DNA from: Mya arenaria
Lineage: Eukaryota > Mollusca > Bivalvia > Myida > Myidae
Reading direction: 5' to 3'
DNA length: 64,000 nt
Assembly (NCBI RefSeq): GCF_026914265.1
Contig: NC_069130.1
Span: 41,780,429 to 41,844,428, forward strand
The notes beneath the pieces are model-generated. The model was not told where the DNA came from, ran no database searches, and was given only the letters and a program-made list of their open reading frames with translations. The position numbers and the translations under genes were made by a program. This document shows positions 1 through 64,000 of the stretch, one piece after another; positions within the stretch are counted from its first letter, which is position 1; every line of letters starts with the position of its first letter.

Positions 1-899
1 AATTAAGTCTGTTGGATAGTTGGAAACGCCTGTCTGAAGTTTCAATGCAATACATGTATTTGCTGAGATAATGACTTAAAGGTGCTTACATGCAAAACCT
101 TAACCAAAGTTTGACGCTAGGGTGGGTAGGATAGCTCTCGTTAGTCTTCGAATAGTCGAGCTAAAAACCAATCGCCTCAAACAAAAGCAAGAATTTACTA
201 AAACAGTTCTGAAAATGCCTTCCTGGTTATGTAAATACGGCGATTTCTTTTCAAAAACAAAATATTGTTAGAAAATACAATAGGTTTTCTAATAATATAT
301 GTGTTGTTTCGTGCTGCCGCAATGTTGAAATGTTCGAAAGGACCTTGCCACAATATCTGCAGACCTGAGGTTGTCGACTCTCCATCTAAAAGATATACCA
401 TACACATTAACAAATAAAGTATTTGAAGCTTTATTCGCACTCTTATCAAAATTAGATTAAAAAGTGTGGTCGTTCGCCTAAAATTTTCGAGTGTGGTCGT
501 TCGCATAATTTAATATTGTACGATTTCTTTTAAAAACATCATTTCGCCTTGAACATGTATTGTAAATGGTATATATTTACTGTTTATATATCTTTTTGTA
601 AAGAACCAGTTGGAATTAGTCGATTTATCATTGGTTTTTTTTTGCAAGATCAACAAAATGTGTGGTCGTCTGCATCGCCGATTCCAAATTTGTTTTTGAA
701 TGTTCTCAAAAACTACAACATCAAGAATAACAGACAGTTTACCATATGAAAGCGGAAATCATGTGGCGTACCATGGGCTAGGTTTTGTTTTAATTTGGTT
801 CAATTTAGTAAAGAAAATATACACAAACATATCATTTGTTGTGTCAAGATCGCCGTGGTCGTACACATTTGTGGTGACGTCACAATTCTAGCTCCCTCA
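1..899. other. Left-edge sequence, no gene seen
   Basis: AT-rich sequence that does not match the left part of the two complete CDC25 units (where exons 3 and 4 would lie). It contains scattered copies of a GTGTGGTCGTTCGC-like motif (near 465, 491, 659 and 852). Short open frames here show no recognisable domain. Homology to the CDC25 units begins abruptly at about 900. Confidence 0.5.
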
Positions 900-1049
900 C
901 AGTGCTTTTAAAATCTTATCTAGAAAATGAAATTTTCTTATTGAAGAGGGGATTATAAGAAATTGAATGTAAAAAGGCATTTGTCGCCTAAACAATTCTG
1001 TTATTCAGAACACTGATTTAAGCTGCTTTAAAAATTAAATAAAACTCAC

Positions 1050-1553
1050 CGTTTCTGGCAAAATGGCCATGCGATCCTTGTGTTTGCCGGTCAAGGTCAG
1101 GAGCCCGTTGTCACGTGACCCATCTGTCACAAGGTCGGAGTTCGTCGACAGCCGTAGACGATCGGCTCTCATTTGTGATGACGTCATAGATTTGGGATGA
1201 CTTCGGATGCACCTCAGAAGTTCGACGTCTTTTTTGATCATGGTAAACGTCATTGACGTCAGTCCTACGTTGGTTGAAGTTCTTGTAGAAAATATCCTCC
1301 AATGCTGTTTGCTCTGATTTCAGATCGTGGTCAACGGGAAGCTTCTTCCTCATGTTTCTGGAAAGTTAGCAAATTATTATCATATCGGATTATCAATTTG
1401 AAGTGCTAGCAAAAAAGCAATTTCATTTTATTGTATTCTGAAAAGTTTCACAATGATGTAATGATAATAAACAACAATAAAATCAACTTACTGTGCTGCA
1501 AAGCGGCGGGCCAACGTTGACACGGAACAAAAATCCAAACTCTGTGGAGGCAT
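1050..1553 (-). pseudogene. CDC25 phosphatase copy 1, truncated remnant
   Basis: This is the first of three tandem CDC25 copies. Exon 1 (1492-1553, MPPQSLDFCSV start) and exon 2 (1050-1357) keep their splice sites: GTAAGT donor, TTTCCAG acceptor and GTGAGT donor. Exon 2 is 308 bp instead of the 334 bp seen in the other two copies, because 26 bp are missing within the stretch encoding STSDVIQAVERL. That shifts the frame. Exons 3 and 4, which hold the rhodanese-type catalytic domain, are absent: the sequence left of about 900 is unrelated. The copy cannot make an active phosphatase from what is in the window. Exons 3-4 might lie further left if 1-899 is an insertion. Confidence 0.85.
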
Positions 1554-1646
1554 TTTTGAAATTTCTATTAAAAGCAGTTCAGTCTAAGTAAGTTGTGTAA
1601 ACGTAAACGTTTGGTAAAGATATGATGAAATTTGGAAGATCGGCTG

Positions 1647-1712
1647 TTTTATATACGATCTGAGTCAAAGGCGTTAAGATAATTCAGCTGTTCACTCAAG
1701 CACGATGATTGG
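1647..1712 (-). promoter_or_regulatory. TATA and CCAAT boxes of CDC25 copy 1
   Basis: On the minus strand a TATATAAAA box (1647-1655) lies about 95 bp upstream of the exon 1 ATG, and a CCAAT box (1708-1712) lies about 55 bp further upstream. The same pair occurs at the same spacing in copies 2 and 3. This is seen in sequence; promoter activity is inferred. Confidence 0.55.
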
Positions 1713-3458
1713 AGCGGTGGACGGTCTGAGCCGCTTAAGTCAACGCTCATTTAGTTACTGAACACCTCAAACGCGGTCCTCATCAAACAATTAGTGTTAA
1801 CCATTGACAATCTGATGAGTGATTATTGCTGGACAATATTGTTTGTCAGATTGTGATGAAACTTTTACAAGGTATTGGACCAAGAGCAATATTCATGGCG
1901 ATGTTTAAGATGAAAGAGACTTTTAATGAGATAACATTAATAGAATATTAGATTGTATCGATATAAACTTTATTGTCATTAGAAGATATGCAGACAGAAA
2001 CCAGAAAATGACAATATGTATTGCTTTCTGCTAATATCATCTTTCAAAGTAATAGTAGTTTTATTAAGTTGGTAGAAAATGTCACAATTGAGGCGTTTAT
2101 AAATAATAGATTACGGCCAGTTATATGTGTTTTCAAATGCAGTAAGTAAGCCTAAAATTGGAACGAAAAGTTGAGTATTACATTGTATAATTTTGAATTA
2201 AGTGCAGCAGGACTTTGCACTCCCCCTACCCACACAGAAAATGCACACAAAATGTTTGAAAAGTACGACGACTGCATTATACGATTATAAATTATTATTG
2301 AACTGTTTTCTTTTATAATTTTATTACTAAGATGTTTTTGTTGTTGTGTGTGTTTTTGTTGTTGCGATATTACAGGCCGAATATCACAAAAATACAAAGT
2401 CATATCTCAATCTCAGTCTCAACCAATTTTACTGTATATTATAAAACCATCAAAATCGTATATGTTTTCACAACTTTTAAAATTGTGTTCTCTTATTGAC
2501 AATTTTGATTCAAACTTTGGTCAAGATTCCTAAGAACTTTTTTCTACAGCAGAAAATGTAATAAAGAACAACTCAATGCTGTTGAAAATTACCCCAACAT
2601 ATGCAATTGCTATAGTATAAGTTATCTTTGAAACATTGACCAATTGTTTTAATCGACACATTCTATGAGGTAATGTTCTTTTTTAAAATTAGTTAAAACA
2701 TACAATAATGTGTAACATACGATGCTTTTATTCGGTAAAATGAGTTGATACTAAAGTTCAGCGTTGACCTGAGTATTTTTTTATGATATGGGGGCCAGGT
2801 GTTTAATATTGAAAACGCAAAGACTGTTCAATCGTCACTAACCCATCTCAAACTTGGCCCAATTAGCGGCTCATCAATCAGTTTGTGTTTGCCATCGTCA
2901 CTCTGATGAGGGACTATTAATTGACAATATTGTTTGTCATATGGTGATAAAACTATTAAATGTAAAGGAACCTAGAGCAGTATTCATGGCGCCGGTACAG
3001 ATGAAATAAATTCCTTTTGAAATTACATTTATAGAAATAACTGATCGTATATGAGATTCTGAAGTCAAAGTCAATTTTTTATTTATACCATTTTATAGAA
3101 CATTAAAACACGAAGTATTACTCGTTAATGAAAATGGTCTCACTGACCCTGTGAATGTCTGGAATATGATAAAAGCATCAGTCATAAGACCAAGTTGTGA
3201 TTTCTGATATTCTAATTGCCAGAACCTTTTGTGAAACATGTAACGTTGTTGTGGTTTTTGATTTTATAAGGTTAAGATAATCTTTTTTATTTATAACTTA
3301 TTTCGAAAGTAAATTCACCCACTTCTGCAGTGAGATGATCTTTTAAAAAAATGTATCCTCTCTTGCACGACTCTTGTTATTCCACATTTTTAGGATCGGC
3401 GCTTTGGTCTCCCAAGGACTCTGTTCTAGACCGTTTCATATTAACGTTTTAGTAAATG

Positions 3459-4373
3459 TCAAGTCAAGTCAAGTCAACACATTTATTCACTCAAATTCAT
3501 GCACAACATGAAAAAATTGAGGTAATTGATAAAGACAATACATTTCAGAGGCTCAAATTGAGGATTCAAAGACATAACATACATTCCAATAAATCAAATA
3601 TTTAAAGACCAGATAGTCCCGTTTAACAGGATAAATATTGCACATGGATCATTGGGTTCAAGCAGTGTTTACGAAACTTTATGAGTTATAAAATGGGTTA
3701 AGTACAATGGGAGAGTCAACTAATATGTATGCAGAAAGTCTACGATAAATAAGATCAGTAATGTTTAACGAAGTTGTTTAAGAATAACAGATACCATTTT
3801 ACACATGTTCAAAAATTCCTTTCTATTAGTTGTGTTTACCAACTGCTCAAGTTTATTTATGTTTGGACGTCTGTTAAAATATGGTTTTATATACTGCTTA
3901 CGCTCGATATCAAAAATGTTACACTTGAATAAAAAATGGAATTCATCCCCTATTTTGTTACATGTTTGGCATTTCCTTTCATTGACTGGTGTTCTATTCC
4001 AATTGCCCGTTTCTATTGGTAGTCTGTGGTTTCTTGTTCTAAACTTGATAAGTGGATATAATAATGATTTGGGTGTTGAATGAAGATACTTTTCATAGCC
4101 AAATGACGTTTTGAAGATTTTATAAAATTGGCTGTTGCTAGCATTTTCAATAAGGGAGTACCACGATGTTAAGAACAGATCTTTAAGCTTGCGCTTAACC
4201 GCAAGTTTAAGCCATTTAGGATTGACATCTTGTTGATATTCCCAAGTTCCTATAAATCCACACTTTGTTAGTATTGACTTTATTTTGAAGCACCATTGAT
4301 ATTGTGTTGTTATTATGTCTGGAAGTAAAGTCTGAACTGTTTTGTATATGCATTTATATATCATCGATGATAG

Positions 4374-4444
<71 letters not shown>

Positions 4445-5225
4445 ACAAACGTACCCAGTATGACATCATTTTCTCTTCTATATCTAAAGCTACTGGTGTT
4501 GTTCCAGTTTCGCCATAAACCATATAATTAGGAGTTGATCTTTTTAATTTGAGAATATACTTTAAAAATTTCAGCTGAACTCTTTCTATAATATCAAGAT
4601 TTCCGTAACCCCAGATTTCTGCGCCGTAAAGTAAAATTGGTTTAACTGTTTTATTGAATAAGTGTATTTGAAGATCGATCGGAAGATTGAGTCTATTAGA
4701 GTTTCTGAGGAGGCTATAAGTTGCTCTAGTTGCCTGCGATGCAACATGTATTTTGTTTTTATAGAAAGAACCTGTTCTACTAAACAACACACCTAGCTAT
4801 TTATATTCCTTCACTATATCAATCGGCTGATTGTTTAATGAAAAAAAAAATTTGGTTGTCGGCCATTTGAGAAAATTAGTATTTTAGATTTTGTTGTATT
4901 GATTATTAGTTTCCAGTCAGTGCAGTAATTAGAATAGGCATCGAGAGCATTTTGCAGGTCACGTGCCGTTTCTGCCATTATAACTGTGTCATCTGCATAT
5001 AACAGAATAAAAAGCTTGAGGAACTGGGGAAGTTCATTGTCTTCATTTAGTCGTATTGAAATTACGTTTACGGTTGGCTTTGACTGCAAGTATTCATGTA
5101 GATCATTAAGAAATAATGAAAATAAAAGAGGCGAAAGATTTTCTCCTTGCCTGACTCCCATATTGGAAGGAAAATAATTTGAGAATTTTGCAGTAGATGA
5201 AGAGAACACACACGATTTGATATTA
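3459..5225 (-). mobile_element. 5'-truncated LINE inserted between CDC25 units 1 and 2
   Basis: This is a minus-strand non-LTR retrotransposon fragment. Its 5' part encodes the reverse transcriptase core (MGVRQGENLSPLLFSLFLND, then LYADDTVIMAE with the catalytic YADD). It is followed by the C-terminal part with a CxxC-H-C zinc-binding motif (CQTCNKIGDEFHFLFKC), ending at a stop at 3765. The frame is broken by one shift at a T-rich run near 4850 and one in-frame TAG near 4797. The 3' end carries a short (GACTT)n tail at 3459-3477. The 8-bp AGTAAATG at 3451-3458 and 5226-5233 is a target-site duplication; the same site is uninterrupted at the unit 2/3 junction (9152-9159). The endonuclease and N-terminal RT are missing. 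Clade (CR1-, L2- or Jockey-like) was not decided. Confidence 0.9.
4377..4442. repeat. (TTA)n microsatellite inside the LINE reading frame
   Basis: About 22 perfect TTA units. Because the unit is a triplet it stays in frame with the LINE and encodes a run of about 22 Asn on the minus strand between MSYWVRLC and KLSSMIYKC. Confidence 0.95.
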
Positions 5226-5479
5226 AGTAAATGCGAACCCGTTTGGGTTGTACCAGAATTTGAGATTAAAGATCTGTGCGTACCCCTGGAAGTGCGCATT
5301 CTACACCAAATTGAACAGAATAAATAGAGGCTTTTGACGTTGTGCTTATAAACGCGCTAAGTTACGCACACCTTACGGTAAAAATTATTTCCACCAACTT
5401 GGGTGAACGAAAGTTTTGAAATTTGAACGTTCGTCAGTATCATTGTTATGAAACACAAAACAAATACCAGTAAATCAAA

Positions 5480-5485
5480 TTTATT
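5480..5485 (-). terminator. Poly(A) signal AATAAA of CDC25 copy 2
   Basis: AATAAA on the minus strand about 260 bp downstream of the stop codon; conserved in copy 3 (9406-9411). Use as a polyadenylation signal is inferred. Confidence 0.4.
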
Positions 5486-5741
5486 TGATCAACTCAATTT
5501 GAACCATAAATCAAAACAAAACGATTTTAAAACATATTTTCAACGTATTTCGGAAAGACAGAGAGAGCAATATGAAAGGGACGAGAATAGAAAGTATAAC
5601 AGCACATAATAACAAACAAAACAATGACATATGTTGGTACGATTGCGTATGACATGTCAACTTTGGCTAATTTGTGGCATGCATCCAGTCAACTCCAGGT
5701 ATTCCAATGGCGAGTTTTATCAGCTGCTGACCATTGTTAAA

Positions 5742-7249
5742 TCAGAAGGTAAGTCTGAGAGAACTTCCAGCAGATTTACTTAATTGTGATCTGTGACGTG
5801 GTTTGTCGCCTGCCGCCCACGACTTGGACTTGACACGGAAGTGACGTAAGTCGTCCACGTGCTCCTGGTGCAACATGGGAACATAGATTTGGGGAAAGCA
5901 CTGGTCCTGAAAGGAGAAAAATCACAATACATATTTAAATATTATTGGTGTGAATAGTTTAATAATTATATGTATGTCAAACATGAATATCTTAATATAA
6001 AATTAAATTTTTATTTAACTGTTTTATTTTTTTAGTCAAGAAAAAATGTGACCGGGTACAGCGTGCATTATCGTTCGCCTTGGAAATAAGAAACCAACGT
6101 CCACATGCTAAACAAATTTATACCAATAAAATATTAACTATAGCACATACCTGAAACTGGTGATAAAACTCCTTGTATCCGCCTTCCAAGAGGTAAACCT
6201 CTGGGAAGTTCAGTTGTGGGTAAGAATCCTTGTTGGATTCACGATCCAGCAATCTAAGATGGCGGTACATCTTCGGGCCTCGTTCTGATGAGAACTCGCA
6301 GTGAAAAACGATCACGTGATTCTTTTCTGATGAGGTCATTGTCTCGTTCAGGAAGTTCCGGATGGAGTCCTTGGTGTAGAGATTAATGGCGCCCCGGATA
6401 TGGCCTCCTTCAAACTCGTACGGGTATCTACAGTCAATGACGGTCAAGTGATCAATATGGTGGTCGTAGTCGCCATTCAGTACAGCTGACATCTGAAAAA
6501 TATAGCATCATTTTCTGATGAGGATGTTGAGATGGCATTTTCTTTTCAAAATAATAATAACTAGCATTTTAAAATCTTATCTAGAAAATGCAAGCTTTCT
6601 ACTGAAGAGGGGATTATAAGAAATTAATACATTTTGGATGTGAACGTAAAAAGGCATTTATCGCCTAAAATACTCTGTTATTCAGAACACTGATTTTAGA
6701 AATTAGATAAAACTAACCGTTTCCGGCAAAATGGCCATGAGATCCTTGTGTTTGCCGGCCACGGTCGGGAGCCCGTTGTCCCGTGACCCATCTGCCACAA
6801 GGTCGGAGTTCGTCGACAGCCGTTCAACCGCCTGAATGACGTCACTCGTAGACGATCGGCTCTCATTTGTGATGACGTCATTGATTTGGGATGACTTCGG
6901 GTGGAACTCAGAAGTTCGGCGTCTTTTCTGATCATGGTAAACGTCATTGACGTCAATCCTACGTTTGTTGAAGTTCTTGTAGAAAATTTCCTCCAATGTT
7001 GTTTCCTCTGATTTCAGATCGTGGTCAACGGAAAGCTTCTTTCTCATGTTTCTGGAAAGTTAGCAATTTATTGTCATATCGGATTATCAATTTGGAGTGC
7101 TAGCAAAAAAAAACAAGTTCATTTTATTGTTTACTGAAAAATTTCACAATGATGTAATGATAATAAACAACAATAAAATCAACTTACTGCGCTGCGAAGC
7201 GGCGGGCCAACGGTGACACGGAACAAAAATCCAAACTCTGTGGAGGCAT
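5742..7249 (-). CDS. CDC25-type M-phase inducer phosphatase, copy 2
   Basis: Four exons on the minus strand: 7188-7249, 6718-7051, 6151-6492 and 5742-5906, all with GT/AG borders and agreeing phases. They give 300 residues plus TGA. CDC25 dephosphorylates the inhibitory Thr/Tyr of cyclin-dependent kinases to drive mitotic or meiotic entry. The rhodanese-like catalytic domain starts around LPTVAGKHKDLMAILPET and contains DCRYPYEFEGGHI and the CX5R loop HCEFSSERGP (Cys about 197, Arg about 203). The tail VPMLHQEHVDDLRHFRVKSKSWA matches the family C-terminus. The N-terminal regulatory part is only about 115 residues, short for the family, with a basic KRRRTSE stretch that could be a nuclear signal or phosphosite. 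The start is fixed by exon 1 (MPPQSLDFCSVSPLARRF). It differs from copy 3 by only a few residues (HLRLLD for HLRSLD; RSQL for RSRL). Confidence 0.93.
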
Positions 7250-7342
7250 TTTTGAAATTTCTATTAAAAGCAGTTCAGTCTAAGTAAGTTGTGTAAACGT
7301 AAACGTTTGGTAGAGATATGATGAAATTTGGAAGATCGGCTG

Positions 7343-7408
7343 TTTTATATACGATCTGAGTCAAAGGCGTTAAGATAATTCAGCTGTTCACTCAAGCACG
7401 ATGATTGG
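7343..7408 (-). promoter_or_regulatory. TATA and CCAAT boxes of CDC25 copy 2
   Basis: A minus-strand TATATAAAA box (7343-7351) lies about 95 bp upstream of the ATG at 7249, and a CCAAT box (7404-7408) lies about 55 bp beyond it. They are conserved in all three units. Transcription start is inferred near 7315. Confidence 0.6.
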
Positions 7409-7457
7409 AGCGGCGGACGCTCTGAGCCGCTCAAGTCAACGCTCATTTACCTACTGA

Positions 7458-8712
7458 ACACCTCAAACGCGGTCCAATTAGCCGCTCATCAAACAATTAG
7501 TGTTAACCATTGACAATCTGATGAGTGATTATTGCTGGACAATATTGTTTGTCAGATTGTGATGAAACTTTTACAAGGTATTGGACCAAGAGCAATATTC
7601 ATGGCGATGTTTAAGATGAAAGAGACTTTTAATGAGATAATATTAGTAGAATATTAGATTGTATCGATATAAACTTTATTGTCATTAGAAGATATGCAGA
7701 CAGAAACCAGAAAATGACAATATGTATTGCTTTTTGCTAATATCATCTTTCAAAGTAATAGCAGTTTTATTAAGTTTGTAGAAAATGTCACAATTGAGGC
7801 GTTTATAAATAATAGATTACGGCCAGTTATATGTGTTTTCAAATGTAGTAAGTAAGCCTAAAATTAGAACGAAAAGTTGAGTATCACATCGTATAATTTT
7901 GAATTAAGTGCAGCAGGATTTTGCACTCCCCCTATCCGCACAGAAAATGCACACAAAATGTTTGAAAAGTACGACAACTGCATTACACGATTATAAATTA
8001 TTATTGAACTGTTTTCTTTTATAATTTTATTACTAAGATGTTTTTGTTGTTGTGTGTGTTTTTGTTGTTGCGATATTACAGGCCGAATATCACAAAAATA
8101 CAAAGTCATATCTCAATCTCAATCTCAACCAATTTTACTGTATATTATAAAAACTATCAAAATCGTATATGTTTTCACAACTTTTAAAATTGTGTTCTCT
8201 TATTGACAATATTGATTCAAACTTTGGTCAAGATTCCTAAGAACTTTTTTCTACAGCATACAATGTAATTAAGAACAACTCAATGCTGTTGAAAATTACC
8301 CCAACATATGCTTTTGTTATAGTATAAGTTATCTTTGAAACATTGACACAATGTTTTAATCGACACATTCTATGAGGTAATGTTCTTTTTTAAAAATAGT
8401 TAAAACAATAATGTGTAACATACGATGCTTTTATTCGGTAAAATGAGTTGAAACTAAAGTTCAGCGTTGACCTGAGTATTTTTTATGATATTGGAGCCAG
8501 GTGTTTAATATTGAAAACGCAAAGACTGTTCAATCGTCACTAACCCATCTCAAACTTGGCCCAATTAGCGGCTCATCAATCAGTTTGTGTTTGCCATCGT
8601 CACTCTGATGAGTGACTATTAATTGACAATATTGTTTGTCATATGGTGATAAAACTATTAAATGTAAAGGAACCTAGAGCAGTATTCATGGCGCCGGTAC
8701 AGATGAAATAAA
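7458..8712. repeat. Diverged direct repeat of the CDC25 upstream region within each unit
   Basis: A block of about 168 bp at 7458-7625, just upstream of the promoter, resembles a second block at 8543-8712 in the same orientation. Shared landmarks in order are CCTCAAAC, CCAATTAG, GCTCATCAA, CTGATGAGTGA, GACAATATTGTTTGTCA, GTGAT, AGAGCA and TATTCATGGCG. The pair recurs in unit 3 (about 11413-11580 and 12491-12660) and unit 1. It pre-dates the tandem duplication because the two blocks are far more diverged than the units are. Confidence 0.75.
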
Positions 8713-9405
8713 TTCCTTTTGAAATTACATTTATAGAAATAACTGATCTTATCTGAAATTCTCAAATCAAAGTCAATGCTTTATTTATTCTATTTTATAA
8801 AACATTAAAACACGAAGCATTACTCGTTAATGAAAATGGTCTCACCGACCCTGTGAATGTCTGGAATATGATAAAAGCATCAGTCATAAGACCAAGTTGT
8901 GATTTCTGATATTCTAATTGCCAGAACCTTTTGTGAAACATGTAACGTTGTTGTGGTTTTTGATTTTATAAGGTTAAGATCATCTTTTTTCTCTATAACT
9001 TCTTTCGAAAGTAAATTCACCCACTTCTGCAGTGAGATGATCTTTTTTTAAATGTCTCCTCTCTTGCACGACACTTGTTATTCCACAATTTTAGGATCGG
9101 CGCTTTGGTCTCCCAAGGACTCTGTTCTAGGCCGTTTCACATTAACGTTTTAGTAAATGCGAACCCGTTTGGATTGTACCAGAATTTGAGATTAAAGATC
9201 TGTGCGTACCCCTGGAAGTGCGCATTCTACACCAAATTGAACAGAATAAATAGAGGCTTTTGACGTTGTGCTTATAAACGCGCTAAGTTACGCACACCTA
9301 ACGGTAAATCTTATGTCCAACAACTTGGGTGAACTAAAGTTTTGAAATTTGAACGTTCGTCAGTATCATTGTTATGAAACACAAAACAAATACCAGTAAA
9401 TCAAA

Positions 9406-9411
9406 TTTATT
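9406..9411 (-). terminator. Poly(A) signal AATAAA of CDC25 copy 3
   Basis: Minus-strand AATAAA about 280 bp after the stop codon, at the same place as in copy 2. Confidence 0.4.
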
Positions 9412-9685
9412 TGATAAACTCAGTTTGAACCATTAATCAAAACAAAACGATTTTAAAACATAATAAAACATATTTTCAACGTATTTCGGAAAGACAGAGA
9501 GAGCAATATGAAAGGAACGAGAATAGAAAGTATAACAGCACATAATAACAAACAAAACAATGACATATGTTGGTACGATTGCGTATGGGCGAATGACATG
9601 TCAACTTTGGCTAATTTGTGGCATGCATCCAGTCAACTTCAGGTATTCCAATGGCGAGTTTTATCAGCTGCTGACCATTGTTAAA

Positions 9686-11204
9686 TCAGAAGGTAAGTCT
9701 GAGAGAACTTCCAGCAGATTTACTTAAACGTGATCTGTGACGTGGTTTGTCGCCTGCCGCCCACGACTTGGACTTGACACGGAAGTGACGTAAGTCGTCC
9801 ACGTGCTCCTGGTGCAACATGGGAACATAGATTTGGGGAAAGCACTGGTCCTGAAAGGAGAAAAACCACAATACATATTTAAATATTATTGGTGTGAATA
9901 GTTTAATAATTATATGTATGTCAAACATGAATATCTTAATATAAAATTAAATTATTATTTTTCTTAACTGTTTTTTCTTTTAAGTCAAGAAAATGTGACC
10001 GGGTACAGCGTGCATTATCGTTCGCCTTGGAAATAAGAAACCAACGTCCACATGCTAAACAAATTTATACCAATAAAATATTAAATATAGCACATACCTG
10101 GAACTGGTGATAAAACTCCTTGTATCCGCCTTCCAAGAGGTAAACCTCTGGGAAGTTCAGTTGTGGGTAAGAATCCTTGTTCGATTCACGATCCAGCGAT
10201 CTAAGATGGCGGTACATCTTTGGGCCTCGTTCTGATGAGAACTCGCAGTGAAAAACGATCACGTGATTCTTTTCTGATGAGGTCATTGTCTCGTTCAGGA
10301 AGTTCCGGATGGAGTCCTTGGTGTAGAGATTAATGGCGCCCCGGATATGGCCTCCTTCAAACTCGTACGGGTATCTACAGTCAATGACGGTCAAGTGATC
10401 GATATGGTGGTCGTAGTCGCCATTCAGTACAGCTGACATCTGAAAAATATAGCATCATTTTCTGATGAGGATGTTGAGATGGCATTTTCTTTTCAAAATA
10501 ATAATAACTAGCATTTTAAAATCTTATCTAGAAAATGAAAGCTTTCTATTGAAGAGGGGATTATAAGAAATTAATACATTTTGGATGTGAACGTAAAAAG
10601 GCATTTGTCGCCTAAAATACTCTGTTATTCAGAACACTGATTTAAGCTTCTTTAGAAATTAAACAAAACTCACCGTTTCCGGCAAAATGGCCATGAGATC
10701 CTTGTGTTTGCCGGCCACGGTCGGGAGCCCGTTGTCCCGTGACCCATCTGCCACAAGGTCGGAGTTCGTCGACAGCCGTTCAACCGCCTGAATGACGTCA
10801 CTCGTAGACGATCGGCTCTCATTTGTGATGACGTCATTGATTTGGGATGACTTCGGGTGGAACTCAGAAGTTCGGCGTCTTTTCTGATCATGGTAAACGT
10901 CATTGACGTCAATCCTACGTTTGTTGAAGTTCTTGTAGAAAATTTCCTCCAATGTTGTTTCCTCTGATTTCAGATCGTGGTCAACGGAAAGCTTCTTTCT
11001 CATGTTTCTGGAAAGTTAGCAATTTATTGTCATATCGGATTATCAATTTGGAGTGCTAGCAAAAGAAACAAGTTTATTTTATTGTTTACTGAAAAATTTC
11101 ACAATGATGTAATGATAATAAACAACAATAAAATCAACTTACTGCGCTGCGAAGCGGCGGGCCAACGGTGACACGGAACAAAAATCCAAACTCTGTGGAG
11201 GCAT
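9686..11204 (-). CDS. CDC25-type M-phase inducer phosphatase, copy 3
   Basis: Exons 11143-11204, 10674-11007, 10098-10439 and 9686-9850 on the minus strand encode 300 residues with the same structure as copy 2. Splice borders are canonical (for example GTATGT after exon 3, CTCCTTTCAG before exon 4). All catalytic landmarks are present: DCRYPYEFEGGHI, HCEFSSERGP, and YLLEGGYKEFYHQF, which corresponds to the family's ILKGGYKEFFPQF. The C-terminus ends SKSAGSSLRLTF. Because its upstream region directly abuts the next, divergently oriented gene (13094), the 1.9 kb between them may be a shared regulatory interval. Whether the two intact copies are both expressed cannot be told from sequence. An oocyte- or testis-specific CDC25 role is possible but not shown. 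Confidence 0.93.
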
Positions 11205-11297
11205 TTTTGAAATTTCTATTAAAAGCAGTTCAGTCTAAGTAAGTTGTGTAAACGTAAACGTTTGGTAGAGATATGATGAAATTTGGAAGATCGGCTG

Positions 11298-11363
11298 TTT
11301 TATATACGATCTGAGTCAAAAGCGTTAAGATAATTCAGCTGTTCACTCAAGCACGATGATTGG
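11298..11363 (-). promoter_or_regulatory. TATA and CCAAT boxes of CDC25 copy 3
   Basis: Minus-strand TATATAAAA (11298-11306) and CCAAT (11359-11363), spaced as in copies 1 and 2. Confidence 0.6.
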
Positions 11364-13093
11364 AGCGGCGGACGCTCTGAGCCGCTCAAGTCAACGCTCA
11401 TTTACCTACTGAACACCTCAAACGCGGTCCAATTAGCCGCTCATCAAACAATTAGTGTTAACCATTGACAATCTGATGAGTGATTATTGCTGGACAATAT
11501 TGTTTGTCAGATTGTGATGAAACTTTTACAAGGTATTGGACCAAGAGCAATATTCATGGCGATGTTTAAGATGAAAGAGACTTTTAATGAGATAACATTA
11601 GTAGAATATTAGATTGTATCGATATAAACTTTATTGTCATTAGAAGATATGCAGACAGAAACCAGAAAATGACAATATGTATTGCTTTTGCTAATATCAT
11701 CTTTCAAAGTAATAGCAGTTTTATTAAGTTGGTAGAAAATGTCACAATTGAGGCGTTTATAAATAATAGATTACGGCCAGTTATATGTGTTTTCAAATGC
11801 AGTAAGTAAGCCTAAAATTAGAACGAAAAGTTGAGTATCACATCGTATAATTTTGAATTAAGTGCAGCAGGATTTTGCACTCCCCCTACCCGCACAGAAA
11901 ATGCACACAAAATGTTTGAAAAGTACGACAACTGCATTACACGATTATAAATTATTATTGAACTGTTTTCTTTTATAATTTTATTACTAAGATGTTTTTG
12001 TTGTTGTGTGTGTTTTTGTTGTTGCGATATTTCAGGCCGAATATCACAAAAATACAAAGTCATATCTCAATCTCAACCAATTTTACTGTATATTATAAAA
12101 ACTATCAAAATCGTATATGTTTTCACAACTTTTAAAATTGTGTTCTCTTATTGACAATATTGATTCAAACTTTGGTCAAGATTCCTAAGAACTTTTTTCT
12201 ACAGCATACAATGTAATTAAGAACAACTCAATGCTGTTGAAAATTACCCCAACATATGCTTTTGTTATAGTATAAGTTATCTTTGAAACATTGACACAAT
12301 GTTTTAATCGACACATTCTATGAGGTAATGTTCTTTTTTAAAAATAGTTAAAACAATAATGTGTAACATACGATGCTTTTATTCGGTAAAATGAGTTGAA
12401 ACTAAAGTTCAGCGTTGACCTGAGTATTTTTTATGATATTAGAGCAAGGTGTTTAATATTGAAAACGCAAAGACTGTTCAATCGTCACAAACCCATCTCA
12501 AACTTGGCCCAATTAACGGCTCATCAATCAGTTTGTGTTTGCCATCGTCACTCTGATGAGTGACTATTAATTGACAATATTGTTTGTCATATGGTGATAA
12601 AACTTTTAAATGTAAAGGAACCTAGAGCAGTATTCATGGCGCCGGTACAGATGAAATAAATTCCTTTTGAAATTACATTTATTGAAATAACTGATCGTAT
12701 CTGAGATTCTCAAGTCAAAGTCAATGCTTTATTTATTCTATTTTATAGAACATTAAATAACGAAGTATTACTCGTTAATGAAAATGGTTTCACTGACCCT
12801 GTGAATGTCTTGGAATATGATAAAAGCATCAGTCATCAGATATTCTAATTGCCAGAACCTTTTGTGAAACATGTAACGTTGTTGTGGTTTTTGATTTTAT
12901 AAGGTTAAGAAAATCTTTTTTCTCTATAACTTATTTCGAAAGTAAACTCACCCACTTCTGCAGTGAGATGATCTTTTTTAAAAAAATGTCTCCTCTCTTG
13001 CACGACACTTGTAATTCCACAATTTTAGGATCGGCGCTTTGGTCTCCCAAGGACTCTGTTCTAGGCCGTTTCACATTAACGTTTTAGTAAACC

Positions 13094-16000
13094 ATGGTTC
13101 CATGCGGACAGTTGAAGGAATATCTTGATTCCTTACCAACGTTCAATCGCAAATGCATGCTTCGAAAGGGGATAGAAGTCCACAAAATCTATGTCGACAT
13201 GACTAAAGGTGAAACGTTTCTTGATGACCAATTTGCTTACACAGAATTTGGCCGCATGGTTTTGACGAATGGAAGTATTCGTGCTGGGCGAGTAAAGAAT
13301 GCCAAGCAGATTGTCGTTGCCAGGGAAACACTGTATTGCAGTGGAACCACGGCATGTAAGCGGGCATGCGGAAGCTACGGATTGTGCTTACCAGGTAACA
13401 GAATGTTCTATTTTATTTATAATTAATGTCAAAAGTAATTTTCATATCTTTTTTATAATAATTTAATTGTTATGTAAAGAAAAATAAGAATATTTATGTA
13501 GAATAAAATTATTTGACCCTCAATTTCCATAGAATTGAGTGAAAAATAAAATAAATTTTCATTAAACATTTAACCAACTGAATAAATGAAAAAATGAAAT
13601 GAAAAAAGGTTGGAGTTACGTGTTTTTTTTTTCAGAATTATGTTCGACATCTAAAATCATCAATAAAGTATTTTGAATTGGAATGCTAACTGCCAAAGGA
13701 AAAAAAATCATTAAACATTTAACCAACTGAATAAATGAAAAAATGAAATGAAAAAAAGGTTGGAGCTACGTGTTTTTTTTCAGAATTATGTTCGACATCT
13801 AAAATCATCAAAAAAGTATTTTGAATTGGAATGCTAACTGCCAAATAAATATGTCGTGCGCTGTCTTAAACCAAAACCGTAGATGCTCAATTGGTCAACT
13901 TACTTATTAAAGGGGCAAATATAGAACGTGGCAAAGATATTTTGTTATTTTAATGCATAGCACATTTGACACTATGATAAAAAACATTTGACTTGTGTAC
14001 AGGAAAAAAAGTATAAGACTTTATAAACGGGATTTTTCAACTTATAGCTACGTGGCCTCAAACTCTTAAGTCAAAAAAGCGACAACATATCGCTTATAAA
14101 TTTATATCTACACAATCAATGGCTTGTTTTTGTTTTGATCATTACAGTCAAATGAGCTAAGAAATTATAATGCATTAAAATAAAAAAATAAAATATTTTT
14201 GCATCAATCTGTATTGTGTCCCTTTGAAGCTGCGCTCTCAAAGATTTAACCTTTTTCCATTTTTTTTTTATTTTTTCTCTTGGAATTAGCAAATGTTTGC
14301 GTAAATATCTGCAAACCAGTGATGAAAGGCTGCTGACAAAAGATCAGATCGCAGATTTTCATATTTCCATTCCTCATTTAATGTTTTATAGCTAAATGTA
14401 TTATTATTAATGCATTATATTTATGTTACTAATGGTTAAAGAAAAAATCATAAAAATTCCCGATATTGCAGATATTTACGCAAAAATTTGCTCGTTCTAA
14501 GACAAAAAAATAAAAAAGTTGTCAAAACATTCAATCTGTTTGAGCGCAGCTTTAATTAAGGCAAAGAACACTACAGAGTTCTGCAGAAAATTACAATTTT
14601 ACATCATTAACCGTATAATAAACTGAAACAATGGAATCTGACCATAACTTATCAACCAATAATGAATAATTATGATTGCTTTAAAGTGAAAAGAGCCAAT
14701 AACCTGGTAATTATCTTGCTATGGGTCCACAAAACTGTCATGTTACATTTTTTCTCAACCCTCAAACAGGGTTCAATGTACCTGGCTTAAACATTGAAGT
14801 CGATAATTTCATGCACGCTCTTATGTTTGACACTGATGTATCAGAATGAATAATTTGCTTTCTATGAATAAAACAACAGTTTAAACATGCCTGACAAGTG
14901 ATGGGGTTAGAAAACTGCCCGCGGCATTTTCTACCAGCATAAAATATATACAAGCAAATACAAATTCACCGTAATTATTTCCCTTGCTTATCTTTCACAC
15001 AGGTCGCTAGTTATTATAAGAACATTTCTATTTATGTTTAGTTATTTATGAGTGTATGACAATGTATCGCTAAGATTAGGAAATTCACTTGAATACTAAG
15101 CAAGTGTCGGAAATCAAATTAGTTTTTATCTGTAAATTCGAATAAACTTAGTCTAACATTTCCAGTCTTACTATTTCTGTAATAAATCCCATTCTGACAA
15201 AGAATAAATTATTCAAAAATATTGAGATGACAATGCATTTGCTGTTTGGCCCAATCAAAATTTGCCAATATGCCAATAATTCTACAGGGGGTGTATTCAC
15301 TTGTGTATTGAGTCTGATTTTAAGACTCCGACTCAGAATTCCAAATATTCATTAAGTGGTAAATGTGCTATCACAGAAGCAAAAATGTTAAAAATCGTTG
15401 TACCTGTTACAAATAAAATATTCTACTATCAAACAGACATTTTTTATTTTCTTATAAATTTTATAACATATATTTTGAGACAACTAAGATTTTAAAAAAA
15501 ATTGAGCCCGAGTCTAAAACTCCGACTAAAGACATTAGTGAATACCATTCTTCTACACCAGTGTCATATAAGAAAATAAAAAAGTGTTCATTTTCCCCCA
15601 AAATTCATGACATTTTCCCAATTAATTGAATATAAATCCTGTGAATGAATAAATACGCAATGATGCTAGTTCAGTATTTTTTTTAGAATTATTTTCACCG
15701 TCTCTTCCTTCGGAATCAAGATTTATTTTTGACTTTGGGAAAAATACCAAATCATGCTAAAATAGCAAATATTATAGCAACTATATATGATTTTAATGCA
15801 TACATTAGCTAATCTTATTAAAAACAAAATTAAGCTAATCCAGATATTTTTCTGTTTTGACATTTTTTTCTGTTTAATTAATGTTCTTATTGTATAATAT
15901 TTTAAGCTTAATTACGAAAACAGATAATGTTAATCATTCATATTTGAATCAGTTAAAATAAAGTTTATTATCTCGTAAGACTGATTTTTAAGACTTGCCC

Positions 16001-18293
16001 AATTGTTCAAGGGGGGTAAAGCTTGATAAAAGTTGTTACATGAGTGCTGGAACTTTTTTTAAACTTTTTATTTATTTTTTTGTAAAAATATCTTTCATAA
16101 TACCACCTTTATGGCAAATGTTAAAGTGTTAAAATGTTTATACAGACATTATGAGATAAAACAGTACCATTATTATGACTCAGTGAACTGACAATGTGAA
16201 TTTTAATTGGTCTTATTTTTCAAATCAGGTCAAAGTTTTTGAAGACACATCAATCATGTTATAGTCTAAATTGTTAACATAAGTGCATTCATTTATTATC
16301 ATGATTTCATGTAGAAATTGAACAGAAAGTATACAGTGAATTGTATATACAATAAGTCTGATATGATTTCGGTTGTCCGGTTAGCGCAGTGGTTAGCACA
16401 CTCGCTTCTCACCTAGGTGACCCACCCGGGTTCGATTCCCGGCTTGGGCGCTTGTGAGTTTGGTTTGTGGTCACCAAGCCGGACAAGTGGGTTTTCTCCG
16501 GGTTCTCTGGTTTTCCCCAATCGTGCCAACGAGAGTGATTAATATAATGTTGTAATAACTTGTTTCACAATCGTTGTGAAACAAATATGTTTAAACTAAG
16601 TCTGATACAACCGTAGGAGTAAGTAAAACATTTGTAAACTCTTTATTTTGCAGGCTGCGACAAAACGAAAATGCGAGGCCACCGTTGTTCATACAGAATC
16701 AAGCTCACCCAGATGCTTGGCTTCGTCAATTTCTGGTTTGTTGAGGAGCTTGGAAGTCATGATCAACTTAACGGAAAAGACTGCGATTTCAAAGTTAACT
16801 CCCAGCATGCCTCAATGGTGTCTGATTCCAAACTTACAGACTTTACAAGCTCTTTCAAAGTAAAGCTTCCAACCATTCCAAAATCCCCCCGAAAGCTTGC
16901 TCCGAAGCCTTTTAAGAAACTCACCGCTGAGAAAGGACAAGGAAATGGAAAAATGGACCCAGCTCGGCCTGATTCAAATACCGATGCTACAACTTACAAT
17001 TATGTGCTGGGTTCAATTCCCAACAGTGAATCAGCTGAAGAACTTACGTCAGCTGTATCCAGTCAACACTGTTGACTCAACAGTCATCTAATTTTTCTAA
17101 TGATGCTTCACTTGCCATTTCTATGAACATCACACCTAGTCAGTTCCCATGTGCCACAGATATGAACACTAACAATGCCATATTGTCTGCAAGTTTGCAA
17201 GCTGCGGGCCAAACCTTGCCATCTATGTTACAACCAGTGCCATCTCTGACCCCAGCAATGAGCTCAATGCTGCAAGCAAATCTCATAAACTACATGACCT
17301 CCATGACAAACTTAGACATTCCTGTGTCTAACGCTTCCAACTTAAACCTTATAAACCCTTCTCTAGTCAATATTAAACAAGAACCGTCCAGTCATGACTT
17401 ACAGAGCCAGAATGTACTCGCGTTTTCTCAAGCATTCCCCTTGATAGCTCCGCCTCTCCTGTTTTCACTCCAGGGACCAAACCCAGGTCCCTCTAGTCAG
17501 AGCAGCCACTCCCCCTCACAGAGCAGCAGCCAAGGTCACAAGGAGAGGTCACCATTTGCAAGAGACCAAAATGCCAATATTCAAAAATCACTAGATATAG
17601 AGGCAAAAATCAAAAGAGAAGCCTCAGGTCGTGTACAGGCAAATCATGAAACACTTGGACAGGTTCAAAACAGAATTATGGAGAGAGCAAAAAGTCGTAA
17701 AAGCGCTCACACAATGCGTGTCCCACAGAGGAATGAGACAAATGTAATTGACTTATCGAAAAATGTGAATGATATAAAGCAGGACAACTTTTCTGTCACA
17801 AAAGAGGGTTTATGTGGAAAGCGCTCCATTGATGATCTCATAGACCGAAAGGTTATGTCATCTAAGACATTCAAACGTCTTCAGACACTAAACCATGTGA
17901 TCCAGAGCGATGTCTTCCAAAAAGCAAAAAATAGGCTTGAGAAAAATAATGTGGCAAATCTTAAGAGTGGTTCTGAAGAAATTGCTCTTAATTTAACAAC
18001 ACGCAATTCACAATTTTCAAAATTCGATTCTGACCAACAGACGGATACCCAACAAAGTTATTTCAAGCTGGCCGGCTTGTAAGGAAGGGAGGCAACTTGA
18101 TCTTCCTCATGAATTGACCAACGGGCATGAACCAGACTTGCAGGAACCAATGGAGTTGTCTCCTCTTTCTGCTCAATATGGCTCAACCAATGGTAATAAA
18201 GAAAACGAGGGACTCGACATGGTAAATGGTCTGTGTAACAGCGCCATCAATGGTATAACTGATGCAACAAGTTCTCTAACAAAAAATGAAAAG
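13094..18293 (+). CDS. Unrecognised protein with Cys/His cluster and regulator-like tail; two frame breaks
   Basis: Exon 1 (13094-13394) starts at an ATG in strong context (AAACCATGG) with an in-frame TAA two codons upstream. Its GTAACA donor joins the acceptor before 16654 in phase 1. The joined N-terminus has a Cys/His cluster, YCSGTTACKRACGSYGLCLPG then CDK..RGHRCSY, which could bind zinc (a WRKY/GCM/FLYWCH-like fold is only a guess). The frame stops at 17075, but a long Ser/Gln/Asn-rich frame is open from 17039 to 18082, and a third from about 18063 to a donor at 18293. The second frame holds two SUMO-like sites (IKQE, IKRE) and VIDLSK, similar to a CtBP-binding motif, which suggests a transcription regulator. 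The two shifts could be sequencing indels or real decay. The final exon and stop were not identified, and the protein family was not recognised. Confidence 0.6.
13560..13845. repeat. Two-copy 149-bp tandem duplication in an intron
   Basis: The segment starting CATTAAACATTTAACCAACT at 13560 is repeated at 13709 with only a few differences. It lies in intron 1 of the unrecognised gene. Confidence 0.9.
13911..14223. mobile_element. TTAA-type MITE, 313 bp (family A)
   Basis: Imperfect terminal inverted repeats (AGGGGCAAATATAG... and ...CTGTATTGTGTCCCT), TTAA on the left and TTGA on the right. The inner part (TTTTGATCATTACAGTCAAATGAG) matches the element at 38407-38718. TTAA targeting suggests a piggyBac-like source of transposase, which is inference. 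No coding capacity. Confidence 0.7.
14228..14551. mobile_element. TTAA-type MITE, 324 bp (family B)
   Basis: Inverted ends AGCTGCGCTCTCAAAGATT and AATCTGTTTGAGCGCAGCT, flanked by TTGA and TTAA. It is the same family as 23974-24249. It sits end to end with the family A element, sharing a single TTGA tetranucleotide between them. Confidence 0.8.
14556..16363. other. Intron 1 of the unrecognised gene, no further feature
   Basis: AT-rich intronic sequence with only short open frames. A pair of GACTCCGACT / ACTCCGACTA stretches near 15324 and 15518 forms part of a weak inverted structure. Nothing coding was recognised. Confidence 0.4.
16364..16596 (+). mobile_element. tRNA-derived SINE, 233 bp, with 11-bp target duplication
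   Basis: The head resembles a tRNA: A-box TTAGCGCAGTGGTTAGCAC and B-box GGTTCGATTCC. The body runs to a 3' hairpin TTTCACAA-TCG-TTGTGAAA. TAAGTCTGATA flanks it at 16353-16363 and 16597-16607. The same family occurs at about 30185-30480. It ends about 45 bp before an exon acceptor. Confidence 0.88.
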
Positions 18294-19853
18294 GTAAAGA
18301 AGTCTTGTTGTATTTTTGAAATCTATTGCCTTAAGGCGACTATAAATTAATAGCTAGATATTCATTCCCACCCAAAATCTTTATTCGGCCCCTTAAATTT
18401 TATTGACTCAAATACAAATGTTGATCTAGGGTCTGTATTTGCATATCTGTCCGAACTGTCCGGGAACAGCGTTTATTCATACATACAGTGTCGCTGTATA
18501 ACATTCAAATGTAAGAAAGGAGATTTTTACAAGCATGTTCGTGGTTCATCTAGAAACACATGTATAATGTATATGGTCTCTTATTCAACAGTGAAAAAAC
18601 AACAGTTATCTAGAATTTTTTTTAAAAATTTCACATGCAGCACCCCCTTTAAAAAAAGGGATGAAAATCTAGAAATTAATTTATATTGCCAAAAATGCCT
18701 GCTGTTTTTATCATAGATGAAATGAATGAAAGGATTGTATAGTACACACCTGTATATGATTTTATTTGTTTTACTTTTATATTTGACATACTTTTTTATA
18801 CAGTGTTTCTAACAGCTTATAATGGTCAATCAGAAAAATAACTTGGGGTCTGTTTGAGCATGAGGGATTCTTGCACAAAAGCAGGGGCTTAGATCCCTTT
18901 TGAAATTGTTTCCAAAGTCAAATTTTTATATTAATTTCAAGGTACATGTACTTGCTTCTGTTCTTTTTTTATGGATATGTTCAACAAACAATTTTTACCT
19001 CTGTACAATAGTCTGGAGTTAAAAAGATTAATCCTGAACTATAAAACCATTTTTTCTTAGAAATTCCTCATACCATGCATGCCTGGCTTACCAGGGGATT
19101 TTGGTTTGAATTCCAGGGGATTTTGATATAACAAAAGGGGATTTTAACACAGCGAAATCTTGCACAATATCTACATTTATGATATAAGAATAAATATAGA
19201 AACACACTCTAATTACAATAATTTTTGGACTTAGTCATCATTGTCCTTCATGGAATTTCACACTCATAATAATATGGATGCTTTCCACTTTAAACTTTGA
19301 GCTAGAGTTAAAAAGATTTTTTTTAAAAATCTCTATTCCAGGGGATATTGATCCCCCGCCGGGGGACCAGGGGATGGGTCGGAATTCCGGGGGATTTTGC
19401 CCCCCGTGGAGGGATGTGTCATGTATGTCATACTTGCCATTCCATTTGGTATGGTTAATGCTGACAAGTTCAACCATAAATCCAACATGGGGATGGGGCT
19501 GGTGGTAGGGGATTCCCCTGGGTTTGCGCTCGATCCCGACGTGAGGTGAATATCTCCCAAAAATTAAAAAAGTAATTGTGTGTGATTGGGAAAAATGTAG
19601 ACAAGAATGCTTTGTTCATTACTAGAACTGCTCTTTAACTGTCTATCAAATGCTCTTAATGTTTAAGTTGTAAATGGGAATATATTCAATGCAAATATAC
19701 ACACATTCTATACATACATTCACACTCAGTTTGCATCACAATTAAAATTATTAAGTTGAATCATACATGTTCATTATTTATTCAAATGAGAATGATTTTC
19801 ATTGATATATATTTTACTCATGAACTTAATACATGGTTGCAATGAATATGTCA
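18294..19853. other. Non-coding interval with G-rich motif cluster
   Basis: No gene recognised. Between about 19090 and 19520 the motif AGGGGATTTTG and related G-runs recur, with an inverted pair GATCCCCCGCCGGGGGACC near 19350. Small open frames on both strands here are by-products of the low-complexity sequence. Confidence 0.4.

Positions 19854-19890
<37 letters not shown>
19854..19890 (+). repeat. Poly-G tract, 37 G
   Basis: Uninterrupted G run, very unlike its AT-rich surroundings. It could form G-quadruplexes, and it is also a typical place for assembly error. Confidence 0.95.
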
Positions 19891-19891
<1 letters not shown>

Positions 19892-19904
19892 GAGCTTATT
19901 TACC

Positions 19905-20304
19905 CTCGCCATCGGGTTATACCCATTCGGCGAGCACGCTACGTTTTACAGTATTTCTACAGATTTAATAACATTTAAAACATCTCGTCTTTAATCGTAG
20001 CGTGGGTGCTTTGGACTGTATATATATAAATATTCCTACACAGTATGTATAAATCTCTGGTTAAAAATTCAATATTTAAATAATATCTTAAGAATCTATC
20101 ACATACGCATTAAAATCAAACACTTCAAATACATCATATACAAACATTTTAGGCTCAGCCTACATTTAAAAAAAATGTCTAAATTTTAAAATTCTTTACA
20201 ATAGTAAGTGTTTATATATACAACGTATCCTTGGCATTATAACAACTAGCTAGTGAGAAATTTTATTTATTGTTTTTAAATGACAGATTTCTCACTAGTT
20301 AGTT
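19905..20304. other. Two inverted repeats after the poly-G tract
   Basis: 19905-19934 is a CTCGCC...GGCGAG hairpin enclosing GGG-TTATA-CCC. 20244-20261 and 20287-20304 are 18-bp arms (17 of 18 pair) around a 25-bp loop. No coding sequence here; the function is unknown. Confidence 0.6.
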
Positions 20305-21196
20305 TCCTAAACCACCCCCACCAGAGATGGGGGCGGTATATGCTGGTTTGCACTGAGGACTATGCCTCAGTGCGTTTGCCTGAATTTTTTTTCTTTTTTC
20401 TTTTTCTTTTTTTCCTTTCTCCTTTCAGTGAATTCTTTTTTTCTTGTTTATAATACAACAGCGATATTCAATAAAAAAATAAAAAATAAAATAAGATAAA
20501 GAAAAGTGTGTTATACATGTATATATATAAGTGTCCAACTGTTGTTGTTATTCTTCTTCTTCTTTTATTTTTTTTTATTTTTTTGGACTAGTATCGCTGT
20601 GTAACCAGGCAAACCAGGATGGAGAATATAACAATTCCCAGCTTAAGACTCCATCCTATGGTGTTACAATATGTGAAAGCGTTGCCAAGGATTGATTAAA
20701 TTATGAAATAAAATATAGATTGGTTGATCCTCCAGGGTGTATTTAAAATATCGCTATTAATATTAGATCCGTTTCCGGATGGTAGTTTAGTACTGGCATA
20801 AACAAAGACTTTACTAACTATAAGAAAGAAAACGATCCTTTTCAGGGCCACTGTTAAAATATTATATAATAATTTAAAATGTTATATACATTATTTACAT
20901 AAAAAGGATTCTCATCCCGGAGGAACGGTAAATTTATAATATACAACGGCTGGTGAATTATTAAAACAACATATAGACAAACTCCCCGAAGCCCTTCTTC
21001 CCATAAATGTATGGGGTTTAATGCTTGAAAAATAAAAAAAAGAATTAAATGTGAATGCCTGTGCTATTCTACAGGGGTGGATCCGTTCAGTATTACTATT
21101 TTTCGCACCCCGGGATAGAGAAAAGAATGAGTTCGCCGGGTGCCATGATTTAGGCTACTTGAATACTCTCCATTGAAGGAGATACCATGTGGGAGG

Positions 21197-21261
21197 ACAT
21201 TCGGAACTCCTCGGCCATTTTATCAAAAACAAAAAAAAAATGGCCGAGGAGTTCCGAATGG
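21197..21261. other. Perfect 23-24 bp stem hairpin
   Basis: Arms 21198-21220 and 21238-21260 are exact reverse complements (CATTCGGAACTCCTCGGCCA... and its complement) around an A-rich loop of about 17 nt. The direct motif TGGGAGGA lies on both outer sides (21189-21196 and 21262-21269). Confidence 0.9.
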
Positions 21262-21739
21262 TGGGAGGAAAGTGTCACGTGACAAATTCACTCAATGGCG
21301 GAGGATTAAACAGACAGACTATCGAAGGGTAATTTTACCGTTAAATTCACAATGATTGTTAAATAAAACACACACCACTAGTAGTATTTATACGGGTCAG
21401 AGTGTGCACAATTATATGACTACGATATATACTACTGATCGATAGGTATTTCTCACGATCGAGAGTACAAACAAACTTGATCAATGAAAATCACGTGACC
21501 GTTGGAATGTGTTTCCCACGGTGAATACTATAAAGATTATAGTAAACAAAATTGTAAGGCTACTATTTAAGCTTTTAAGATTTAGTTGTGGTTGGTCAAA
21601 GTTTTGTTACTAATTTCCAACCAGTATAATTTGTTACTAAGAATATTTGGCTAGGCCTTGTATTATTCACTTAGTTTTTCAATTTATGATAGATAATTTT
21701 CAATTTATGATAGATAATTAAATGTTATTTTTGCTAGGA

Positions 21740-23411
21740 GTCTTGGGGTACTGAACGGAACCGTCCCGACACCTGACCTGGGTAGGATAAAGCTGCCGGT
21801 AAAAGGGGTAACATTAATAATTAAATAAGATAAAATATAAATTAAATATGTAAATAATAGCTTAGATTATATATATATGATGTTCAAAAATGAACAACAT
21901 ATAAAGTAGACTGTTCCTGACAGTATTTAATAGAGAATGCTAAATCCAGTTATGGGGCAATTAATTAAAAGTACCGACAGCTTCCAGACAACCGACCTTT
22001 ATAAATAAAAATAAAAATATAATTAAAAATAATGTAACATAATGTATATTATGATATACAACACATTGTATATTATGTCTAAATTTTGTCGGTTATCTGG
22101 CAGTCAACCAGGAATTTGGCAAGTGACCTGAAGACAGACTTTTGGGCAGCCTTGCTGGGGTTTAGAATATTGTTTATATTATAATCCAAACCAGAAAAAG
22201 TTAGGGCTGCCCTAAGTTCTGCCCTCTGGCCCCTGTAAGTGTCACAGTGTAACAGAATGTGGAAAGTGTCACAGGTCACTCAACACCGAGCACAGTTCGG
22301 ATCACTTTTGAGAATATATTTCCCAGCACTTCTTGGGAGATGTGATGTGCCCAGTCTCAGCCTCGTTATGCATTTATCAATTCTAAAGAAATTAGAATAT
22401 TTATTTGGAGGCTGGAGACTCACAGAGGTCCTATCAAATGTATTAATGTATGTTTTAGGTGTCCTCGCCGACCGCCATTCATTTATGACGTGCTGGCGGG
22501 CTAGTGAATAGACCTCTGTGGGTGCAAGAGGGACCGGATCATTCACCTTCACACGCCTGAGGCCCTCCTTTGCAAGCCCATCAACCACTTCATTCCCCTT
22601 CAGGCCGACATGAGCTGGGACCCATACCATGGTAACCTTTAAGTTTTTCTCCAGAATGTTCCAAAATGTCTTTTATCAAATCAGGTCTGGAGCTGCTACC
22701 TCTGTTTTGTATAGACTGCAATGATGATTGCGAGTCTGAGAGGATAGCAGTATGTATGGGCTTGTCACTGATAACCCAGTCCAGTGCATCTTTAATTGCC
22801 AAAAGTTCAGCCGAAAATATGGAGAGATGGTTGCTGAGTCTTTTAATATTTTTGATATTTTTGGATGGAATATAAAAGGCACATGCAACTATGCCGGTTT
22901 CTGGGTTTTTAGATCCATCTGTGTAAATTTTTAAATGCTCAGCATAATTTTGATCAATATGAGAGAGAGTTTCAGCTTTGACGAGGTGCGGCAAGTCTGA
23001 TTTCGTTAATTTTTTAGAGATAGAAATGTCAACTGAAGGGTCCTGGAGGGTCCACGGAGGAACCTTAGACGGCCTCAGGTCTGCCACACTTACATCTTTG
23101 AGCCCGGCCTCCTCAACAATGCTTTGGGTGTAAGCGCCAAAAGGCATCGCTCTATGTTTACCCTTGTCATATTTTGCCTTGATGAGATCTTGAAAAATAT
23201 ACAAAATAAAGCCCTTCGAATAGCTCTGAGAGCCCTTCCCTGTACCCCTGCATGCATGCTCGAGGAAGAGGCGGGGATACTTCCCTTGGCCCTGCGGAGG
23301 AGACAACAAATCATTAACTTCTGGGCTAGGGTACAGTCCCGGAAAATAGGTAACCCTGTAAGTGACCTCTTTGGAATATGTCAGGGAAATGGTTTACCCT
23401 TTTATACTTGA
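21740..23411 (-). mobile_element. LINE with RNase H domain and inverted 5' segment
   Basis: The minus-strand part (about 21740-23190) encodes a ribonuclease H domain (IYTDGSKN, SAELLAIKDALDW, LSDSQSSL, WVPAHVGLKGNEVVDGLAK) and a terminal zinc-type region ending at 22079. There is one frame shift near 22620. The adjoining 23190-23411 reads in the opposite orientation and encodes the stretch normally just upstream of RNase H (IQNKALRIALRALPCTPACM, EEAGILPLALRRRQQIINFW). Such 5' inversion is the known product of twin priming during LINE insertion. Jockey/I-group relatives carry this RNase H domain. The left (3') limit is approximate, and the reverse transcriptase itself is missing. Confidence 0.8.
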
Positions 23412-23969
23412 CTTAAATATCTGATGTGTGCAAATATTGCGGTACACTCCTGGTTTCCCGACATTTATAATTGCAGTTTCCTGTTAGAGTGCGTTAACTT
23501 CGCCTTACAGACTAAACAACTTGTATCCATGTTCAAGTAACATGACAAGCTATTTTAAGCTTACCCTTTTCTAAGATGGTTATGTCGGTTATACATTGTC
23601 ACCGTATGACAAGCTTACTTGATTGATGACCTTAAGAAAACATCCGTTTACAATTCTAATGGGTATAAAAAGTGGTTAATTACTCTAGGTTTACTGTTTT
23701 AGGTATACATGAAATGTTATTCAAGGTATCTTGGCTAAATGAGTAATATAATGATGGGAAACAGAGCAATCAATTCTTAATTATGACGCGCAATTGCTGT
23801 TTAATATTCAGAGGTATCATGAAGGGGTTTGGGTGATGTTTTCTTCCATAGATTTAATAGTGCTCTCTTTATGTGCATTTACTTGCAAATCAATTATTCA
23901 AACATTACTTATTCTTTTGTTATAACAAAAGTAATGAAATTAATTAAGAACCTTTCAAAAAAAAAACTT
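23412..23969. other. AT-rich interval, no gene seen
   Basis: Nothing recognisable beyond AT-rich sequence; one short open frame without features. Confidence 0.4.
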
Positions 23970-23973
23970 TTAA

Positions 23974-24249
23974 AGCTGCACTCTCATAGATATACCATTT
24001 TTACAACTTCTTTTATTTTTTGTCTTGGAAAGAGCAAATATTTGCATAAATATCTGTAAGCCAATGATATAAGGTTGCTGACAAAAAATCAGATCTCAGA
24101 TTTTCATATTTTCGTTTGAAAATTAATGTTTTATGGCATAAAACATATGGTTATATAACTGGTTTGCATTGATTTCAACAAAAAATGACTCGTTCCAAGA
24201 CAAAAAATAAAAAAAGTTATCAAAACGTTCAATCTGTGAGAGTGCAGCT
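23974..24249. mobile_element. TTAA-type MITE, 276 bp (family B)
   Basis: Ends AGCTGCACTCTCA and TGAGAGTGCAGCT are perfect inverted repeats flanked by TTAA on both sides (23970-23973 and 24250-24253). It is the same family as 14228-14551 but better preserved. Confidence 0.9.
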
Positions 24250-24331
24250 TTAAACATAAATGTATATTAATTAAATCCTTTTATATTCAACTTGTACATA
24301 TATAGGTAGCCCTCACATTAATCCTTTGAAT

Positions 24332-24625
24332 ATCCGCCCGGTTAGCTCAATCGGTAGAGCGTTGGACTCTGAATCTGAACCCGGGTTCGATTCCCGGGCG
24401 GACCAGGTCACTTCTGTTGTTATTGGTTATGAAATGCTTTCTACGACCATTCGCACTGTACCACTGCCCCTGGCACGTACAGAAATTGTCAGTTCCTTGC
24501 AGAGGTGAAGGCACCTAGTACTGGTTCTGCCCAGGATAGGTGTGCGGTGGTTGAACTCTCACTCTGGGACCCTTCAATGTGCTCATGCCGGGACCCGGAG
24601 TATAAACTACTTACACCACCACCAC
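24332..24625 (+). mobile_element. tRNA-derived SINE, 294 bp, with perfect 13-bp target duplication
   Basis: TAATCCTTTGAAT is exactly repeated at 24319-24331 and 24626-24638. The head has tRNA-like A- and B-boxes (TTAGCTCAATCGGTAGAGC, GGTTCGATTCC). The body differs from the 16364 family, and the tail ends in CACCACCACCAC. The perfect flanks imply a recent insertion. Confidence 0.92.
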
Positions 24626-24638
24626 TAATCCTTTGAAT

Positions 24639-26751
24639 GCCAAAGTCACAAAATATAATTGAAGGTGATGGCTGCACAACCTCCTAATGGATTCTTTTTT
24701 CTAACTTAGGAGCCCAAGTCTTAAAAATTTGACAGCCTGGGTGAATGCTAATGTCACCCAAATTTCAGGCTTAATTGTGACATAAAATAAAAAAGTATGT
24801 TCTTAAAACTATAAAGATGTTGCAAAAAAGCTTAATGAAAATAGTGCATTGGCATTATTCAAGTTTTTTACATAATAATAGTATCATTATAAATTATTGA
24901 ATGACTGAAAAAAACATTCAACAATGATTTGAACTAATATAAACTAAAAGTGTAACAAATGTCAGTATTAAGAGTATTATTATTATAAATTTATTTCTAA
25001 GTATGTAACTTTTTTACATATTTACTAAACAATAAAGTTTTGACCTGCTCAAAGCTACATGCAAGTTAACTTATTAGCTGATGTTTGTTCTTTAAAATTA
25101 GTTGACTGTAACCTACATATGAGGTCAATTTCAGGGTTAATAATCCTATGGTATTTCTTACCAAGAAACTATTACGTATCTTAAAGTCACAGATAGGAAG
25201 TCATGAATATATAATATGTTGACACCAGATCACATCAAGCATATATGATTGGTCATTCTCGGAAAGAATCTGGAAAATGTAAAGAAATTGGATGCTGTTG
25301 TAAATTTTGCATATTTCACAAACAGGCATTTTTCAATCACAAAAAAAAATCACGTTGAGATTTGCTAATCTTAAAATATGTTTCGTATGTCTAAACAGGT
25401 ATTATTATATCAATATTTCTCAGCAAGCTTTTTCTCTTATTTGTTATATTGTATTCAACAAGCTGAATTATGTTTTTCCATGTATTTGAGCTACTGTTCA
25501 TGCCACTGTATGTGTAGGTAATTCCGGATTTAATTTTCGGACAAAACAAGGAACATAACGAGAAATAGTGTTGTAATATGAAAATCCCGCGAAACCGGCG
25601 ATGAATGACATCTAGAGTGGTCCCACAACTCTACACTACTGAATGTTGTTATTGTTGGGTTTATATAGGTTTGCCCGCGCACCTGTTTGTGGGATATTTG
25701 CCAAACGAGTATATATTTTGGTCCCCAAATCATGGCAAATGCTGCGGGCGCTACAATGAATGACACTCTGACTATTGGATATGATTTTATTTCTTTGGTC
25801 TTAAATTGTAATATATAGAAATTGGATAGCACGCGTGTCTTGAAGATCTTTAATATATGAATGATAATAATTTTGATTTGATTTTATATACCTTTAAGTC
25901 GCGGGGACATAGGGTTTTGCTCTAGGAACATCAGAATTTAGAAGCAATAGTGAGTAGAAGATCCAAGTGCAACACTCAGGCCACAATAATGCGGGTTTAG
26001 GGAATGTTTTTTAACATTTGGATATTCATTTTGTTTCCTAAACGCCACTAGTCGACTTATTTAACCAATGTTAAATATTTTCTTCAACTGTTACTCCATA
26101 ATATATAACACTGCATTGTTAAAATCCCCAACAAAAGTTACACATATTTTTTAAGCAAATACCTTACTTTTATTTCACTTTAAATGTGTTTCATGAAACA
26201 CAAATTCTAACACTAATTCAGATCGACTTCTGTCAACAAAGCATCGCCATTTTGAAACAATCTAGCAGGTGCTGTTATCTTTCCGCTCAATATACTTAGC
26301 ACTGGGATCTGTCCTTCTTGCTAGGAAAACAACAAGTGAGATATGGTCACGTAGAGTCGCCAAAACAAAAATTGTCAAAAGACTCTGAAGTGGCTGTTTA
26401 TATGGACTAGCAATACCCCAGCTCTTTTCAAAAAAGACACCTTGGTTATTGAGCTATTTTCCTAAGTTTTATCCAGACAACTTTAAATTTCCCAGTTCTA
26501 CCCTTTTAAGTCAAGGCAATCGAGTCACAAGTACCATATGTAACAGGCTAGTGATTTATGCAAAAAGTTACAAACTGTGAGTTTTGTCACACCATAATAA
26601 ATGCATTATGATGAAACATTCACAAAATAAATACTAGAAGACCTAATATATTATATTGATTATTTGGTATGATTATCAGTATTACCCAATTAAGTAAAAC
26701 TTGGAACTGCTTTTATTATTGCCTGCAATTAACCTAAGTACAATTTTGCAG
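24639..26751. other. Interval upstream of PUS3 exons, no gene assigned
   Basis: AT-rich with a slightly more GC-rich stretch at about 25540-25830, where a 100-codon minus-strand frame has no recognised domain. A small first exon of PUS3 carrying the start codon may be hidden here but could not be picked out. Confidence 0.35.
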
Positions 26752-27988
26752 GAGCTGATGTCGAGAATCCGTCAGCTTGAGACTCATGTGAAGGTGCTTT
26801 AGAGAGCCGTCAAAGAAGAGAACTCTGTAGCTCCACCTATGCCCCGCATGGCTATGAAGAGGAAAAAGAAGTTTCGTCCCATTGACTTCAACAAGTATAT
26901 CACCTTAAATCAAAATTACTTTGTATAAATAAATGTTCACTTTCAGTTTGTTTACAAAAATGTTCAGGTTGTTTTATTCTTGAACATTGAATGTTATATA
27001 TTTTTACGACTTCTTTCACAGGTACACCATACGTCATGTAGCACTGAAGGTCATGTACCTCGGCCACGACTACACAGGATATGCTGGCACAGAGGAAGCA
27101 GAGCACACCATTGAACGTGAACTGTTTGAGGCTTTTATAAAGTGCAAGCTTATTGAGTCCAAGTATGCACATTTTTCAGTTACTCTGACAAAAGTTTGAC
27201 ACAATTTGATAATGTATCATTACCCTAGTCATTCAGAAGGTGAAAATAATGATACTTTTAAAACGTGGTCTTTTTGAATTTGCATGTTAGCAATTAAATG
27301 ATTTTTTTACATTACAATTTGTTGTCATACGCTCATTATTAAGATGGCCCCGCTTTCTATTACAAGTGATGAAAGTTTATAACCGATTGGCTTCTTATGT
27401 CAAATTTTAATTGGTAATGAAAGCAATTTCTGTACTCTGAGGCTTTTTATAACTTGTTTAAATCACAAATAAAACGGTTTTTATATAAACACTGTAAGAC
27501 TACTAAGAGTCTAATTTTTCAGAGAGTCAGCATGTTACAGTCGGTGTGGTCGAACAGACAAGGGTGTTAGTGCATTTGGACAGGTAACTCATTGAATTAG
27601 ACCAATTTGAAATTTATTCCATAATATGACCAACTTGTAACTAACATGGAATAAACAAAGTGAACATTTCCAGACTTGGATTAGTGCTTGTTTTACTTAA
27701 TAACAATTGTCTTTAGCTTATATTCAAATAAATTACCTAATATTCCAACGAAATAACGTCACAACAAAAAATAACAGATTTAGGATATAAACTTGCTGTT
27801 CAATCCAAGGGAGAAAACCTCATATAATAAGCTTTGTACTTTTTCAAGCCAAGGGAGAGAGCCACATGTAATAAGCTTTGTACTTTATACAACATATTTA
27901 TTCAAAGTATATTTTTTTACGATTATATTTTTGCACTCTGCTGCATTAAAGATTAAATAAAAACAACTGATACAAAATTGATTTTTTA

Positions 27989-28480
27989 TGCCCCCGAAGG
28001 TGGGCATATTAAAATCGCACCGTCCGTCCGTCCGTCCGTCCAGCTCTGTAACTTTCCCTTGTATGGACAGATTTTAAAATAACTTGCCACATGTGTTCCA
28101 CATACCAAGACGACGTGTGGCGTGCAAGACTCGTGTCCCTACCTCAAAGGTCAAGATCACACTTAGTGTTTATTCACAATGGAGTGCTGCATATAAGGAC
28201 ATAGAGTATAGGTTGTCGTGTCAGGGCTGTTACTTTCCCTTGTATGGACAGATTTTAAAATCACTTGCTACATGTGTTCCACATACGAAGACGTGTCGTG
28301 TGCAAGACCCATGTCCCTACCTCTAAGGTGAAAGATACACTAAGTGTTTATTCACAAGGGAATTCTGAATATAAGGACATAACAGTGTAGGTTGTCAAGT
28401 ATGGGTGGTATTTTTTTATGTTCAGAGGCAATTTAAAATAACTTGCCATATGTATTTGACACGTAAAGGCAAGATCAACA
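27989..28480. mobile_element. Helitron-like 'pearl'-type repeat in a PUS3 intron
   Basis: Starts after an A with TGCCCCCGAAGGTGGGCA (short hairpin), then a (CCGT)n run, then two diverged copies of a core of about 185 bp (each with CCCTTGTATGGACAGATTTTAA and CATGTGTTCCACATAC). The right end is not certain. It occupies the intron where a PUS3 exon is expected. Confidence 0.6.
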
Positions 28481-30184
28481 TTTCATGTACTGACCTTGTT
28501 CGTAGGTCAATGTCACATACTGTGACAGCTCTTGTCTTCAGAAAGAATTTGACTAAATGCAACAATATATTAAGTAATTGGCACAGGTTATATAGAGGGC
28601 AGGGAATTGCAGAAAATAAATAGGATGCTAAGGGTGTAAAGAACACATGTAACATTTTTATATTGGTTAAATCTTATTAATTGAACTATAACAGGTGACA
28701 AGACCACGGAGATAAGGTACTGCCACGTGCTGAACAGGAACCTGCCACGGGACATCAGGGTGCTGGCCTGGGCGCCTATAGACCCAGACTTCAGTGCGAG
28801 GTAAGGGGGATGGAGTTGAAATTGATACAAAATCAGAATTGATCATTGGAAATAGTCGTTCAAACCCTTTCGATCAATTTTCCATATGCAATTGAAATTA
28901 AAACTTCATAAAGAGGATTAAACTTCATGGTACAAAACAATAACAAGCTGCTGTTTGATGTTTACTACTAATGGTAAAAACATGAATGCAAAATCTTCTG
29001 CTGTGTTTTGTTTGTAAAGAAGTATATATTCAAGACCAGTAATATTTTAGCTTAATACCAAATTATTAATACAGTTGTTGTACACTATTTTGCTTTTTCT
29101 AAAGGAATACGCCACATATGATGATAGATTCAGAGATTTTGCAATCGATTATTGACAACACTTGATCATCATTTTATCCCTAGCAGTAACACTTATGGCT
29201 TTAAGTTATAACTTGGATGAAATCCATGCTCTGTAGGTGGAAGCACTACCGTAGTGCTTTAAAAACCTAATAGCAAGCCCATATAACAGCGGATCTGTGG
29301 CAGACTCTTGACTGTCATCTACTGCCTCATAAATGACAATGCTACCCGTTTTTAGGTAGGGAAATTACAGGGTCACATCGCTGGTGCATGTTAGGAAAAG
29401 GGTAGCTCTTACCTGGGTTTCATTCTGTTGATGCACTTTTTCTGCAACCTAACAAAGACTGATTCCCTTAATTTGGCAAAGACCAATGGTGTTGTAAATA
29501 AACATTGTACAGTCCACCCAGTATGAATGCTGCTATATATGGTATACCTAGTCACATGAAGGTGTTGTCACATAGCATTGGTGTCTTTAATGATGTGGAA
29601 CACTCTAATAATGTCAATAAATCTGAAGTTTTAACATATATTTTGATAATACATTGAAAACAGGCAAGGTCTGAGCAGTTCACATGTTTGTAGTACATTG
29701 ATGAACGGGGAAAGAGGATTCCTATGGTATACCCTCAACCAATGGTATCATTTCAGGTTCAGCTGCAGGAGAAGAACGTACAAGTATTTCTTCCCCAAAG
29801 GAGACCTTAATATACTGGTAAGTAATAAACCTGGGGCGGTATTCATAAAACATCTCAAGTCATTTCTTAATTTGAGTCAATTTTCAAAACGTTCATAGTC
29901 AAATTAAAAGAATTAAGTGTTCTTTTACATAAAACTATGTATCTTGAATTAAAGCAATGAAAATGAAATATGTCAGATTGTATTAAGTTATTAAATGATA
30001 ATTGACTTAAGATGCTTTATAAAGATCAGCCCTGGACATTATATATAGTATATATGCATATACCGTATAGTTTTTTTGTGTCTTGACTGTATTTTTGTCA
30101 TATTTTAAAATGACTTTGCACATGTGTTCGGAAGATAAAGACGATGTGTTGATTGTAAGACCCGCATCCCTACCTCAAAGATAA

Positions 30185-30480
30185 AGCATGTCCGGTTAGC
30201 CATTGGTCAGTACACTCCCTTCTGACCTAGGCAATCTGGGTTGGTTTAACAGCATGTCCGGTTAGCCATTGGTCAGTACACTCCCTTCTGACCTAGGCAA
30301 TCTGGGTTGGTTTAACAGCATGTGAGTTTGATGTGTGGTTACCATGGTTACCAACCAAGTGGGTTTTCTCCAAGTACTCTGTTTTACCCCTCAACAAGAC
30401 CACATACTCGCACAACTTTGTGCCAACAAGAGTGATTAATTTTATGTTGTAATAACTTGTAAGCTCTTGTTTAAGGCAAA
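30185..30480 (+). mobile_element. SINE of the 16364 family with duplicated head
   Basis: Matches the 16364-16596 SINE (GTCCGGTTAGC start, GTGGGTTTTCTCC, GTGCCAACAAGAGTGATTAAT, ATGTTGTAATAACTTGT) but more diverged. Its first 66 bp are exactly duplicated in tandem (30185-30250 and 30251-30316). Confidence 0.8.
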
Positions 30481-31360
30481 AATGCTTAAAATATTTTTTG
30501 GGTAGCAAACTCCAAAGGAAACTAAGAAGATGCACTTCTACTCCCAAATAAGATGTACCATACTTAATTCAATTGTTTTAATTTACCAAAAAGGAAGTAT
30601 ATACATGATTGTATACAACACCATGTTTCTTATGAAGGATAGCATGTTTAATTTGAAAGAAAGGTGCAGAAAACACTGTATATCTACCTTATGAAATGAT
30701 AGTTGATCATTGTAAATCTATTGGACTCACCAGTCATTTAATATTTGTGTGTTTTCATCTTTTAAATACACAGTTACAATCTTGTTACCGGTAATATATT
30801 TTCCACAAATGCATTATATAGTAAGCAGCAAGGTTTATTACTCAAAATTTGTTTGTTATATGTTTATGTATTGAATTTAAATACGAGTGTGACTTTAAAA
30901 AATGTTTGATTTTCATGAAATATTGATTTGGAGAAAAACATCATCTGAAGACTTAAAATTTCCTGATTTTATGATTTTTTTAATTCAACACAGCTCATGG
31001 AAGAAGCCGGCAAAAAATTGATTGGCGAATATGACTTCCGCAACTTCAGCAAGTTCAATGTTAAAAATGGCATTACAAACTATGTTCGAAAAATCATGGA
31101 GGTTGAAGTCAAGACTCTAGATGAGACCGATGACGGATTCACAATGTACGAACTCACGATCGTCGGGAGGGCATTCCTGTGGCATCAGATTCGCAGCATC
31201 TTCTCTGTGCTGTTCCTTGTTGGCAAAGGGAAAGAATCGGTTGAAGTATGTATTTGGTTTTGTCTAGTTATCTCCCTTGCATTGTGTTTAGTTAATAGAA
31301 AACATCTTAAAATTTGCTAATTGATGCAAGCACACAAAGTAAGGTCAATACAAGTAATTA

Positions 31361-32275
31361 TGTCACCCCCTTTCATGGGGAGACATATTGTTTTGGCCCT
31401 GTCCGTCGATCAGTCCGTCAGTCAGTCTGAACGTCACACTTCGTTTCTGCTCAATAATGATGGAACGCTTAGACCCAGGAATTTGGTATGCTAGTAGTTG
31501 GTCATGACTAGTATTGATTTTTGGTTCACTAGGTCAAAGGTCAAGGTCACCATGACCTTGAGGTGAAGAATTGGTTTCCGCTCAAATACTTAAGACCCTT
31601 TGGGTCCAGGAACTTCATACTTGGAATGCTAGTTGTTCATGACTAGAAGATGACCCCTATTAATTTTGAGATCAAAAGGTCAAAGGTCAAGGTTACCTTC
31701 AGGTAAAAAACAAAATGTTGGCAATGACCTTAAGTTAAAAATGGTTTCTGCTCAATAACTTTAGAACGCTTTTTCCCAGAAACTTAATACTTGGTATACT
31801 AGTTAGTCATGACTAGTATGTGACTCCTATTGATTTTGAGATTAGTAGGTCAAAGGTCAAGGTTGCCGTGACCTTGAGGTGAAGTAACATTTACCGCTTA
31901 GTAACAGAAGAACACTTGCACCCAAGAACTTAATACTTGGTATGCAAGTTGGTCATGTAGATGATCCCTAATGATTTTGTAATCAGTAGGTCAAAGGTCA
32001 AGGTCACAATAACCTTGAGCTGAAAATGGTTTCCGATCAATAATTGAATAACACTTGCGCCAAGAAACTTAATACAATGCAAACTTTGTTGACATTTTCC
32101 AAGATTAATCAACAACACTTTTTTCTCTTCACTATTCAATACAGGTGAATAAGCCAAACTTCACTGTTAGTTCGTCTCCAGTCCAAAATTACTTATTTCA
32201 CGTCCATCATTCATTTTTTCTCAGCTACGACCACACAATAGGGGAGACAAGGACTTTCAAAAGAGCAATCTCTAG
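31361..32275 (+). mobile_element. Helitron-like tandem-core element in a PUS3 intron
   Basis: Begins after an A with TGTCACCCCCTTTCATGGGG, then a (GTCC/GTCA)n stretch, four or five diverged cores of about 145-170 bp, and ends CTAG followed by T. A-to-T target and CTAG end are Helitron traits; the tandem core with a tetranucleotide run is the pattern of bivalve pearl elements. Four perfect AGGTCA-A-AGGTCA sites lie inside (31531, 31677, 31847 and 31988). Confidence 0.6.
31531..31558. promoter_or_regulatory. DR1 plus ERE-like nuclear-receptor motifs
   Basis: AGGTCAAAGGTCA (31531-31543) is a perfect DR1, directly followed by AGGTCA-CCA-TGACCT (31544-31558), a perfect IR3 estrogen-response-type palindrome. 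The motifs are seen in sequence; receptor binding is inferred. Confidence 0.5.
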
Positions 32276-33587
32276 TTTTAATAATTGCAATTCAATACTA
32301 GTAATTCTCCTCTAATGTTCATAGTTTATGCTTTTTTAAATGAAGGGAGAAATGTAATTTTACAAATCAATGGATGCAACAAGTTTGCCATATAGCAATT
32401 ACCATCGCAAAGTTTAGGTGTATTAAACCGTTTTTGCTTTAAATAATGGAATTCTCACAAAATGTTTTATACTTGTTGCAATTGAGACACTAATTTTTGC
32501 TTCAAAATAATTTCGGATTTTTGATGTAAATTTTTATCAAACAAAGAAAAAACTAAAATCGAAACCGAAAAATAAATTAGAAATATTGGTATTTTTTTTT
32601 ATAAATGATGTTCAGATTAATAGTGATTATATGTTATCAGATTTATACAATAGCAATCCATGTACTAATTTTTCAGGTGGTTGATGAACTTCTGAACATT
32701 GAGAAAAATCCGCGTAAGCCGCAATATAACATGTCATCTGACGCGCCTTTGTGCTTGTATGACGCTGACTTTGGAGGAGAATTTGAGTGGATTTACGAAG
32801 CTGGTAAGTTAATATAACACAGATCTTATTTCACCTTATTAGTAACTTATACGGTTTATAGAATGTTTTGCAGGATACAGGATTCTCATTTTGACATTTT
32901 TTGCATGCCCACATTTAAATGAAAAAAGGTTAAGGTATTGTCATGGTCTGGGTGTCGTTGTTGGCATTCTCAGAGTATGATAACTTTTGACTTGGCAATA
33001 ACCAAAAATACTGTTCAAGATATCATTCAAAGGAAACTTGGTACACATGTTGCCAGAGTCAAAGCACTTGTGAGTTACACTTAAACAAGGCCCATAACTC
33101 TGGCTTGAGGAGTACAATCGTTTTTTGACATACTTTAATTGCAGTTTTGTTCTTGTACAATAACATCGTAATTCTTAACTGTGATTATGTTATGTGTATG
33201 TTTGGTTATTTGGTGTTTTTGCTTTTGGCGATATTTATTACCGATAACAACTAAACACTTTCGGATGTATATATGAACCCAAAGAAGAAAATTGGCGGTA
33301 ATTAACCAAATGCAAATAACGAGAGGAAGAAACAGCGGGCTGTTTGAATCAATGATTGATTATGAAGAAATATAATTAATTGTCAACGATTTCAGACCAA
33401 ACCAATCAATGATTGATCGATCATCAGAACATCACTATTTATGAGTCAAGCATTCTTATTACTATAAGAAAATTAAAAAGTCTTTGAGTCCCAAAGCAGA
33501 GGTGAAAGTCCAATAAAGGATTTTAGTCAAAATGCATAAAATCTTATATCTGTATATAAAAGTCGAGAATGGAGACAAATGATTTTT

Positions 33588-35702
33588 AGCTCTACTGGCC
33601 TAAGGCCAGAAGAGCTTATGCGATGGTAATGTGTACGTAGTATGTGAGTCCGTCTGTCCGTGCGTCTGTAGACAATTTCTTGTTAACGCGATACAGTCTT
33701 CAGTTTTGATTGTATCTGGATGAAAGTTGTACAGTATTTAGATATCAATAAGAGCTCGGTTCCTTACCAGCCATATCCTGCCCATGCATGCCTAGATTAT
33801 GGGCCTTGAAAGTTTTAAAGAAATTCTCCTTTTTAGTTAACCTATTTTAAGCCAGGTCTGCATGAGTGAATTCTATTTTTAGCCAAGTTTACAAGTTCTG
33901 TACTGGTTCACAGGTTTGGTATACTTAAATTTGGAATGTTTGAAAATCTTTTTGTCTGAACCAGCTTTGCAAACCCTTGCTATTTTGATTATGGCATCAC
34001 AAGGCTCAAAATATGCCCCTGGGGCCAAAGCTGGCCCCACCCCTTTTGACCTTCTTTTTTATTCTTAAAGCTTCAGCAATGATATTTAGACCATGTCTAC
34101 AGTTTTGCAAATTAGCATCAATGTTGTCCTCTGATGCCCTTGACTTTGACCTTTTGACCAACATTTTTATGTCTCCCCCTCTCTGGGGGAGACATATTGT
34201 TTTTGCCCTGTCCGTCAGTCCGGTAGTCCGTCAGTCCGTCCGTACGTCACACTTCGTTTCCGATCGATAACTGGAAAACCGCATGACCTAGGATCACCAA
34301 ACTTGGTAGGGAGGTTGGTCGTGAGGTGTAGAGGATCCCTATTGTTTTTGGGGTCACTAGGTCAAAGGTCAAGGTCGCGGCGACCCCCAATATAAAAAAC
34401 ATTTCTGCTCAAAATCTTGAGAACGGTTTGACCTAGGTTCACCAAACTTGGTAGGGAGGTTGGTCATGAGGTGTAGAAGATCCCTATTGTTTTTGGGGTC
34501 ACTAGGTCAAAGGTCAAGGTCGCGGCGACCCCCAATGTAAAAAACATTTCCGCTCAATATCTTGAGAATGGTTTGACCTAGGTTCACCAAACTTGGTAGG
34601 GAGGTTGATCATGAGGTTTAGAAAACTCCTATATTTTGGGGGGTCACAAGGTCAAAGGTCAACGTCGCTGTGACCTCTAATGTAAAAAAATATTTCCGTG
34701 CAATATCAGGAGAATGCTTTGATCTAGGTTCACCAAACTTTGAAGTGAGGTTGGTCATGATGTCTAGATGATCCCAATTGTTTTGGGGGTAACAAGGTCA
34801 ATAGTCAAGGTCGTGGTGACCTTCCATGTAAAAATCATTTGCGTGTAATATCTTTCACATATGTTTACCAAAAATTGTAGAGATGTTACTCGGGTGTACA
34901 AGACCCGCATTGTTTTTGAGGTCACTATGTCAGAGGTGAAGGTCACAGACACCTGAACATAAGAAAAGGTTTCCGATCAATAAGTGGAGTTCCTATTGCC
35001 TTTGAGTCTTGAACTTTTGCATGCTGGTAGGTCTTCTTGGGCAGATGATCCGTATTGATTTTGGGGTCACTGGGTCCAAAAAGAGAGTGATGATGAAAAA
35101 CGGTTTCCAATCAATAACTTAAGTTCTGCTTTACCTGGAGTCTCCAAACTTTGCATGCTTGTAAGGGTCATGCAGTAGTTGGGGTCACTGGGTCAAAGGT
35201 CAAGTCCACAAGGGCTTGAAGATGAAAACCGTTTCCGATCAATAACTGGCGTCTCATTTCAACTTTCGTGCATTTTGTTTATTTTGTTTTTTGTCCATAA
35301 AAGACCTGCCGTTTTTTTCCCTGAGAAACAGCAGCACTTGAAGGCCTTTGCATTTTTATGGTAAGTGTCTGTTTACTAAGCCTTCGGGGGAGACATGCGC
35401 TTTTCTCAAAAGCCCATTCTAGTTTAATTTTAGAACTACAGAAATTTTTACCATGAGTACAGTTTTGAAAGCATTTTTTTGTCAGATGAACTTTACTTGG
35501 CACATATTAAAATAGTTCATGCGACTAATCTGCTTACAATACTTTCTGGGCTCAGATGTTGAACGTGCAACGTTTTCAGGTAACCCAAACACGAAACTTG
35601 AACTATAATTATGTCTGTTGCCTTTTACCCATACATACATGCTCTGAATAAAAATGACCACAAAGCCATGCCAGTAGAGCATAGGCCCTTATGGGCCTCT
35701 TG
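33588..35702. mobile_element. Composite repeat with hairpin ends, host to a nested element
   Basis: The left end AGCTCTACTGGCCT-AAGGCCAGAAGAGCT is a near-perfect palindrome. The right end (GCCAGTAGAGCATAGGCCC then TTATGGGCCTCTTG) carries the inverted GCTCTACTGGC. The interior is interrupted at 34170-35422 by a Helitron-like element. No coding sequence was seen. Family name uncertain. Confidence 0.6.
34170..35422 (+). mobile_element. Helitron-like tandem-core element nested in another repeat
   Basis: Starts after A with TGTCTCCCCC and a short hairpin, has a (GTCC)n stretch and about seven diverged cores of about 145 bp. It ends with hairpin GCTTTT-CTC-AAAAGC, ten bases, then CTAG before T. 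DR1-type motifs lie at 34359, 34504, 34649 and (GGGTCA form) 35190. The A/T flanks, 3' hairpin and CTAG fit Helitrons; the 5' TG instead of TC does not. Confidence 0.65.
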
Positions 35703-38406
35703 TTTTTATATCCTCAACTTTACATTCATTTTATATATTGGCTTATTTTCAATATACTCAAGTATGTATCAAAATAACAAAATATGACTAAGATATTTTC
35801 AATTTACGACTTAAATTGACTTAGATTTTTCATTGGACGGGTTCCAGGACTGCCAAAACCAAGTTAATGGGAACACCTAGTGGCATATTATTTTCATATT
35901 TCAAATTGTTTATGTTAAGTTGCAGTCGATCAAAGGATGCAAACAAATCAAGCAAGCATTTGCAATGGTCAATTTAAAGAAATGAGATAGCACAATAGCC
36001 CTGTTGTTGGTTCTTGAAAACATTTGGAGGATTGTTCAGATTGTTGTGAAAGTTAACAATGTGACTAACGATATTGTTGTTATCTTGTAGACATAAAAAG
36101 TTGATGATATCCTCATATGTATTTGAATAAGACAGGTACTGTTAAAACAGCATTTGTTACAAATACTGCAGATCACAAGTGAATTCATTAATCTTCTAGA
36201 GAAGTTAAGACTTAAAAGTTAACACTTCTATAATTAATACTTGCTTACTTTAACAAATTTCTAAACAATCGGCCCAGTATTTTCAAAACAGTATTAAGAC
36301 TTTCCCATTCATGTTTCAGAATGCCATGAAGACAACCTCACCTCCCTCCAGCAGCTTTGGGCTGAGCATTCCGTCAAGTAAGCAAGGAGTTTGACTTGCC
36401 TTATTAGAATTTGTTTTTCACTGGCGTTTGTGCTGGTTCTAAAGCATGTAAAGTGGTGTTTAAATGATTGACAGCGGTCAATTGATTTATTTTCAATTTT
36501 ATTTATTTCAATCTTTATTTTTTACAACAGTGAAGAAAGTAATATTAAATTAAGCTTAGTCACACAGTCACACTCATGTCATGTTGCGCGAGAGTGTGGT
36601 CTTATGCTGTGGGGGAAATAGGAGAACTCAGAGAAAATTTACTTATCCATCTTGCTGACAACCCCTGGCTGATCAAACTTTTATTGATAACATCTCTTCT
36701 TATTTTTTCACAGAGCAACAATGGTGAAGAGCATGCTGAATGACCTTGAGAAAGCTAAAGTGGAAACAGGTACGGAGGTGTTCTGGTTATATTTATTTTC
36801 ACACAACTTTTGGGATAGCTGAAAGCTGATGTGAGTTACTGATGTAAATCACTCTCGAGTCAGTTGCCTGAGCAGAAACCAGTACTGTGTCCTTTCTAAG
36901 AGGCCATTAGAATGTTCCCATGGTTTGTGAACCTGAGACCTGTTGGGTTACGGGCAGACACCTAAATCACTAGACCACTCACACCCTTAAAAAGGGCCCC
37001 TAGATTTGGAGAGATGTTTTATGCAATCTTTAGCTTGTTTGTTGTTCAATAGAAATTGTATTGCCATTCACTAATGTTGTCCTTACTGTAGGTCTACAAT
37101 ACCCTATATACCAGAAACCATTCAGAATATTTACATTAAACTTGGTTCGTATTTGACAAAGCCTGTTCTAGGGATGCACAACATTATTGATACCTAGTTC
37201 TGCAATTTATGGATTATCGAAACAGAAAGTGAAATAATAATGATATGAACAGAGAAACCTAATTAATTACCATACATTACCAATTTTTATTTCAACGATA
37301 TATTGAGATATGCTTATGAAATATTGTTCTAGATCTCGATGCTTAGCCAATAATACCCGTCCGCAGCAAGTGCTAATACACATATATATAGCCCTGGATT
37401 AAAAATGGACAAGTCTTGGCATATTTATGTGTTCCTCCTGTTTATGAACCCTTTTATAAATATTCAGATATTTGACACTTATCTATGTAGTTAAAGTTGT
37501 AGTTTTACTTCTGACAAAAAACAAAATTCAAATAATGAGTTTTAAATTATGAAAGCCTTTTTGATGTGTAAGTTTTCAAACATTCTCAGGTTTATTATAA
37601 ACAAAAAGTCTCATCAAGATGGCATGATTCACTTTACATGTATTGTAAGTTACAGTTGATGTATCGGACACTCAAATATTTGTGAGACAATATTCGGGTG
37701 ATAAATGAACCAGTAAATGTGCTTCTTATTCTTTTATCTACTGTAAATTGGATTTGAACTCATCTTTCTGTCATTTTTTCAGACTGTGACATTGCGCCCT
37801 GGTGTGATCTGAGTCACCCTTTACTGATGCAGTCTGAATGGCTCGTAGAAGACAGGAATCCTAAGGTGCTGATGGAGAGACAGGGAGGCTGTAAGTAGTC
37901 CGTACAACAGGGTTGTTCAAGTTCAGGAGTAAGTTGAATATGATCAATTATGACCAAATACAATTAATTGTCACCAATTTCAGGCTCAACCAATCAATTT
38001 TTGATTATAATTGATCATCGGAACATTGCTGAAAATAATCAGTAGTTGGAGACTACAATAAGTATATAGAGGTCACTTTGGCAGTCTGTCAACCTTCTCT
38101 GTCTGTAGGTTAATATCATTTTAAGACATAAACTACTTCCGAATCTACAGTTTGTCATGGAACGACTTCACATTTGGTAGAAACCACACCCATGATGAAA
38201 AGTAGTTCCTGAAAAAGTTTTATTGACTTTGATTAAGTCAGCTTTATAGTGTAATTGCCCTTGCAATCATCATATATCACCTATTACTTATTGTAAAACG
38301 ATTGACATTGATGTTTATTAATCACAAACTTGAAGAATATTCATTTGCCCAGACTTGTATTTGTATTCAGATGACCTTAACCATGACAGGAGTCCAAATG
38401 ACTAAA

Positions 38407-38718
38407 AGGCGCACAATATAGGTTGATGCCAAAAGTATTTATTTTTAGTTTTAAAGCATTTTCATGTCTAACTCATTTGACTCAAATGATAAAAAAGCAT
38501 ATAACAGATAAAAAAATACTAACCTTAAAAATTGGGTTTGTGGAAATAATAGCGATGTGGCCACAATTTCCAGAGTTAAAAAAATGCAAAAATATTGCTA
38601 TTTCTTTATCTCTATGTAAATGATATGCTGTTGTTTTTGGTTTTGATCATTAAATCAAATGAGATAAACATGATTTATTTTTATTTTTTATTTTTGAATC
38701 AGCCTGTATTGTGCGCCT
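38407..38718. mobile_element. TTAA-type MITE, 312 bp (family A)
   Basis: Ends AGGCGCACAATATAGGTTGATGC and GAATCAGCCTGTATTGTGCGCCT are inverted; the right flank is TTAA and the left flank is degraded (TAAA). Same family and length as 13911-14223. Lies in the last PUS3 intron. Confidence 0.8.
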
Positions 38719-39056
38719 TTAAGCCTTTCAAGAGCCCATATTATTAAAACAAACACATTTGATAAAATGTATACATGGTAACTTACAGAAGCTTCTCAAT
38801 TTATTTGTTTGTGAATGATGTAGAGATGTGTTTGATGTTGACATGTGTATACTTAGGTGCATGAAATGATGCCAATTTTTTTATTACAGTGACCCTTGAC
38901 GAGATGATAGCATCACATGAGTCGAGAAAACAGCGATGGAGAGAAAATGCTGAAATTGAAGTGCAGGACGATAGCAGTGAAGAGGAGATTACGTCACGGA
39001 AACGTCAACGGCTTGAAATTGATAAGCCTAGCCACATAGATGATAAGCCATTTTGA

Positions 39057-39332
39057 ACATTAGATAAACCCAAGTCCGGAGAGAATAAGGATCCTCACAT
39101 AATTTATGGAGAAAACAATAAAGAAGATGATGACACTGTAAGGGACATTGATGGAGAAACTACTGATATGAAGGCTGATAAAGATATCTGCGATTCTAAA
39201 ACCTCTCTTAAAGATAATGGGGAGGAAAACTTGGAGACATCAGAGAATGGTATGAAAGGAGAAGAGAAAGTGAGAAGAAGTACACAAAAAGAGATTGGGG
39301 AAAGCTCAGTTATAAGTCAAACTGGGGAATGA
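39057..39332 (+). other. Open acidic extension after the PUS3 TGA
   Basis: The PUS3 frame continues for 91 codons after the TGA at 39054-39056, to a TGA at 39330-39332. It is rich in Asp, Glu, Lys and Asn (TLDKPKSGENKD, DDDTVRDIDGE). DKPS and DDKPF before the TGA and LDKPKS after it look like one continuous motif series. Confidence 0.6.
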
Positions 39333-41455
39333 GTCATTTCCTTTGATAATTGTCATGAGAAATTCTCAGTCCAATGATTAATTTGAAAAATAAGATGTTA
39401 ATCAGGATATTGTTGTAGAATACATTGAAATTTATTTGCAAGGATTAATGCTATTGAGAATTTTGAAACATGGATATAATGGAATCGTGTTGAAATACAA
39501 ACTGATTGAGAAAAGTTATTTCATTTTTAAATTTACTGTACATCAGGTAACGATACTGACCAATTTGACAGAGAATATCTCACGACAAACACAGAGGTTA
39601 ATAATGACACATATTACTTGATGACTTATACTGCAATAAGACATGGACTCAAGCTGCTCAAGGTATAGGAAAGGCAAAGTGTTAGAGAAGAACCTGGATG
39701 AAGACTTTTACCAGTTGTATGGTAGAAGGGTGATATTTGGTGATCATTATTCCAATGTCAAGGCAAGTTGTTAGAATTAGAGAGGAGAGCGTAGTGGAGA
39801 AGGTCAAGGTTAATGGTGTTTATGACACTGAGGTCAATGTATGGAGAAAGGGACATTGAAAAGGTCATGGTCTTAGATGAAAAACAAGGTCAATGTTGTT
39901 CATCACTCTAAGGTCAAGGTCTGTTATTCAAGTCAGAGTGGAGAGAAGGTCATGGCTTCAGAGAAAAAAAAACAAGATCAAGGGTTTTCATTACGCTTAA
40001 GGTCAAGGCCAGAATTTCATGTTAGAGAGGAGAGAATAGTTGAAAAGGTCAAAGCTGTGGAAAAAAGAAACAAAACAAACAAGGTTTTTATCAGTGGAGT
40101 TGTATATAATGGGTGCTATACATTGTATGTTTGAGGTTCATTACCCTATGTGTGTACGGTCAAGGCCAGTAGTTTGCATTTAACCATGTGAGCCACTGCA
40201 GTTGGACCAAAATCAAATGAATTGAACTGATATTCATCATTAATCTGTCACATAGAATTGAGTTAAGCATGTTTACCTTGTTTTCTTGTACTCTAGATAT
40301 ATGGAGTTATTGAGCATATGTCAGGCTTTTTTGTGTTGTGGTAATTTTGACCACTATTTTGGTTAAGTGCTTTCTGTGTGTATTGGTTGCTGTTGATTGC
40401 CTTATTTTAGAGAGGCACTTTTTTCAGATTTGTTAGTTCTGGTCAATTTTACAAGGCCATTATTTAATTTTTTCGAAAGCACTGATAAATTGATTAATTC
40501 GCTAGGTTTTATATTTGTGGTCTGCTGTTGCATGAAAACTAAACCCTCCCAAAATGCAACATCATTGAGGGTTGCTTGTAGAAAAAGAAATAAATCCGTT
40601 TGGTCTGCTGGAACTTACAACAGCCTTGCTGGAGGTCTTCAATATGTTTTTTTTTTATCATGATCGTGAATTTTATATAAAAAAAATTGAAATATGTAAA
40701 ATGTGTGTTTTACACATTGTCTTCTGTTTTATTGGTTTGTTAACTAAATTTATATTTTATGTTATGTTGCCATGGAAATGGGACCATTGTTTACATTGTA
40801 TACTTCCATTGTTGTTGATAAAGCATTAGAATATATGAATATTGATATTAATACTCCTGCAAAATAAGTTTGAAGGGAGGCGGTATATTGAAAGTCATCA
40901 TAGGATTGGTCTGTTGGGGGGATAGTCAGTTGGCAAACAATTGTGGAGCGAACGACTCCCATAGTTTTAGAGATATCTCTGTGATCTTAGGTACACATTT
41001 CCACCATGATGGTTAATTATTGCCTTATATATTTTTCGTGGCCTGTCATCATCTCGTCTTACACTTTCAGTTACATGCCCGAAAGTATCATTTTTGGGCT
41101 ATAATGGGGTTTGTGGAGTGACAACTCCCACAGTTTAATAAGAGGGTTTACTCTGATTCTTGTTTAATTGGTTGAAATTACCATTATTATTAAAAAGTAT
41201 TTGAAAGTAAATGACGAATACAAAAATCTTGTTGAGAGAATTTACAGTAACTGTCATGATATTTTAGAAAAAGTAATTTTTCCAAGAGCTACCTGCAGTT
41301 CAGTTTAAGCTTTATTAAGGAGTTTAATACCGTTGATGCACGTTCTTTTGTCATAAAGTATTTAAGTACTGAACAAAGTGTAATCCACTTTACCCACTTT
41401 TTTCACTGTTTTTCGTGTGTGTGTTATCTATCCTAGTATATTATGTACAGTACAA
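39333..41455. other. PUS3 downstream region, no gene
   Basis: About 39760-40130 holds diverged repeats of roughly 100 bp containing AAGGTCAAGGTC-like motifs. A pair of similar stretches (GTGGAGCGAACGACTCCC and GTGGAGTGACAACTCCC) lies near 40942 and 41113. No coding sequence recognised. Confidence 0.4.
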
Positions 41456-41660
41456 TGGTAAAAGAGTGGAGATGTAGACTATACCACATTTGAACGTTTT
41501 AGTGTATTATCGACACGGTTAAGACGGTAAAGGAGTGAAGATGTAGACTATACCACATTTTAATGATTTAGCGTATTATCGACACGGTTAAGACGGTAAA
41601 GGCGTGAAGCTGTACATTATACCACATTTTAATGTCTTAGTGTATTATCGACTTGCTTGG
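41456..41660. repeat. Three-copy ~69-bp tandem repeat
   Basis: Copies start GGTAAA(A/G)G(A/G)GTG at about 41456, 41526 and 41595 and share TATACCACATTT and GTGTATTATCGAC. Diverged from one another. Confidence 0.85.
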
Positions 41661-41848
41661 TCAAAGGGTACATCAGAATGTAGATATTTTGTGTTGTGGA
41701 CGTGTAGCTAATTTTGAATGTTAAATGTTGCCGAGGTAGTCTTTATCATTCCAAATATACATTTTCAGATCACGTTGTATTTAAATTGTAATGTATACAC
41801 TCATTAAGGTACTCACCATGGCATGGTCTCGCAGTATTCATGTTCAGG

Positions 41849-44741
41849 TAAGCCATCCATCATCAGGATGCAAAGATGTGTTAGTGCATTAAGGTAAGCC
41901 ATTAATCATTAGGATGCAAAGATGTGTTAGTGCATTAAGGTATGCCATCCATCATAAGGATGCAAAGATGTGTTAGTGCATTACGGTAAGCCATCCATCA
42001 TAAAGATGCAAAGATGTGTTAGTGCATTAAAGTACGCCATCCATCATAAGGATGCAAAGATGTGTTAGTGCATTACGGTATGCCATCCATCTTAAGGATG
42101 CAAAAAAGAGAAAGTGCATTAAGGTAAGCCATCCATCATAAGGATGCAAAGATGTGTAAGTGCATTAAGTTAAGCCATCCATCATAAGGATGCAAAGATG
42201 TGTTAGTGCATTACGGTACACCATCCATCATAAGGATGCAAAGATGTGTTAGTGCATTACGGTATGCCATCCATCATAAGGATGCAAAGATGTGTTAGTG
42301 CATTACGGTACACCATCCATCATAAGGATGCAAAGATGTGTGAGTGCATTAAGGTAAGCCATCCATCATAAGGATGCAAAGATGTGTGAGTGCATTACGG
42401 TACACCATCCATCATAAGAATGCAAAGATGTGTGAGTGCATTACGGTACACCATCCATTATAAGGATGCAAAGATGTGTGAGTGCATTAAGGTAAGCCAT
42501 CCATCATAAGGATGCAAAGATGTGTTAGTGCATTACGGTATGCCATCCATCATAAGGATGCAAAGATGTGTGAGTGCATTACGGTATGCCATCCATCATA
42601 AGGATGCAAAGATGTGTTAGTGCATTACGGTAAGCCATCCATCAGAAGGATGCAAAGATGTGTAAGTGCATTACGGTACACCATCCATCATAAGGATGCA
42701 AAGATGTGTGAGTGCATTAAGGTAAGCCATCCATCATAAGGATGCAAAGATGTGTAAGTGCATTACGGTACACCATCCATCATAAGGATGCAAAGATGTG
42801 TAAGTGCATTAAGGTAAGCCATCCATCATAAGGATGCAAAGATGTGTAAGTGCATTAGGATACGCTATCCACCATAAGGATGCAAAGATGTGTAAGTGCA
42901 TTACGGTACACCATCCATCATAAGGATGCAAAGATGTGTAAGCGAATTAAGGTAAGCCATCCATCATAAGGATGCAAAGATGTGTTAGTGCATTACGGTA
43001 CACCATCCATCATAAGGAAGCAAAGATTTGTAAATGCATTAAGGTAAGCCATCCATCATAAGGATGCAAAGATGTGTGAGCGAATTAAGGTAAGCCATCC
43101 ATCATAAGGATGCAAAGATATGTTAGTGCATTACGGTACACCATCCATCATAAGGAAGCAAAGATGTGTAAGTGCATTAAGGTAAGCCATCCATCATAAG
43201 GATGCAAAGATGTGTTAGTGCATTACGGTATGCCATCCATCATAAGGATGCAAAGATGTGTTAGTGCATTACGGTATGCCATCCATCATAAAGATGCAAA
43301 GATGTGTGAGTGCATTACGGTATGCCATCCATCATAAGGATGCAAAGATGTGTTAGTGCATTACGGTAAGCCATCCATCAGAAGGATGCAAAGATGTGTA
43401 AGTGCATTACGGTACACCATCCATCATAAGGATGCAAAGATGTGTGAGTGCATTAAGGTAAGCCATCCATCATAAGGATGCAAAGATGTGTAAGTGCATT
43501 ACGGTACACCATCCATCATAAGGATGCAAAGATGTTTAAGTGCATTAAGGTAAGCCATCCATCATAAGGATGCAAAGATGTGTAAGTGCATTAGGATACG
43601 CTATCCACCATAAGGATGCAAAGATGTGTAAGTGCATTACGGTACACCATCCATCATAAGGATGCAAAGATGTGTAAGCGAATTAAGGTAAGCCATCCAT
43701 CATAAGGATGCAAAGATGTGTTAGTGCATTACGGTACACCATCCATCATAAGGAAGCAAAGATGTGTAAATGCATTAAGGTAAGCCATCCATCATAAGGA
43801 TGCAAAGATGTGTGAGCGAATTAAGGTAAGCCATCCATCATAAGGATGCAAAGATATGTTAGTGCATTACGGTACACCATCCATCATAAGGAAGCAAAGA
43901 TGTGTAAGTGCATTAAGGTAAGCCATCCATCATAAGGATGCAAAGATGTGTTAGTGCATTACGGTATGCCATCCATCATAAGGATGCAAAGATGTGTTAG
44001 TGCATTACGGTATGCCATCCATCATAAAGATGCAAAGATGTGTTAGTGCATTACGGTACACCATCCATCATAAGGATGCAAAGATGTGTAAGTGCATTAC
44101 GGTACACCATCCATCATAAGGATGCAAAGATGTGTAAGTGCATTAAGGTAAGCCATCCATCATAAGGATGCAAAGATGTGTAAGTGCATTACGGTACACC
44201 ATCCATCATAAGGATGCAAAGATGTGTTAGTGCATTACGGTATGCCATCCATCATAAGGATGGAAAGATGTGTTAGTGCATTACGGTATGCCATCCATCA
44301 TAAGGATGCAAAGATGTGTTAGTGCATTACGGTACACCATCCATCATAAGGATGCAAAGATGTGTAAGTGCATTACGGTACACCATCCATCATAAGGATG
44401 CAAAGATGTGTAAGTGCATTAAGGTAAGCCATCCATCATAAGGATGCAAAGATGTGTAAGTGCATTACGGTACACCATCCATCATAAGGATGCAAAGATG
44501 TGTTAGTGCATTACGGTATGCCATCCATCATAAGGATGCAAAGATGTGTTAGTGCATTACGGTATGCCATCCATCATAAGGATGCAAAGATGTGTTAGTG
44601 CATTACGGTATGCCATCCATCTTAAGGATGCAAAGATGTGTTAGTGCATTAAGGTAAGTCATCCATCTTAAGGATGCAAAAAAGAGAAAGTGCATTAAGG
44701 TAAGCCATCCATCATAAGGATGCAAAGATGTGTAAGTGCAT
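41849..44741. repeat. 46-bp minisatellite, about 63 copies, with 736-bp higher-order repeat
   Basis: The monomer runs GGTAAGCCATCCATCATAAGGA then TGCAAAGATGTGTTAGTGCATTAC, with three main variants (GGTAAGCC, GGTACACC, GGTATGCC). Rare variants recur exactly 736 bp (16 monomers) apart, for example GGATACGC at 42858 and 43594, and GGAAGCAAAG at about 43015 and 43751. The variant with AAAAAAGAGAAAG at 42100 returns near the right end (56 monomers later). Each monomer has a CATCC/GGATG hairpin. Confidence 0.95.
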
Positions 44742-44860
44742 TTTAGATATTGACAACGAGATTATTTCTATGTTTAATCTATATTCCTGAACCATCATTT
44801 TATTTTATGGATTTCATTTTTGAATAACACCATAATGATGCTACTATTATAATATGATTA

Positions 44861-45080
44861 AAGGGAGGTAATATAACATTTATGTTATGAGGTAATATAA
44901 CATTTATGTTATGATATATTAAAGGGAGGTAATATAACATTTATGTTATGATATATTAAAGGGAGGTAATATAACATTTATGTTATGATATATTAAAGGG
45001 AGGTAATATAACATTTATGTTATGATATATTAAAGGGAGGCAATATAACATTTATGTTATGATATAATAAAGGGAGGTAA
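44861..45080. repeat. 37-bp tandem repeat, about six copies
   Basis: Unit AAAGGGAGGTAATATAACAT followed by TTATGTTATGATATATT; each unit carries the palindrome ATAACAT-TT-ATGTTAT. The left copies are shortened. Confidence 0.9.
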
Positions 45081-45089
45081 TAAAACCAA

Positions 45090-46200
45090 ATTTAAATATG
45101 ATTATTCAGCAATTTTATTAATATAATTATTTAATAAAATAATGTCTATATTAAAATGCTTTAACTAAAAAGAAACTGGAACTTAACGTTTTGTAACTTT
45201 TAAACAAAACTTTACCAGTATCAATTTGTTCCATTGATGTTGGATGGATTACCTTAATAAACTTTGTATGTAACATCTTGCTGTTTACTGAATCTATATT
45301 ATACATTTTGAAACAGAATATAAGGTAACATGTGCCAAACATCACAGATATACTTGTATGCATCATACTATTGCTTCAAGAAATCATTAAATTCAAACAT
45401 TGCTGAATGTTGTTACAATTTATAAAAATCAGCAATGTATACTTTTCTAGTAAGTTCAGCATTATGTAATGGTCAAAGGTTACCTGGCTTAGTGTTTGAG
45501 ATTATCTTTTGTCTAATTGTCTTTTGTCAATAATGGCTGACTGCAGATTTACAGATTTGAGGAATAATACCATCCTATTCGACAAAATATAATTTCAAAC
45601 ACTATTTTTTTATCACTTAAACATCAGATATAAATAGATATTATATGCTGTGCGATGTCAAACTTACGATTTTTACTCAATGTGCTTTTTCAGAGAGGTG
45701 CTTTTATATGATGTTTTAGATATTTGTAGAATAATTTTATGGATTAAAATTTACTCACAGAATTGTTGTTTGAGATTTTTCAGAAATTACCATATTCAAT
45801 TATTGGTATTTATAGTCTAGTCATATAGTTAACTGTCTGTATTGTTTAATTGTTGGATATGGTGTTATGTACATATTTACATGTTTTAATATTTTAAAAA
45901 AGATTGTAAAAAAGAAAAGCAAAGTTATTTAGTAGAAATGTTACAGTTTCAATGAGATGTTTAAAATATATAAGTCTGGTGAAGTGTGTTTTTTACAGAG
46001 TTTTAAAATTTATCCTAGCTCTGTTTACTGTATTGATTGATATTTTTAGCATTTAAAACATTCTGGTCCGTTTCCTTGGATGCGTCTTGTGTTTGTCAGT
46101 AACTTATTTGGCATTGAATAAAACATCAAAATATTTGTAGAGTTGTGTTTAAAATTGCATGTATTTGTGGATAAGTGAAGTTCACATGTTACTTATCCAA
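45090..46200. other. AT-rich interval, no gene seen
   Basis: No domain, RNA gene or repeat recognised in this stretch. Confidence 0.4.
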
Positions 46201-46239
46201 CGATACATAACATCAATCCTTATTATGAAGAAGAAGGAT

Positions 46240-48175
46240 CTATATTTCGGGAACATGTACATTGTATATCACTGGTTGGTTATTAAGAAACAGAATCTAT
46301 AACTCTAGAACATGTACAGTGTATATCACTGGTTGATGATTAAGAAACAGATTCTATAACTCTAGAACATGTACATTGTATATCACTGGTTGGTGATCAA
46401 GAAACAGATTCTATAACTCTAGAACATGTACATTGTATATCACTGGTTGGTGACTAAGAAACAGATTCTATAACTCTAGAACATGTACAGTGTATATCAC
46501 TGGTTGGTGATTAAGAAACAGATTCTAAAACTCTAGAACATGTACATTGTATATCAATAGTTGATCATTAAGAAGCAGATTCTATAACTCTAGAACATGT
46601 ACAGTGTATATCACTGGTTGGTGATTAAGAAACAGATTCTATAACTCTAGAACATGTACATTGTATATCAATAGTTGATCATTAAGAAGCAGATTCTATA
46701 ACTCTAGAACATGTACAGTGTATATCACTGGTTGGTGATTAAGAAGCAGATTCTATAACTCTAGAACATGTACATCGTATATCACTGGTTGGTGATTAAG
46801 AAGCAGATTCTATAATTCTAGAACATGTACATTGCACATCAATAGTTGATCATTAAGAAGCAGATTCTATAACTCTAGAATATGTACATCGTATATCAAT
46901 AGTTGATGATTAAGAAGCAGATTCTATAACTATAGAACATGTACATTGTATATCACTGGTTGATGATTAAGAAGCAGATTCTATAACTCTAGGACATGTA
47001 CATTGTTTACCACTGGTTGGTGATTAAGAAGCAGATTCTATAACTCTAGGACATGTACATTGTTTATCACTGGTTGGTGATTAAGAAGCAGATTCTATAA
47101 CTCTAGGACATGTACATCGTATATCACTGGTTGATGATTAAGAAGCAGATTCTATAACTCTAGGACATGTACATTGTTTTTCACTGGTTGGTGATTAAGA
47201 AGCAGATTCTATAACTCTAGATCATGTACATTGTTTATCACTGGTTGGTGATTAAGAAGCAGATTCTATAACTCTAGGACATGTACATTGTATACCAGTG
47301 GTTGATGATTAAGAAGCAGATTCTATAACTTTAGGACATGTACATTGTTTATCACTGGTTGGTGATTAAGAAGCAGATTCTATAACTCTAGAACATGTAC
47401 ATTGTATATCACTGGTTGATGATTAAGAAGCAGATTCTATAACTCTAGATCATGTACATTGTATATCACTGGTTGATGATTAAGAAGCAGATTCTATAAC
47501 TCTAGAACATGTGCATTGTTTATCACTGGTTGGTGATTAAGAAGCAGATTCTATAACTCTAGGACATGTACATTGTTTATCACTGGTTGGTGATTAAGAA
47601 ACAGATTCTATAACTCTAGGACATGTACATCGTATATCACTGGTTGATGATTAAAAAGCAGATTCTATAACTCTAGGACATGTACATTGTTTATCACTGG
47701 TTGGTGATTAAGATGCAGATTCTATAACTCTAGATCATGTACATTGTTTATCACTGGTTGGTGATTAAGAAGCAGATTCTATAACTCTAGGACATGTACA
47801 TCGTATATCACTGGTTGATGATTAAGAAGCAGATTCTATAACTCTAGGATATGTACATTGTTTATCACTGGTCGGTGATTAAGAAGCAGATTCTATAACT
47901 CTAGAACATGTACATTGTATATCACTGGTTGGTGATTAAGAAGCAGATTCTATAACTCTAGAACATGTACATTGTATATCACTGCTTGATCATTAAGAAG
48001 CAGATTCTATAACTCTAGAACATGTACAGTGTATATCGCTGCTTGATCATTAAGAAGCAGATTCTATAATTCTAGAACATGTACAGTGTATATCACTGGT
48101 TGGTGATTAAGAAACAGAATCTATAACTCTAGAACATGTACAGTGTATATCAATTGTTGATCACTAAAAACAGAA
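46240..48175. repeat. 57-bp minisatellite, about 34 copies
   Basis: Unit GATTAAGAAGCAGATTCTAT then AACTCTAGAACATGTACATTG then TATATCACTGGTTGGT. It contains palindromes TCTAGA and ACATGT. Variants (GGTTGGT, GGTTGAT, AGTTGAT; TATATC or TTTATC) alternate. Copies at both edges are the most diverged. Confidence 0.95.
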
Positions 48176-48194
48176 TGTATAATTCTGGAACATG

Positions 48195-48636
48195 CACATT
48201 GAAAGGGGTACATTGGAGTCACCCTGTGGTAGGTTGGCCGGTGGGTCGGTCGGTCGCTGGGTCGGTCCGATGCAAACTTATTGATGGAATTCAATTAAAC
48301 TTCATACAATGATAGAACATACTGAAAGGAAGTGCAGTGTGCAAGAACCATAACTCTATTTTAGAGCTCTATTATATTACAGAGTTATTACCCTTAGTTA
48401 CTTATTCTTGCGTTTTAACTGTTGCCATTGAGCAATTTTACTAAGATTTATGAACGAACACCGAAAGGCAATTGGCGGGTGCTCATTTGAACAGATACCT
48501 GTCAATTCAAGCCCAAAATAGCTCAATTTCCAATAGCGTTACTAAAACTTTTTGGCTAGCTAGTTTAAATTTCACCATTTGCAGTCCGGTCATGCCAAAA
48601 TATAAATAATTAACATTGACTTACAATCGAAACATA
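48195..48636. other. (GGTC)n stretch and flanking non-coding sequence
   Basis: AAGGGGTACATTGGAGTCACCCT followed by a GGTCGGTCGG run to about 48270 resembles the start of a pearl-type element, but no tandem core follows. The remainder has no feature. Confidence 0.4.
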
Positions 48637-48640
48637 TTAA

Positions 48641-49381
48641 AGGGACTAGACACCGAATGGTCCCAAAATCGGCAAATACAGTATTTCCTCAAAACATGTC
48701 TAGAATTATCATTACAAACTATTATGAAGCTTATGGTACATCATTTAACGTGATAGAAATCGTCGGTATATGTACATGTTTTGCCAGATGGGTTTATGAC
48801 CTTCTTGGAAATAAATGTTCTGTTCTGTTCTATATATCTGTTCGTTGCTGTCTCTACTAAGTTTACCCATTTAAAAATTGCGCATGATGGTTTCCCAGTT
48901 TATAGTGCGTTAATTTAGCATGTGAAAGTCAGGTGATTATTACAGAAACATATATCGACGCAAATAGATTTACTCCGTAACGTTATTAATCTGTAGGTAC
49001 AAATACTTGGCTAACTGTTATGACCTTATGTCATCTTAATAATTTAATATGGACAAAGACTATGGATTAGCTGAATTTTAATATGAATAGATCACCACAC
49101 CAATCTGGGCTTAATGTGTTGTACCTACATGCAAATTAGCGGAAAACTTTCTCACTGAATTCCAGATAACACCTATTTAAAAATTACTGGGAGTTGCGTG
49201 GTAGACAAACTCAGTAAATTTCGATTTGGAAAAATACGCAATAATGTATAATGTTAAATAATGCGTCGTTATCGATATGATACACCAGTTAGTAATATTG
49301 CGTTGTACACAACGATATCAATTTTAGTTTTTGACAATTTTCTTTTTATCTTGCAATGTTATCATCTGGTGTCTAGTCCCT
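48641..49381. mobile_element. TTAA-type element, 741 bp, no coding capacity
   Basis: Inverted ends AGGGACTAGACACC and GGTGTCTAGTCCCT are perfect and flanked by TTAA (48637-48640 and 49382-49385). Internal open frames are short and show no transposase. A non-autonomous, piggyBac-like element is the simplest reading. Confidence 0.88.
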
Positions 49382-49385
49382 TTAA

Positions 49386-50190
49386 CACACGACGCTTCTG
49401 TGTCGAGGTGTTACACAGAAGCCACAAGTATGTAGGTCATGGACAAAGGTCAAGGCCGCGGACAACATACCTATTGCACAATCTATGCAAACCTGTACAT
49501 ATCTCTACCTCGAATCCGTGACACGTTCAAAGCAAATTGTACATGAATCTCTCGCATGCATAAATCAATGGTTTCCCCACCTCGCACGTCCAGCAGATTT
49601 AGGAAAAATGCAAAATTTGTTGCAAAGTGCTTAAAACCCCCGAGCCAAGTTAATTTCTTGGGTTGCGATCTCACCTGTTTGTCAAAATTCTGCATGTCGG
49701 AGTTCTACTGTTTAATATTCCCTATATGCATCCCCTCTCTCTCTCAAACCTACACCTCGGTACGTGCATTTTATATAACCAGATTAGTTGATAATGAATT
49801 AGTTTGTAGTACCGCCTGTGCGTTGTTAAAACAGTGGTTATTTAAAACACTTCTTCCCTAGTAGAACGGGCCTACAAATCGTATTTGGTCTAGTTACGCC
49901 CCTGGCCACATCTGATCTTAAACCTGCCTACGTATCAATGGTCCACATTGCATTATGCAGCTTTAAAAAATAATTTCAATAAAAGATGTCTCAATGTATT
50001 TAACAAAAATATAATTGTACGGTGTTTCGAATACATTACATATAAGCGTCAACTACGCCCCGTCAGGACAGCTCTAACTCTTAATTCAAGTATCACAACA
50101 ACACTAATACGTCACGGTGTTAAAATGCCATTGTATTCAAACAATGCCTTTTAGTCCATTGGCACGTCAACTTATAGGATTGAGCGATAT
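49386..50190. other. Interval without recognised gene
   Basis: Contains a 10-bp stem hairpin (GCTTCTGTGT...ACACAGAAGC) near 49392-49420. Open frames of 68-101 codons show no domain. Confidence 0.35.
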
Positions 50191-50194
50191 TTTC

Positions 50195-50226
<32 letters not shown>

Positions 50227-50275
50227 CTTCTTCTTCTTCTTCTTCTTCTTCTTCTTCTTCTTCTTCTTCTTCTTC
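50191..50275. repeat. (CTT)n microsatellite
   Basis: About 28 near-perfect CTT/TTC units, a long homopurine-homopyrimidine tract. Confidence 0.95.
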
Positions 50276-50689
50276 CAATAAAGTGCATCACCAAGTATTA
50301 GACAACAGCTACCTCCAGCATGCCAATCATAGGCCTGCAAAGTGTTTGATAAATCTCACACACAACTGATTTTCTGTCGGATATTTCAACTGGTAAATCT
50401 CGTGCAAATCGTGCACCTACTTATGCTACAAGGACGTTCTTAATACTACAGAAATGTTTGTTTCCTGTGCTTTCCTGACATTTTTCTCATGCAAATGTAT
50501 GGCATCGGCCTGAAAAACAAGCAATACCTTTTCTGTTGTCTAAGTCGGATAGATCACGAGTAGCCGTTTGGTATGGAATTATATGTATTTATTATTATTG
50601 CGGTATAGGATTATTAAAGTAATATTAGGTATAGGTCTGGTTACTCGTGCGTAAATCAGGAGTTTTCCTCGTGCATTTAATGAACTGAA

Positions 50690-53600
50690 TTGGTTATTCG
50701 ACGCTCAGACGGGATAGAGAAAACATTGCAAAATTGTCAAATCTCGAGTTTTTTCTTAATCTTTGGTATTTACTTCGGGAAGATGTCATTTGACTCTGCG
50801 GGAATAAATGACCAAGATCAGCTTGAGTTTAGCCATAGGCAGCTTTCGTCTATTTCCTTGGGCCAGTCTAGTCTATACCGTAGCAGGAGACCGGAAGTAC
50901 AACGTGGCAAGGAGCCGGTTTGCACATCTCGTGGCAGGGACTCGGAGACCTTGAATGATAGAGACCCTGTAGCAAGTTACAGCGGAGATAAAGGTAGGCC
51001 TGGGCCCTCGGGGGATAGAGAATGAGATTTGTTTGGAGCTTTTGATTTATTCAGATCTTATTTTGACACGAAACTTTCAACATTAAAACAAGAGCTAACG
51101 AGTACAAGTTGCAAACAAAAGGAAAAAGATAACATTCCTTATTTCAAGAATACCTCCTGCAAAATTCAGTTTCAGTTCAATACTGACATTTCAAACTTGT
51201 TACACTTTATCGTGGATTCTGACAGCCTTGATTCAAATAAAGAAAAAGCTAAAGAAGCGCTAAGGAAAATTAAACATAGAAACAAACTTATTCGTTTGGC
51301 GGACAATTCCCCTGGGGGCTGGGCCACAGTCAAAGAATACGAAACCCCAGAATTGGGCTCTGATAGCGATGACGAGCGTAAAATCAAAAGGGCTGAAGCC
51401 AAGGCTGTCAGAAAACTTAAAAAGGGTAATCCTACAAATGCTGATCAATTCTTTCTTTTTTCCCTGATCGTATGGAGCGGAGGCCAGCACCAGCGGCAAC
51501 CTTTGGATACCCGGGACGTTCTTCCTGTGCGGGGCCCATCTTCCCCTCACGGCCCATGGCTACGGGCACGCGGGATCTTTTTCGGACCTACAGTCCCTAT
51601 CAGGACCAGTATCAACCCCAGCAACCTTATTCTAGAACGCCAGATAAAGTCATCTGCTTCGCATGTGGAAAGCGGGGTCACTTCCGGCGCGAGTGCGAGT
51701 GGCTATCCAGATTTAACCAGTCAGCCAACCGTGATGTCAAGCCCACAGGAGCAAACTCAGCCACTAAATGATGAGTATTTATTCAATATTTGTAATCAAG
51801 ATCATTGTTTTCAGTTTGAATCTGATTCTCCCATCAAAACATCTTTGGTTAAAGGCAGCCTTAAAAACAATGTACACTATTGGAAGACTATTGGCACAAA
51901 CCCTGATATAATAGATGTTATTGAAAACGGCTATAAAATTCCTTTCATTTCAATGCCGGAAACATCGTTTTCAAAAAATAATCAGTCAGCTCTTTCATAT
52001 ATTGAATTTGTTAAAGAATCTATTGATGACATGTTGAAAAACGGTTTTATAGAACAAACAGATTTTCCACCTCATGTAGTCAGTCCTTTAAGTGTTTCTG
52101 TAAACAAATCGGGTAAGAAACGACTTATTTTAGATCTCAGAATAGTAAATAAATATATTTGGAAGGAAAAGATGACATTTGAAGATTGGAAAGTAGGAGT
52201 CGAATATTTTGAAAAAGACTCGTATTGTTACAAATTTGATTTGTCTAAAGGTTATTATCATATCGATATATTCCCAGAACATAAAACATTTCTGGGTTTC
52301 AGTTTAGAAGGAAAATACTACTGCTACTCTGTGGCTGCTTTCGGTTTGTCGAGCGCTCCTTTTATTTTCAGTAAGGCATTGCGCGAAATGGTTAAGTTCT
52401 GGATATTCAACGGTATCAAAATTGTTATGTTTCTTGATGATGGGTGGGGGACCAACAAGAGTTGTGATTTAGCTACACGCGATGCAATATTTGTGAAAGA
52501 TAGCCTCAATCAGGCAGGGCTTATTATAAATGATGAAAAGTCGGTCTGGTTACCGGTTCAAAATCTAGAGTGGATTGGCTTGTTGTGGAATAGCATTGAC
52601 TACTCTATTAGCATTCCAGCACGTAGAATTGAAGATTTTAAAATGTTGCTTTTTGAATTTTTAAATTCTCTTCCTATTGTTTCTGCTAGGAGTTTAGCGA
52701 AGTGCACCGGGAAAGTAATTTCTATGATGCCGGTTATTGGCAATATTGCACGGCTTATGACTAGATTTATGTACATTCAAATTTGTTCAAGGACTAGTTG
52801 GGATTTCCCATTCAGTTTAGAAATAGACTGTCCGTGTATTTCTGAGATTAGATTCTGGCTCGAACATGTAGACAATTTAAATTACAGAAAATTGGGTAAA
52901 TGCACTGCTGTAGATACGCTAGAAGTGTATTCTGATGCTAGTAGTTTCGCATGTGGAGCGCATATTGTCAATATGCCAGGTTTTGTATTTCACGACATGT
53001 GGTCAGAAGATGACAAGGATAAAAGTTCAACTTTCCGAGAAATGAAGGCTGTATTTTTGGCACTGAGAGCGTATGGACATTCTTTAGCAAATCATAAGGT
53101 GAAATGGTTCTCAGATTCTCAAGTTTGTGTTCATGTTATCAAGGTTGGCAGCCCCATTTTAGAGTTACAGGAATTAGCTCTGAATGTGTTTAGACTTTGT
53201 TTACAAAACAAGATTGATCTCGATATTCAATGGGTCCCTAGGGATTTGAACCAGATTGCTGATGATATCAGTAAATATAGGAATATTGATGAATGGGAGG
53301 TTACACCTCAGTTTTTCGGGTATATGAATAGGATATGGGGACCGTTTACAGTGGACAGATTTGCTAATTATAGTAATAGGAAAATACATAGATTCAATTC
53401 TAAGTTTCATGATTTTGAAACTGAGGCAGTCGATGCATTCACACAGAATTGGGCCAGTGAAAATAATTGGTTAGTCCCGCCTATTTATCTAGTAAATAGA
53501 GCTGTATTTCATTTAATTGCTTGTTCTGCACATGGAACTTTAGTTGTTCCTAAATGGCCTAGCGCAGCATTTTGGCCAACTTTGTTTGAAGCAAACTGCC

Positions 53601-54850
53601 AGAAGAGAGATTTTGTATTGGAGGTTTTGGAGTTTGATAAATGGCAATCAATATTTGATAGCAGGAGTGATAGCGTATTTAGTTCTAGACGTTTCTCTAG
53701 CAAAGTTCTAGTTATTCGTCTTTAATGACCAGTAGTTTAATGTATACTAGACTGCAGAAGTAAGAAGTAAATTGTGCTTAGTTGTGTTTTGTTTAGCTTG
53801 TGTGATGCACACGATTATGAATTATGGAGAGGAAATGTATAACTTTTCGAGAAAAAGTATATCAAAGATAGTAATGACTATACATGACTCAGCATTGAGC
53901 TGGAGTTGTTTACACTGGTTATGCTTAATATTGTAAGCGTTTAATGCTCATGAAGGAAGCGAAAAATATTTTAAATTTGTATTTGCTAATTGTAAAACAG
54001 CGTTTTCTGTATATATACCCTGACGTTTAAAAAACACCGTTTATAAAGATCATGATCTTAATATCTATTTTGGCATAAAAGACGATGAAAAGTATAAGAA
54101 AGATAATTGTGAAAATACATGATATGAGTGTGTGTGGGTTGTTTCCCCTACGTTATCGGCATTAATTTCGTTTACTCGGCCTGTCGAGTCGAAGTGCCCA
54201 TTTGTACCTGGTACAAATGAAGTCGTGTACTGTACACGAAGATTATAAGAAATATGTTTTGAATGGTATATGTGTATGTGAAAGGAAAAGTTAATAATTA
54301 TACACAAAAAGGTGTTATTATATTCTAATTTGACAGATGCATTCAAGGTTGGACATTGGAGGAATTTTCACAAAGAATGTCTGCCCGATGATTTCAAAAA
54401 ACATCATGATAATTGACAAACGCTGGTGAAACTATCAAAATCAGATAACACTTACAAACAATACAATTGTTATTTTAAATCGCTTTGCCAGTGGTGCAAA
54501 AAAATATGAATTTAAACCGCTTCCAGCTTCCGATTATCATGTTGCACTTTTTCTTTCATCCATGAAAGATTCTTCACCGTCAGCGTCAAAAGTGAACGCC
54601 ATTACTTATAGTATTTCGTGGGCTCATAACGTTTCAGGGTTTTCTGACCCTTGTAATACAAATCTAGTAAGTTTTACCAAAAATGGTCTGTTGCGAGATT
54701 CTGGCAGGCCGATTCAGCAAAAATCTGAAATTTCTTAAGAAGATTTGCTTAAACTTATTGCTCATTTCGGAAATACAACCAATTGCACATTTGTGCAGAC
54801 ATTTTATGATAACGGTAGGTTGCTTCGTCTGTATTGGGATTTATGATAAT
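50690..54850 (+). mobile_element. Fossil DIRS-like tyrosine-recombinase retroelement
   Basis: The parts in order are a gag-like region with a CCHC zinc knuckle (CFACGKRGHFRREC), a reverse transcriptase with an FLDDG catalytic motif and RNase H, and a remnant of a tyrosine-recombinase N-terminal region near 54420-54680. This order and the style of the RT fit DIRS-group elements. The copy is broken, with a handful of interruptions (roughly three to six by eye). The RT-RNase H part is the best preserved, which suggests moderate age. No terminal repeats were recognised, so the outer limits are approximate. Confidence 0.75.
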
Positions 54851-55300
54851 ATCTAGAATGGGAATAGTAAATGTCTTGCAATCTGATGAAAAATGTAAGT
54901 ACACGCATAGTTTACATGTTTCAGCGTCTATGGTACCGGAAGTGTCCCTCCATGCAACCGGAAGTGACTGAAGTGATGCTGCGCCAGTGAGCAGCTATGG
55001 TATAAATTTAACAACACATAGTTGGATTCAATAGCTGGAATATCATTGATGCAACATAGATGTAAGATACAATTATATTCGAAGTTCATGATTAATATCA
55101 TAATAACGATTGAATACGTGATAAAGATGACGATAACGGTGGTACCTTTGTTGTTGCTGCTGCTGCTGCTGCTAATATTGTTGTTATTACATAGGATAAT
55201 GATGGTGGTATATTAGGTTATCCAAATGTTAGCAGGGACATAATATTAAACATTAATAAAAGCCTTTTTTATTTGGCAGAAAACATCCCCACAGAGCCGT
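54851..55300. other. Interval with CTG microsatellite, no gene
   Basis: A short (CTG)n/(GTT)n mix at about 55144-55185; otherwise non-coding. Confidence 0.5.
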
Positions 55301-55369
55301 CTTCCCAACAGAGCGATTATGGAGTTTGCCAGCAAGGGAGTGATATCTCTTTTATGGCACGATGGGAGT

Positions 55370-56890
55370 ATCGTGGCGACGCCTCACCGATGACGACACC
55401 TCACCGATGACGACACCTCACCGATAACGCAATGGGAGATACCTCACCGATGAGGCAATGGGCGACTTCTCACCGATGACGACACTTCACCGATGACGCT
55501 ATGGGCGACACCTCACCGATGACGCTATGGGTGATACCTCACCGATGACGCAATGGGTGATACCTAACCGATGACGCAATGGGTTATACCTAACCGATGA
55601 AGCTTTGGAATGCACCTCACCGATGACGCAATGGGTGATACCTCATCGATGACGCAATGGACGACACCTCACCGATTACGCAATGGGCGACTTCTCACCG
55701 AGGAAGACACTTCACCGATGACGCTATGGGTGATACATCACCGTTGACGCTATGGGTGACACCTCACCGTTGACGCTATGGGCGACACCTCACCGTTGAC
55801 GCTATGGACGACACCTCACCGAAGCCGCAATGGGCGACTTCTCACCGAGGGAGACACCTCATCGATGACGCTATTGGTGATACATCACCGTTGAAGCTAT
55901 GTGTGACACCTCACCGTTGACGCTATGGGCGACACCTCACCGAAGACGCAATGCGCGACACCTCATCGATAACGATACCTCACCGATGAGGCTATGGGAG
56001 ACACCTCGCCGATGACGCTATGGGCGACACATCAGCGATGACGCTATGGGTGACATCTCAGCGATGACGCTATGTGTGATACCTCACCGATGACACTATG
56101 GGTGATACCTCACCGATGACGCAATGGGTGACACCTCATTAATGACGCTATTGGCGACACCTCAGCAAAACGCTATGGAGGATACATCACCGTTGACGCT
56201 ATGGGCGACACCTCACCGATGACGTAATCGGCGACACCCCATTGATGACGTTTTGGGCGACACCTCACCGATGACGATATGGGCGACGCCTCACTGATGA
56301 CGACACCTCACCGATGACGCTTTTGGCGACACCTCACCGATGACGCTATGGGCGACGCCTCACTGATGACGACACCTCACCGATGACGCTTTTGGCGACA
56401 CCTCACCGATGACACTATGGGCGACGCCTCACTGATGACGACACCTCGACGATGACGCTATGGGCGACACCTCACTGATGACGACACCTCGGCGATGACG
56501 CTATGGGCGACGCCTCACTGATGACGACACCTCGACGATGACGCTATGGGCGACACCTCAATGATGACGATACCTCGACGATGACGCTATGGGCGACGCC
56601 TCACTGATGACGACACCTCGACGATGACGCTATGGGCGACGCCTCACTGATGACGACACCTCGACGATGACGCTATGGGCGACGCCTCACTGATGACGAC
56701 ACCTCGACGATGACGCTATGGGCGACACCTCACTGAGGACGACACCTCGACGATGACGGTATGGGCGACACCTCACTGATGACGACACCTCAACGATGAC
56801 GCTATGGGCGACGCCTCACCGATGACGACACCTCGACGATGACGCTATGGGCGACGCCCTACCGATGTTGATACCTCACCGATGACGCAA
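55370..56890. repeat. GC-richer ~26-bp minisatellite with 43-bp compound units
   Basis: Basic unit GATGACGCTATGGGCGACACCTCACC. On the right (about 56280-56880) it is organised in compound units of about 43 bp alternating CGCCTCACTGATGACGAC and ACCTCGACGATGACGCTATGG. The period is not a multiple of three, and stops interrupt all frames, so it is not coding. Confidence 0.93.
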
Positions 56891-57632
56891 TCTTGTTACC
56901 AGTAATTAATATTATCCATATATGCATTATCTAAGAAGTCGTTAAAGGTGTATCACTCAAGAATTATGCTTTTTATACACATGTATGTATTGATATTAAA
57001 TACGAGTGTCACTTTAAATTTGTTTTCAATAAAAAAAATCGGAGCATTGCTATAAGTATACATTTATAGTGAACATGTTGATGTTTCTTATTTATAAAAC
57101 GGTCAAATTTAAAGAATAAAATGATATGACTAAACTGTTTTATATTAAATGATAATAATTGACATGGAACAGTGTATAAGGTTCTTGAAGAACGTTGGCT
57201 GTGTCTGCAATTTGTGTGGTTTGACGCCAAGGCAATCGTAACAACTCGGCCATCTCCGGCAAGCTACGAGATAGATAGACCTCGTAAATAGTAGTAAGGT
57301 GATAGATGTGTCCGCCTTCTGGTAGTAAAATGGTCTGGTAGAAGATGTGTCCGACAGTCACCAAAATATATATTCATATAAATGCTATCAGATGCATTTC
57401 GGAGCCTGATAAAATCTACTACCGTAAAGTGTGTATTTGTAGACAAAAACGCTTTTACTGACTTTTGCTTAAATTAGAAATACTTTGCCTTGCATGATTA
57501 TTTTGATATAACGTACTTCTTATGCCAACATCATAAGTGTGTTGTATAATTTTTACGTATCTTACTTCAATACCAAGTAAACATTTATTATCCAGCCTTA
57601 AATTTGACTTCTTAGTCATTTACTATTAGCTT

Positions 57633-57672
<40 letters not shown>

Positions 57673-58311
57673 ATACCATCATCATCATCATCATCGTCGT
57701 CGTTGTAGTCGCCGTCGTCACCACCACCAGTATCATCATTATTATAATCAACACAACCACCACCGCCGCCGTCGTCATCATCATCATCATCATCAGCGTC
57801 ACAACCACCACCACCATAATCACCATCACCACTGACGTCTACATCGTTGTCGTCGTCATTATCATCATCATCATCATCATCGACATCGTGGCCGTAGCGA
57901 AGTAAGTACTTAACATTTATCAAATGATATCACATTAAACTAGGAAATGAGATCATTTGTAAAGGGATTCTTTTTTAAAAAGTCGATCAAGTTAAACCGA
58001 CTATTGCACGTGTTCATTACGGACTTTTGTGTTATAATTAAAAAAAAGAAAGTTTTCATCCAAGTTCGATATGTTTAATACCACCAGCCACAACGACATT
58101 GCTGTGTACAGTTAAATCTATTTTAGGATGCATGCAAATACACAACATAAATCAAATTAATTGAATACACATAGAAAGTGGTTGATGATAATTAGTTCGT
58201 GGAAAAGTAACATATATTTCTATAAATAGAATGACACTTCCACATTGATTGTTTCACTGTTTTTCATCAAATATGAATTCCCATAATCGATGCTAACATT
58301 TAACTTATTGT
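56891..58311. other. Interval with (ATC)n-type microsatellite, no gene
   Basis: 57633-57890 is an imperfect CAT/CGT/CAC trinucleotide tract; its minus-strand poly-Asp frame is a by-product. The remainder is AT-rich without a recognised gene. Confidence 0.6.
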
Positions 58312-61300
58312 TCACATTTTAGTGAATTTGAAATCAAGCCCTTCACTCATGTCAAAAAACGGGCTCCACGTATCGTCAAACTCGAGAACCTGGAATGACG
58401 GCGAACTGCCAATATGTTCTCGGATGTCTTTCATCTCACTGGCAGGTTCCACCGTGCACTCATCCATGTCGCATGTAATGGTGTGTGGTATGTTCTTCAT
58501 CGTCTCTATCAGACTCCGCACCGCCTCCGCTGTCATTGTCACACGCCCAAGTGTAATATCGGTGATGGAGGCTGGAGGGAGGAGGTGGAGCTCACCTAGA
58601 TCTGCACCCCATATCTCAAGGCGTTGTAACTGAGGGAGACTTGGTAGTGTATCCACAAGTAACTGGACATTCTTAACGCTATTTAACTCAACACGTTGTA
58701 GTTTACTCCACCTTTGATCGTGTTTAAATAATCTAAATATGCACATTTCAACATTCGATGATACATCATGTAAGAAGCATTTTGTAATATGTGTTGGATC
58801 AACCTGCACACGTGTTGTATTGTCTCCCAGTATACTCAGATATTCCAGCCTGTGACACTGGGACAGGTCATACTGCCCATCACGTCTCCACAGTGACACT
58901 ACTTTGAGGGAGTCGGAGGAGGATGTGATCACCTCCTGCAGCATTTCACCATTAATTTGATCATTGTATCTACGGATGTCTAGCGACTGAATACGTTCCT
59001 TGTTTATCATCATCAGCTTTTTTAACACTACGACATCCCTGTTACTATCAATCTCGAAGTGTGCGAGATAGAGCGGTATGTCACCATAGTTGTTCGCCCT
59101 GGCTTCACGTTGTCCGGAGAGAATCAGGCGCTGATGTAGTACAGCCTCTCTATTGTAGATTGGTGGTTGGTATGGTGGTATAGAACTATTGATCCATGAA
59201 GACATTTGTACACCGAGCTCGGGCTTCATTCCACATATGAAAATAAATGTCTGAGAAACATCTCCCAAGATATTTTCCTTATTATCTTGTTCGTACTTGT
59301 TTGATAGCTGACTGTAGTCGTTTTCATTCAAACATAAATGAAGAGCCGCTAAAAACTCTTGAAGTGTTTTATGAAAGAATGAAAAGTGAGATGATCTCTT
59401 GATCAATGAGTTGGATTTCTTCTCTGTGAGTAAGCCTGACTTCAATGCAAATTCAACCTGCTTCCGGCTTAACAAATCGTCGACTGTTTTGTTGCTGAAA
59501 ACAACAGACGAATCTCTGCACTCTGAATACAAAGTTGTGTATGCTAACTTTGCCAGCGCAAGGTAAACCATGGGATTTTGCACGAAGCATTCGTGTTCCT
59601 TTAATACAGATGGCAGTTCAATTTTCGGAATTTTAATCCCGCTTTGCATATCACTAAGTCTACATGATAGCATGTTTATCACGCCAGCATAAATGTCACA
59701 TTTTGAATCGGTTAACGATTTGCCCTCGAACCACAGGCACACGAGCTGGGTGATACTGATAGGTGCTGACAATAATCCTTCAAGACCTTTCGCTGACACC
59801 ATGTCCATGAAAGCCTCTGGTGTCCGTTCATCCTCAGAATCCTCATTAAGAATGTTGATGATATTTTCCACGAGTTGCTTTGTGTCTGCAGCTCCTTCTA
59901 TTTCAAGATATTTGTCGATCTTTGAATCCTGCACTCTAAACTGTGACATTCGCCAGGGACGCGTTGTCGTGAGGAGTGTGGCCTTGTTGGCCGAATTTCG
60001 GAAAGGGGTGACTTTTTCCTCAGTTTTGCAGGTACAGTTTACGTTTTCCGGATGGGTCCATTCGTCGAGGCCGTCAGCTATAATTAAACATTTCTCACTT
60101 TCCAGCACCGTCTGCAATAGCCGGAAGCCATCATCGGCATCCATCTCGTGGTAGATTTTACGTATAAGTTGATCCTTGATCATTTGTGCTAGATCACACG
60201 TTTTACCTGCATCTCGTAGGGTGACATGGAACAAAAATGCAAACTCTTTGAAGAATTCTGGGTCGACATAGCGTGTTTTAATACCGACGTTTTCCTCCGC
60301 TGGTAAATACTGGTGGGTCCATTCCAGGGCACACATTACCGAGAATGTGGATTTTCCGTTTCCCGGTTCCCCAACAAGGAAAACATTTCTGAGCAACTGA
60401 CCTTTTCCTAGGAAAACATCTGAAATTTTTACAACATCTTTACCGCTTCCTTCCTTGTCATTTTTGCCGATTTTTCTATGATTTTTCTCCACAATTTTCG
60501 GTGCCACGTAGAATTTGTCGAGTTTGGCGTTCTTTTCTCCAAGAATGGGAGATATCGGCATGTCGGCCAAAGTGGTTCGGTAATGGTTTGCCAAACGTAG
60601 TCGCAGTCCTGTAGTAATGGAAAAATATAACATTTAAAACAAAGGTTAAAAATAGATACGTATGCATTATTTTAAAACACTTGGTGAGGAAACAGGAATC
60701 AGTTTTTTGATAAGACGCTTGGGCCTAAAAAAAATAATTGTTTGGTTAGGGTTACATCCTTAAAAAAAATAGGTAGGGTAGGTAGGCTTTTTTTTATTTT
60801 TTTATTAGGTTTTATATAAGAATATAATTTTCATCATTGGAGAATGGTGTTAAAGCTATCTTCTGTACAAGCATTTAAGGTTTAAACTTAATATTAAAAA
60901 GCAATTAAAAAAAAAACGAATTTTTTTTTTTTTTTTTAGTTTTTCATTTTTTTTTTCAAACTGACTATAAAAACGGTAGGGTCGGCGCCTATTCCGTAGG
61001 TAGGGTCGGGTAACCCGAACCAAATGTATTTTTTTTTTTAGGCCTTGGTACAAAAGATAAAAATCAGCAATATCACAAGAGCCTTGATGCAGAAGATTTG
61101 AAGAAGAATTATAAAAAGACGTCTGTTGCAAAAAATAAGTATCAGCCTTTAACAGGAGGCCCGGAACAAAAGATTAGAAGCAGCATTATCACAAGACGCT
61201 TGTTGCAGAAGATAAGTAGCAGCCTTAACCAAGACGTTTGGTACAGAAGATAAGTAACAGCATTGTCACAAAACGCTTGGTACAGAAGATAAGAGGCAGC

Positions 61301-62755
61301 AATATTACAAGACGCTTAGTACAGAAGATTAGTAACAGCATTGTCATAAGGCGCTTGTTGCAGAAGTTAAGAAGCAGCATTATCACAAGACATAAACAAC
61401 GTTGCAAGCGCTTTTTGGTGAAATGCACAAAAGCTCGTTTTCTACCTCAATGTTTCCACAAATTGATAGCTATATAGATATGCAAGAAAAAATATCAAGC
61501 ATGTGTTTCCGGTCCGGATCGAATTTCCGACCCTCGGGCACGCTGCGTGGACGGTTACTCGGCAAGCCTCGTTACCTGGCAACGCAGGTGCCCTCGGGTC
61601 GGATTTTTGTATCCAGACCGGAAATACATGATTAAAATATTTTCTTGCATATCTAAATTTATCAATTTTAACTTTTGTACAATTACACCAAAAAGCGCGT
61701 GCCACGTTGTTTACTGACGTCATAGAGCGTAATATTTTTATAGCTAAAATAGCGTTCTTAACGATTAATTATTTTCAATATTAATTTAAATTCTTGCAAA
61801 CATATATATTTGATTGCGCTTTATTAAAATGGCAAATATATTTTTCATAAACCATACAATAAATGAAATAAGAAGTGGCGCGTTGTTGCGCGTGACTCAT
61901 CTTACATGGGGTATGTAAGATATTTTTTTCCAGCACTGGTCACATGACCGGAAACACACGTCCGGTATGCAAGAAACTTCTATTCTAGCACACCGGATAG
62001 GCATTTCCGGTGAATTCAGCCGTACTGGAATAATAATATCTGTCATGTGTTCCCGTTCCGGATAGAAAAATCCGACCCGAGGGCACCTGCGTTGCCAGGT
62101 AACGAGGCTTGCCGAGTTACCGGCTACGCAGCGTGCCCGAGGGTCGGATTTTTCTATCCAGAACGGCCACACATGATAAGATATTTTTTCTTGCATAACT
62201 TTAATTACATTTTTTGTCAAGAAAATACATAAGAAAGCGCGTTTTTGTACATTTCACCAAACAGCGCGTCGATGATGTTTACTGACGTCATGACGCGAAA
62301 TAAGCTGTATTCACCGCATACGTCAATAAGTTCCTTCGATATCACGTCTTTTAAGGGTTCCGACCCTCGGGCACGCTGCGTTGCCAGATAACTCGGCAAG
62401 CCTCGTTACCTGGCAACGCAGGTGCCCTCGCGTCGGATTTTTCTATCCTGAACGGGACAAATGACAGATGTTATTATTCCAGCACGGCTGACGTCACCGA
62501 AAATGCCTATCCGGTGTGCTAGAAATACAGAGTTTCAACACTATCTAACTTCCTTAACGAAAGTTAGTGGGCGGAAACCATGTTTCTTTCTTAGACACAG
62601 TGACCTACACCCTACTTCTCATCACAGCCCTAAGCTAGCTCTTTACATAAGCCACCATACACACAGTATCATCCATATACGTCAATTTGATCAAAAACGT
62701 CTCTTACCTTCCTTCAATATCTCCCCTTCGTTCTCAGCACTGAGCTTGAAATCGT
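58312..62755 (-). CDS. NACHT NTPase with LRR-like C-terminus (NLR-like), 5' end missing
   Basis: The large 3' exon (58312-60608) joins a 48-bp exon (62708-62755) in agreeing phase, reading DFKLSAENEGEILKEG then LRLRLANHYRTTL. The NACHT domain has Walker A GEPGNGKST, Walker B LIIADGLDEW and the sensor-like LLTTTRPWRM, followed by winged-helix-type sequence (HFSFFHKTLQEFLAALHL). The last 240 residues form an irregular leucine-rich region (LKVVSLWRR, LEYLSILGDN, LQRVELNS, LQRLEIWGADLGEL). NACHT proteins of this kind oligomerise on NTP binding and serve as innate immune sensors; that role is inferred from family. Upstream exons (any CARD or DEATH domain) lie beyond 62755, possibly outside the window. 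The 3' exon has no interruption. Confidence 0.88.
60721..61046. mobile_element. MITE-like element with GGCCTAAAAAAA ends
   Basis: Left end GGGCCTAAAAAAAATAATTG then TTTGGTTAGGGTTAC; the right end is its approximate reverse complement (GTAACCCGAACCAAATGTAT...AGGCC). It carries GGTAGGGTAGGTAGG and GTAGGTAGGGTCGGG inside. Lies in the intron of the NACHT gene. Confidence 0.65.
61047..61395. repeat. 39-bp tandem repeat, about nine copies
   Basis: Unit AAGACGCTTGGTACAGAAGATAAG then AGGCAGCAATATTAC; left copies are more diverged. The triplet-multiple period yields a repetitive minus-strand frame (LIFCTKRLVTMLL) that looks incidental. Confidence 0.85.
61394..61722. mobile_element. Fold-back element 1 (~329-bp palindrome)
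   Basis: The whole segment is an imperfect inverted repeat: outer parts AAACAACGTTGCAAGCGCTT / AAGCGCGTGCCACGTTGTTT pair, as do TTTCCGGTCCGGAT / TCCAGACCGGAAA. The centre 61527-61602 is a strong hairpin (CCGACCCTCGGGCAC...GTGCCCTCGGGTCGG). No coding capacity. Confidence 0.8.
61985..62522. mobile_element. Fold-back element 2 (~538-bp inverted repeat with two internal hairpins)
   Basis: Arms of about 163 bp (61985-62147 and 62360-62522) are inverted copies (CTAGCACACCGGATAGGC... / ...GCCTATCCGGTGTGCTAG). Each arm contains the same 76-bp hairpin module as element 1 (62072-62147 and 62360-62436). The spacer holds GCGCG and TGACGTCA motifs shared with element 1. Confidence 0.8.
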
Positions 62756-63100
62756 CTGTTTGCAGCTGTCAACAAAACAGATCAAGACATTAAGCATCCC
62801 ATTATTGAAAGGCTATTTTGTAAAATAATATAATGACAAAATTTTAACGGAAAACAATTTTACAATATTAGAATTTTGTAGAATGTGTAAATAAAACTAT
62901 TTCTTATCTCGTGATCACGACCAAATTACTCGTTCCCACGACTTGCATGTTGTTGCCACGACTTAATAATTTCGAGGCCACCACTTCGTTCGTTTAAGAC
63001 GTGGGAGGGTTCAGACCAGTTGACGATTTGTGTCATGGGTCTGTAACGGTCGTGACCCATTGGTACGCTACCTTGGTTTGGTCTCGCTTCTAATAAGGTC
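62756..63100. other. Non-coding flank, no exon recognised
   Basis: No further exon of the minus-strand NACHT gene could be recognised here. Confidence 0.35.
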
Positions 63101-63104
63101 AAAT

Positions 63105-64000
63105 AGGGACTCCCACCTACACTTAAGTCCGGTGATCTAATTAGGTACATGGTCAAATAGGGGACCCACCTACACCAAAGTCAGGTGATCTAATTAGGAG
63201 CAAGGTCAAATAGGGACCCACACTTACACTAAAGTCAGGTGATCTAATTAGGTGCACAGTCAAATAGGGACCCCCATCTTCACTGAAGTCCGGTGATCTA
63301 ATTAGGTGCAAGGTTAAATAGGGACCTACACTAAAATCCGGTGATCTAATTAGGTGCAAGGTTAAATAGGGACCTACACTGAAGTCCGGTGATCTAATTA
63401 GGTGCAAGGTTAAATAGGGACCTACACTAAAGTCCGGTGATCTAATAAGGTGGATCAAATAGGGCCCAAACCTTCACTAAAGTCCGGTGATCTAATTAAG
63501 TGCAAGGTAAAATATGGACCCCCACCTACACTAAAGTAAGGTGCTCTAATTAGGTGCAAGGTAATATACGGACCCCCACCTACACTAAAGTCTGGTGATT
63601 TAATAAGGTGGATCAAATAGGGCCCCGACCAACACTAAAGTTTGTTGATCTAATTAAGTGGAGGGTGAAATAGGGACCCCACCTTCACAAAAGTCCAGTG
63701 CACGGTCAAATAGGGCCCCGACCTACACTAAAGTCAGGTGATCTAATTAAGTGCACGGTCAAATAGAGACCCCGCCTACACTAAAGTCAGGTGATCTAAT
63801 TAAGTGCACGGTCAAATAGAGACCCCGCCTACACTAAAGTCAGGTGATCTAATTAAGTGCACGGTCAAATAGAGACCCCACCTTCACTAAAGTCAGGTGA
63901 TCTAATTAAGTGGATCAAATAGGGACCCCCACCTACACTTAAGTCCGGTGATCTTATTAAGTGGATCAAATAAGGACTCCCACATACACTAAAGTCTGTT
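63105..64000. repeat. 48-53 bp minisatellite cut by the window edge
   Basis: Unit CTAAAGTCAGGTGATCTAAT then TAAGTGCACGGTCAAATAGAGACCCCGCCTACA, with shorter 48-bp versions at 63290-63440. These give an incidental minus-strand repeat HLIRSPDFSVGPYLTL. About 17 copies are visible. Confidence 0.92.

Follow-up and report, generated by a model that had tools for sequence, protein, structure and literature searches.

Putative nuclear-receptor half-site arrays in probable HINE repeats at a bivalve PUS3 locus

The window, i.e., the whole 64-kb stretch of Mya arenaria DNA analyzed here, contains two exons of PUS3 and two short repeat elements, A and B, the latter nested in an outer HINE-like element (Table 1). 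The PF01416 match of the second exon reaches 17.9 bits, under the 23.3 cut-off, yet it continues the profile from the previous exon. Both repeats had been placed in PUS3 introns by the first-pass annotation; this holds for A, which lies between the two exons, and may hold for B, which lies downstream of the second. Insertion of B is supported by an empty site in L049, an uninterrupted relative across the B junction. With a run of T as the flank and no more than 83.7% identity over 344 columns, this relative does not fix the exact target dinucleotide.

Table 1. Positions of the PUS3 exons, the repeat elements and their parts in the window.
Feature	Position	Strand	Remarks
PUS3 exon	30994..31245	+	PF01416, E 3.3e-17; PDB: tRNA pseudouridine(38/39) synthase
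5' palindrome of A	31359..31387	+	contains 5' subterminal inverted repeat
HINE element A (ATGTC...CTCTAG)	31360..32275	+	ends aligned with other copies, then checked
DR1 AGGTCAAAGGTCA, core 1 of A	31531..31543	+	AGGTCA directly after
Perfect IR3 palindrome AGGTCAccaTGACCT	31544..31558	+	form of the consensus oestrogen response element
DR1, core 2 of A	31677..31689	+	
DR1, core 3 of A	31847..31859	+	
DR1, core 4 of A	31988..32000	+	
3' subterminal repeat GGGGAGACA of A	32241..32249	+	
Short hairpin CTTTCAAAAG of A	32254-32263	+	followed by CTCTAG end
Next PUS3 exon	32677..32803	+	scanned to 32802; PF01416, E 0.0044, profile positions contiguous
Outer HINE-like element	33588..35702	+	interrupted by B; ends read from sequence, without many-copy alignment
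5' palindrome of B TATGTCTCCCCCTCTCTGGGGGAGACATA	34168..34196	+	
HINE element B (ATGTC...TTCTAG)	34169..35422	+	nested in outer element
Microsatellite (GTCCGTCA)n	34210..34249	+	after 5' end of B
DR1, core 1 of B	34359..34371	+	
DR1, core 2 of B	34504..34516	+	
DR1, core 3 of B	34649..34661	+	
Degenerate DR1, core 4 of B	34795..34807	+	2 mismatches
GGGTCAAAGGTCA variant, last core of B	35190..35202	+	
3' end of B: subterminal repeat GGGGGAGACA, hairpin GCTTTTCTCAAAAGC, CTAG	35386..35422	+	hairpin at 35399-35413

To classify A and B, we relied on the HINE definition in the cited part of PMC4067079 for the subterminal inverted repeats, the 5' one being palindromic. Repeats of this kind (TGTCTCCCC / GGGGAGACA) lie near the two ends with a palindromic 5' copy, a microsatellite is accompanied by central tandem repeats of about 145-170 bp (the cores), and a hairpin stands near the 3' end (GCTTTTCTCAAAAGC, 9 bases from the end of B, and similar in other copies). 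Element A has a T before ATGTC and a T after CTAG. Among aligned copies, T is the base before ATGTC at 15 of 16 clean 5' ends and the base after all 12 clean 3' ends, counts that omit degraded ends such as those of L016 (5') and of L019, L022, and L024 (3'). Because of the palindromic 5' end, the subterminal inverted repeats, the microsatellite, the cores, the 3' hairpin, the T-flanked ends, and the empty site of B, the two elements appear closer to HINEs (non-autonomous Helentrons) than to canonical Helitrons. The latter begin with TC and insert between A and T, whereas here ATGTC follows a T and CTAG precedes one; the 3' CTRR is the lone canonical feature present. The earlier label "Helitron-like" therefore stands for the rolling-circle-type look with core repeats and gives way to HINE/Helentron as regards the class. 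The Helitron_like_N profile had 85 matches in the genome, several of them in open frames of 2,422-2,468 aa. The terminal words of A and B were absent from the 3.6-kb internal stretches of two Helitron-like loci (L050 and L051), and no autonomous partner sharing these ends was identified in those stretches.

A motif scan of the window recovered seven exact DR1 sites (AGGTCA-A-AGGTCA) and one GGGTCA variant in the two elements, exactly as counted in the first-pass annotation, together with one site carrying 2 mismatches (Table 1). When up to 2 mismatches were allowed, 12 matches were found versus 1.80 expected, a number reached by none of 100 shuffles; nine of them fall in A and B, and the other three (28141, 45470, and 49440; 2 mismatches each) lie outside both. 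Start-to-start spacing of the cores was 146/170/141 in A and 145/145/146/132 in B, in agreement with the regular spacing reported earlier, and the "several" sites said to be extended by AGGTC proved to be four of the seven exact ones (31531, 31988, 34359, and 34504). The perfect IR3 of A is the sole one between 31360 and 35422. Half-sites (RGGTCA, both strands) numbered 14 in A versus 1.1 in shuffles and 22 in B versus 1.9, with none of 200 shuffles reaching either count. The remainder of the window also showed a mild excess (60 versus 41.6; 0/200 shuffles reach 60), so part of the excess does not come from A and B. The outer element is not rich in half-sites, since its count, measured from 33593, was reached by 38 of 200 shuffles.

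Genome-wide, exact DR1s occur at 10,632 places compared to 70 for the reversed-motif control, and the form extended by AGGTC at 5,473 compared to 0. Two other arrangements are commoner still, namely DR2 (15,717 versus 116) and the oestrogen-response palindrome AGGTCAnnnTGACCT, an IR3 (20,681 versus 35), and a core word other than DR1 is about as frequent (10,983). DR1 was therefore rejected as the single feature behind the genome-wide excess, since DR2, IR3, and this non-receptor word equal or exceed it; judged from these counts, the wider repeat group is best described as an array of AGGTCA half-sites. We then related individual sites to the family using a core-repeat HMM built without DR1. 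The sample comprised 94 of the first 100 DR1 places listed, all on contig C1, after one cluster of six from C1:11222489 onward was left out. Seventy of the 94 adjoin core-repeat hits, and most sampled copies on this single contig thus lie within the family, in keeping with the predicted scattering of DR1 through the genome in clusters. The remaining 24 have no detectable homology to the A/B core, and some of these sit in other tandem or HINE-like repeats in which the half-site words are reordered. This masked test is conservative, as L022 scored outside and yet visibly has parts of the element's ends. In 40 fetched, DR1-selected loci, all 66 perfect IR3s adjoin hits to one core-repeat model. 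A longer motif pattern gave zero matches in a scan of the genome contigs, and the string AGGTCAAAGGTCAAGGTCA was not found in the literature text searched for it. Matches on viral contigs (L009, L057-L059) were attributed to chance, as these are GC-rich and have only a short word in common.

The family consensus includes AGGTCAAAGGTCA, whereas the first-pass annotation had regarded a consensus free of DR1 as evidence against its proposal. All five elements fetched by the 5' terminus alone carry 4-6 exact DR1s each. DR1 is also the commonest of the 53 half-site pairs at most 8 bases apart in these elements (23, followed by DR2 with 14, DR0 with 7, IR3 with 4, DR7 with 3, and IR1 with 2), and perfect IR3s were present in only one of the five. 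In a sample drawn independently of DR1 (19 non-redundant units from five elements), DR1 tops the exact retention of all 13-base words and, with an identity of 0.935 versus a mean of 0.816, ranks third of 133 windows; a second model on the same sample (6 non-redundant units) places it first of 175. DR1 thus appears to be among the best-kept core blocks in this small unbiased sample. The larger "mid" alignment, most of it selected by DR1, contains 175 windows, and 50 of them surpass DR1 in conservation. At the level of single bases, a 75-unit alignment biased toward its upstream query gave the spacer A as best kept (68/75) and the GG of the second half-site as worst (54/75 and 49/75), and base-by-base variation does not seem to track receptor preference. 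Conservation was then redone with rotated models, of which the "left" one was unused, having too few full hits (9). The site preferences of RXR, HNF4, and FTZ-F1/ERR used here, but not that of ER, are general background knowledge.

A and B are very probably HINE copies whose half-site cores were amplified with the elements to thousands of places. The central tandem repeats (about 145 bp) consist around AGGTCA-type half-sites that mostly share one orientation, with a DR1 often followed by a further half-site (DR0) and preceded by a DR2, and an IR3 in some copies; in related core families of the same genome, DR2 and IR3 are probably more frequent. Rolling-circle amplification and internal array expansion, presumably with a Helentron Rep/helicase as the mover, would then have copied the half-sites. 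Nuclear receptors of the RXR, HNF4, ER-like, and FTZ-F1/ERR types could bind naked copies, and the zf-C4 DNA-binding domain of such receptors has 95 exon-level matches in the genome. Most of the putative receptor sites would simply have been carried along as the unit was amplified, and a minority may have been recruited.

Less likely, the arrays would be no more than short tandem slippage of a 7-base word, AGGTCAA, that chance had fixed in an early core before its amplification. A DR1 with its extension indeed reads AGGTCAA-AGGTCAA-GGTCA, L044 has three successive copies of the 7-mer, and the word is also repeated in a 46-bp array of L049; slippage nonetheless leaves unexplained the IR3 and DR2 partners and the way arrays recur in several cores that show no detectable homology. 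That recurrence, as reordered and strongly one-stranded arrays, would speak for the half-sites being a maintained functional module, either because receptor binding helped the elements spread (e.g., by opening germ-line chromatin) or because it wired copies into regulation. We consider this unlikely, even though DR1 ranks so high in the DR1-independent sample and among half-site pairs in the unbiased elements, and although binding of a gastropod ER to the consensus ERE is described in PMC3778743. The non-receptor core word is equally frequent, many windows of the "mid" alignment outrank DR1, per-base retention in the biased alignment departs from receptor rules, and the repeats with reordered half-sites were themselves found via DR1. 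More doubtful again is the broader proposal that several HINE-like repeats with no detectable core homology each kept or acquired oriented arrays (DR0/DR1/DR2/IR3) due to host receptor binding. The perfect DR1, DR2, and oestrogen-type elements so created, in the tens of thousands, might soak up or rewire the signalling of nuclear receptors, an unliganded mollusc-type ER among them.

Selection on the IR3 palindrome as a DNA or RNA hairpin, with the half-sites as its arms rather than protein sites, is very unlikely. It would accommodate the abundance of the perfect palindrome and the GGTCGcggCGACC of B copies, a double change relative to GGTCAnnnTGACC. However, a palindrome-like stretch is present in 67 of the 75 non-redundant units, and the number of these in which paired columns match lies between 0.6 below and 2.5 above the prediction for independence; seven of the eight column pairs exceeded it, the largest by 59 versus 56.5 and 46 versus 43.9. 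Compensated double changes numbered 0-2 per column pair, and an intact GGTCXnnnYGACC is missing from 48 of the 75 units. With little or no covariation, the hairpin was rejected as unsupported. Least probable of all, the half-site words could be what the Rep protein of the Helentron itself recognizes, in the manner of the iterons of other Rep systems, which are likewise short words repeated in one orientation, but in the sequence examined they occupy the central cores rather than the terminal 5' and 3' segments, and the outer HINE-like element lacks half-site enrichment.

HINE copies with half-sites as passengers can be compared to known systems, as described in the cited parts of the papers. 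Like A and B, Cg_HINE of Crassostrea gigas (PMC7492417) arranges 140-180-bp repeats in short arrays, the flanks of which comprise a subTIR, an inverted repeat, a microsatellite, a 3' subTIR, and a palindrome; it inserts in oligo-T without TSD, includes some double arrays, and could not be related to an autonomous partner. The likeness is one of description rather than of letters, and receptor-type motifs are not mentioned in that part of the account. The same kind of likeness extends to the pearl elements and the BIV160/Cg170 family of bivalves (PMC5139131), which are elements or satellites whose internal repeats bear conserved segments, the pearl family being modular with short internal arrays. 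The spreading of sites for receptors or other factors by repeats is known already. Caenorhabditis Helitrons are rolling-circle elements with clustered transcription-factor sites, and 61.4% (11,527/18,766) of C. elegans heat shock elements lie within Helitrons (PMC6927752). Alu repeats make one receptor motif abundant, with 108,582 DR2s, 90% of them in Alu (PMC1785376), and spread HNF4-type sites as well (PMC3252374). The three cases differ in that they concern HSF-1 sites with binding and expression shown, a SINE whose motif arose largely from CpG deamination with RAR binding shown, and HNF4alpha sites backed by protein-binding arrays, ChIP, and reporter evidence; here, DNA elements carry several nuclear-receptor words per copy, known from sequence alone.

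What is new here is a HINE spreading putative nuclear-receptor half-sites. Motif scans or ChIP of RXR, HNF4, ER, and ERR in such animals must allow for these repeats, as the copying of short mobile elements appears to have scattered perfect receptor-type motifs by the thousand through the genome. This genome has 20,681 perfect consensus palindromes and lends itself well to testing whether transposons spread receptor sites by a rolling-circle route.

Matches to DR1 with at most two mismatches numbered 12 in the window compared to 1.80 expected, a count attained by 0 of 100 shuffles, and 9 of the 12 sit inside elements A and B, two probable copies of HINEs, i.e., non-autonomous Helentrons (DR and IR denote direct and inverted repeats of AGGTCA-type half-sites, and the number the spacer length). 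Chance is excluded as the source of this cluster. The seven exact AGGTCAAAGGTCA sites and the single GGGTCAAAGGTCA site reported by the first-pass annotation were confirmed on the plus strand at the claimed spacing. Half-sites were enriched over shuffles approximately 12-fold in element A and 11-fold in element B, and were mildly over-represented in the remainder of the window (60 vs 41.6 in shuffles; attained by 0 of 200). No half-site enrichment was detected in the outer HINE-like element or in the 178-bp tandem repeat, where 38 and 67 of 200 shuffles, respectively, attained the observed totals. The location of element A within a PUS3 intron, also proposed initially, was borne out since the exons on either side follow one PF01416 profile, the second through a weak match under the cut-off.

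Features of the window and their positions
Feature	Position	Description
G run	19854-19890	37 G
Tandem repeat	28046-28453	178-bp unit; contains ACCTCAAAGGTCA in degenerate form; possibly a former core array belonging to a different HINE family
Exon	30994-31245	upstream of element A; similar to PF01416 and to structures of tRNA pseudouridine(38/39) synthase
Element A	31360-32275	HINE copy
Outer element	33588-35702	HINE-like, AGCTCTACTGGCC...GGGCCTCTTG; different family
Element B	34169-35422	HINE copy nested within the outer element
Long array	41847-44742	46-bp unit x 63
Long array	46251-48201	57-bp unit x 34
Array	55377-56888	26/43-bp units (CGACACCTCACCGATGACGC...); possibly coding
Tandem repeat	63095-63996	54-bp unit, consensus with one AAGGTCA word; not obviously HINE

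Alignment across copies defined a 5′ end, ATGTC[A/T]CCCCC...GGGGAGACATATTG, a GTCCGTCA-type microsatellite preceding the core repeats, and a 3′ end, GGGGAGACA, followed by a hairpin and CTAG. With degraded ends excluded, a T stands directly upstream of ATGTC in 15/16 clean 5′ ends and directly downstream of the 3′ end in 12/12 clean ones; the sampled genome stretches L030 and L031 have a common 5′ flank and are non-independent. Because the flank preceding that T likewise finishes in T (16/16 clean 5′ ends), the first base of the element is uncertain by one. These ends and this architecture match the HINE descriptions in the accessible text of PMC4067079 and PMC7492417. The initial label of Helitron-like repeats holds as regards a probable rolling-circle anatomy with core repeats, while the TC start and A/T target of canonical Helitrons do not fit. 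Element B splits the outer element, a relative of which crosses the junction in stretch L049 (83.7% identity, 344 columns). Genome-wide, the 5′-end pattern gave 932 + 935 strand matches (control, 0); since the self-complementary B-type ends are counted twice, we estimate roughly a thousand intact ends. Element-B units from separate loci shared a mean identity of 95.4% (18 units, 7 loci); real divergence is greater than this implies, as units were chosen via an exact core string. B-type 5′ ends are repeatedly followed approximately 690 bp downstream by A-type 5′ ends in the same orientation (G000 C1:4996350-4997059, 11267808-11268529, 35161324-35162038, and similar pairs), which suggests a chimeric element moving as one unit; stretch L029 contains both 5′ ends plus the 3′ end. 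A second HINE-like family, with 5′ ATGCCCCCTTTTGAAAAAAGTGGGG, a GTCG microsatellite, and related cores GGGTCAAAGGTCAAGGTCAGTGTGACCTT, was observed in L018, L028, L030, L040, and L047.

To keep the choice motif-independent, five elements were sampled by their 5′ end alone. Each carried 4 to 6 exact DR1s. The family consensus also contains DR1, contrary to one outcome that the first-pass annotation had named against its own reading. These stretches held 122 RGGTCA half-sites, 85 in the element's forward orientation, and their 53 neighboring pairs no more than 8 bases apart comprised 23 DR1, 14 DR2, 7 DR0, 4 IR3, 3 DR7, and 2 IR1. Since 23/53 pairs are DR1, this is the main arrangement within the A/B family; perfect IR3s occurred only in L052, which has four.

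Across the 1.216-Gb assembly, each motif was counted against itself read backwards. In frequency, DR1 roughly equals the commoner of two further core words and exceeds the rarer more than fivefold, and the broader genome feature is the half-site array. Among the IR3 sites listed first, 39/50 have a second IR3 within 500 bp, many spaced 133 to 156 bp. Related core families, among them the 146-bp repeats found in L037 and L048, probably account for most of the genome-wide IR3 and DR2 surplus.

Genome-wide motif counts
Motif	Count	Reversed control
DR1, A spacer	10,632	70
DR1, other spacers	498	99
DR1 plus AGGTC	5,473	0
DR2	15,717	116
IR3 AGGTCAnnnTGACCT	20,681	35
IR1	445	51
Core word ATGACCCCTATTG	10,983	74
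Core word GTTTCCGCTCAAT	1,902	9

The proposed tie between DR1 and the repeat family was partly upheld: in 40 stretches that together cover 94 of the 100 DR1 sites listed first, and using core-repeat models built without DR1 and the palindrome, 70/94 sites (28/42 locus-strand groups) adjoin core-repeat matches and 24 do not. Each of the 66 IR3s in these DR1-selected stretches has such a match no more than 60 bp away. Some of the 24 outside sites lie in other repeats (L035/L038 and L039/L045), in the order AAGGTCAAGGTCA, some bases, AGGTCAAAGGTCA; the 120-bp tandem repeat of L013 has decayed in its first part. Half-sites show a strong bias to one strand in L035 (14 vs 1), L039 (11 vs 0), L013 (8 vs 0), and L045 (7 vs 0), and 0/200 shuffles attained the total of any of the four, an enrichment that is partly by construction as these stretches were also DR1-selected. 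In L046, a DR1-bearing sequence occurs in two similar inverted copies approximately 4 to 5 kb apart, with two DR1s each.

Within 19 non-redundant units of the 5′-end-sampled elements, DR1 identity was 0.935 compared to a mean of 0.816, only 2/133 windows were better, and exact retention was highest for DR1. DR1 also ranked first of 175 windows in a second model (6 units); in a larger, mostly DR1-selected alignment the result was model-dependent (better windows, 1/133 in one rotation and 50/175 in another). Measured against the base preference of receptors, per-base retention differs from what that preference alone would give, retention being highest at the spacer A and lowest at the GG of the second half-site. 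The palindrome arms showed hardly any covariation. GGTCXnnnYGACC was intact in 27/75 non-redundant units, with X..Y being A..T in 19, G..T in 4, G..C in 2, A..G in 1, and G..A in 1. GGTCG...CGACC could possibly have yielded the oestrogen response element (ERE) form via CpG deamination, a motif source reported for Alu-DR2 in the accessible text of PMC1785376.

As far as the accessible texts go, rolling-circle elements spreading clustered factor sites (Helitron HSEs; PMC6927752), repeats spreading receptor sites (PMC1785376 and PMC3252374), and the architecture of oyster HINEs (PMC7492417) are already known. The combination of HINE architecture with receptor-site spread was not found in the literature searched, which covers few subscription papers, and a term search of PMC8268682 and PMC11136912 returned neither GGTCA, TGACC, nor nuclear receptor. 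Most likely, the half-sites were carried along as part of the unit by rolling-circle copying and array expansion; anatomy and counts are observed, and the transposase moving the elements would be encoded by the Helitron_like_N genes present (frames up to 2,468 aa). Since DNA-binding domains of nuclear receptors are encoded in the genome (95 matches at exon level) and, according to the accessible text of PMC3778743, the consensus ERE is recognized by the ER of a gastropod, putative receptor binding of naked copies is plausible.
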